DNA of 33,058 nt from positions 1 through 33,058 of the forward strand of contig CAINLR010000190.1 in assembly GCA_903850425.1 (NCBI GenBank), given 5' to 3'. The DNA is from an uncultured Verrucomicrobia subdivision 3 bacterium. Its GTDB lineage: Bacteria; Verrucomicrobiota; Verrucomicrobiia; Limisphaerales; UBA11358. Under the pieces are notes generated by a model. It made no database searches. It saw nothing but the letters and a program-made list of their open reading frames with translations, and was not told the DNA's origin. Of this stretch, positions 1 through 33,058 are shown piece by piece; position 1 is the stretch's first letter, and every line of letters starts with the position of its first letter. A program made the translations under genes and the position numbers.

Positions 1-77
1 CCCTCCGGGGTGAGGCGGAGCGAAGGCGAGCGTAGCGAGCCGAGCGCAGCCGAACCCCGGAGGGGCGAAGCCCCTCC
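1..77. repeat. Nested GC-rich palindromic repeat
   Basis: Bases 1-10 are the exact reverse complement of 55-64, and a second hairpin follows: 59-66 pairs with 70-77 around a three-base gaa loop. The sequence between is built of reiterated 'gcgagc'-like motifs. No open frame of note runs through it and there is no T-run, so it is not a convincing terminator. Palindromes of this kind are usually dispersed intergenic repeats. It lies at the window edge, just upstream of the transposase remnant. Confidence 0.6.
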
Positions 78-158
78 GCGCGCGAAAAACTGGTCGAGGG
101 CGGGTCACGTTGGTTTCCTGTTGGGGTGTCAGCAAACACATCCAACACCACACCGCAC

Positions 159-266
159 ATGACCCACCACACCGATCCTGAACTATTCAATAACGTCCTG
201 CAACTCCTGACCGAACAAGGCCACGATGGCTGTCGAGCGCGGCGGTGGGTTCGTCGGCGAGAATGA
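159..266 (+). pseudogene. 5' fragment of an IS256-family transposase
   Basis: An ATG at 159 opens a frame reading MTHHTDPELFNNVLQLLTEQ followed by GHDG. This resembles the conserved start of IS256-family (mutator-type) transposases, where it normally continues into 'FAEALRILLNEAM'. Here the similarity stops at about base 230, where the frame runs into the antisense of the neighbouring ABC ATPase gene and ends at 264-266. Only about 24 transposase residues remain and no catalytic residues are present. The family call rests on recognising this N-terminus, so it is an inference. The fragment marks an insertion or deletion junction that removed the 3' end of the minus-strand gene. Confidence 0.6.
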
Positions 267-972
267 GGCTAGGCTCATTGGCGAGCGCGCGGGCCACGGC
301 GACGCGTTGCTGTTGTCCGCCAGAAAGCGCATCAGGAAGGTTGTTGGCACGGTCGGCCACGCCGTGGTATTCGAGCAATTCCATCGCCCGCTTGCGGGCT
401 GCGCGCGGCGAGACGTCGTTGATCTCCATGGCCACGGCGACATTTTCCAGAGCGTTGAGAAATGGAATGAGATTCGCCTTCTGGAAAACACACCCGAGGT
501 GCTGGCGACGGTAAGCGCGTAGGTCCACCAAAGCCCGGTCGCCCTCCATCACCGGTTCGCCAGCCATGATAATGCGTCCGACCGTTGGCGGATTGATCAG
601 GCCGATGGCGGTGAGGAAGGTGGATTTGCCTGCGCCACTCGGTCCGAGCAACGCCACAACCTCCCCGCGCGCCAGTGTCACCGAGACGTCTTTCATGGCC
701 ACAACCTCGGTGTTGCCCGAGCCGTAAATCTTGGTCAGGCCGATGGCCGCGATGGTGATAAGGATGCCGACCGCGAACAGGGTGGAAGTCAAAAACGCGC
801 GCCGGGTCGTTACCTGTCCTTGCTTGCTAATGAAGCCCACAATCAGCGGGATGCTCGCCAGATGGCAGGGACTCAGGACGATGCTGAGAATGCCCCACAC
901 GACCGCCGCCGCCAGCGCGAGAAGCGGCGCGCCTTCCACGGCGTGGCTGAGGTTGGTGAATAGTTGTTCCAT
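187..972 (-). CDS. Chimeric ArsG/CcdA-like membrane segment fused to a truncated ABC transporter ATPase
   Basis: This is a 261-residue open frame made of two unrelated halves. Residues 1-78 match the start of CcdA/DsbD-like permeases of the ArsG type: two or more hydrophobic helices and the motif LSPCHLASIPLIVGF, with Cys36. Such proteins are normally about 230 residues with six helices, so most of this one is missing. From residue 79 the frame reads as an ABC ATPase of the LolD/MacB/DevA type, without its first few residues: Walker A GPSGAGKST (110-118), Q-loop Gln164, signature LSGGQ (216-220), Walker B LILADE (236-241) and D-loop AALD. The switch histidine is absent because the frame runs into transposase antisense sequence and stops at 187. 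The likely history is an internal deletion joining two genes near base 738, then insertion-linked truncation near 230. Membrane insertion of the N-terminus is plausible, but normal transport function is not. It is the last gene of the minus-strand ArsF/DGC cluster, 35 bases after the ArsF-like gene. Confidence 0.8.
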   Translation of the reverse strand: MEQLFTNLSHAVEGAPLLALAAAVVWGILSIVLSPCHLASIPLIVGFISKQGQVTTRRAFLTSTLFAVGILITIAAIGLTKIYGSGNTEVVAMKDVSVTLARGEVVALLGPSGAGKSTFLTAIGLINPPTVGRIIMAGEPVMEGDRALVDLRAYRRQHLGCVFQKANLIPFLNALENVAVAMEINDVSPRAARKRAMELLEYHGVADRANNLPDALSGGQQQRVAVARALANEPSLILADEPTAALDSHRGLVRSGVAGRY

Positions 973-1007
973 AAATCAAAGCTGATTTCGTGCAGGGAAA
1001 CCGCCGG

Positions 1008-1463
1008 CTATTTCGGGTCGCGCAAAAATTTGTTCACTCCTGTTTCAATGTAGGCGTTGAACTTTACCGGATCTTCCACCAGTTGCCAGATGTCGCCGAG
1101 CAGCGTTCGCTGTTCATCTTTGCCTGCGTTCTGGCGGACCAGCACCAGCGATGGACATGGCAGTTTGTAGGCCAAGAGGAAATGGGCATTCTCTGGCAGG
1201 TCGTAGTTGAGCGGCTTGAACACCAACCGTTGCGCGTCCAGTTCCGGCTTGAACTGCCGCTCGATTATCGCCTTGGCCTGCTGCTCGATCTTCAAACAGG
1301 TTTCGCAATGGACGGTGCCATGAAAATAATAGGCGATGATTTGCTGGCTCGGCGCATTGGTCGTAGTGGTCACGGGGGCGGCTGGCTTGGAAGTATCCAC
1401 CGCCACGGTCGGCAGCGTCGCCACGAATAGCAACAGTCCGATAAAAAGCAGGCTTCGTTTCAT
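1008..1463 (-). CDS. ArsF-family-like exported CxxC thiol protein
   Basis: The 151-residue protein has an N-terminal signal or anchor helix (about residues 4-22), a low-complexity Pro/Thr linker, and a domain beginning IIAYYFHGTVHCETC with a Cys53-x-x-Cys56 pair and a further Cys103 in KLPCPSLVLV. This pattern matches the family annotated as nitrophenyl compound nitroreductase subunit ArsF, a thioredoxin-like protein usually encoded beside ArsG-type CcdA permeases. I chose the ATG at 1463 because it begins directly at the signal peptide; upstream in-frame codons overlap the DGC gene. Only 7 bases separate it from the DGC stop and 35 from the chimeric gene, so the genes form one transcription unit. 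A role in periplasmic thiol or electron transfer is inferred; the arsenical substrate linked to the family name is not shown here. Confidence 0.75.
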   Translation of the reverse strand: MKRSLLFIGLLLFVATLPTVAVDTSKPAAPVTTTTNAPSQQIIAYYFHGTVHCETCLKIEQQAKAIIERQFKPELDAQRLVFKPLNYDLPENAHFLLAYKLPCPSLVLVRQNAGKDEQRTLLGDIWQLVEDPVKFNAYIETGVNKFLRDPK

Positions 1464-1470
1464 AAAATTC

Positions 1471-1851
1471 TCACGCAAGTAGAGCCGCGCCTTGGTTGGC
1501 AACAAGCCGAAGGTTTTCATCCGTGGCCGGGCTGGAACCTTTGTGCAGGCCCATCTCAAACAACTTCAAATGTTGAAAACCGGTGAACGCGGCTTGCTCC
1601 AGCATCTTGCGGGCGCATTCCTGCGGGCAGCCGTCAATCACCAGAATTTTCCCGGCCACCCTGGTCGTTTCCAGGATGGTGTTGACCCGACCGCCAATGC
1701 CGGCAAGGCAATACATCTTGCCCGTTTGGTCAAGGGTCATTTGCCGGGCGGCGCGGTCGGTCAGGCCGCCCACATCGGAAGCGCCGGAGCACGGAAAGAT
1801 GAGCTTGGGCGCGGACGAACAAGTGCATTGGGGATTTGTATTCATAGGCAT
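1471..1851 (-). CDS. DGC-domain putative zinc-binding protein
   Basis: A 126-residue cytosolic protein with the hallmark DGC motif (Asp73-Gly74-Cys75) in VIDGCPQECA, plus an N-terminal CTC pair (Cys9, Cys11), Cys21 in FPCSGASDVGGLTD and Cys48 in MYCLAGIGG. This layout fits the DGC family (PF08859), predicted to bind zinc or another metal. The ATG at 1851 is preferred because its first base is the last base of the upstream TAA stop, which suggests translational coupling; a second ATG two codons later is also possible. In other genomes the family sits beside ArsF/ArsG-type genes, as here. The biochemical role is unknown. A part in metal or metalloid thiol handling is inferred from its neighbours. 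Confidence 0.75.
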   Translation of the reverse strand: MPMNTNPQCTCSSAPKLIFPCSGASDVGGLTDRAARQMTLDQTGKMYCLAGIGGRVNTILETTRVAGKILVIDGCPQECARKMLEQAAFTGFQHLKLFEMGLHKGSSPATDENLRLVANQGAALLA

Positions 1852-2114
1852 TATGGTTGTTTGAGGGGTGGTGTGAGGTTTGTGGCGGAGGACAGTTGAG
1901 CAGTGCCGTTGGTTGCAACTCGGTTCGTCCCGGAGGTTGACCGCATCCCGTCCAGCATTGGCCGTAGTGGAAAACAAGTGCCACAACTCTGGCCTGTGCC
2001 GTCGGAACTGGGCCCATGCCTGGCCGCTGACCACGCCAACAAGGTGATCAGCACGGTCCCGGCCAGAATGTTTTGGGTGCGGGGTTTCAAGCGGTTCTGC
2101 TGGTTCAGTTGCAC
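1851..2114 (-). CDS. Small single-pass membrane protein with a CxxC motif
   Basis: I do not recognise this 87-residue product. It starts with a basic stretch (residues 1-12), then one hydrophobic helix (about 15-31), then a polar tail containing a CGTC motif and ending in a Pro/Thr-rich stretch. The start is a GTG at 2114 that overlaps the stop of the upstream gene by ten bases, and its TAA overlaps the ATG of the DGC gene by one base. This tight packing is the main argument that it is a real gene. The anchor plus CxxC suggests a small redox or metal-binding partner of the ArsF-like protein, which is inference only. Confidence 0.5.
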   Translation of the reverse strand: MQLNQQNRLKPRTQNILAGTVLITLLAWSAARHGPSSDGTGQSCGTCFPLRPMLDGMRSTSGTNRVATNGTAQLSSATNLTPPLKQP

Positions 2115-2449
2115 TCGCCGAGCTTGCAGGCTTTAGCGATCTGCGCCGGTGATAGTTTCATCTTGTCCGCGAGCGCCTGTGCGATGGTGATTTGCCGCCC
2201 CGTCATCGCCGGGCGCGCGTTGAGCCCCTTTTGCAGATTCGCTTCGTTGACAGAGAAACCCTGTTTGAAGCAACCAGCCGAAACGCATTTACCTTCGGCG
2301 CTTTTGCTCTGGCCGAACCACGCGATAGCGGTGGCGGGTTCAAGCGACGCGATCTGGCCATCGAGCGTTTTCACGCGTATGAGTTCGCCGCTGAACCCGT
2401 CCTTCGCTTCGACTTCGATGTCCTGCTTCAACCGCGCTGCCACCCCCAA
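2105..2449 (-). CDS. Cysteine-containing hypothetical protein, probably 5'-truncated
   Basis: The 114-residue frame can only start at TTG 2449. Upstream in frame it continues through codons reading GCCTHCS to a TAA at 2471-2473, with no ATG or GTG. Recognisable rarA sequence from the opposite strand begins almost exactly there (about 2475), so the original N-terminus, perhaps with a signal peptide before the Cys cluster, has probably been lost. The remaining protein has paired cysteines in KCVSAGCF and ACKLGEC at its C-terminus and no predicted membrane helix. It is the first gene of the thiol-protein cluster and its stop overlaps the next start. I cannot name the family; metal or thiol chemistry is suggested only by cysteines and neighbours. 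Confidence 0.5.
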   Translation of the reverse strand: MGVAARLKQDIEVEAKDGFSGELIRVKTLDGQIASLEPATAIAWFGQSKSAEGKCVSAGCFKQGFSVNEANLQKGLNARPAMTGRQITIAQALADKMKLSPAQIAKACKLGECN

Positions 2450-2478
2450 CGAACAATGCGTGCAACAGCCTTAGGGCG

Positions 2479-2601
2479 ATGGCCGACCCAATGGCATTAA
2501 TGTTTGCCAATGCCGCCTTGCAGGCGGTTGAAAAAATCGGTTGGCCAGAGGCGAAACTTCATCTCGCACAAGCGACGATTTACATTTCCACGGCACCCAA
2601 T
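2479..2601 (+). pseudogene. Fragment of replication-associated recombination protein A (rarA/mgsA)
   Basis: About 41 residues beginning MADPMALMFANAALQAVEKI and continuing GWPEAKLHLAQATIYISTAPN match the conserved C-terminal part of RarA/MgsA AAA+ proteins, just after their 'SEDIG' segment. There is no ATPase domain upstream, and downstream the sequence no longer resembles RarA, where the family would continue with KSN and the final helical domain. It is therefore a stranded internal fragment. It lies opposite to and between the minus-strand gene remnants on either side, and marks a rearrangement breakpoint on at least its left edge (about 2475). Confidence 0.65.
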
Positions 2602-2814
2602 CCAGCCCAGACTCCAGGCGAAGTTATGCAGGCCTTTCAAGAAATTGACGATGGACACTTGGCCGTCTTTAAACACGGCCAAGAAATCATCCGCGTTGGT
2701 TTCCATCAATCGTTTGTTTCGCAGCACGTCAAAGGCAGCCGACTTGAACACGCTGGCGTATTGCTGCGGCTCACAGAGCCGCGCTCCACGTATTGCTTGC
2801 TTATCCGTGTCCAT
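2497..2814 (-). CDS. Doubtful ORF in a mosaic segment
   Basis: An open frame from ATG 2814 would give about 105 residues. Its last third is antisense to the rarA fragment, so at most the first two thirds (MDTDKQAIRGARLCEPQQYA and on through LMETNADDFLAVFKDGQVS) could be native. The segment also contains a perfect hairpin, 2766-2772 with 2776-2782, that reads as a dispersed repeat. The part at 2610-2750 has the composition of coding sequence and may be the start of an unrecognised gene cut off by the rearrangement. I would not assign a function. Confidence 0.25.
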   Translation of the reverse strand: MDTDKQAIRGARLCEPQQYASVFKSAAFDVLRNKRLMETNADDFLAVFKDGQVSIVNFLKGLHNFAWSLGWIGCRGNVNRRLCEMKFRLWPTDFFNRLQGGIGKH

Positions 2815-2825
2815 CGGTGGTTGAG

Positions 2826-4184
2826 TTATGGTTCCCAATCCGTCCACGTCACCAGATCACCGAGCGCCGGACGCCCGTCGTGACGCCACGTCAGCGGCGG
2901 GTTTTGCATCTGGCCTAGCGGGCAAATCCGCGTCGCGCCCCAGCGCGCGAAACGCAGCGCCAGCTCTTTCGTTTTTTCCGGCAGCGCGGCGACGCCCACG
3001 GTCGAAACCTTGCCGTGAATCTCATCCACGCCTGGCATGACCGCGGCCACGTCCGGAACCGGCTTCACATAGATAAATCGGTTCAGCGGCGAGAAGCGAA
3101 AACGCACTTCATGCTCGAATACCACCGTCCACGCGGTGGAATTCTGGCTGGACCAGATCCTCGCGTCGGCGCGGTGCGCGGCGATGGTTTCGTAAATCGT
3201 CCGCTGCGACGCAATGGCCGCCGCCGCTTCCACGGCAATTTTCCCGCGTGGCGCAGACGCTTCACGCTTCGCCAGTTCGACGGCGAGCCGGGCGGCAAAT
3301 TTGTCCGACTCCACCGCGCCGCGTTCCTCGACGTAAATGACGTGCGGCGAGAGGCAGCCGTTTTGATCCCACGCAACCAGGTCGTCCGCCGCGCGCGAAA
3401 CAACTTCTGCAACCGTTTCCTCGCGCAAGACTTCTCGCGTCACAAAGCCCAAGCTCACGCGCTGGCCGTAGCCCAGAAAGCGGACCTTCGCCGGCAATTG
3501 CGCGCGAATTGCCGCGAGCGTTTCGTCAGCGCCCGTCGCCGTTAGACAATCCGCGCGGTCAAACAGCACGGTTTCCAATTCGCGATTGCCGCCGCGCCAT
3601 TCGGCAATTTCCAGGCACGCACCGAGTTTCGGGTCGGCCTGATAAATCGAGTGCGCGAACAGCCGGGGCAACAGCGATGCGCCACTTGCGCACTTCACAA
3701 ATTGCGCCGACCGCGTGAGCAAACCCAGCGTGATACTCATCAAGGTCGGGTTGGGAATATTCCCCGCGGCGATGTGCACCAGAAATTCCGGGCCATGGGC
3801 CATGGCTGTGCGGCTGGACTTTTCCTCATCGGCCCCCACAAATCGATCCAACCGCTGCGCGTGGCCGAGTTCCTGTTCCAGCAACGCCTGAAAGTTATCC
3901 GGCGTGAACTGGCGGAAAAAACCATCCAAGCCTGTCGCCAAAACCGCCTGGGAATATCCGGTTTCCGCTGGGCCAAGTTCCAACGCGTGTTTGCGAAATA
4001 TATTTTCCGGCTGCCGCCAGTCCGTGGCGACCTCGCAGAGGATTTTCACAATCTCGTCCGTCGAGCGGGGCCCCAGATATTTCTCGCGGTTGCGTTTCAG
4101 CGTGTCGCACGCGGCCTCAATCATGGCGGGCGGCAGCACCGCTTCCGGCGGCAGGTCGGCGAAAAAAAAGTTGGGCAGGTTCAT
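2826..4184 (-). CDS. Acyl-CoA reductase (LuxC family)
   Basis: The 452-residue protein matches the LuxC family (PF05893), which reduces a fatty acyl group, received as a thioester, to an aldehyde with NADPH. Visible features are the HIAAGNIPNP motif (137-146), the nucleotide-binding-like FVKCASGAS stretch (161-170) and the likely catalytic cysteine Cys277 in WDQNGCLSPHVIYVE, the usual aldehyde-dehydrogenase-like nucleophile context. Length is normal for the family. I chose ATG 4184; a GTG at 4196 would add four residues. It follows the LuxE homologue on the same strand, about 90 bases downstream across a palindromic repeat, so the two probably form a transfer-and-reduction pair. No luciferase genes are present, so the aldehyde is likely used for lipid or pigment chemistry (inference). 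Confidence 0.88.
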   Translation of the reverse strand: MNLPNFFFADLPPEAVLPPAMIEAACDTLKRNREKYLGPRSTDEIVKILCEVATDWRQPENIFRKHALELGPAETGYSQAVLATGLDGFFRQFTPDNFQALLEQELGHAQRLDRFVGADEEKSSRTAMAHGPEFLVHIAAGNIPNPTLMSITLGLLTRSAQFVKCASGASLLPRLFAHSIYQADPKLGACLEIAEWRGGNRELETVLFDRADCLTATGADETLAAIRAQLPAKVRFLGYGQRVSLGFVTREVLREETVAEVVSRAADDLVAWDQNGCLSPHVIYVEERGAVESDKFAARLAVELAKREASAPRGKIAVEAAAAIASQRTIYETIAAHRADARIWSSQNSTAWTVVFEHEVRFRFSPLNRFIYVKPVPDVAAVMPGVDEIHGKVSTVGVAALPEKTKELALRFARWGATRICPLGQMQNPPLTWRHDGRPALGDLVTWTDWEP

Positions 4185-4194
4185 CGAAGTTATC

Positions 4195-4265
4195 ACCGCA
4201 GAGAGCGCACAGATCTCAAAGAGATTCTTGTTTCAATTCTGTGTGTTCTCTGCGTTCTTTGCGGT
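4195..4265. repeat. Imperfect palindromic intergenic repeat
   Basis: Between the LuxE stop and LuxC start, accgca...gcgcacaga (4195-4213) pairs imperfectly with tctgtgtgtt...tttgcggt (4239-4265). The motif 'accgcagag...ctctgcg' is of a type seen scattered through many environmental bacterial genomes. There is no following T-run, so it is more likely a mobile palindrome than a terminator. Confidence 0.6.
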
Positions 4266-4274
4266 TTCATTTCA

Positions 4275-5408
4275 TTACATGGTCATCAGCGAGCAGCCGC
4301 GCGGCTCGGCCAGTTGCGCGCGCCCAATCAGTTCAAAGCCGTCGCCCCGGCGGATGCCCAAGTCTTCGGTCTGGATCGCCGCGACGGAAAAGACGTTCGC
4401 CAAATCAAAGACGCGAATCAATCCCGTTTCGCCCTCAGCCACTTCGCGGCCCGTTTCGGGAGAAATGATTTGCACGCGGGACCAGGGTGGGAAATGGAAG
4501 GGCCGTGGTTGACTGTGAATTGTGAATTCTGAATTCTGAATTTCTCGATCGTAGGCCTGTGAACTCAGTTCGCTCATGCCGTATTCACAGATGATGTTTT
4601 GGCCCGGAACCCCGAGCCGCTCCGTGATCAGCGCGTGTAATTCCGCCTTGGGCAAAACGCGCGAACGGTTTTTGTAGCCGCCGGTTTCCAGGACGCGCGA
4701 GCCGGCTGGCAATTGAAACCGCAGATTATTCTCCACCAAGAAATCCAGCAACTGCACAAAGGAAAAAGCCGTGCCCAGCAGAAAAACCGGATCACCTTGC
4801 CGGGTTGATTCAGCGACAACCTCGCGCACGTCGTCAAATTCCAAAGCCCAGCCACCATCCGGCATTACTTTGCCATGGAACTTGGTTGCTCCAACCAGCA
4901 CTCCAGCGTCTCCAAGCTGGCACTGGATGGACCGAAACATATGAACCAACGAAGAATGCGGCACCTGTGCTGACGGTGGCGTCAGGCAGGCGAACCGTAA
5001 ATCGTGAAGCGATGATTTGAAATCCGGCAGAGTGTTTGGAAGAAACCACTGCCACAACGAGGCCTCATAAAGCGCCAGAGATGCAGCACCGTGAAAATGC
5101 CGGCTCGGCTTTTGTCCGCTCGTGCCGCTGGAATGAAAGACGGCGGAACGCTCGTCCGGCGCGAGGCTGGTCAGTTCCAATTCCTTGAACGCGGCGGTCG
5201 GCACGGCGGGAATCTGGGTCCAGTTTTGAACCGTCGTGGGCGTTAATTGGCGGACTTCACAAATTCTGCGATAGGCGGAATTATTGGCAAATTGAAGGGC
5301 GAAGAGTTCCAGCGCGAGGTCGGCGAATTGCCGCTGGCCGCTGGCCGCTGGCCGTTGGACAATCCATTCGCGCAGCCGCGTGGCGAAAGTATAAAGTGCT
5401 GTATTCAT
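4275..5408 (-). CDS. Acyl-protein synthetase (LuxE family)
   Basis: A 377-residue member of the LuxE family (PF04443), ANL-superfamily enzymes that activate a carboxylic acid with ATP and pass it to a partner's cysteine. The phosphate-binding loop is seen at 93-104 (SSGTSGQKPSRH), and ICEYGMSELSSQAYD matches the aryl or acyl-adenylate region. The length is typical of LuxE. A peptide near the C-terminus, REIQNSEFTIHS, is encoded by a 7-bp tandem repeat (4514-4541) and looks like an in-frame insertion into a surface loop just after the adenylate motif. The gene lies directly upstream of the LuxC homologue in the same direction, which supports a fatty-acid reductase complex. The ATG at 5408 is well placed at the first conserved residues. 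Confidence 0.87.
   Translation of the reverse strand: MNTALYTFATRLREWIVQRPAASGQRQFADLALELFALQFANNSAYRRICEVRQLTPTTVQNWTQIPAVPTAAFKELELTSLAPDERSAVFHSSGTSGQKPSRHFHGAASLALYEASLWQWFLPNTLPDFKSSLHDLRFACLTPPSAQVPHSSLVHMFRSIQCQLGDAGVLVGATKFHGKVMPDGGWALEFDDVREVVAESTRQGDPVFLLGTAFSFVQLLDFLVENNLRFQLPAGSRVLETGGYKNRSRVLPKAELHALITERLGVPGQNIICEYGMSELSSQAYDREIQNSEFTIHSQPRPFHFPPWSRVQIISPETGREVAEGETGLIRVFDLANVFSVAAIQTEDLGIRRGDGFELIGRAQLAEPRGCSLMTM
4514..4541. repeat. 7-bp tandem repeat inside the luxE homologue
   Basis: Four head-to-tail heptamers (tgtgaat, tgtgaat, tctgaat, tctgaat) lie within coding sequence. Both the A+T content and the peptide they encode contrast with the surrounding GC-rich enzyme sequence, so this is probably a dispersed simple repeat that inserted or expanded in frame. 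Replication slippage by one unit would shift the frame. Confidence 0.75.
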
Positions 5409-5530
5409 GCGGTGTTTGTTTGCCGGCTGGTTTTCCGCGACAGCCGAATAAGGAGCTTATCTAACATTATTATTGTCGCAAGCCATGATTTATGACTTGC
5501 TTGATCACAGTCATTCCAATCTACACGACC

Positions 5531-6241
5531 ATGCAAAAGAGATTATTTCGCTATTGGATCTTTCTCTGGCTGGTTGCCGGAGTCTTTTTCCTATATCCTA
5601 TCAACAATCTCTTTCTTCGAATCGGACTGCTGGGCTCGTTGCTAGCCGTGTGGACCGGCTGCTTATTTTTTGGCTTCAGATGGAAATTTTTTCGCATCGT
5701 ATTTTTGTTGCTCACCGTCTCGATTATCGGCTTCTTTTTTTGCCCAGGCCGAAAGTATGAGGAAGAGAAACTGCGGGAGACTTATGTCCACGCCTTACAA
5801 TCATACGAAGGAACAAGATATATCTGGGGCGGAGAGAACAAGCTTGGAATTGATTGCTCAGGCTTGGTGCGAGCTGGCTTGATCAAAGCAAATTTTCGAA
5901 ATGGCCTGCTGACCCTGAATCCCCGACTCCTTCGCTACGCATTGTATCTATGGTGGCATGATTCCTCAGCCGAAGCGCTGGGAAACGAATACGGTCAGCA
6001 AACCAAACACCTGCTCGCACAAGTCAGCCTAAATGACCTCGGCCAAAATACAATTCTGCCCGGGGACATGGCTGTGACCATCAGTGGAGTCCACATTATG
6101 GCATTTCTAGGCGACAGCAAATGGATCGAGGCAGATCCCAATTTGAAAAAAGTTGTGATCGTTCAAGTGCCGGAAGGAAACAATCCTTGGTTTCAGGAAT
6201 CGTTCAACATCGTGCGTTGGCAGGAACTTGCAAGCGAATGA
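5531..6241 (+). CDS. NlpC/P60-type cysteine hydrolase with N-terminal membrane helices
   Basis: A 236-residue protein with about three hydrophobic helices (roughly 9-22, 31-49, 54-72) followed by an NlpC/P60 (C40 peptidase) domain. The catalytic cysteine is Cys109 in GIDCSGLVRAG, the histidine is His188 in ISGVHIMAF, and LPGDMAV is the usual loop before it. Family members cleave peptidoglycan stem peptides or related amides, and the helices suggest a membrane-anchored enzyme. The start at 5531 is chosen at the basic MQKR before the first helix; an ATG at 5492 is in frame. Coding G+C is clearly lower than in the flanking genes, which may mean recent acquisition. It lies alone on the plus strand between two minus-strand units. 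Confidence 0.8.
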   Translation: MQKRLFRYWIFLWLVAGVFFLYPINNLFLRIGLLGSLLAVWTGCLFFGFRWKFFRIVFLLLTVSIIGFFFCPGRKYEEEKLRETYVHALQSYEGTRYIWGGENKLGIDCSGLVRAGLIKANFRNGLLTLNPRLLRYALYLWWHDSSAEALGNEYGQQTKHLLAQVSLNDLGQNTILPGDMAVTISGVHIMAFLGDSKWIEADPNLKKVVIVQVPEGNNPWFQESFNIVRWQELASE

Positions 6242-6296
6242 ACGGGCTGCACTCCAGATACGCCGTTGAGCCTGCGAAAATTAACGCCGGCAAATA

Positions 6297-7244
6297 TCAC
6301 GCTTCATTCGCAAAATACGGCCGTTGCCGGTTGCGACGGCGATCCAGTTCGCTGGCGTAGCGCAACCCCAGGGTGGCGGCATTGCTTTTCATCCATGCCG
6401 TCAGCGCCGTTTTGCCGGTGGGCGGCGTGGGGACATAAAGCAGTTCAGCCATCAACCCCCGAATTTCTTCGCGGGTGATGAAGGTGTCGCGCATATACCA
6501 CCCAACCAATTTACCCAAAGAGCAGCCCAAGCCCGGCGGCACGTTGACCAGCAGTCGCGGCCGGCTAATCGCTTCGCCCACAGTTTTAACCAGTTCACGG
6601 TAAGTAAAGGTCTCCGGACCGATCGCGTTGATGTTGACATTTTCCGACCGCTGCCCTTCAGCCACCGCCAGACTCGCCAAGTCATCCACGTGAATGGGTT
6701 GGAGCCGATACGAGCCATCACCAAAAATGGCAAAGACAGGAAATCGCCGAAGCGCCCAGGCAATATTGTTGATGAGAATGTCCTCGCGCCCGAACAAAAC
6801 CGTGGGCCGCAGGATCGCGTAAGCAAGGCCGCTTTCCACCAGCGCCCGTTCCAGTCGCGCCTTGCCGGAAAAATATTCCAGCGGCGAGTCCTCGCTCGGA
6901 TTCGTGATGCTGACATGCACCACGCGGCGGACGCCCGCCCGCCGCGCCGCCTCAAACAACACCAGCGTGTTGGCCACCGCCTGCGCATGGGTGAACGTCC
7001 GGTGGTTGAAGCGAACCCAGTAGGTGTTGTAGAGCACATCCACTCCGGCCAATGCCGCCGCCAATCGGCCTGGCTCGGTAAACGAAAGCGGAAAGGCCCG
7101 GACATGGCCGCCAAACGGATTCTCCCGTTTCACCGAGTTGGTCAAGGTGATCACCGTCCGCCCCTGCTCCAGCAGCCGAGCCGCGAGGTAGCGGCCGGAA
7201 TAGCCAAACGCCCCAGTCACCGCGTGGATTTCCTTTGTATTCAT
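6297..7244 (-). CDS. NAD(P)-binding SDR/NmrA-like oxidoreductase
   Basis: A 315-residue atypical short-chain dehydrogenase (NAD-dependent epimerase, NmrA or NDUFA9-like). The Rossmann glycine motif is TGAFGYSGRYLA at residues 10-21, and a YFSGK stretch fits the Tyr-x-x-x-Lys catalytic pair. RPTVLFGRED and QPIHVDDLA are usual for extended SDRs. It may act on small quinone-like or sugar substrates, or bind cofactor in a structural role; the substrate cannot be read from sequence. The ATG at 7244 is preferred, preceded by a purine-rich AGAAAGAAAT. It follows the GbsR/MarR regulator by 45 bases on the same strand and is probably co-transcribed and controlled by it. Confidence 0.83.
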   Translation of the reverse strand: MNTKEIHAVTGAFGYSGRYLAARLLEQGRTVITLTNSVKRENPFGGHVRAFPLSFTEPGRLAAALAGVDVLYNTYWVRFNHRTFTHAQAVANTLVLFEAARRAGVRRVVHVSITNPSEDSPLEYFSGKARLERALVESGLAYAILRPTVLFGREDILINNIAWALRRFPVFAIFGDGSYRLQPIHVDDLASLAVAEGQRSENVNINAIGPETFTYRELVKTVGEAISRPRLLVNVPPGLGCSLGKLVGWYMRDTFITREEIRGLMAELLYVPTPPTGKTALTAWMKSNAATLGLRYASELDRRRNRQRPYFANEA

Positions 7245-7289
7245 ATTTCTTTCTTTTCTGTTTTTTGTGAAATCTGACCCCAAAAAAAA

Positions 7290-7811
7290 TTAACTGAGCC
7301 AGTTACGCAGGCGACTCCCCCATTTAACCAGCTTGACCCGCGACTCCAGCGGCATCCGGCGGATCTCCCCAAACCAGCCGTCCATCAACTCGAAGAACTC
7401 CAGCATTTCCTTCAGCCGCTCGCGGGTGTGCGCCTCCACTCGGTTGCCGTCGTTGACCAACGCCTGGGTTTCCCGCAGCATTTTCAGCGTCGGATCCATC
7501 TCGCGCCGTTTGCGCTCATCCAGAAGAATCTCAAACATTTGCCAGGTGTCTTGGATGGATTGAAAATGTTCGCGCCGATCCCCCAGCACATGCACCAGTT
7601 TGACCACCCCCCAGGACTGGAGTTCCTTCAGACTGTTGCTCACATGCGAGCGGGCGACGCCCAAGGACTCCACGATTTCATCCGCCGCCAGCGGTTTGGG
7701 CGAGAAATACAGCAAGGCGTGGATTTGCGCCACCACGCGACCAATGCCCCAGCGTGCACCCATTTCGCCCCAGTGCAGAACCAATTTCTCAATGACGGGA
7801 TCGAGTTTCAT
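7290..7811 (-). CDS. GbsR/MarR-family transcriptional regulator
   Basis: A 173-residue winged-helix regulator. Residues about 15-90 form the HTH region (GIGRVVAQIHALLYFSPKPL, then IVESLGVARSHVSNSLKELQ as the recognition helix, and a wing near VLGDRREHF), matching GbsR-like MarR relatives; the C-terminal helices are likely the dimerisation part. The ATG at 7811 begins just before the conserved domain. Longer in-frame starts would overlap the promoter described next. The downstream SDR gene is the obvious target, and an inverted repeat over the -10 region suggests autoregulation. The ligand is unknown. Confidence 0.85.
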   Translation of the reverse strand: MKLDPVIEKLVLHWGEMGARWGIGRVVAQIHALLYFSPKPLAADEIVESLGVARSHVSNSLKELQSWGVVKLVHVLGDRREHFQSIQDTWQMFEILLDERKRREMDPTLKMLRETQALVNDGNRVEAHTRERLKEMLEFFELMDGWFGEIRRMPLESRVKLVKWGSRLRNWLS

Positions 7812-7822
7812 TTCTGTTTTTA

Positions 7823-7853
7823 CAGATATTACTATTATCTGAACAAACGTCAA
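7823..7853 (-). promoter_or_regulatory. Sigma-70-like promoter with overlapping operator palindrome for the GbsR/SDR unit
   Basis: Read on the minus strand, TTGACG (7848-7853) and TAATAT (7826-7831) are separated by 16 bases, a good sigma-70 fit 15 bases upstream of the chosen ATG. A perfect inverted repeat, cagata (7823-7828) with tatctg (7836-7841), covers the -10 box. A second small palindrome, tctgt...acaga (7813-7826), lies next to the start codon. Both are plausible operators for the MarR-type repressor encoded just downstream. Confidence 0.6.
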
Positions 7854-7971
7854 TAATTTAACATCTGGAATCCTCTGGGAAAGCACGTTGCCTCGGCGAC
7901 CCGCTTCGCTCAATGCCATCATTCCCGTTGTTGCCAACCTCGTTCGCCTCGGCCAAACTGGCGGTCCAATA

Positions 7972-9477
7972 ATGAGCAAACGGTTTTACATCACCACGGC
8001 GATTGATTACTTGAACGGCCAGCCGCATCTCGGCCATGCCTACGAGAAAATCGTCGCGGACGTCATCGCCCGCGCGCGGCGCAGTCTCGGCCAGGAAGTT
8101 TTTTTTCTGACCGGCCTCGACGAGCACGGCCAGAAAGTCCAGCAGGCAGCGCAGGCGGAGAAAAAAAATCCGCAGGAATATTGCGACGCGCTCGCCGCCG
8201 ACTGGCAGGCATTCGCGAAAAAGCTGGAACTGACCAATGACGATTTTGTCCGCACCACGCAGCCGCGCCACAAGGAATATGTGCAGGCCACACTCGCGAA
8301 ACTCCATGACGCCGGCCATTTCTACAAGGCGAGCTACACCGGATTTTATTCCGCGAAGGAAGAGACCTTCCTTACCGAAAAGGATCGTCTGCCCGACGGC
8401 AAGTTCGACGCGAGCTACGGCGAAGTCGTTGAACTCAAGGAGGACAATTATTATTTCAAGCTCGGCGCGCACCAGCAATGGCTGATTGATTACATTGAGG
8501 CGAACCCGGATTTCATCGCGCCGTCCTCCCGCCGCAATGAGGTGCTCGGCTTTCTCAAAAACAACACGCTCGAAGACTTGTGCATTTCGCGTCCGCTGGC
8601 CCGGTTGAATTGGGGCATTCCCCTGCCCTTCGACCCGGATTTCGTCACCTACGTCTGGTTTGATGCGCTCGTGAATTACGCCAGTATTGCCGCCGCCCAC
8701 CCCGAACTCGGTCTCTGGCCGGCGGACATCCACGTGCTCGGCAAAGACATCGTGAAATTCCACGCGGTCTATTGGCCGATCATGCTCAAAGCGATGGGGC
8801 TTGCGCTGCCGAAACAAATTCTCGTCCACGGCTGGTGGCAAAAGGACGGCGCGAAAATCAGCAAGAGCACCGGCAACATTGTAGATCCGATCGCGGTCAT
8901 CAACGAATGGGGCTTGGACGCGTTTCGCTTTTACGTCCTGCGCGAACTCGACATCGGCCCGGATGGCAACTGGACCGACGCCGGTTTCCGCTCGCGCTAT
9001 CAGGCCGAACTCGCCAACGGTCTCGGCAACCTCGTCAACCGCTCGCTCTCGATGCTCAAGCGTTATCGCAATGGCGTCGTGCCCGCGCGCTCGAACGAAC
9101 TCGCGGCGGACGCGGCGAAGGCGGCGGACGAAACGCGCGCATTGTTCAAGCAAAGCCAGCTTCAGTCCGCGCTGCAAAGCATCTGGGGACTCGTGAACCG
9201 TGCGAATCAATACGTGGATCAGACCAAGCCTTTCTCGCTCGCCAAAGATCCCGCGCAGGCGCAGCGGCTGGATGAAGTGCTCTACAATCTGGCCGAAGCC
9301 TGCCGCGTGCTCGCGGTGTTGCTCTGGCCGTTTCTGCCCGGCACCGCCACGAAGATTTACGCGCAGCTCGGCTTGACCGGTTCGCCGGACAAACTGGAAG
9401 CCGCGACGTGGGGCGGATTGCAAGCGGGTCAGGTGATTGGCGAACCCGCGCCGCTGTTCCCGCGCAAGGATGTTTGA
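7972..9477 (+). CDS. metG: Methionine--tRNA ligase
   Basis: A 501-residue class I aminoacyl-tRNA synthetase that charges tRNA-Met. The HIGH motif appears as HLGH (19-22) and the KMSKS loop as KISKS (295-299) in GAKISKSTGN; FLTGLDEHG and VWFDALVNY are typical of MetRS. The knuckle region (TGFYSAKEETFLTEKD) has no CxxC pair, so this is the zinc-free type. The protein ends after the anticodon-binding helical domain, without the C-terminal tRNA-binding dimerisation module of longer MetRS. The ATG at 7972 starts at the conserved MSKRFYITTAIDYLNG; the frame is open upstream but lacks family similarity there. It is transcribed divergently from the GbsR-like gene. The single essential enzyme is unlikely to be horizontally unstable. 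Confidence 0.96.
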   Translation: MSKRFYITTAIDYLNGQPHLGHAYEKIVADVIARARRSLGQEVFFLTGLDEHGQKVQQAAQAEKKNPQEYCDALAADWQAFAKKLELTNDDFVRTTQPRHKEYVQATLAKLHDAGHFYKASYTGFYSAKEETFLTEKDRLPDGKFDASYGEVVELKEDNYYFKLGAHQQWLIDYIEANPDFIAPSSRRNEVLGFLKNNTLEDLCISRPLARLNWGIPLPFDPDFVTYVWFDALVNYASIAAAHPELGLWPADIHVLGKDIVKFHAVYWPIMLKAMGLALPKQILVHGWWQKDGAKISKSTGNIVDPIAVINEWGLDAFRFYVLRELDIGPDGNWTDAGFRSRYQAELANGLGNLVNRSLSMLKRYRNGVVPARSNELAADAAKAADETRALFKQSQLQSALQSIWGLVNRANQYVDQTKPFSLAKDPAQAQRLDEVLYNLAEACRVLAVLLWPFLPGTATKIYAQLGLTGSPDKLEAATWGGLQAGQVIGEPAPLFPRKDV

Positions 9478-9513
9478 GCTTTGGCAACCTCGATGAGTTC
9501 AGGGAAAAGCGGC

Positions 9514-9596
9514 AGAGGGCTGCCGCAGTCCAAGACGCTTCGCGCGGAATAAAGACGACTGGAAGCGCGCAGCGTCTTGGACTGCTCCAGCCCTCT
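9514..9596. repeat. Long stem-loop dispersed repeat
   Basis: Arm 9514-9545 and arm 9565-9596 are reverse complements over 32 bases with three mismatches, around a 19-base loop. The arms read agagggctg..gcagtccaag and its complement. The element fills most of the gap between metG and the next gene. Lacking a T-run after the stem, it resembles a mobile palindromic repeat rather than a classical terminator, although such a stem could still stop or protect transcripts. Confidence 0.8.
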
Positions 9597-9635
9597 GGAC
9601 CTTTATTTCGAAAACCCGGATGCGCCAATGCCAAA

Positions 9636-11573
9636 ATGAAATGCAGTATTGACCATCATTTAAAAACGCTGCTGCAAATCACTTTTATTTGTTTGGCCAG
9701 CAGCGGATTTGCACGGAACCTCGAACTGCCGGCACGCGATACCAACTCGCTGGATGGTTACACATTTGCCCGGCAAATCTCCGAACTGAGTCTCGCCGAA
9801 CGCGAAGCCGTCTTCGCCAATGAAATATTCGAGGGCAATGTGCCGCCGTTCCTTCGCACGTTTTGCCCGGTAACGGTCACAAACATTTCCGACAGCCAGA
9901 CCAACGTCGCGACGTTTTTCACTGCGCCGGACTATCTCGCCCTTGGGTCGGATGAAAATTATTTCCTCGCGCCCCTTTCACCAAACACCGCGCAAACCAT
10001 CGCCGACCGCCTTGGCTGCGTCCTGCCGACGCGCAAAATGGTGGATACCATTTACGCCGCCGCCGAAGTGAAACTCCCGCCATCGCCCATTCCGCCCAGC
10101 GCCGCGATGACGACGGTTTCCGTTTTTGCGCAGCACAACCAAACCATCCGCGTGCAGCGCGCCACTTTCCTGACCGCGCAACCGCTCGGCGCACTGACGG
10201 CCGGGCACAAAAAGGATGTGGTCATCTCTGCCCGACTCGCTGGCGTGACCAACAAGGTGGCGATTTACGGCTGGCATCTAGCTAATGGTTTGCCGATCCA
10301 GCCGCTGTATCTCGGCCACACGGCGGCGTGGGTGGACTACAGCCAGTGCATCCGGCTGGTTTCCCAAACCATGATCGTGAACGGCGCAAAGAAAACCGTC
10401 GCGGAAGTCCTGGCGGATCCCCAACTCTGCGGACTCATCAGCGACGAAGGCGTCATCACAAATGGACGCTATCAAAATATTCCTGGTGGCACCGGCTTCC
10501 GGCCGGTCGTTTCGGACGTCGCGCCCGAAACCGGCGGCGAGCAAGGACTGACATCTAATTTTACAGCCAACCAGCAGTCCGCGACCCCGACCAAAATCCG
10601 TCAGGCCGCCGAATTTGACAGGCGAAACGCCCGTGCCACCAATGAAACCCTCAGCCTGCCGTGGCCGCTGATGTTTTCCGCCAGCCCGAATTTCGGCGAG
10701 CTGGCGCGCGAGATTCAACTGCCGGACGAGGTCAGGGTGTTGATCAATGCGCCGGCGCGCGCCGCATTTGCCAAAGACAAGCCGGTGCTGCTCGTTTTCT
10801 ATGCGCTGCCGAATGGAAATTCGATTGAGCAGACCCTCGGCAAAACCCTGCAACCGGGCGACGACTGGCATTTCGCCATCCAGCACATCGGCGCGCAAAC
10901 GCGCTGGCTGCGCAACACCATCACAAACCGCACGATTGTCGTGGCGTATCTGGAAGCGGGCGGGAAAAGCTGGCCGGCGTGGCGCAAACAACACAGCGAT
11001 CAGCGCATCCAAGAGATCCTTGATGGCGTGCGCGGGATTTTTGCGGCGAGCAAAACCGAAGTGGTGCTCGCCAGCCATAGCGGCGGCGGCAGCCTGGTGT
11101 TTGGCTATCTGAATGCGGTGGCGAAAATTCCTGACGATGTGAAACGCATTGCCTTTCTCGACAGCAACTACGGCTACGATTCCAAACTGCACGCGGGGAA
11201 AATCCGCGACTGGCTCGTGGCCGGCAGCGAAAACCGGCTGTGCGTGCTGGCGTATCAGGATTATCTGGGCCTGCTCAACGGCAAGACGTTCGTGAGCGAA
11301 AACGGCGGGACGTGGGGCCGCAGCCTGGCCATGCTCGACGATTTGAGCGCGCCGTTTCGTTTCAACAGCCGGACCAATGGCGGACTAAAAATACTTTCTG
11401 CGCTGAATGGCCGGATTGAATTCATGCTCAAGGAAAATCCCGACCGGAAGATTTTCCACACCGTTCAAGTCGAGCGCAATGGCTTTATTCATGCGCTGGT
11501 TTCCGGCACAGCGGATGAGGGCAAAGGCTATGAATACTTCGGCGAACGGGCTTACACGAAGTGGATTCAATGA
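9636..11573 (+). CDS. Secreted two-domain protein with C-terminal alpha/beta hydrolase
   Basis: A 645-residue exported protein: signal peptide at about 1-26 (KTLLQITFICLASSGFA), an N-terminal domain of about 250 residues ending near YLGHTAAWVDYSQCIRLVS that I recognise only as a conserved-looking module, and a C-terminal alpha/beta hydrolase region. The nucleophile elbow is Ser482 in LASHSGGGS, a variant of GxSxG; possible partners are the Asp of AFLDSNYGY and the His of GFIHALVSG. Residues 284-335 are encoded by an inserted dispersed element (GGTGFRPV...), placed between the two domains. The substrate is unknown; esterase, lipase or amidase activity in the periplasm is inferred. I chose ATG 9636 because it starts the signal peptide; the longer frame runs through the palindromic repeat and the 3' end of metG. 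Confidence 0.7.
   Translation: MKCSIDHHLKTLLQITFICLASSGFARNLELPARDTNSLDGYTFARQISELSLAEREAVFANEIFEGNVPPFLRTFCPVTVTNISDSQTNVATFFTAPDYLALGSDENYFLAPLSPNTAQTIADRLGCVLPTRKMVDTIYAAAEVKLPPSPIPPSAAMTTVSVFAQHNQTIRVQRATFLTAQPLGALTAGHKKDVVISARLAGVTNKVAIYGWHLANGLPIQPLYLGHTAAWVDYSQCIRLVSQTMIVNGAKKTVAEVLADPQLCGLISDEGVITNGRYQNIPGGTGFRPVVSDVAPETGGEQGLTSNFTANQQSATPTKIRQAAEFDRRNARATNETLSLPWPLMFSASPNFGELAREIQLPDEVRVLINAPARAAFAKDKPVLLVFYALPNGNSIEQTLGKTLQPGDDWHFAIQHIGAQTRWLRNTITNRTIVVAYLEAGGKSWPAWRKQHSDQRIQEILDGVRGIFAASKTEVVLASHSGGGSLVFGYLNAVAKIPDDVKRIAFLDSNYGYDSKLHAGKIRDWLVAGSENRLCVLAYQDYLGLLNGKTFVSENGGTWGRSLAMLDDLSAPFRFNSRTNGGLKILSALNGRIEFMLKENPDRKIFHTVQVERNGFIHALVSGTADEGKGYEYFGERAYTKWIQ
10485..10640. repeat. 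156-bp dispersed element inserted in frame in the hydrolase gene
   Basis: Terminal inverted repeats ggtggcaccggcttcc (10485-) and the complement ending ccgtgccacc at 10640 bound exactly 156 bases, or 52 codons, so the host frame is preserved. On the plus strand it encodes GGTGFRPV; on the minus strand it reads GGTGVSPVKFGG, a peptide signature that recurs in many verrucomicrobial and planctomycete proteins as a translated dispersed repeat (recalled knowledge, not searched). It looks like a MITE-like or REP-like element. Confidence 0.75.
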
Positions 11574-11656
11574 TCCTTGGGCGCTACTACGATACTGCGC
11601 CGGCCGCGCTAAAATCACTTGGGTGATGTGAACGGGGTTACCGCAACCGCCTTCCC

Positions 11657-11803
11657 GAAAATCGCCCAGCCATTCATGGCTGGGAACCTCACAAACCTAT
11701 TGCCCAAGTCCCGGCAGGGACGGCAGACAATTTCTTTCGTCCCTACCGGGACTGGGGACCCTGCCGAACTATGAACCCAGCCATAAATGGCTGGGCTATT
11801 TTC
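11657..11803. repeat. Nested double palindrome between convergent genes
   Basis: The outer arms (about 11657-11684 and 11774-11803) read cgcccagccattcatggctggg against ccagccataaatggctgggc. Inside lies a second inverted repeat, tcccggcagggacg (11709-) with cgtccctaccggga. The element occupies half of the roughly 300-base gap between two convergent genes. Paired 'cagccatn-atggctg' and 'gtcccggcagggac' palindromes are typical of dispersed intergenic repeats. The rest of 11574-11871 shows no gene. Confidence 0.75.
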
Positions 11804-11871
11804 GAAGCTTGAAATTATTTGCCGGGCGACTGCTACCGCGCCGAAGGTGTTTCGATTAAATGCGCGTGACA

Positions 11872-12600
11872 CTAAAGCACCGAACGGACACGCCAGAAAT
11901 TATTCGTGGTAGGGTTAGCTAAGTTGGTGAACACCAGCAAACCATTGACACCGGCAGGATTTGTCACTTGCGGCACCCAGTTGACCGGTGTCGATAAGTT
12001 GTAGCAACGATCCAAAGCGTAATTCACTCCATTGCTGCCCACAAAAGATAGACGCATGTTGCCGCCGCTCAAAAGTTGACCGGTGATTTGATTGTAGCCC
12101 GGCAGAATACCGATGAATATCACGGTGAGATTCAACGACGCTGTCCAGCCTTCCAGGTTGGCCCCCACCCAGGCAGGCGTGTTTTGAGAAACCTCGGCGG
12201 CGGTGACAATGCCAGCCGTATCAACGCTGGCGAGGGGACCAGTGAATGACCAATGCGCAAAACTGCTGGCGGGCGAAACCGTGCCGTCATCCAGAAATTG
12301 AACGGCATACAAGGGCATGGAGGCGGCTTCGTTCAAATTGGTGCTAGGAGCCGAGAGTGTGAATGACGTGACTTCATACAATTGGCCGGCGTAGCCAGTG
12401 CGGGCGGTTTCTTGTGGAGTGCTTGCTGTAGCCAAACCACCGAAACCGCTGACACTACCATCATTGCAATAGCTTGCACTGGTAGCTCTTAATCCGCCGC
12501 CATCCAGTGAGCTGACTCGCAGGTTGTAATTGACACTATTCTGCCCGGCAGCAATGGCGTTAACCGCCAACCCAAGCAATAATAGAAATGCTGCTTTCAT
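11872..12600 (-). CDS. Secreted protein with verrucomicrobial C-terminal beta domain
   Basis: A 242-residue protein with a clear signal peptide (MKAAFLLLLGLAVNAIAAG). The C-terminal third, from about NMRLSFVGSNGVNYALDRCY to NNFWRVRSVL, matches a short beta-rich ending often seen on exported verrucomicrobial proteins ('YALQ-RSTNL---W'). The middle is Ser/Thr/Asn-rich without enzyme motifs. It follows the Asp-box protein gene by 21 bases on the same strand, so both are likely made together for the cell surface or outside the cell. The function is not known. Confidence 0.72.
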   Translation of the reverse strand: MKAAFLLLLGLAVNAIAAGQNSVNYNLRVSSLDGGGLRATSASYCNDGSVSGFGGLATASTPQETARTGYAGQLYEVTSFTLSAPSTNLNEAASMPLYAVQFLDDGTVSPASSFAHWSFTGPLASVDTAGIVTAAEVSQNTPAWVGANLEGWTASLNLTVIFIGILPGYNQITGQLLSGGNMRLSFVGSNGVNYALDRCYNLSTPVNWVPQVTNPAGVNGLLVFTNLANPTTNNFWRVRSVL

Positions 12601-12621
12601 ATTTTTTGATACTCAAGGCTG

Positions 12622-14778
12622 TCAATGGCCGTAAAGCCAATTCCCATCGCCAATAATAAACAAGCCGTTGCCCAAATAGACCAAAGTTAGTGTGTTGTTG
12701 TTTAAGCTGCTAAAACTTGTGCCGCCTGCTGTTCCCAAACTACTGACAGCAATCAATCCTGTTGATTGAGACGGAAGTGACAAGCAAGTTGTCCATGTGT
12801 TGCCGAAATCAACAGATGTGAAAATCTGTCCACTACCAATAGTTGATAACTTAGAACCGTTTGATGAAATGGAAATGCTTTCGCAGCTAAAACTCGCATA
12901 TGGAAATCCATTTGTCTGGTAAACCCATGTTGACCCTGAATTTGCTGATGTATAAGCCCCGGAAAGATCACCCCAATGAGTTGCAGCTACAAGCATGGTG
13001 CCATCGGCGGACGAGGCTACTGACGAATAAATTACGTTCGTTATTGGGGCGCTAGCTTGCTGCGTCCATGTGCTGCCCGAATTTCCAGAGGTGTAGATAC
13101 CTCCGCCATGGCCATCCCATGCCCTCGTGGCTACCAGTTTTGTTCCATCGGCGGACGAAGCCACTGACGTCCAATTTGCGTTTGTTATTGGAGCGCTCGT
13201 TTGCTGCGTCCATGTGTTGCCGGAATTTCCAGATGTGTAAATACCTCCGCCATTGCCATCCCACTGCCTCGTGGCTACCAGTTTTGTTCCATCGGCGGAC
13301 GAAGCCACTGCTCCCCAATATGCATTCGTCGGCGCTCCAGTTTGGAAAACCCAATTTGAGCCACCATCGGCGGATGTAAATATTCCAGCATAATTAGCTA
13401 CCGCAACGACTTTGAGTCCGTTAGTTGAACAGGCGAAAGCCTGAATTGGATATCCGTTTAAAGGCAAATTTGTATTCAAATTCCAAGACTTTCCGTAATC
13501 ACCTGAAAACACTAAACCTGGATAACTATTCCAATTATTATTTTGATAAGTTTGGAAATATGCTCCGCAAAATATGTGGGACCCATCGCCGGAAATTTGC
13601 AAAGCATTGTAGCCGTTTGGGTCAAGCCATTGTTGCATTTGTGGGGCCTCGTCCCAAGTTAATGCAAAATTGGTGGAGATGAAAAAACCTTGCCCGCCGT
13701 TGACCAACAAACGAGTTCCATCGGCATTTGCAGCTAAGGGCGCATTCGAGCCAAGGGAGTTATACCGCACAATTCGCTGCCCCGGATTCTGCAATATGTT
13801 AAAATAAATTGAACCACCTGAACTTGGAATCGTTAGTTTAATAGCATCCCCAATATTTACAATTGTCGGCAATATAAAGTTGCCAGAAAAATTTGTAACA
13901 AAATAGTTGCCACCTGCGTATGTCTGAACATTTGTCCCGCTTGGAATTGAATAATTCGTTGAGCCAGTCACCGCTGTTCCATTGATGACCAGATTGCTTA
14001 CGGTTAGTGTGCCAGGAATTGTAAGATTTGGTGCCAACTGGCTACTGCCAACAGCTCCGGCTGCAATCTTACTGGCCGTAATGCTACCATCGGCAACTGT
14101 TCCGGCAACAATAGCATAACCCACTGCTGCCAACCTCTCGTCAGGCGTTAATAACTGGAATCCAGTCGTGCCATCGTTGAACCATACCCGCAACCATACG
14201 CCGGGGTTGGCGAAGACGCTGGCGGGTAGCGTAGCCATGTTTGTTAGCGTAGTGTCGCCTAGCAACACGGAATACAGACCTTTGGTGACTGACAGCGGCA
14301 CACTGGTTGCCGGTTGTCCTCCCGCATTGCTGGTTCCGTCGTTGCTCCAAAATGAGGTGGATACGTTTTGTTGCGGTGGTGCTGCGAGGGTGACGACCGG
14401 CAAAACCGAGTAGCCCGAACCAGCCGAAGTGACAACGATGTTCGTAACGACTCCGCCGGAGATTTGCGCATAAGCCGATGCGCCTGCGCCGGTGGTGTCA
14501 GTAATCGTCACACCGGGTGGAGTGATGTAGCCCGAACCGCCATTATTAAGGACGATATTGACCAGAAAGCCAAATGTGACGGTGCCACTGGCGGTCGCCC
14601 GCACGGAAGCGTTGGTGCTGGTGCTGATCAGCGCGAATTTGAATTGCCCGGTGCCGGTGAAGTTGGTGCCGTTGACGGCGATGCGGCCCTGATAGTTGAG
14701 CAACTGTGGCACCTGGGCCTTGGTTAATCCCGCGCCCAAGAGTAATAAAAGCAGCAGCAGTGGTTTCGTGATTTTCAT
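12622..14778 (-). CDS. Secreted Asp-box (BNR/sortilin-like) beta-propeller protein
   Basis: A 718-residue exported protein with signal peptide (KPLLLLLLLLGAGLTKAQ), an N-terminal region ending in TPDERLAAVGYAIVAGTVAD and DGSITASKIAAGAVGSSQLA, a linker typical of large verrucomicrobial surface proteins, and a C-terminal half of Asp-box repeats (S-x-D-x-G-x-x-W: FSGDYGKSW, TSADGGSNW, TSVDFGNTW, with TSGNSGSTW variants). Three consecutive 48-residue units are nearly identical at the DNA level. Such blades form propellers that bind glycans or proteins; catalytic sialidase residues are not evident. Coding G+C is lower than in the surrounding housekeeping genes. The ATG at 14778 begins the signal peptide; a longer in-frame extension to 14823 lacks support. 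A small hairpin, ctgtgg with ccacag (14808-14825), lies in its leader. Confidence 0.78.
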   Translation of the reverse strand: MKITKPLLLLLLLLGAGLTKAQVPQLLNYQGRIAVNGTNFTGTGQFKFALISTSTNASVRATASGTVTFGFLVNIVLNNGGSGYITPPGVTITDTTGAGASAYAQISGGVVTNIVVTSAGSGYSVLPVVTLAAPPQQNVSTSFWSNDGTSNAGGQPATSVPLSVTKGLYSVLLGDTTLTNMATLPASVFANPGVWLRVWFNDGTTGFQLLTPDERLAAVGYAIVAGTVADGSITASKIAAGAVGSSQLAPNLTIPGTLTVSNLVINGTAVTGSTNYSIPSGTNVQTYAGGNYFVTNFSGNFILPTIVNIGDAIKLTIPSSGGSIYFNILQNPGQRIVRYNSLGSNAPLAANADGTRLLVNGGQGFFISTNFALTWDEAPQMQQWLDPNGYNALQISGDGSHIFCGAYFQTYQNNNWNSYPGLVFSGDYGKSWNLNTNLPLNGYPIQAFACSTNGLKVVAVANYAGIFTSADGGSNWVFQTGAPTNAYWGAVASSADGTKLVATRQWDGNGGGIYTSGNSGNTWTQQTSAPITNANWTSVASSADGTKLVATRAWDGHGGGIYTSGNSGSTWTQQASAPITNVIYSSVASSADGTMLVAATHWGDLSGAYTSANSGSTWVYQTNGFPYASFSCESISISSNGSKLSTIGSGQIFTSVDFGNTWTTCLSLPSQSTGLIAVSSLGTAGGTSFSSLNNNTLTLVYLGNGLFIIGDGNWLYGH
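13033..13320. repeat. Two nearly identical 144-bp direct repeats within the Asp-box gene
   Basis: The stretch 13033-13176 recurs at 13177-13320 with only scattered differences, and a more diverged third unit precedes it at the same 144-base spacing (anchor atcgg at 13003, 13147, 13291). Each unit equals 48 codons, one propeller repeat. The close identity suggests recent unit duplication, so copy number may vary between strains or be mis-assembled. Confidence 0.85.
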
Positions 14779-14916
14779 ATTGTTTATTTGTTCCCGTTTG
14801 CCTTCACCTGTGGATTCTGCCACAGACGAGAATTTCTGTCAGAGATTTTTCCGTGTTTGTTTAATCGTCCGGCCAATCCCGTCGCTGGTATTTCCAAAGG
14901 CGAGGCGCAGGGTTCT

Positions 14917-14948
14917 CCCTCTCCGCCAACGCCAATTGGAGGAGAGGG
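14917..14948. repeat. Small palindromic repeat
   Basis: ccctctccgcca (14917-14928) pairs with tggaggagaggg (14937-14948) with one mismatch and is followed by ccggggtgagg. This motif is a widespread intergenic repeat type. It lies in the 206-base gap upstream of the Asp-box gene, which otherwise shows no gene. Confidence 0.6.
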
Positions 14949-14984
14949 CCGGGGTGAGGTGGCATGTGATAACTAATTCCCTAT

Positions 14985-15740
14985 CTACGCCGGCGTGGGT
15001 GTGGGTATCGGCGTAGGGGCGGGCGCGGCGGGTTGGTCGTAGAGATACACCACGCCCCAGCGGGCGCATTTCACGCGGCGACTGCTCGCGTCCGGGTCTT
15101 TGCGGTAGAAAAATTCCGCGGTGTCGCAGAGATCCTCAGCCAGGGCTTGCGCTTCGGGATAGAGGGCCTGGAGTTCTTCGCGCTGTTTGTCGGTGTTGCC
15201 CTGCGCCTGTTTGCTTTGGCCGAGCAGGGTGTTGAATTGCGCCCGCCACGCCCCCACTTCGGCCGCGCTGGGCAGGGCCATGGCAATATAGCCGGCGCCT
15301 TCGGCGGTTTGCCGGGCGGCTTCGCCTTTGACCACGCTCTCGGCGGCCTCGGCCACGGCGCCGTAGCTGCTGAGGTCGGGAATGGTGGTGGCGGTCACGT
15401 CGCGCCCATAATAACTCCGCGCGCCGACGGCAAATTTGCCGCGCACGATGCCCAGATCCAGCACTTGATGAAAGTGCGACACATGCAGCGTCAACTGCGC
15501 GGCGGTCTGGGACACCTGGGTGGTCAGCGGGGACTGCCCGGCTTGGGCCAGATCCACATCGCTGGCTTCTTTCAGCAACCGGTTCAGCAGGCTGGTCGGG
15601 GCGGCGTCATCCAGCTTGGCCCATTGGTCGGCGGAGAGGGCGCGGTCGGCGGCCACGGGGGTGTTTTTCCAGGCATCGCGGGCGGTTTTGAGCGTGCGGA
15701 TGACGGCCGGCATGGAATTGGGCAATTTGCGATAGGGCAT
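14985..15740 (-). CDS. Hypothetical protein, mostly helical
   Basis: A 251-residue protein I cannot assign to a family with certainty. No signal peptide or membrane helix is visible. The sequence is Ala- and Gln-rich, predicted helical, with segments such as SMPAVIRTLKTARDAWKNTP and SRRVKCARWGVVYLYDQP, and ends in a Pro/Thr repeat tail (APTPIPTPTPA). The ATG at 15740 (MPYRKLPNSMPAV) looks natural. It lies alone on the minus strand, upstream of the secreted-protein pair and downstream of the minisatellite. Coding character is good (high third-position GC), so it is probably real. Confidence 0.65.
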   Translation of the reverse strand: MPYRKLPNSMPAVIRTLKTARDAWKNTPVAADRALSADQWAKLDDAAPTSLLNRLLKEASDVDLAQAGQSPLTTQVSQTAAQLTLHVSHFHQVLDLGIVRGKFAVGARSYYGRDVTATTIPDLSSYGAVAEAAESVVKGEAARQTAEGAGYIAMALPSAAEVGAWRAQFNTLLGQSKQAQGNTDKQREELQALYPEAQALAEDLCDTAEFFYRKDPDASSRRVKCARWGVVYLYDQPAAPAPTPIPTPTPA

Positions 15741-15851
15741 AGGTGTCAGGGGTTAATTGGTTGGGAGCTGAATTTTACTTGGTTTGTCCTTTGGTGGTTG
15801 CTTGGTTGGTTGATTTACTACTGTTTTTTCTAAATGTCTGGTTTTCTGAGG

Positions 15852-16256
15852 CTAACACGAACTCGGTGTGACCGATTGTCTCACTTCTGCCGGCCCGGAT
15901 GCCATTTTCGGGATTGCCAGCAGCCTCCTGGCCGAGCGGATGGGGGTTGGCGGGATTGAAAATGGCACTCCGGCGTGGCGGAATGGGGTTGGCGGGATTG
16001 CCAGTGCCGGTTTGGCCGGGCCGGATGGGGTTGGCGGAAGTCCTATTAGCCCTCTGGCCCAGCGGAATGGATGCGATGGAACTGACGGCGGCGTTCCGGT
16101 GGCCAGGAATGAGGCGGGCGGGATGAACACCAGAGGTTTGGCTGCCGGTAGTGGCGCGGTCGGGATTGATTGGCGGCGGACGACAAGGCGCGGGGCGATC
16201 CGCGAGCCAAACCCTGGCACGCAACCCGTCGTCGCAAAGAGATTCGCAGTCGTCAT
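15852..16256 (-). CDS. Doubtful Pro-rich repeat ORF
   Basis: ATG 16256 opens a 134-residue frame (MTTANLFATTGCVPGFGSRI and on) whose second half is 14-residue repeats of the type IPPTPFRHAGVPFS. Another minus frame (15775-16224) and a plus frame (15868-16461) are also open over the same bases and also repeat every 14 residues, because the period is a multiple of three. Which frame, if any, is translated cannot be told from the sequence; this one has the most natural start. No family is recognised. Confidence 0.3.
   Translation of the reverse strand: MTTANLFATTGCVPGFGSRIAPRLVVRRQSIPTAPLPAAKPLVFIPPASFLATGTPPSVPSHPFRWARGLIGLPPTPSGPAKPALAIPPTPFRHAGVPFSIPPTPIRSARRLLAIPKMASGPAEVRQSVTPSSC
15867..16176. 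repeat. Degenerate 42-bp tandem repeat (minisatellite)
   Basis: Six consecutive 42-base units start at 15909, 15951, 15993, 16035, 16077 and 16119, with diverged partial units on both sides. The core is cgggattg...gatggggttgg. Units 1 to 3 are the most alike; units 4 to 6 drift. The even length of all units, a multiple of three, suggests selection on a reading frame at some time. The rest of 15741-16363 shows no confident gene apart from the ORF listed separately. Confidence 0.85.
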
Positions 16257-16363
16257 AAGTTTCCCAGTGGAGCCGGGACGATGTGAACAGGAATCGAAAT
16301 GCCTGTCAAGCAGGCAGGTCAAAAAAAGCGCAATTGAAAACGGCGGCCATAATGCCGGCTGCC

Positions 16364-17557
16364 CTACAACAGCTCCGGCTGCTTCATCAACTCGGCGATG
16401 CGTTGCAGCAGGCGGCCGGCGGCTCCGCCGTCGAGCACGCGATGGTCGAAGCTCAAGGTGAGATAAGCTTCGGTGACGGGAACGAACTGGCCTTTGGCCT
16501 CGTCCCAATGCGGCATTTTGCGGCCGGCACCCAGGCCGAGCACGATGGTCTGTTCGGGCAACGGAATCGGCGTGGCCCAGATCAGGCCGAACGTGCCGAA
16601 GTTGGTGACGGTGGCGACGGAACCGCCAGTGGCGTCCAGGGGCAGTTTCCGCTGACGCGCGAGATCCACAAGTTCATCGTAGCGTCCGACGAGTTCGGCC
16701 AAGGGTTTTTTATCCGCGCCGCGCAGCACCGGCACGAGCACGCCGTCCTCGGCTTCAACCGCAAAGCCAACGTCAATGGAACTGGGATGGACAATTTTAT
16801 TGCCAACGAGACGACCGGCGACAGCGGAATTTTCCGAGAGCGCCATCGCCAAGGCGCGCAAGGCGTAAAGCGCCGGACCAGGCTTGGGCGAACAGGTTTT
16901 CCGATGTGCGAGCACGGCGTCCAGAATTACGGGCAAACCCACGGTGGCGATGGGGCGGGTCCAACTGCGGCGCATGGCATCGGCGACGGCGACGCGCATG
17001 GAGGAGGCGCCGGTCAGCTTGTGTTTTTCCAGGCTGGCGATGTATTTCTCGAAATCTTCGACGGTCACGCGCCCGGCCGCGCCGCTGCCGGCCACGCCCG
17101 CGAGGTCGGCGGCGTGCAAACCAAGTTCATCCATGCGCGCCCGGAGCCGGGGGGAAAGATAGCTGGCGCCTTTGGCATTGGCGGGCACGGGCAGGCCGCG
17201 CACGGTGGGTTGCACGCGGCTCTTATTGAAGCTGCTGGCGGGCGCTTTGGAAACGTGTTCGGTCTCGGCAGTTTTGGCCGGCGCGGAAATATCCAACCCC
17301 AGATGCACCGCCTGCTCCGGGGTCACTTCGATTTGGCCGAGCACGGCCCCGACGGCGTAGCTTTCATTGAGGTGCGCGGTGAATTTTTCAATTTTCCCTT
17401 TGCATGGAGAGGCGACGGTCATGGTGGCCTTGTCGGTCTCAACTTCGATGATGTCCTGGTCGGCTTCGACCTGGTCGCCGGGTTGCACGAGGAAATTGAT
17501 AATGGCGGCCTCGGCGATGGACTCGCCGAGCTGCGGCATGATGATGGGAACGTGCAT
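16364..17557 (-). CDS. 2-oxoacid dehydrogenase E2 (dihydrolipoamide acyltransferase)
   Basis: A 397-residue E2 subunit that carries the acyl group on lipoate and transfers it to CoA. Domains: one lipoyl domain (1-78) with lipoyl-lysine Lys43 in EVETDKATM, an E3/E1-binding domain (132-173, SYLSPRLRARMDELGL), and a catalytic core ending with the DHRVLDGG motif (His at about 372). It is the third gene of an E1 alpha-E1 beta-E2 operon, separated from E1 beta by about 96 bases holding an AT-rich palindrome. No E3 gene is nearby, so dihydrolipoamide dehydrogenase must be supplied elsewhere. The substrate may be pyruvate or branched-chain 2-oxoacids; the sequence read by eye does not decide this. 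Confidence 0.93.
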   Translation of the reverse strand: MHVPIIMPQLGESIAEAAIINFLVQPGDQVEADQDIIEVETDKATMTVASPCKGKIEKFTAHLNESYAVGAVLGQIEVTPEQAVHLGLDISAPAKTAETEHVSKAPASSFNKSRVQPTVRGLPVPANAKGASYLSPRLRARMDELGLHAADLAGVAGSGAAGRVTVEDFEKYIASLEKHKLTGASSMRVAVADAMRRSWTRPIATVGLPVILDAVLAHRKTCSPKPGPALYALRALAMALSENSAVAGRLVGNKIVHPSSIDVGFAVEAEDGVLVPVLRGADKKPLAELVGRYDELVDLARQRKLPLDATGGSVATVTNFGTFGLIWATPIPLPEQTIVLGLGAGRKMPHWDEAKGQFVPVTEAYLTLSFDHRVLDGGAAGRLLQRIAELMKQPELL

Positions 17558-17562
17558 GGGTG

Positions 17563-17650
17563 AATTAAAAATTAAAAATTAAAAATGCAAAATGGGAAAC
17601 GCGAATGGGCGCGCTCTCAGCGCGGACATTTTTAATTTTTAATTTTGCAT
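17563..17650. repeat. AT-rich inverted repeat between E1 beta and E2 genes
   Basis: The run aattaaaaattaaaaatt...gca (17563-17590) pairs with catttttaatttttaatttt (17628-17650) around a GC-rich centre that itself contains gcgcgctctcagcgc. The strong composition contrast with both flanking genes suggests an inserted palindromic element. It replaces the few-base spacing seen at the other junction of this operon and may affect the E2 to E1 ratio. Confidence 0.75.
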
Positions 17651-17653
17651 TTC

Positions 17654-18619
17654 TCATTGTCTTAAAAGGTTGCGGGCGGCGGCGGCGACGGTCTGCGGGG
17701 TGGGCCGGTGCGCGAGCCACAAATTGGGATGATACGGAATCGGCGTGTCTTTGGCGTTGAGGCGTTGCGGCGGCACGTCGAGCAAACCGAAGCCTTCCGA
17801 CGAAACGCGCGCGATGACTTCAGCGGTGACGCCGCCCCACGGAAACGCTTCGCCGACGCACAGCAACCGCCCGGTGCGGGCGACGCTGGCGATGATGGTG
17901 TCGGTGTCGAGCGGTTTGATGGAACGCAGATCCACGACTTCCACCTGCCAGCCTTCGGTCGCGAGTTCGGTGGCGGCTTCGAGGGCATCGTGAACCATGG
18001 CGCTGTAGGCGACGATGGTGAGATCGCGACCTTCGCGGGCAATGCGCGCTTTGCCAATGGGCAGCGCCTCGCTCGGTAATTTCTCGGCTTTGAGATGGCG
18101 ATAGAGGAATTTGTGTTCGCAGAAGATCACCGGGTCATCAATGGCCACGGCTTCAATCAACATGCTGTAGGCGTCTTCGACGGTCGCGGGCGTCAACACG
18201 ACTAGGCCGGGATAATGCGCGTAAATTGCCTCAATGGACTGGCTGTGGAATGGTCCGCCGCCGGACGTGCCACCGAACGGCAGCCGCACGGTGATGGGAC
18301 AAGGCACATTCGTGCGCCAGAACAGAGTCGCGGCTTGATTGACGATCTGGTTGAAGCCGACGGTGGAAAAATCGGCGAACTGCATTTCGATGATGGGGCG
18401 CAGACCTTCGATGGCCGCGCCGACGGCCATGCCGATGATGGCGTCTTCACTGATGGGGGCATCAATCACCCGCCCGGGAAATTCCACGGCCAGATTCTTG
18501 GTGGCCTTGAAAGCACCGCCAAAGGCCGCGACATCCTGACCGTAAATGAACACGCGCGGATCATCCCGCAAGGCATGGGCCTGGGCTTCGCGAATGGCGT
18601 CGAGATAGGTAATGCTCAT
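17654..18619 (-). CDS. 2-oxoacid dehydrogenase E1 beta subunit
   Basis: A 321-residue beta subunit of a heterotetrameric TPP-dependent E1. Typical stretches are SITYLDAIREAQ, DAPISEDAIIGMAVGAA, QFADFSTVGFNQIVNQAA, PFGGTSGGGPFHSQSIEA and the C-terminal VVDLRSIKPLDTDTI. Together with the alpha subunit it decarboxylates a 2-oxoacid and acylates the lipoyl group of E2. The HSQSIEA and EHKFLYRH wording is frequent in branched-chain and broad-range E1 beta proteins. Four bases separate it from the upstream E1 alpha stop, so the two are translated together. Length is normal. Confidence 0.93.
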   Translation of the reverse strand: MSITYLDAIREAQAHALRDDPRVFIYGQDVAAFGGAFKATKNLAVEFPGRVIDAPISEDAIIGMAVGAAIEGLRPIIEMQFADFSTVGFNQIVNQAATLFWRTNVPCPITVRLPFGGTSGGGPFHSQSIEAIYAHYPGLVVLTPATVEDAYSMLIEAVAIDDPVIFCEHKFLYRHLKAEKLPSEALPIGKARIAREGRDLTIVAYSAMVHDALEAATELATEGWQVEVVDLRSIKPLDTDTIIASVARTGRLLCVGEAFPWGGVTAEVIARVSSEGFGLLDVPPQRLNAKDTPIPYHPNLWLAHRPTPQTVAAAARNLLRQ

Positions 18620-18623
18620 GGAA

Positions 18624-19667
18624 TCAAATCTCGAAGTCGTCCGGGCGAATCTCGTTCAGATGCTTGGTGGACAACGCCTGCCATTCTTCGGTGAACGGGT
18701 CGGGGGCCGGCTCGCGTTGGACCGGCGCGACGGCGTCGTCGATTTCACGAATGGTTTCGCTGCGCCAGACGGCGAGTTGGGCGGTGTCGGCCCATTTCTT
18801 CCCGACGAGAAAATCTTCGGCCAGCTTCAAGCAATCGCGGCCGAGCGCGGAATTTTTCAACTGCGGCGTGATGTAGCCGGCGTCGTCGTGTTCGCCGTGA
18901 CCGCAGAGGCGGAGCAACTGGGCGACAACGAGCTGTGGGCCGTGACCGGCGCGGGCGCGAGCCACGGCGGCTTCGAGCGTCTGCAAACAGGCAGTCAAAT
19001 CCGTGCCATCCACTGAGTGCGATTCGACGCCATAACCAGCGGCCTTGTCGGCCAGATCGGCGCAGGCAAACTGGCGGTCGTTGGGCGTGGAGTAGGCAAA
19101 TTGATTATTCGCCACGACCAGCACGAGTGGCAGTTTCTCGACGGCGGCTTGATTGAGGGCTTCGTGAAAGGCGCCGGTGGAAGTTGCCCCTTCGCCCAGC
19201 GCCACGGCGCCGACGGTGCCGGAAATCCCCTTCAGCCGCCGCGCGAACAGAATGCCGTTCACGACGGAAATCATCGCGCCAAGGTGGGAAATCATGGGCA
19301 GCAGGCCATCGCGCGGGCGGCCGCGATGAACATTGCCGTCGCGGCCACGCATGGGACCAAGGGAAGATCCAAGATAAGTGCGGGCGGCGTCCGCCACGGT
19401 TTCGCCGAACGCCAGCCGGCCGGCGGCATCGCGGATGAGCGGGGCGAACACGTCGGTTTTCTTCAGCGCGAGGCCGATGGCGACGCTCAGGGCTTCCTGC
19501 CCGCGGCCGAGAAAGACGCCACCATGAATTTTCCCCGCACGATAAAGCGCGGCGAACTTGTCATCGAGCAACCGCGCCCGCAGCATATAACGGTAGGCCG
19601 TCAGATATTTTCCGCTGGAAACCACCGTGTCCGCAGTATCTCCAGACTCAAGCACCGTTTGCGACAT
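18624..19667 (-). CDS. 2-oxoacid dehydrogenase E1 alpha subunit
   Basis: A 347-residue alpha subunit with the TPP/Mg motif starting GEGATSTG (158-165) and closing with Asn187-Asn188 in VVANNQFAYSTP. The RGRDGNVHRG stretch and MISHLGAMISVVNGI are typical, and GHGEHDDAGY is the phosphorylation-loop-like region of bacterial E1 alpha. It is the first gene of the operon, transcribed away from the hybrid kinase gene; the 131-base divergent spacer shows no clear -35/-10 pair by eye. The substrate class (pyruvate, acetoin or branched-chain) is left open. Confidence 0.93.
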   Translation of the reverse strand: MSQTVLESGDTADTVVSSGKYLTAYRYMLRARLLDDKFAALYRAGKIHGGVFLGRGQEALSVAIGLALKKTDVFAPLIRDAAGRLAFGETVADAARTYLGSSLGPMRGRDGNVHRGRPRDGLLPMISHLGAMISVVNGILFARRLKGISGTVGAVALGEGATSTGAFHEALNQAAVEKLPLVLVVANNQFAYSTPNDRQFACADLADKAAGYGVESHSVDGTDLTACLQTLEAAVARARAGHGPQLVVAQLLRLCGHGEHDDAGYITPQLKNSALGRDCLKLAEDFLVGKKWADTAQLAVWRSETIREIDDAVAPVQREPAPDPFTEEWQALSTKHLNEIRPDDFEI

Positions 19668-19798
19668 GGGCGAAGTTTATCGCCGGCGGCGGGAGCCAGC
19701 AACGATTCTTTCAATCCGGGCTAAATAAATCCGCTGGCTGACCGATAACGAATCTGTTACATCCGCCGCGTCACGGATGACCTCCGCTGCGCCGCTCC

Positions 19799-22243
19799 AT
19801 GCACCAAACCAAATTTCAAGTCCTGTTACTCGGCAACGACACCAAGTTGACCGAGGCCATGACGTTGGCCATCCGCTTGGACAACGGCAACATCGGCGTG
19901 GCGTCCACCTATGCGGACGCGTTGCGGTTTATCCAGAATCATCCGCCGGACGTGGTGCTGCTGGATTTGAAATCCACCGAGGCGGACAGCTTGAGCCTGC
20001 TCCGCCAGATCAAACATCATCCGTTTCCCACGCCGGTGGTGACGATCGGCCTGTCCCCCGGCGGCGAAAGCACGACCGTGCTGCGCGCCTTCGATCTGGG
20101 CCTGAATGAGCTGGTCCAGCTCCCGACGGAGAACGGACTGTTCCGCGCTCGTCTGCGCACCGCCGTGCAACTCAAACACCGGCTGGAAGCCCTCAGCAAA
20201 CAAGTCCGTGAACTGACGGAATCCGTCCGCGCTGCCGAAGCCGGCTCCAAAGCGAAGTCGGAATTCCTCGCGACCATGAGCCATGAAATCCGCACGCCGA
20301 TGAACGGCGTCATTGGCATGGCCGGGCTGTTGATGGAAACCCCGCTCACGCCGGAGCAGCGCGGTTATCTGGACACGATCCACAACAGCAGCGAATCGCT
20401 GTTAAGCATCATCAACGACATTCTGGATTTCTCCAAAATCGAGGCCGGCAAAATGGAATTGGAACGGCGGCCCTTTGATCTGCGCACCTGCATTGAGGAA
20501 TCGCTCGACCTGTTCTCGCCGCGCGCCCTCGAAAAAAATCTCGATCTCGGCTACGAGGCGGACGATACGATTCCGTCCGTCATCGAAGGCGACGACCAGC
20601 GGTTGCGGCAGGTGCTGGCGAACCTGTTGAGCAATGCGGCGAAGTTCACCGAGCGCGGCGAGATTTTTGTGAAGGTGGAAAAACTGGCGAACCCGGCGGC
20701 GGACCTGGAACACCCGCACGCCGTGCGCCTGCATTTTACCGTGCGCGATTCCGGCATCGGCATCCAGCCGGACCGGCTGGCACGTTTGTTCCGCCCCTTC
20801 TCGCAGGCGGACGTTTCCACCGCCCGCAAATACGGCGGCACTGGCCTGGGCTTGGCCATCAGCCGCAAACTGATTGAATTGATGGGCGGGAAAATGTGGG
20901 CCGAGAGCGCGCTGGGGCAAGGCTCAACGTTTCATTTCACGGTCCAGATGAACGCCGCGCCTGCTTCCAATCCCCCGGCACATGCCGCCCCGCAGGCCCG
21001 GCTCGCGGATCTGAAGATTTTGGTTTTGGACGACAACGCCGCCAGCCGCAACGCGCTGTATGAACAATGCCGGCGCTGGGGCATGTTGCCGCAGGCGGTG
21101 GAGAACTCCGGTTCCGCAATGGCCTTGATGCGCCAGGGCGCGGCGTTTGACCTGGCACTGATTGACTTGCATCTGGGCGGGATGGACGGCCAGGCGGTGG
21201 CGGCGGAGCTGCAAAAATTTCCCGCCGCCGCGATGATGCCCATCGTGCTGCTCACCCCGCTCGGCAATAAAAACGGCGGCGCGGAGGAACCACGCGTGGT
21301 CTTTGCCCACACCGTGGCCAAGCCGGTGAAACCGGCGCTCCTGTGCGCGGCACTGGAACGCGCCTTGTCCAGCCCCCGCCCGGCCGCGCGCGCGCCCGAG
21401 CCGCCCAAGGCGGAAATGTCGCTCGCGGAGAAGCTGCCGCTGCGCATTTTGCTCGTGGATGACAACCTCATCAACCAGAAGGTCGCCGTGCGCATGGTGC
21501 AGCAGCTCGGTTATCAGCCGGCGGTGGCCGGCAATGGCCGGGAAGCGCTGGACGCCCTCGACCGCAAGCCATTTGATTTTATTTTCATGGACGTGATGAT
21601 GCCCGAAGTGGACGGACTGGAGGCGACGCGGTTGATCCGCAAACGGCAGATGGGCGGCGACCAGATGAACTATCAGTCCCGCATCATCATCGTGGCCATG
21701 ACCGCGCACGCCATGCAGGGCGACCGCGAAAAGTGCATCGCCGCCGGCATGGACGATTATCTGGCCAAGCCGGTCCGGCCGAAAGATGTCCGCGACATGA
21801 TTGAACGCTGGGGCGGGAAAGTGATGCCGGAAGCGCGGCTGACCGCGCCCGCCGCGGCGGCCACGGCCACGGTGGAACCGGCCATTGACATGGATCGCAT
21901 GACGGATTTGACCGACGGCAACCTGGATGGACTGCGCGAGCTGGTGGAGATGTATTTGATCCAGACGCACAAGCAATTTGCCCAGATGCACGCGGCGGTC
22001 CGCGAGGGCAACGCCGATGCGCTGCGCCGCGTGGCGCACAGTTGCGCCGGGGCCAGCGCGACGCTGGGCATGACGCACCTCGTTCCGAAATTGCGCGCGC
22101 TGGAAAAACTCGGCGGGTCTGGCGCATTGACGGGCGCGGCGGAAATCTGTGAAGATGCCGCCCGCGAGTATGGCCGCATCCAGGATTTTCTGAAGACGCA
22201 GCCGGACCTGGCCGCCACCGTGACGAACAGCATGCCCGCATGA
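19799..22243 (+). CDS. Hybrid sensor histidine kinase (REC-HisKA-HATPase-REC-REC-HPt)
   Basis: A cytoplasmic 814-residue phosphorelay protein without membrane helices. Domains: N-terminal REC (1-125, phospho-Asp56 in DVVLLDLKS), a short coiled linker, HisKA (about 150-220, His162 in [11 protein letters not shown]), HATPase_c ([21 protein letters not shown]-box, [17 protein letters not shown]), a second REC (about 400-520, Asp456), a third REC (about 545-670, Asp598 in [11 protein letters not shown], Lys in YLAKPV), and a C-terminal HPt (His747 in [13 protein letters not shown]). The order resembles BarA/ArcB-type proteins but the input is a receiver rather than a membrane sensor. Its last four bases (ATGA) overlap the start of the next response-regulator gene, implying coupled translation and a shared pathway. 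The output is unknown because no DNA-binding domain is present in either gene. Confidence 0.93.
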
Positions 22244-23433
22244 AAAAAATTCTGATCATTGAAGACGACCAGATCGTAGCCAACATCTATCGCAACAAGC
22301 TTGCCGTCGAAGGTTACCAGACCGAGACGGTGCCCGACGGTGAAACCGGGTTGAAAATGCTGGGCACCTTCAAACCGCAGGTGGTCATTCTCGATTTGAT
22401 ATTGCCGGGAATTTCCGGCGTGGATGTGATCAAGGAAATCCGCAGCGAAGCCGAATTCGCCAAGCTGCCGATCGTGGTTTTTTCCAACACCTACCTGACC
22501 AATTTGATCCAGGATGCGTGGCGGGCCGGGGCCAACAAATGCCTCGCCAAATCCAACTGCACGCCGAAAGACATGGTGGACCTGGTGCGCAACCTCATCG
22601 GCGACAGCGGCGCCATTCCGCAGTCGCTGCCAGCCGTCGCCGAAGTCGTGGCGGCCAAGCCGGTCGCGCTCGCCGTGGAAAACGACGCGGCGTTTCAAGC
22701 CGATCTGCGCCAGACCTTCATTGAAAATCTGCCGACCACGCTCTATTCCCTGCGCAGCGGCATGCAGTCGCTCATCAAGGCGGAAAATGAAATGGCGCGG
22801 CTGAAACAGGTTTACGAACTTTACCGGCAGGTTCACGCGCTCAACGGCAATGCGGGCATCGCGGGCCTGGTGCAGATCGCCCACATGTCCTCGGCGTTCG
22901 AAGCCTTGCTGAAGGAAGTTTACGAGAAACCCAAAAACATCAACGCCTCCTCCATCCGCACGATCGCGGCGGCGGTGGATTTCATCGGGCTGCTGTTTGA
23001 AAAAGGCACCCTGCCTGACAAACAGGATCTGCCTGTCACCAAAATCCTCGTGGTGGACGACGAGGCCATTTCCCGCCGCGCCATCGTTTACGCGCTGGAA
23101 AAGGCCCGGCTCAAATCTGTCAACGTCGAAGACCCGCAGCAGGCCCTGGCGCTGCTCACCGAAAACGAATTCGACCTCGTCTTTCTCGACGTGGACATGC
23201 CCAACATGACCGGCTACGAACTCTGCGCCAAGCTGCGCGCTCTGCCGCAGCACAAGAAAACGCCGGTCGTGTTCGTCACTAGCCTCAACGATTTCGACAA
23301 CCGCACCAGTTCCACCATGGCCGGCGGCACCGACTTCATCGCCAAACCGTTTCTCTTCATTGAGCTGACCGTCAAGGCGCTCATCCACGTCCTGCGCGGC
23401 CGGCTCCAGGCCACCCAGTTTAACCGCGACTGA
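22240..23433 (+). CDS. Response regulator with REC-HPt-REC architecture
   Basis: A 397-residue protein: REC (1-122, acidic pair Asp9/Asp10, phospho-Asp52 in [10 protein letters not shown]), a helical segment (about 145-255) with an HPt-like His199 in [15 protein letters not shown], and a second REC (about 265-385, phospho-Asp317 in [14 protein letters not shown], Lys in FIAKPF). There is no DNA-binding, GGDEF or enzyme output domain. It begins within the stop of the hybrid kinase gene (ATGA), so it is very likely that kinase's partner. The HPt placed between two receivers suggests a phosphate shuttle or sink acting on other regulators. The His residue is inferred from the HxxxG pattern rather than a full domain match. 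Confidence 0.88.
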
Positions 23434-23442
23434 TTTTCGCCG

Positions 23443-23907
23443 ATGAAAAAGTGGAAAATAATTCTGCTGCTCGCGGGGGTGGCTGTGGTCGCGCTACAAA
23501 TCACCAATCCGGCCCGCACCAATCCGCCGGTCCTCCACGACCTCGCGGCCACCAACCCGCCGCCGGCGGAAATCACCGCGTTGCTGCGCGCGGCCTGCTA
23601 CGACTGCCATTCCCACGAAACCAAATGGCCGTGGTATGCGCGCATCGCACCATCCTCGTGGCTCGTCGTCAGCGATGTGAACGAAGGCCGCGAACACTTC
23701 AACTTTTCCGAGTGGCCGACGGATCCCGAGCTGGTGGTCAAGCGGCTGGACCGCATCAACGAGGTGCTCGACTACAAGGAAATGCCGCCGAAGAAATACA
23801 CCCTGCTCCATCCCGAGGCCAGGCTGACGGAAGCTCAACGCAAGTTCATCATGGATTGGGCCGATGCGGCCGGCAAAAAAACGGAAGCCACCGCCCCGCC
23901 AAAATAA
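23443..23907 (+). CDS. Haem-binding-domain protein with CxxCH motif
   Basis: A 154-residue protein with an N-terminal membrane anchor or signal (residues 4-20), then the motif Cys52-Tyr-Asp-Cys55-His56 in AACYDCHSHETKWPWY, followed by ARIAPSSWLV and a conserved EMPPKKYTLLHPEA stretch. This matches the haem_bd family (PF14376), periplasmic c-type haem proteins of unclear role that are common in Bacteroidota and Verrucomicrobiota. It starts 9 bases after the phosphorelay protein and is followed two bases later by the esterase gene, so it is part of the same run of plus-strand genes. Electron transfer or sensing is inferred only. Confidence 0.85.
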   Translation: MKKWKIILLLAGVAVVALQITNPARTNPPVLHDLAATNPPPAEITALLRAACYDCHSHETKWPWYARIAPSSWLVVSDVNEGREHFNFSEWPTDPELVVKRLDRINEVLDYKEMPPKKYTLLHPEARLTEAQRKFIMDWADAAGKKTEATAPPK

Positions 23908-23909
23908 TC

Positions 23910-24545
23910 ATGCTGCACAGCGAATTCATCCCCGCCGCCGAAAAAAATTCCCGCCGTTTGCTGGTCGTGCTGCACGGCCTCGGCGATTCGCTCGTCGGCT
24001 GGCAGTGGCTCCCCGCCGCGCTCAAGCTGCCGTGGCTGAATTATCTCCTCGTCAACGCGCCCGACGAATACTACGGCGGCTATTCCTGGTTCGATTATCC
24101 GGGAGCCCCCGCCCCCGGCGTCCAGCGCAGCCGGCAATTGCTGTTTGAATTGCTCGACGATTTGCGCGCGAAGAATTTCCCCGCCGACCAGATCACGCTC
24201 GGCGGCTTTTCCCAAGGCAGCCTGATGACAATCGAAACCGGCCTGCATTATCCGCATCGCCTCGCCGGCCTCGTTGCGATCAGCGGCTGGGTTTTTGAGA
24301 TCGAAAATTTACTCCGCGACCTCACGCCCGTCGCCCGCTCGCAACGTCTGCTCGCAACGCACGGCCACTTCGACCCGATCATTCCCTTCGCCAACGTGCA
24401 GCAGCAAATTCAACAGCTCAAAGCCGCCGGCCTCAACATCCAGTGGAACGAATTCCCCAAGGAGCACACCGTCTATGGCGAGCCGGAGCTGGCCGTCATC
24501 CGCGAGTTTATCCGCGCCGGTTATCCCGAGGGCGTAAAAAAGTGA
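23910..24545 (+). CDS. Carboxylesterase/phospholipase-like alpha/beta hydrolase
   Basis: A 211-residue hydrolase of the PF02230 type (carboxylesterase or acyl-protein thioesterase fold). The triad is readable: Ser101 in GGFSQGSLM, Asp155 in HGHFDPIIP and His186 in PKEHTVYG; the oxyanion-loop motif LHGLGDS is at 21-27. Residues such as GGYSWFDYPG match the family. There is no signal peptide, so it acts in the cytoplasm. The ATG at 23910 is two bases after the preceding stop; longer in-frame versions overlap the haem protein in another frame and are rejected. The substrate is unknown; short acyl esters or lysophospholipids are usual for the family. Confidence 0.88.
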   Translation: MLHSEFIPAAEKNSRRLLVVLHGLGDSLVGWQWLPAALKLPWLNYLLVNAPDEYYGGYSWFDYPGAPAPGVQRSRQLLFELLDDLRAKNFPADQITLGGFSQGSLMTIETGLHYPHRLAGLVAISGWVFEIENLLRDLTPVARSQRLLATHGHFDPIIPFANVQQQIQQLKAAGLNIQWNEFPKEHTVYGEPELAVIREFIRAGYPEGVKK

Positions 24546-24623
24546 TGGGGGCGTGGATGAATGGGTTTGCCGCTTCAGCACCGGGCCAGGCCATTAATTC
24601 AACCCGCCCAGCGCCATTCCCCA

Positions 24624-24833
24624 TCACACTTTCAGCGACCGGTTCGCGCCGGGCATCCACATCTGTTCCGGCCGCGATTCCGTTTGCGCCGACCAATCCA
24701 TCGCGTTGGCCACCGCCTCGCGCATTTGCGCGAACCACCATTGTGCGCGCGCCGCGCGATCCTCGCGCCGCCGCCCAAAAATGCGGGCCGAAGTGCCGTT
24801 GAAGCCGAGTTCGAGTTGTTTGTCGGTTGTCAT
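24624..24833 (-). CDS. Small hypothetical protein, Arg/Trp-rich
   Basis: A 69-residue frame, MTTDKQLELGFNGTSARIFG then RRREDRAARAQWWFAQMREA and a short tail with MWMPGANRSLKV. No membrane helix, signal or known motif. The basic helical centre with two Trp and the acidic/polar start look like a genuine small protein rather than antisense noise, and it sits convergent to the esterase with 78 bases between. I believe similar short proteins occur in related genomes but cannot verify it. A 97-base stretch upstream precedes a palindromic repeat. Confidence 0.5.
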   Translation of the reverse strand: MTTDKQLELGFNGTSARIFGRRREDRAARAQWWFAQMREAVANAMDWSAQTESRPEQMWMPGANRSLKV

Positions 24834-24935
24834 AATTTGGTTTTAATTACGACCACACTTTCGCAGACGAGGTAGGACAAAAGCTGTCCAAGCTGAAAAT
24901 AATTCAAAAATAGTTTTTAGGGGGGATTTCATGAA

Positions 24936-24996
24936 AACAACCAACATCCAACGCCCAATGCGACAATTGGATGTTGGAAGTTCGATGTTGGTTGTT
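24936..24996. repeat. Palindromic 'ccaacatccaa' repeat
   Basis: aacaaccaacatc (24936-24948) is the reverse complement of gatgttggttgtt (24984-24996), and ttggatgttgg-type motifs recur between and after them. The composition is unlike the flanks and the motif belongs to a simple palindrome type that is dispersed in several environmental genomes. It lies in the 181-base gap between the small Arg/Trp ORF and the lipoprotein stop; nothing else is seen there. Confidence 0.65.
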
Positions 24997-25014
24997 GGAT
25001 GTTCCCTCTGGGAA

Positions 25015-25401
25015 TCAGCGCAGTTCGATCACATCACCGACTTCCAAGGGAACAACCGTGCCATCCAGGAGCACCTTGGCATCCAGCGCCGCGCTTTCGC
25101 CCTGGCGCGTAATGATGATCTGTTTGGGGGCATCCGCGCCGGAATAATTCGCCGTCGCGACCGCCTGCGCGAGCGTCAGCCCCGAGACCCAGGCCACGTT
25201 GGGATTTTGCACCGCGCCAACCACCGTGATGCCGGCGGCTTGGGCCGCCAGTTGCTGCCGCAGCGCCGCGTTTTGACCGGCCAGAAACGCCGTTTGGGAG
25301 TCCTTGCGCGCGCGCGCTTTGGTGGTGCAGCCGCCGGTCACAATTCCGACAGCCAACGCGGCGACACAAATCAAAGGGAAATATTGCCAGCAGGATTTCA
25401 T
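25015..25401 (-). CDS. Small lipoprotein with SLBB-like domain
   Basis: A 128-residue exported protein. The signal peptide ends in a lipobox-like VTGGC (Cys25), followed by a charged Gln/Ala-rich helix (about 30-55) and a C-terminal beta-grasp region starting ITVVGAVQNPNVAWVSGLTL and ending VPLEVGDVIELR, which fits the SLBB fold of polysaccharide-export lipoproteins. It lacks the larger polysaccharide export (Poly_export) domain. It starts one base after the stop of the PilT-type ATPase gene, so the two are one operon. A role tethering or gating at the envelope, perhaps in pilus or polysaccharide export, is inferred. Confidence 0.72.
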   Translation of the reverse strand: MKSCWQYFPLICVAALAVGIVTGGCTTKARARKDSQTAFLAGQNAALRQQLAAQAAGITVVGAVQNPNVAWVSGLTLAQAVATANYSGADAPKQIIITRQGESAALDAKVLLDGTVVPLEVGDVIELR

Positions 25402-25402
25402 C

Positions 25403-26593
25403 TCACTTCAGATTTCTAAGAATATTTTCCAGCCCGCCTTCAACGGCTTCAATTTCCAAGCGGCCGCCCGCATCCGCCGGGGCGGGCAATTGGGGGCCGG
25501 GGCCGCCCTTGACTGATTTGCGGGCAACGGGCATGGGCAAGGGGATGCTTCCCGGCACGGCTTCAGTGACGTCGCTGTCGGGCGGTTCGGGATTCTTGCC
25601 GGGAACAAACCAGTTGGTCCGGCTGTCCAGCCAGCGGGCATAGCGTTGAAAACTCCACATGTCGTGGTCCGCGCCGGTTTCAAGCGCGGAGGCGATCTTG
25701 AAAAAGTCGCGTTGGCGAATGAAACTCTTCACTGCGTGCGTCGCGGAAAGAATTTCACATTCCGGCACGCGGATGTTCAGTTCCGGCCGGAACCGCAGCC
25801 GCTGCGAAATAACCGCCACCAAACAATCCGCCAGTTGCGCCGACACGCTTGATTGAATCTCCGCTGGAAACGCTGACACCACGCGCTGCAATGCTTCTGC
25901 GCAACTCGACGAATGCACCGTCGCCAAAACCAGATGCCCCGTTTCCGACGCGTTCAAGGTGAGCCGCATCGTTTCCGGATCGCGCATTTCGCCAACCATC
26001 AATACATCCGGGTCTTCGCGCAAGGCGTCGAGCAGCGCTTGTTCAAAACTCGGCGTGTCGCGTCCGACTTCGCGCTGCCGAATGTAAGCCCGGCGCGGAC
26101 GGAACGCATATTCAATCGGGCTCTCCACCGTGAGGATGTGGCGCGTTTCCGTCAGGTTGATTTCCTGGATCAGCGCCGCCAGCGTGGAAGACTTGCCGCA
26201 ACCTGTCGGCCCGCTCACCAGAATCAAACCGTGCGTGTGCTTGATGAATTTTTTGAGATCGGGATGCAGATTTAGCTTTTCCACCGTGGATTGAAACGAA
26301 GCCAGCAGGCGGATCGCCATGCCCACGCCGCGCGACGTCTGCAAAATATTGATGCGGCAACGAACCCCGTGAATCGTCTTGGACAGATCATACGAACGCC
26401 GTTCCAAAAACTGGGGCCACGAATCCTCGCCAAGGATCCTCCGCGCCAATTCGCTCAGAGTTTTCGCGGGCACGGGCTCGCCCGCGACGCGCAGCGCTCC
26501 GCGAATCCGCAGCGCCGGGGCCAGCCCCGATTCCAGATGCAGGTCGCTCGCGCCATGGTCCGCCGCCATTTTGATGAATGATTCCAGATCCAC
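25403..26593 (-). CDS. PilT/GspE-family twitching motility ATPase
   Basis: A 396-residue hexameric secretion ATPase of the type IV pilus retraction type. The N-terminus (MDLESFIKMAADHGASDLHL) is PilT-like; Walker A is GPTGCGKSS (128-136), the Asp box lies near TVESPIEYAF, Walker B is LMVGEMRDPET (198-208), and the His box is GHLVLATVHSSS. These proteins hydrolyse ATP at the inner membrane to disassemble pili. After the usual end (about 345) there is an unusual Pro-rich tail of about 50 residues. The classical PilT AIRNLIRE motif is not evident, so a specialised paralogue (PilU-like or secretion-linked) is possible. It is followed directly by the SLBB lipoprotein gene. Confidence 0.88.
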   Translation of the reverse strand: MDLESFIKMAADHGASDLHLESGLAPALRIRGALRVAGEPVPAKTLSELARRILGEDSWPQFLERRSYDLSKTIHGVRCRINILQTSRGVGMAIRLLASFQSTVEKLNLHPDLKKFIKHTHGLILVSGPTGCGKSSTLAALIQEINLTETRHILTVESPIEYAFRPRRAYIRQREVGRDTPSFEQALLDALREDPDVLMVGEMRDPETMRLTLNASETGHLVLATVHSSSCAEALQRVVSAFPAEIQSSVSAQLADCLVAVISQRLRFRPELNIRVPECEILSATHAVKSFIRQRDFFKIASALETGADHDMWSFQRYARWLDSRTNWFVPGKNPEPPDSDVTEAVPGSIPLPMPVARKSVKGGPGPQLPAPADAGGRLEIEAVEGGLENILRNLK

Positions 26594-26701
26594 GTCAGGC
26601 TCAGTTTTGTCTTATCAAAATTCAACACCAACCTCCGTCAAGAAGTTGCAGTCCAATTTACCCAAGTCTGTTTTCTCCACGAGTCTAAACGACAAATCTG
26701 C

Positions 26702-28123
26702 TTAAGTAATTTTCAAGAATAATAAAGCCATTCCGTTATTCAAAGCATGCATCAGAAACGATAGCCCGAGGGAACCGGTCTTCCAACGGCACCACCCCAG
26801 CAGCAAGCCGACCCCAAACAGCGGTAAAAAGCCCCAAAGTTGTAAATGCACCGCGGCGAAGATCAGCGAGCAAACGATGATGTTCGTAGTGATCCGGAGG
26901 CGCCTTTGGAGGACACCAAACATCAGTCCCCGAAATAGAATTTCCTCGGCCAGCGGGAGCACCACAACCACTGACACGCTGGTGCCAATGGGATGAACTT
27001 TTAATGCTTCTGTGATGATCGGAATCGTATTCTGGGTGATCTGCTCATGGGTTAGTCTGGAAATCAAATCCGAATATCCCGAGTTGAGCAGCGCCACCAC
27101 AACCCAAACCGAGAGTGCGGTTCCAATGGTTCGCTTTGATCCCAGGCGAAGTGGCCAGGCAAAGGGTTCACCCCAAGGTTGACGGGCAAAACCCAGCGTT
27201 CCGGCCAGAATGAGCGGGACGGCAGACAACGCGCCGGAGAAGATCACGTTGGCCATGAGGTGCTGGGTGAGCAACGCGATGGGCAGTAAAAAAAGGACTT
27301 GGCCGGTAAAAAAAAATACTAGCCAGCTCAACGTAAAGACCAGTCCGGGGAACTGGCTGGTCTGAGGTTGGAAGCTGAATCTGAACAGGACGAGCAATCC
27401 CATGAAATAGCTCACGGTTAACGGGAGAGCCACGACCCCCAGCACGATCGGGAAAATCTGAAAGGCTTTTTCAATTTGCTCCGTTGCCAGATAGCATACG
27501 AAAAGCGGCAGGCGTATTTCAAATTGGCCGGGCTGGAGTTGATTGGCCTTTTCAAAGTTTACGGTCGCTTCTTGAAAGCGTCGCGCCTCCATCAGACTAA
27601 GGCCTCGCTCCTCGTTTGCGTCAAAATCTTCCGGTTGAAGTTGCAGCGCCTTGTCATAAGCATACACAGCGTCGGCAACGCGTTTTAATTCGCTGAGACT
27701 TTGACCCAGCCTAAGGTAGGCGCGAAAATTCGTTGAATTCAGGGAGACATATTTCTCCAGCGCATCCGCCGACTTTTGGAAGGAATCTTGCTGGTAAGCG
27801 CAATAGCCAAGGCGCAAATAAGCGCGATCGTAATTGGGAGCGAGGACGATCGCGCGGTCGAACGATTTGATGGCCTCAGCGGCGTGTCCAAGGATCTGCT
27901 GGCAACGGCCCAGCTCACAATAGGCGTAGGCATTGGTCGGATCCATGGCGATGACCGTGGCGAAAGTTGCCTGGGCGGCGTTCCAGCGGTTGGAACTCAT
28001 CTCCTCCCATCCGCGCTGGTTCAGCTCGTCCACCGAGAGGTGGTTGGTCTGTTCGCCCCGGGCCGTGAGCGACAGGAAAATCCCCAATAAAAGAACTCCA
28101 CAAAATTTGGGAAGTTTCTTCAT
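26702..28123 (-). CDS. TPR protein fused to CPBP intramembrane metalloprotease
   Basis: A 473-residue protein with signal peptide (MKKLPKFCGVLLLGIFLSLT), five or so tetratricopeptide repeats (about 35-205: NAYAYCELGRCQQILGHAAE, YDRAYLRLGYCAYQQ and others), then eight or so hydrophobic helices with a CPBP (Abi/CAAX protease-like) domain. Active-site motifs are readable: EEILFR with Glu393/Glu394 and Arg398, AAVHLQ (second His motif) and HALNNG. CPBP proteins are intramembrane glutamate or metallo-proteases. The exported TPR part would lie in the periplasm and could bring substrates to the protease. It sits alone, 12 bases before panB on the same strand with panB upstream. Confidence 0.86.
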   Translation of the reverse strand: MKKLPKFCGVLLLGIFLSLTARGEQTNHLSVDELNQRGWEEMSSNRWNAAQATFATVIAMDPTNAYAYCELGRCQQILGHAAEAIKSFDRAIVLAPNYDRAYLRLGYCAYQQDSFQKSADALEKYVSLNSTNFRAYLRLGQSLSELKRVADAVYAYDKALQLQPEDFDANEERGLSLMEARRFQEATVNFEKANQLQPGQFEIRLPLFVCYLATEQIEKAFQIFPIVLGVVALPLTVSYFMGLLVLFRFSFQPQTSQFPGLVFTLSWLVFFFTGQVLFLLPIALLTQHLMANVIFSGALSAVPLILAGTLGFARQPWGEPFAWPLRLGSKRTIGTALSVWVVVALLNSGYSDLISRLTHEQITQNTIPIITEALKVHPIGTSVSVVVVLPLAEEILFRGLMFGVLQRRLRITTNIIVCSLIFAAVHLQLWGFLPLFGVGLLLGWCRWKTGSLGLSFLMHALNNGMALLFLKIT

Positions 28124-28135
28124 TGGTCAAAGGCG

Positions 28136-28903
28136 TCAAGGTTGCAGGCTGGCCTTCCACTGTTTCACAGCCGTGCGGATCTGTTCGCCGGTGTTCAGTC
28201 GTGGCTTCACAAAGCGCGGCGTGAACCACGGAAAACTTCCCGTCAGATCCTGCGTCACCAAAATTTGTCCGTCGCAATCCGGCCCGCTGCCGATGCCGAT
28301 GATCGGCACGGAAATGCGCTGCGAAATTTCCTTGGCCACGGGCGGCGTCACCAGTTCCAGCACAATCGCAAATGCCCCCGCGTCGGCCAGCGCCTGCGCA
28401 TCCTCGAGCAACGCCTGATGCTCGGCATCTTTTTTGCCTTTGATGTGATAGCCACCCTCTTCCAAAACGTGCTGCGGCAACATGCCGAGATGGCCGCAAA
28501 ACGAAATGCCCGCCGCCACGATGGCTTTCACTTGCGGCAAAATTTCTCGTCCACCCTCGGCCTTCACATACTCTGCGCCCGCTGCGACCAACCGCTTGGC
28601 ATCGGCGACCGCCGTGTCCACGGTTTCATAACTGTGGTAAGACAGGTCGCCGCCGAGCAAGGCATTCGGCTTGGCGCGGGCGGCGGCGCGGACGTGATGC
28701 TCCATCTCCGCCATCGTCACATGCGTCGTGTCGGGATAGCCCAACACGACCATGCCGAGCGAATCGCCCACGAGCAGCAGCGGCACGCCCGCTTCGTCGA
28801 GGAGCCTCGCCATGGGATAATCATACGCCGTGAGGGCAGCGATTTTCTCGCCGCGCGTCTTCATGGCGCGAATAGTCTCGGTGGTGATTTTCAAAGAATT
28901 CAT
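28136..28903 (-). CDS. panB: 3-methyl-2-oxobutanoate hydroxymethyltransferase
   Basis: A 255-residue PanB, which adds a methylene-THF-derived hydroxymethyl group to 2-oxoisovalerate to make ketopantoate in the pantothenate and CoA pathway. Motifs: TAYDYPMARLLDEAGV, the Mg-binding GDSLGMVVLGY (Asp47), GGDLSY (Asp86, where most family members read GDMPF), VKAEGG (Glu116), and GIGSGPDCDGQILV. The protein is complete and of normal length. The ATG at 28903 starts the first conserved helix. It is followed 12 bases downstream by the TPR-CPBP gene; panC and panD are not in the window. Confidence 0.95.
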   Translation of the reverse strand: MNSLKITTETIRAMKTRGEKIAALTAYDYPMARLLDEAGVPLLLVGDSLGMVVLGYPDTTHVTMAEMEHHVRAAARAKPNALLGGDLSYHSYETVDTAVADAKRLVAAGAEYVKAEGGREILPQVKAIVAAGISFCGHLGMLPQHVLEEGGYHIKGKKDAEHQALLEDAQALADAGAFAIVLELVTPPVAKEISQRISVPIIGIGSGPDCDGQILVTQDLTGSFPWFTPRFVKPRLNTGEQIRTAVKQWKASLQP

Positions 28904-29019
28904 TTGGATCGGCGGGCCTCACGCAAAGCACGTGAAGGCCGCAAAGAAAATTATTTTATGACGAACCTGTGCGGGCGGCAACGGTCTGTTCCGAAGTAAG
29001 TTCGAGGTTGCATTTATCT
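28904..29019. other. Intergenic spacer with a 'gcaaag' motif repeat
   Basis: The 116 bases between the heptose kinase stop and panB start hold cgcaaagcacgtgaaggccgc and a second gcaaag copy, a style of short direct repeat often scattered in related genomes, plus an AT-rich stretch that could include the panB promoter. No small gene is seen. Confidence 0.4.
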
Positions 29020-30027
29020 TTAAAAACTGGCCACCAATTCCTCCGGCGTGGTCGTCGCCGTGCCGACTTTGCCGACGACGATGCCGGCGGCGTGATTGGA
29101 AAGAATCGCCGCTTCCATTGGCGATGCGCCCGCCGCAATCGCCAGCGTGAACGAGGCGATGACGGTGTCGCCCGCGCCGGAAACATCGAACACTTCCTGC
29201 GCCACCGTGGGAATGTGAAACGGCTGCTGCCCGCGCTGACACAGCAACATCCCCAGTTCGCCGAGCGTGATGAGCAGCAGCGCCGGGCGCAGTTCGTTCA
29301 ACAAGCGCTCCGCCACGAGCATCAAATTTTTGTCCGCGAATGGATTCGCATTTTTGGTTTCGTCTGGCAAGTCCGCAAGTTCAAAGGCTTCTTTGCGATT
29401 CGGCGTGATGAGCGAAAGGCTGCTCAAATTCAGATGATGCACCGGCTTCGGATCAAGGCTCAACCACACGCCGCGCGCCTGACAGAGCGATTTGATTTCG
29501 TTCAGCAGCAACTGCGTGACGACGCCTTTGCCGTAATCGCCCACGATGACGGCATCAGCCTTGGCGAGTTTGGTTTTGAAGGCGGCGAGCAGCTTCGCCG
29601 TGGTCTTGGCGTCGAGGGCGCCGCGCGTCTCCCGGTCAATGCGCACGACCTGCTGCTGGTGGGCGACGATGCGCGTTTTGATACTGGTGTGCCGCGCGGA
29701 GTTTTTGACGAGTCCGGTGCAGCCGATGTGTTGCTTGCCGAGCAGTTTCAGCAGCTTGCGCGCCGCGTCATCCTTGCCGATAGCCCCGAAAAGTTCCGCC
29801 GGGGTGGCGAGCGAAACCAAATTGCGCGCGACATTGGCCGCGCCACCGGGCATGAAGCTTTCGCGACTGAATTCCACCACCGGCACCGGCGCTTCCGGCG
29901 AAATGCGCGACACGCCGCCCCAGATAAACTGATCCAGCATCACGTCGCCGACGACAAGCACGCGGGTCTTTTGCGCGGTGGCCAAAATCTGCCGGGCGCG
30001 GGAAGCGGATAATTTTTGTGAGTTCAT
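29020..30027 (-). CDS. rfaE1: D-glycero-beta-D-manno-heptose-7-phosphate kinase (RfaE1/HldA type)
   Basis: A 335-residue PfkB-family sugar kinase. It begins with VGDVMLDQFIWGGVSRISPE, typical of RfaE domain I, has the GGAANVARNL loop, IVGDYGKGVV, and the catalytic FDVSGAGDTVIA motif near the end. It phosphorylates heptose-7-phosphate at C1 for ADP-heptose used in LPS inner core. It lacks the second, nucleotidyltransferase domain of bifunctional HldE, so another gene must supply that step. The start at 30027 is followed upstream by the RHS pseudogene. Presence of this gene supports a Gram-negative outer membrane. Confidence 0.92.
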   Translation of the reverse strand: MNSQKLSASRARQILATAQKTRVLVVGDVMLDQFIWGGVSRISPEAPVPVVEFSRESFMPGGAANVARNLVSLATPAELFGAIGKDDAARKLLKLLGKQHIGCTGLVKNSARHTSIKTRIVAHQQQVVRIDRETRGALDAKTTAKLLAAFKTKLAKADAVIVGDYGKGVVTQLLLNEIKSLCQARGVWLSLDPKPVHHLNLSSLSLITPNRKEAFELADLPDETKNANPFADKNLMLVAERLLNELRPALLLITLGELGMLLCQRGQQPFHIPTVAQEVFDVSGAGDTVIASFTLAIAAGASPMEAAILSNHAAGIVVGKVGTATTTPEELVASF

Positions 30028-30033
30028 TTTATT

Positions 30034-30350
30034 TCAACCACAGACTGGATAGAGATTATACGGGTTTCCATTTGCATCAAAGGCTGGAAAACAAATTGTG
30101 GTTGGAGCGTCGTAATCGTTGCCTGCCAACAAACCACCCACCCCACCCGCACCTTGAATGGGATCACTCAATTCCAAACCTCATACAAACGTTCGCATTA
30201 TTGTGCAATTGGCGTTTATTTGCGCCAGCAGGTTCCAGTCGGCATGTCCAGTTGCCATCTGGATCGTAACGCAATTGCTCTGATGTGCTGGACACAAATA
30301 GATTGCCGTTGTTCGGGCTTCCCCCCGCTGACCACCTTCACATTTCCCCA
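30034..30350 (-). pseudogene. Remnant of an RHS/YD-repeat protein
   Basis: Two frames on the minus strand carry RHS signatures. One reads NGNLFVSSTSEQLRYDPDGN and on to CRLEPAGANKR, a YD-repeat-like stretch. The other reads GLELSDPIQGAGGVGGLLAG then NDYDAPTTICFPAFDANGNP, matching the usual RHS core ending 'WGLDLSGxxQGAGGVGGLL' and 'YDGNGNV'. The first frame must shift to reach the second, and the codon where Trp is expected before GLELS is TGA. The fragment stops at 30034-30036. The region up to 30507 shows no complete gene and is probably further eroded sequence. Confidence 0.65.
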
Positions 30351-30507
30351 TTGGGCACCGACCGGCCAGCTACGCGCCCGCCGCTGCGTTGGGGCCCGGA
30401 AAATCGCGCGGCAATTGGGTTCAAGGTGTTCACGCAATAATGGAATTGACCGGGACGGAATTGGCGACGCCATAAGTCGTGGCACCATTGCGCCCTTGGA
30501 CAGCCCT

Positions 30508-31836
30508 TCAAGCCTGCGGATACTCCCAGCCTTTGCGGTAGTCACGACGCAGCAGTTTGTTCGCGGCCTCGTCACCGACGATCCGTTCGCCGGCACCGTC
30601 CCATTCCAGGCTGCGACCAACTTTCATTGAGATCATGCCGAGGAGCGCCAGGTTGGTGGAGCGGTGAATTTCGCCGATGTCAGCCACGGGCTTGGCACCT
30701 GTGCGGATGGCGTTCAGGAAATCAGCCCACAACTCCTTGATATTTTGATCGTCGGGTTGATGGAGCTTGGCCGCCTCGTTGATGACCCGGGCATTTGAAT
30801 CGGAGGGGTAAAACGTCCAGCCTTCCTTCCAGCCCATGTGAAAAATGCCCTTGGTGCCATAGAAATAGCAGCCGACATTTTCGCCCTTGTCCGTGCTGTT
30901 GCCCGCGAACTGCCGGTTTTCCCATTGCAAGTCGAACTTGTCGAAGCTGAACGTGGCGAGCTGATGATCTGGCGCGTCAGTGGTTTGCTCGGTGGCATTG
31001 AACACGGGCGGTCCCGCGATGGGTCGGCCGCCAGCGGAATAGATGCGCTTGGGATATTTTTCGCCCGTGACCCACAACACTTGATCCAGCCAGTGGATGC
31101 CCCAGTCACCGAGCGTGCCATTGGCGAAGTCGAGGTAGTTGCGAAATCCTTTCGGATGGATGCGATGGTTGAATGGCCGCAGCGGCGCAGGCCCGCACCA
31201 GAAATCCCAGTCAAGTTCCTTCGGTGCCTCGGTGTTCCGGGTGGGTTGCTCGGGGCCACCGCCCGGATAGTTCACGAAGCAACGAACCATGCCGATCTCG
31301 CCGATGTGGCCGGCGCGGATGAAGTCGCGTCCGCTCACGTTGTGCGGCGAAACGCGGCGATGCGTGCCGACTTGCACGACGCGACCGGTGGCGCGGGCGG
31401 CATTCACCATCGCGCGGCCTTCCATGATGGTGTGGCCGATGGGTTTCTCGACATAGACATGCGCGCCAGCTTTCACGGCAGCGATCATCGGCAGCGCGTG
31501 CCAATGATCGGGCGTGCCGACGATGGCGATGTCGGGCTTCGCGGCGGCGAGCAACTCGCGGAAATCCTTGAAAAGTTTCGGGGTGTCGCCCGTGCCGGCG
31601 GCGACGTTTTTAAGCGTGCGTTCGAACTGGCGCGCATCCACATCGCACAGCGCGACGACCTCGCAATCGCCGCTGGCCATGGCCTCGCGGAGAATATTGT
31701 TGCCCCACCAGCCGCAGCCGATCAGCGCGACGCGGAACTTTTTTGCACCGGCCTTGTCTTGCGCGCGGATGGAAAACGGGAGCGAAGCGAGCGCGGTGGC
31801 GGCGACCGTGGATTGGAGAAAACGACGGCGATTCAT
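30508..31836 (-). CDS. Tat-exported Gfo/Idh/MocA family oxidoreductase
   Basis: A 442-residue NAD(P)-dependent sugar-type oxidoreductase. It starts with a Tat signal (MNRRRFLQSTVAATALASLP), followed by a Rossmann domain (VALIGCGWWGNNI), the family motif EKPIGH, and GDWGIHWLDQVLW in the C-terminal domain. These proteins are numerous in Verrucomicrobiota and Planctomycetota and act in the periplasm or on polysaccharide-derived sugars; a tightly bound cofactor is usual for exported members. The ATG at 31836 is chosen at the twin-arginine signal; a longer frame to 31881 adds residues with no signal character. No sugar-utilisation neighbours are seen. Confidence 0.9.
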   Translation of the reverse strand: MNRRRFLQSTVAATALASLPFSIRAQDKAGAKKFRVALIGCGWWGNNILREAMASGDCEVVALCDVDARQFERTLKNVAAGTGDTPKLFKDFRELLAAAKPDIAIVGTPDHWHALPMIAAVKAGAHVYVEKPIGHTIMEGRAMVNAARATGRVVQVGTHRRVSPHNVSGRDFIRAGHIGEIGMVRCFVNYPGGGPEQPTRNTEAPKELDWDFWCGPAPLRPFNHRIHPKGFRNYLDFANGTLGDWGIHWLDQVLWVTGEKYPKRIYSAGGRPIAGPPVFNATEQTTDAPDHQLATFSFDKFDLQWENRQFAGNSTDKGENVGCYFYGTKGIFHMGWKEGWTFYPSDSNARVINEAAKLHQPDDQNIKELWADFLNAIRTGAKPVADIGEIHRSTNLALLGMISMKVGRSLEWDGAGERIVGDEAANKLLRRDYRKGWEYPQA

Positions 31837-32058
31837 GGCATGAGGGATCACGGGGAGACAGTGAACGGGAGTTCGGCCCACAGGCCAAGACCTTTTTTCG
31901 TGCGGAGCAGGTGCTTATCAGCAGGTTGGGTGATCAAAGCCACTGATCCCTTGAGTGGATACGGCGGTGCGTAACCCAAGGCCATCCACGCCTCCTTGGC
32001 GTCTTTGATTAGCAAAGTTCCAAATCAAGCCAGCGGCGTAGCGCGCCGATCGAGTAAG
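31837..32058. other. Intergenic region without a recognised gene
   Basis: Together with the following terminator and a short tail to 32120, this makes up the 284-base gap between two minus-strand genes. I see no convincing ORF, RNA gene or repeat in it; it presumably carries the promoter of the oxidoreductase gene, but no clear -35/-10 pair was identified. Confidence 0.5.
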
Positions 32059-32090
32059 CAAAAACAGCCGGAATGATTGAACATTCCGGC
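32059..32090 (-). terminator. Intrinsic terminator of the Gly/Tyr-rich protein gene
   Basis: A perfect 9-bp stem, gccggaatg (32067-32075) with cattccggc (32082-32090), around a 6-base loop. On the minus strand the stem is followed by TGTTTTTGC, a T-rich tract. It lies about 30 bases beyond the stop of the gene at 32121-32810, as expected for Rho-independent termination. Confidence 0.87.
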
Positions 32091-32120
32091 GTCAGTAACA
32101 CTTCAGCCTGTCACTGGTTT

Positions 32121-32810
32121 TCAACGGTGCCCACCGCCATGTCCACCACTGGAACCGCCGCCATGATATCCACCACCAGGACTGCCGCCATTATAGCCAC
32201 CGTGGCCACCACCATAGTAGCCGCCGTGATTACCGCCATAATAAACCCCGTGACCACCGCCGTAATATCCCCCATAAAAACCTCCGCTGCTCCAGCCAAA
32301 GGAAAGGCTCACCGGCGGAAACCAGGAATAGCTTGGATAGTAGTTCGGATAATAAGTTGGCGCGTAGTAATCCGATGGATAATAATAGGTCGTGGCCGGC
32401 ACCGCTTGAACATAGGTCACCGACGGAGCAACCGTGGCGGTCGCCGCTGGGGCTGGGTTGACGGGTGCGGGCGGAGGCTGAGTCGCGGTGGCCACGCCAG
32501 GTTTGGGTTGGTTCAGCATCGCGGTGAGAATGGCATCAGAAAGACCTTGTTGCCGCAGGTAGATAATCTGGTCGGCGTTCAGCCCATAACTGGTGCCGCT
32601 GTTTTGGATATAGGCGACGATGGTGGCCTCGCCCACTTTGGCCTGGCAGAGTTGGAGGATTTGCGGCACGCCATACGCCAACTGCGGGGCATTGGCCATG
32701 GCCGTCGGAGCCGGGTTCGACGCCGTTTGAGCCAAACCCGTTGTGGCCGGCCAAACCGCAGTTAAAATCGTCACGGCCACCAGGAGGAATTGCAAATTTT
32801 TCGTTTTCAT
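32121..32810 (-). CDS. Secreted Gly/Tyr-rich protein
   Basis: A 229-residue exported protein. Signal peptide: MKTKNLQFLLVAVTILTAVW with the cut near GLAQ. A small helical region follows (about 42-100: GVPQILQLCQAKVGEATIVA to LSDAILTAML), then a Pro/Ala-rich hinge, a Tyr/Pro segment (YYYPSDYYAPTYYPNYYPSY) and a C-terminal tail of about 55 residues in GGYYGGGHGG-type repeats. The tail suggests an extracellular matrix or cell-envelope structural role; the helical part looks like a small conserved module whose function I do not know. The gene ends at a clear terminator. Confidence 0.75.
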   Translation of the reverse strand: MKTKNLQFLLVAVTILTAVWPATTGLAQTASNPAPTAMANAPQLAYGVPQILQLCQAKVGEATIVAYIQNSGTSYGLNADQIIYLRQQGLSDAILTAMLNQPKPGVATATQPPPAPVNPAPAATATVAPSVTYVQAVPATTYYYPSDYYAPTYYPNYYPSYSWFPPVSLSFGWSSGGFYGGYYGGGHGVYYGGNHGGYYGGGHGGYNGGSPGGGYHGGGSSGGHGGGHR

Positions 32811-32920
32811 AAAATTGAAATCAATATTTACGCAACACTGTCGCGCTGGTGGCGGCCACTGTCAATAACTGCGTCAATTCTGATTCTAACAACCACCGTG
32901 CGGACCAGCCAGCCTGCGGC

Positions 32921-33058
32921 TAGTGTAGTGTCCTTCAAGACCGTGATTTTAACTGTGTGAGTTTTTGGCGGGCGCGCTGGAGCTTGGCCAGGATGTCAGC
33001 GCCTGCGGCACGCCAGACATACCGTTTGGGGTTCAGGTTGCGTTCGGCCAGATAGTCC
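32921..33058 (-). mobile_element. 3' end of an IS630-family insertion sequence
   Basis: A minus-strand frame entering from the window edge (33057) and ending with TGA at 32935-32937 gives 40 residues, DYLAERNLNPKRYVWRAAGA then DILAKLQRARQKLTQLKSRS. This matches the C-terminus of IS630-family DDE transposases ('NENPKPFVWTATA--IL-KI-RA'). Next to the stop lies tagtgtagtgtccttcaag, whose ta at 32921-32922 fits the TA target duplicated by IS630 elements, making 32923 the probable element boundary. The rest of the element lies outside the window, so integrity cannot be judged. Confidence 0.72.

Follow-up and report, generated by a model that had tools for sequence, protein, structure and literature searches.

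A probable REPIN-like element in frame within a hydrolase-like gene, and RAYT transposases embedded in conserved genes of Verrucomicrobiota

Introduction

In the window (the whole stretch of 33,058 nucleotides analysed in this study), a segment of 156 nt with inverted ends lies inside an ORF and is open in its frame. A preliminary description, made from the letters of the DNA, had proposed a protein-tolerant mobile repeat that spreads by inserting in frame. Is the segment really a mobile element? Is its length of 52 codons a design for insertion into genes? If it moves, what moves it?

Results

The window element and its host gene

The segment at 10485-10640 is open in the host frame, and its antisense frame, GGTGVSPVKFGG, is also open within a 304-aa minus-strand ORF. 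Thus, the proposed openness on both strands was borne out. The inverted-repeat arms (10484-10508 and 10617-10641) are 76% complementary, with 108 nt between them. The borders match the ends given by R1, a covariance model of a 47-nt end unit built on 11 training ends, two of which come from the window element itself. The inverted-repeat element therefore stands as first proposed, while its matching ends proved to be 47-nt units of two hairpins each. The features are as follows.

9636-11573, plus strand: host gene, 645 aa, with a C-terminal alpha/beta-hydrolase-like domain; the insert is residues 284-335
10485-10640, plus strand: whole REPIN-like element, 156 bp, read as GGTGFRPVVSDVAPETGGEQGLTSNFTANQQSATPTKIRQAAEFDRRNARAT in the host frame
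10485-10531, plus strand: left end unit, foot GGTGGC and two hairpins (R1 67.9 bits; in the R1 training set)
10491-10507, plus strand: left hairpin 1, 7-bp stem with a triloop (structure from the end alignment)
10509-10531, plus strand: left hairpin 2, 10-bp stem with a triloop, one mispair in the window copy (structure from the end alignment)
10532-10593, plus strand: interior, 62 nt, whose similarity to the PriA copies (see below) is not above the shuffled level
10594-10640, minus strand: right end unit, inverted, with a more degenerate foot and two hairpins (R1 54.3 bits; in the training set)

A search of Rfam with window positions 10300-10800 gave no match up to E 1. BLAST of the 156 bp against its own genome found six places including itself, and four of the other five cover just the first 50-58 bases of the element. 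A strict paired-end pattern found 3 elements in the genome, and the reversed pattern found 0.

By predicted fold, the C-terminal part of the host protein is similar to alpha/beta hydrolases (E about 1e-5 in Foldseek, with a TM-score to the target of about 0.5 at most), and a Pfam search of the protein returned no family. The pLDDT of the insert in the predicted model is about 23-33, which says little alone because the whole model is weak (mean pLDDT 59.2) and the orthologue columns are empty there. The host protein was searched against 49 genomes of the genus and had matches in 16, its own included. In the 11 orthologues that have both halves, the alignment runs to residues 280-288 and picks up again at residues 333-344. 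All 11 lack the insert (about 50 residues) and have a short variable linker in its place; since this linker itself varies, the exact empty site is unreadable. Thus, the comparison with orthologues lacking residues 284-335 came out as the preliminary description had expected, and the insert, which it had placed between two domains, does fall between two conserved parts of the protein.

Two other repeats lie around the host gene. A second palindromic repeat (9506-9604), with 40-nt arms that are 85% complementary, is just upstream of it, and a query around this repeat had 68 genome matches with both strands counted. An inverted repeat at 11656-11804, after the host gene, has 29-nt arms that are 93% complementary and 91 nt apart.

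A dispersed family with covarying two-hairpin ends

The 11 ends align without gaps over 47 columns and share one plan. It consists of a foot of six bases (GGTGGC, GGTAGC, and variants), a first stem of 7 bp closed by a three-base loop, a single spacer base, and a second stem of 10 bp, again with a three-base loop. The foot begins with GGTAG or GGTGG in ten ends and with GTTAG in one; GGGAG occurs in a sister set. In the stems, 96.8% of the cells pair, and changes on both sides of a pair number 39 as against 13.9 in shuffles. Shifting the stem partners abolishes this signal. For 87 distinct matches outside the training set, taken from other fetched regions, the values are 97.7% and 375 as against 114.7, in an alignment that was fitted to the model and so leans towards it.

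R1 has at least 45 matches in the window's own genome at E<=0.1 and at least 32 at E<=0.001; these genome counts are lower bounds, as 150 of 10,225 first-look candidates were scored. Matches at E<=0.001 occur in 30 of 40 genomes, its own included. Thus, a search for copies by the ends, as first proposed, reveals a family dispersed through the genome and the order. Could the segment nevertheless be an ordinary fast-evolving linker of the hydrolase, palindromic by chance and never mobile? The site is a variable linker in the orthologues, and the interior has no recognised copies. Still, this reading is barely plausible when the 47-nt ends recur across the genome and the order with covarying stems, the reversed pattern finds nothing, and all 11 spanning orthologues do without about 50 residues.

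Facing ends were paired in the regions around the listed matches, so that 239 matches gave 91 elements and 57 unpaired ends; these regions are those of the best matches, a non-random sample. Lengths of 155-156 bp dominate in three genomes (G018, G010 and G033), 152-160 bp is found in most others, and G000, G009 and G026 have shorter elements. G018 has 10 elements of 155 bp, 13 of 156 bp and one of 115 bp. In four shorter elements (98-125 bp) of the window's own genome, one end or both have the foot GGGAGC. The window copy itself is of normal size for the family and somewhat degenerate. In a set of 58 pairs, 18 are 155 bp long, 21 are 156 bp long, and 19 have other lengths. A simple gene caller placed 37 of these 58 between genes (the window copy wrongly among them), 13 inside a called gene and 8 overlapping one. 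Since 155 and 156 bp are about equally frequent and most copies are intergenic, a fixed design of 52 codons was rejected: the figure of exactly 52 codons is right for the window copy but not as a family length. Across the family, there is no preference for frame-preserving length, which is what the preliminary description had named as evidence against its own proposal.

No target-site duplication of 1-8 nt was found above expectation among the 91 flank pairs. An extra G precedes the element at -1 in 61 of 91 cases on each side; thus, the true boundary may sit one base further out. Beyond it, an outer inverted extension was not detected (mean of 5.9 matches in 20 positions as against 5.6 when shuffled, within the shuffled range). 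Enzymes of the IS200/IS605 and RAYT types bind hairpin ends as single strands, and their insertion makes no duplication. The 91 flank pairs agree with this type of insertion. A classical MITE, carrying terminal inverted repeats and moved by a DDE transposase, would likewise be near 155 bp, with inverted ends and no gene of its own. That reading is highly improbable, because the ends are covarying double hairpins rather than fixed terminal repeats, target duplication was not seen, and the same kind of ends is found on HUH/Y1 transposases (see below). The family shows the traits of REPINs instead: inverted end pairs at a kept distance, compensatory changes in the hairpins, and a mostly extragenic location, the window copy being intragenic.

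Copies inside genes

How often does an element reside in a gene? I applied a test to the 91 elements that asks for one open frame of at least 40 codons on both sides and coding-like codon use adjoining the element (score above 7 on both flanks, a cut-off fixed after the list was seen). By this test, 13 of 91 are inside genes, and in 11 of the 13 the first base is at codon position 1. The two off-phase copies are L168:5750-5894 (phase 1) and L189:3946-4101 (phase 2). Two of the 13 go back to a common insertion: the L124 and L173 proteins are 74% identical over 622 residues and have the element in the same place, 84.5% identical as DNA. Thus, there are 12 independent insertions, 10 of them in phase 0. 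This shared element, in the middle of a cytochrome peroxidase domain and carried in frame across the divergence of its hosts, shows lasting tolerance. One more of the 13, in L196, belongs to a transposase unit. The survey of in-frame copies thus upholds the first proposal in part: such copies exist, while most of the family is intergenic.

By Pfam, the hosts are IleRS, PurL-type AIRS, UbiD, RapA, a DUF3516 helicase, UvrD, AlaRS, PSD1/PSCyt2, a di-haem cytochrome peroxidase (CCP_MauG; three genomes) and a tRNA_SAD protein that clusters with ThrRS. The peroxidase elements are L124:5943-6097 and L173:5889-6043, at the same site, and L108:8202-8357, at another site. The window's own genome has 14 paired elements; the flank test places 5 of them in genes, and another lies near the 3′ end of a nuoM-like gene. 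IleRS has a single match in this genome, interrupted by an element; thus, the interrupted copy is the only one detected.

The IleRS loop is variable among 29 orthologues (L201-L229): 14 of them (L216-L229) go straight through, and 15 (L201-L215) have varied inserts or longer loops. By eye, at least one of these 15, L207, has a single REP hairpin in the loop. In two congeners, a Y1 transposase lies directly downstream of IleRS (G005:C30:3932-4267 and G012:C128:3424-3762).

Is insertion aimed at a frame? No sign of this was seen. In 68 elements of 152-160 bp read on two strands, phase 0 is stop-free most often (80 of 136 readings as against 51 and 34 in the other phases), so at least some of the phase bias can be put down to the survival of open insertions. 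The in-frame copies look like survivors of selection, aided by the fact that one phase is more often free of stops. As for the protein-tolerant mobile repeat of the preliminary description, dispersal, absence from the 11 orthologues and other in-frame copies in conserved genes speak for it, and the part that fell is a length tuned to the frame.

RAYT transposases in housekeeping genes

In genome G038 (L196), the ends flank a Y1 transposase domain that follows a ThrRS-type N-terminal part in frame; the contig stops within the frame. Is this common? The 165-aa domain was searched against 293 genomes of the order and found at 39 places in 31 genomes, all in open frames of 555-1540 aa. Although the search reads through stops, none of the 39 matches contains one. 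The 33 copies that were read, in 30 loci, lie in AlaRS (inserts at two sites, three genes having both), ThrRS and PriA. One more, in congener G042 (L308), was also read; for the other five of the 39, frame length was the sole criterion. Y1_Tnp matches in 40 genomes, taken for comparison, are mostly in frames shorter than 400 aa. At least seven reach 500 aa among the matches listed; four of these are AlaRS (G013), PriA (G018), ClpB (G006) and the last part of DnaE (G026). One relative, G037, has at least 30 Y1_Tnp matches, many spanning just about model positions 6-62.

From 201 relatives, 80 in named genomes were kept: 68 are embedded (at least 100 aa before and at least 80 aa after the RAYT in the same frame), 8 are standalone, and 4 are at contig ends. 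When both sets are joined, the host clusters are AlaRS (48), RecG (34, one representative identified), PriA (7), ThrRS (6), one pair and six singles. The other representatives are a DnaK/HscA-type chaperone, ValRS and XTP diphosphatase, as well as DUF1156 and PglX-like proteins with partial host matches. The carriers of embedded copies, mostly MAGs, are according to their records mainly Verrucomicrobiota; the others are Phycisphaerales and one further planctomycete, two bins (Kiritimatiellaeota and deltaproteobacterial), and Desulfoferrobacter suflitae.

In L371, L377, L360 and L362, the RAYT shares its frame with segments of defence proteins (DUF1156 or PglX-like). As the host matches are partial, these may be broken or fused genes.

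End units lie on both sides of 19 of the 33 RAYT copies in the order set, 18 of the 19 in phase 0, while 14 lack one or both R1 ends. In the named set, which overlaps with the first, at least 47 of the 68 embedded copies have both (best 150 of 187 end matches), with 43 of the 47 in phase 0. At the model boundaries, the unit length is divisible by 3 in 17 of 19 and 30 of 47 cases. The other units are off by 1-2 bases yet their frame is open; thus, the open frame, not the length, was relied on.

Against the RAYT family model NF047646 (cut-off 80 bits), scores of 84-90 bits were obtained for five of the 16 host proteins scanned and scores of 64-78 bits for the other 11. The predicted fold of the L308 RAYT (pLDDT 86.5) has as its top PDB match 4er8, a RAYT with a REP hairpin (E 1.8e-7). 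The NCBIfam hits shown for the 16 host proteins (for two, the best 25 hits) included no intein family. The HxH motif is kept in 97 of 98 RAYT copies and the tyrosine in 96 of 97; the 98 are two collections not fully cleared of duplicates. That these 98 read without stops follows from how they were picked, and it is the 39-match search that counts stops independently. The dN/dS ratio is 0.06-0.16 in the five closest RAYT pairs, and for the 13 pairs with dS<1 the median is 0.21 and the highest value 0.62.

Could ribosomes or RNA processing skip the hairpin elements, leaving the insert absent from the protein? The byp elements of yeast mitochondria are a precedent for skipped hairpins. Strong hairpins within coding sequence would fit this, as would the 155-bp copies, whose length alone is not a multiple of 3. 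However, in the in-gene copies the open frame of the element joins the host frame on both sides, and the embedded RAYTs share the host frame, conserve their catalytic residues and have a low dN/dS. Skipping would need none of this. It is thus very unlikely, and translation through the element is preferred.

A weightier alternative is domestication: the in-gene RAYTs would be fusion domains that serve a function of the host, passed on mostly by vertical descent, and not mobile units. The same sites recur (AlaRS-1, AlaRS-2, ThrRS, PriA and RecG), and in only 17 of 82 pairs are the RAYTs closer to each other than their host genes are. Because of this last figure, horizontal transfer is not claimed as the main story. 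Against domestication, presence is patchy (31 of 293 genomes), several different host genes are used, and many RAYT units keep their inverted ends. The RAYT tree requires 6 site changes, where the minimum is 3, with the families intermixed, and a few pairs have a RAYT far more alike than the host (86.6 vs 65.5%). On balance, domestication is rather unlikely, and I prefer to regard the embedded RAYTs as resident mobile elements.

Linking the RAYTs to the window element

The direct association is in PriA of congener G042 (L308). Here, one frame comprises a RAYT and, on either side of it, a 156-bp element, the two having facing ends. A third element starts at the last two bases of the frame and provides its TAG stop. 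The transposase of L309 (PLAY01000187.1, Limisphaerales bacterium bog_1418) is 100% identical to that of L308. Identity to the window element is 73% and 76% for the first two L308 elements and is mostly due to the ends. The interior of the window copy has no similarity to the PriA copies above shuffles (the peptide score was reached by 413 of 1000). Since the interiors are dissimilar, it is through the ends that the window element is directly linked to the PriA copies.

The stop of the PriA frame is supplied by the GGTAG foot of the overlapping element (L308:4884-4888). Stop codons supplied by GTAG REPs have been reported (PMC3733652, in part).

The only AlaRS match in the window's own genome has a RAYT in it. 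This RAYT has no good flanking R1 matches; by eye, its ends consist of the foot GGGAGCGC and two hairpins. This foot differs from that of the window copy; the own-genome elements in UbiD, PurL, nuoM and IleRS have it at one end or at both. A RAYT with the window copy's foot was not found in this genome. Besides the own copy, AlaRS matches to the transposase part occur in G004, G013, G044, G050, G053 and G063, and the remaining congener AlaRS alignments listed omit about residues 472-687. The number of R1 matches does not simply track the RAYT: G010 has 32 matches and no RAYT hit, while G013 has a RAYT and no R1 match. At about residues 307-360, the own AlaRS (L279) has SPNVGT/M-like peptide repeats, at the other RAYT site of relatives.

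Other Y1_Tnp loci were considered as the motor and rejected, since no R1 match at E<=0.1 was seen beside the best locus of any of 29 relatives. Three own-genome Y1_Tnp loci have weak R1 matches only (17-26 bits). Among 20 further regions and L106, strong R1 matches were found only in L308 and L106, and weak ones in L302 and L303; the L106 match is a separate element about 1.1 kb from the RAYT domain. Judging from shared end plans, the RAYT clade is the likely motor of the window family, a link absent from the preliminary description.

Discussion

The dispersal of the family, its covarying hairpins, the absence of the insert from orthologues and the in-frame reading here and elsewhere are best explained if the window element is a non-autonomous REPIN-like mobile element, with inverted two-hairpin ends and a variable interior, that is moved by a RAYT. 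I consider this explanation probable. The window copy would have moved in trans as single-stranded DNA by the action of a RAYT, an HUH/Y1 enzyme of the IS200/IS605-like kind, which would bind the end hairpins and insert the element without target duplication. Copies landing in a gene would last where the host frame runs through them, and purifying selection may have let these pass. RAYT units with the same end plan reside likewise, in frame within conserved genes, so that the transposase would be translated as an insertion domain of a housekeeping protein.

Inteins are in-frame residents of conserved genes with a patchy distribution. The embedded RAYTs resemble them in both respects and differ in that the insert is a transposase with REP-type ends and that no intein family was among the hits shown. 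A wider reading, which I hold with some confidence, is that a RAYT clade of Verrucomicrobiota and some neighbours leads an intein-like life without splicing. The whole transposon, ends included, would sit in frame in loops of conserved genes (AlaRS, ThrRS, ValRS, PriA, RecG and a DnaK/HscA-type chaperone; ClpB and DnaE for related classes). It would be expressed as an insertion domain, shielded by the essentiality of its host, and would emit non-autonomous, peptide-coding REPIN-like copies such as the window element. This would be a selfish DNA family that uses coding sequence as its habitat, with repeats and transposase passing through housekeeping proteins while the frame stays intact. Questions of long standing would become testable: by what means do RAYTs last at low copy number, do REPINs supply proteins with new peptides, and which loops of a protein can accommodate an insert of about 30 to 260 residues? 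Aminoacyl-tRNA synthetase genes of unusual size in the phylum, which can be mistaken for fusions or errors, would also be accounted for.

Much of this has known counterparts, here taken from parts of the papers cited: REPINs and RAYTs, intragenic REPs of a verrucomicrobium, GTAG units with a second stem-loop, and Rickettsia palindromic elements (PMC3116915, PMC3733652, PMC10969869). REPINs, REP doublets that form hairpins and occur with RAYTs in Pseudomonas and others, are described as extragenic in the part of PMC3116915 consulted. The window family shares with them the two inverted REP-type ends, the kept spacer length, the compensatory hairpin changes and a probable RAYT association, and differs in having two hairpins per end and some copies in frame in genes (same source and part). 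Closer still are GTAG-tagged REPs, which include intragenic ones in the verrucomicrobium Opitutus terrae (PMC3733652, in part). The likeness covers the GTAG-type foot, inverted dimers, inserts in DNA repair and translation genes, and the probable RAYT link; a precedent for two-hairpin ends comes from P. putida and P. fluorescens, where GTAG units are found joined with a second stem-loop (PMC3733652, in part). Unlike the elements described here, over half of the intragenic inserts there encode 20-30 aa, and the RAYT genes have flanking REPs or TIRs, none being described inside other genes in that part of PMC3733652.

The comparison with Rickettsia palindromic elements, already drawn in the preliminary description, is apt in idea: these are about 150 bp, palindromic, and in frame in unrelated genes (PMC10969869, in part; likened by description), although in another phylum. 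For the CGTC repeats to which they have been assigned, no dedicated transposase was found according to the part of PMC3733652 consulted, whereas here a RAYT with such ends was found. In the open literature, the scope of the search (with supplements, preprints and subscription papers outside it), no report was found of RAYT genes in frame within housekeeping genes. The HUH motif, the one tyrosine and the hairpin ends are shared with the IS200/IS605 and RAYT superfamily (PMC6006769, in part). A survey of this superfamily dropped 'a few unexpectedly long proteins', regarding them as fused genes or mistakes in annotation (PMC6006769, in part). In contrast, long forms are the rule for the RAYT clade described here, at 39 of 39 places in the order and 68 of 80 named loci.
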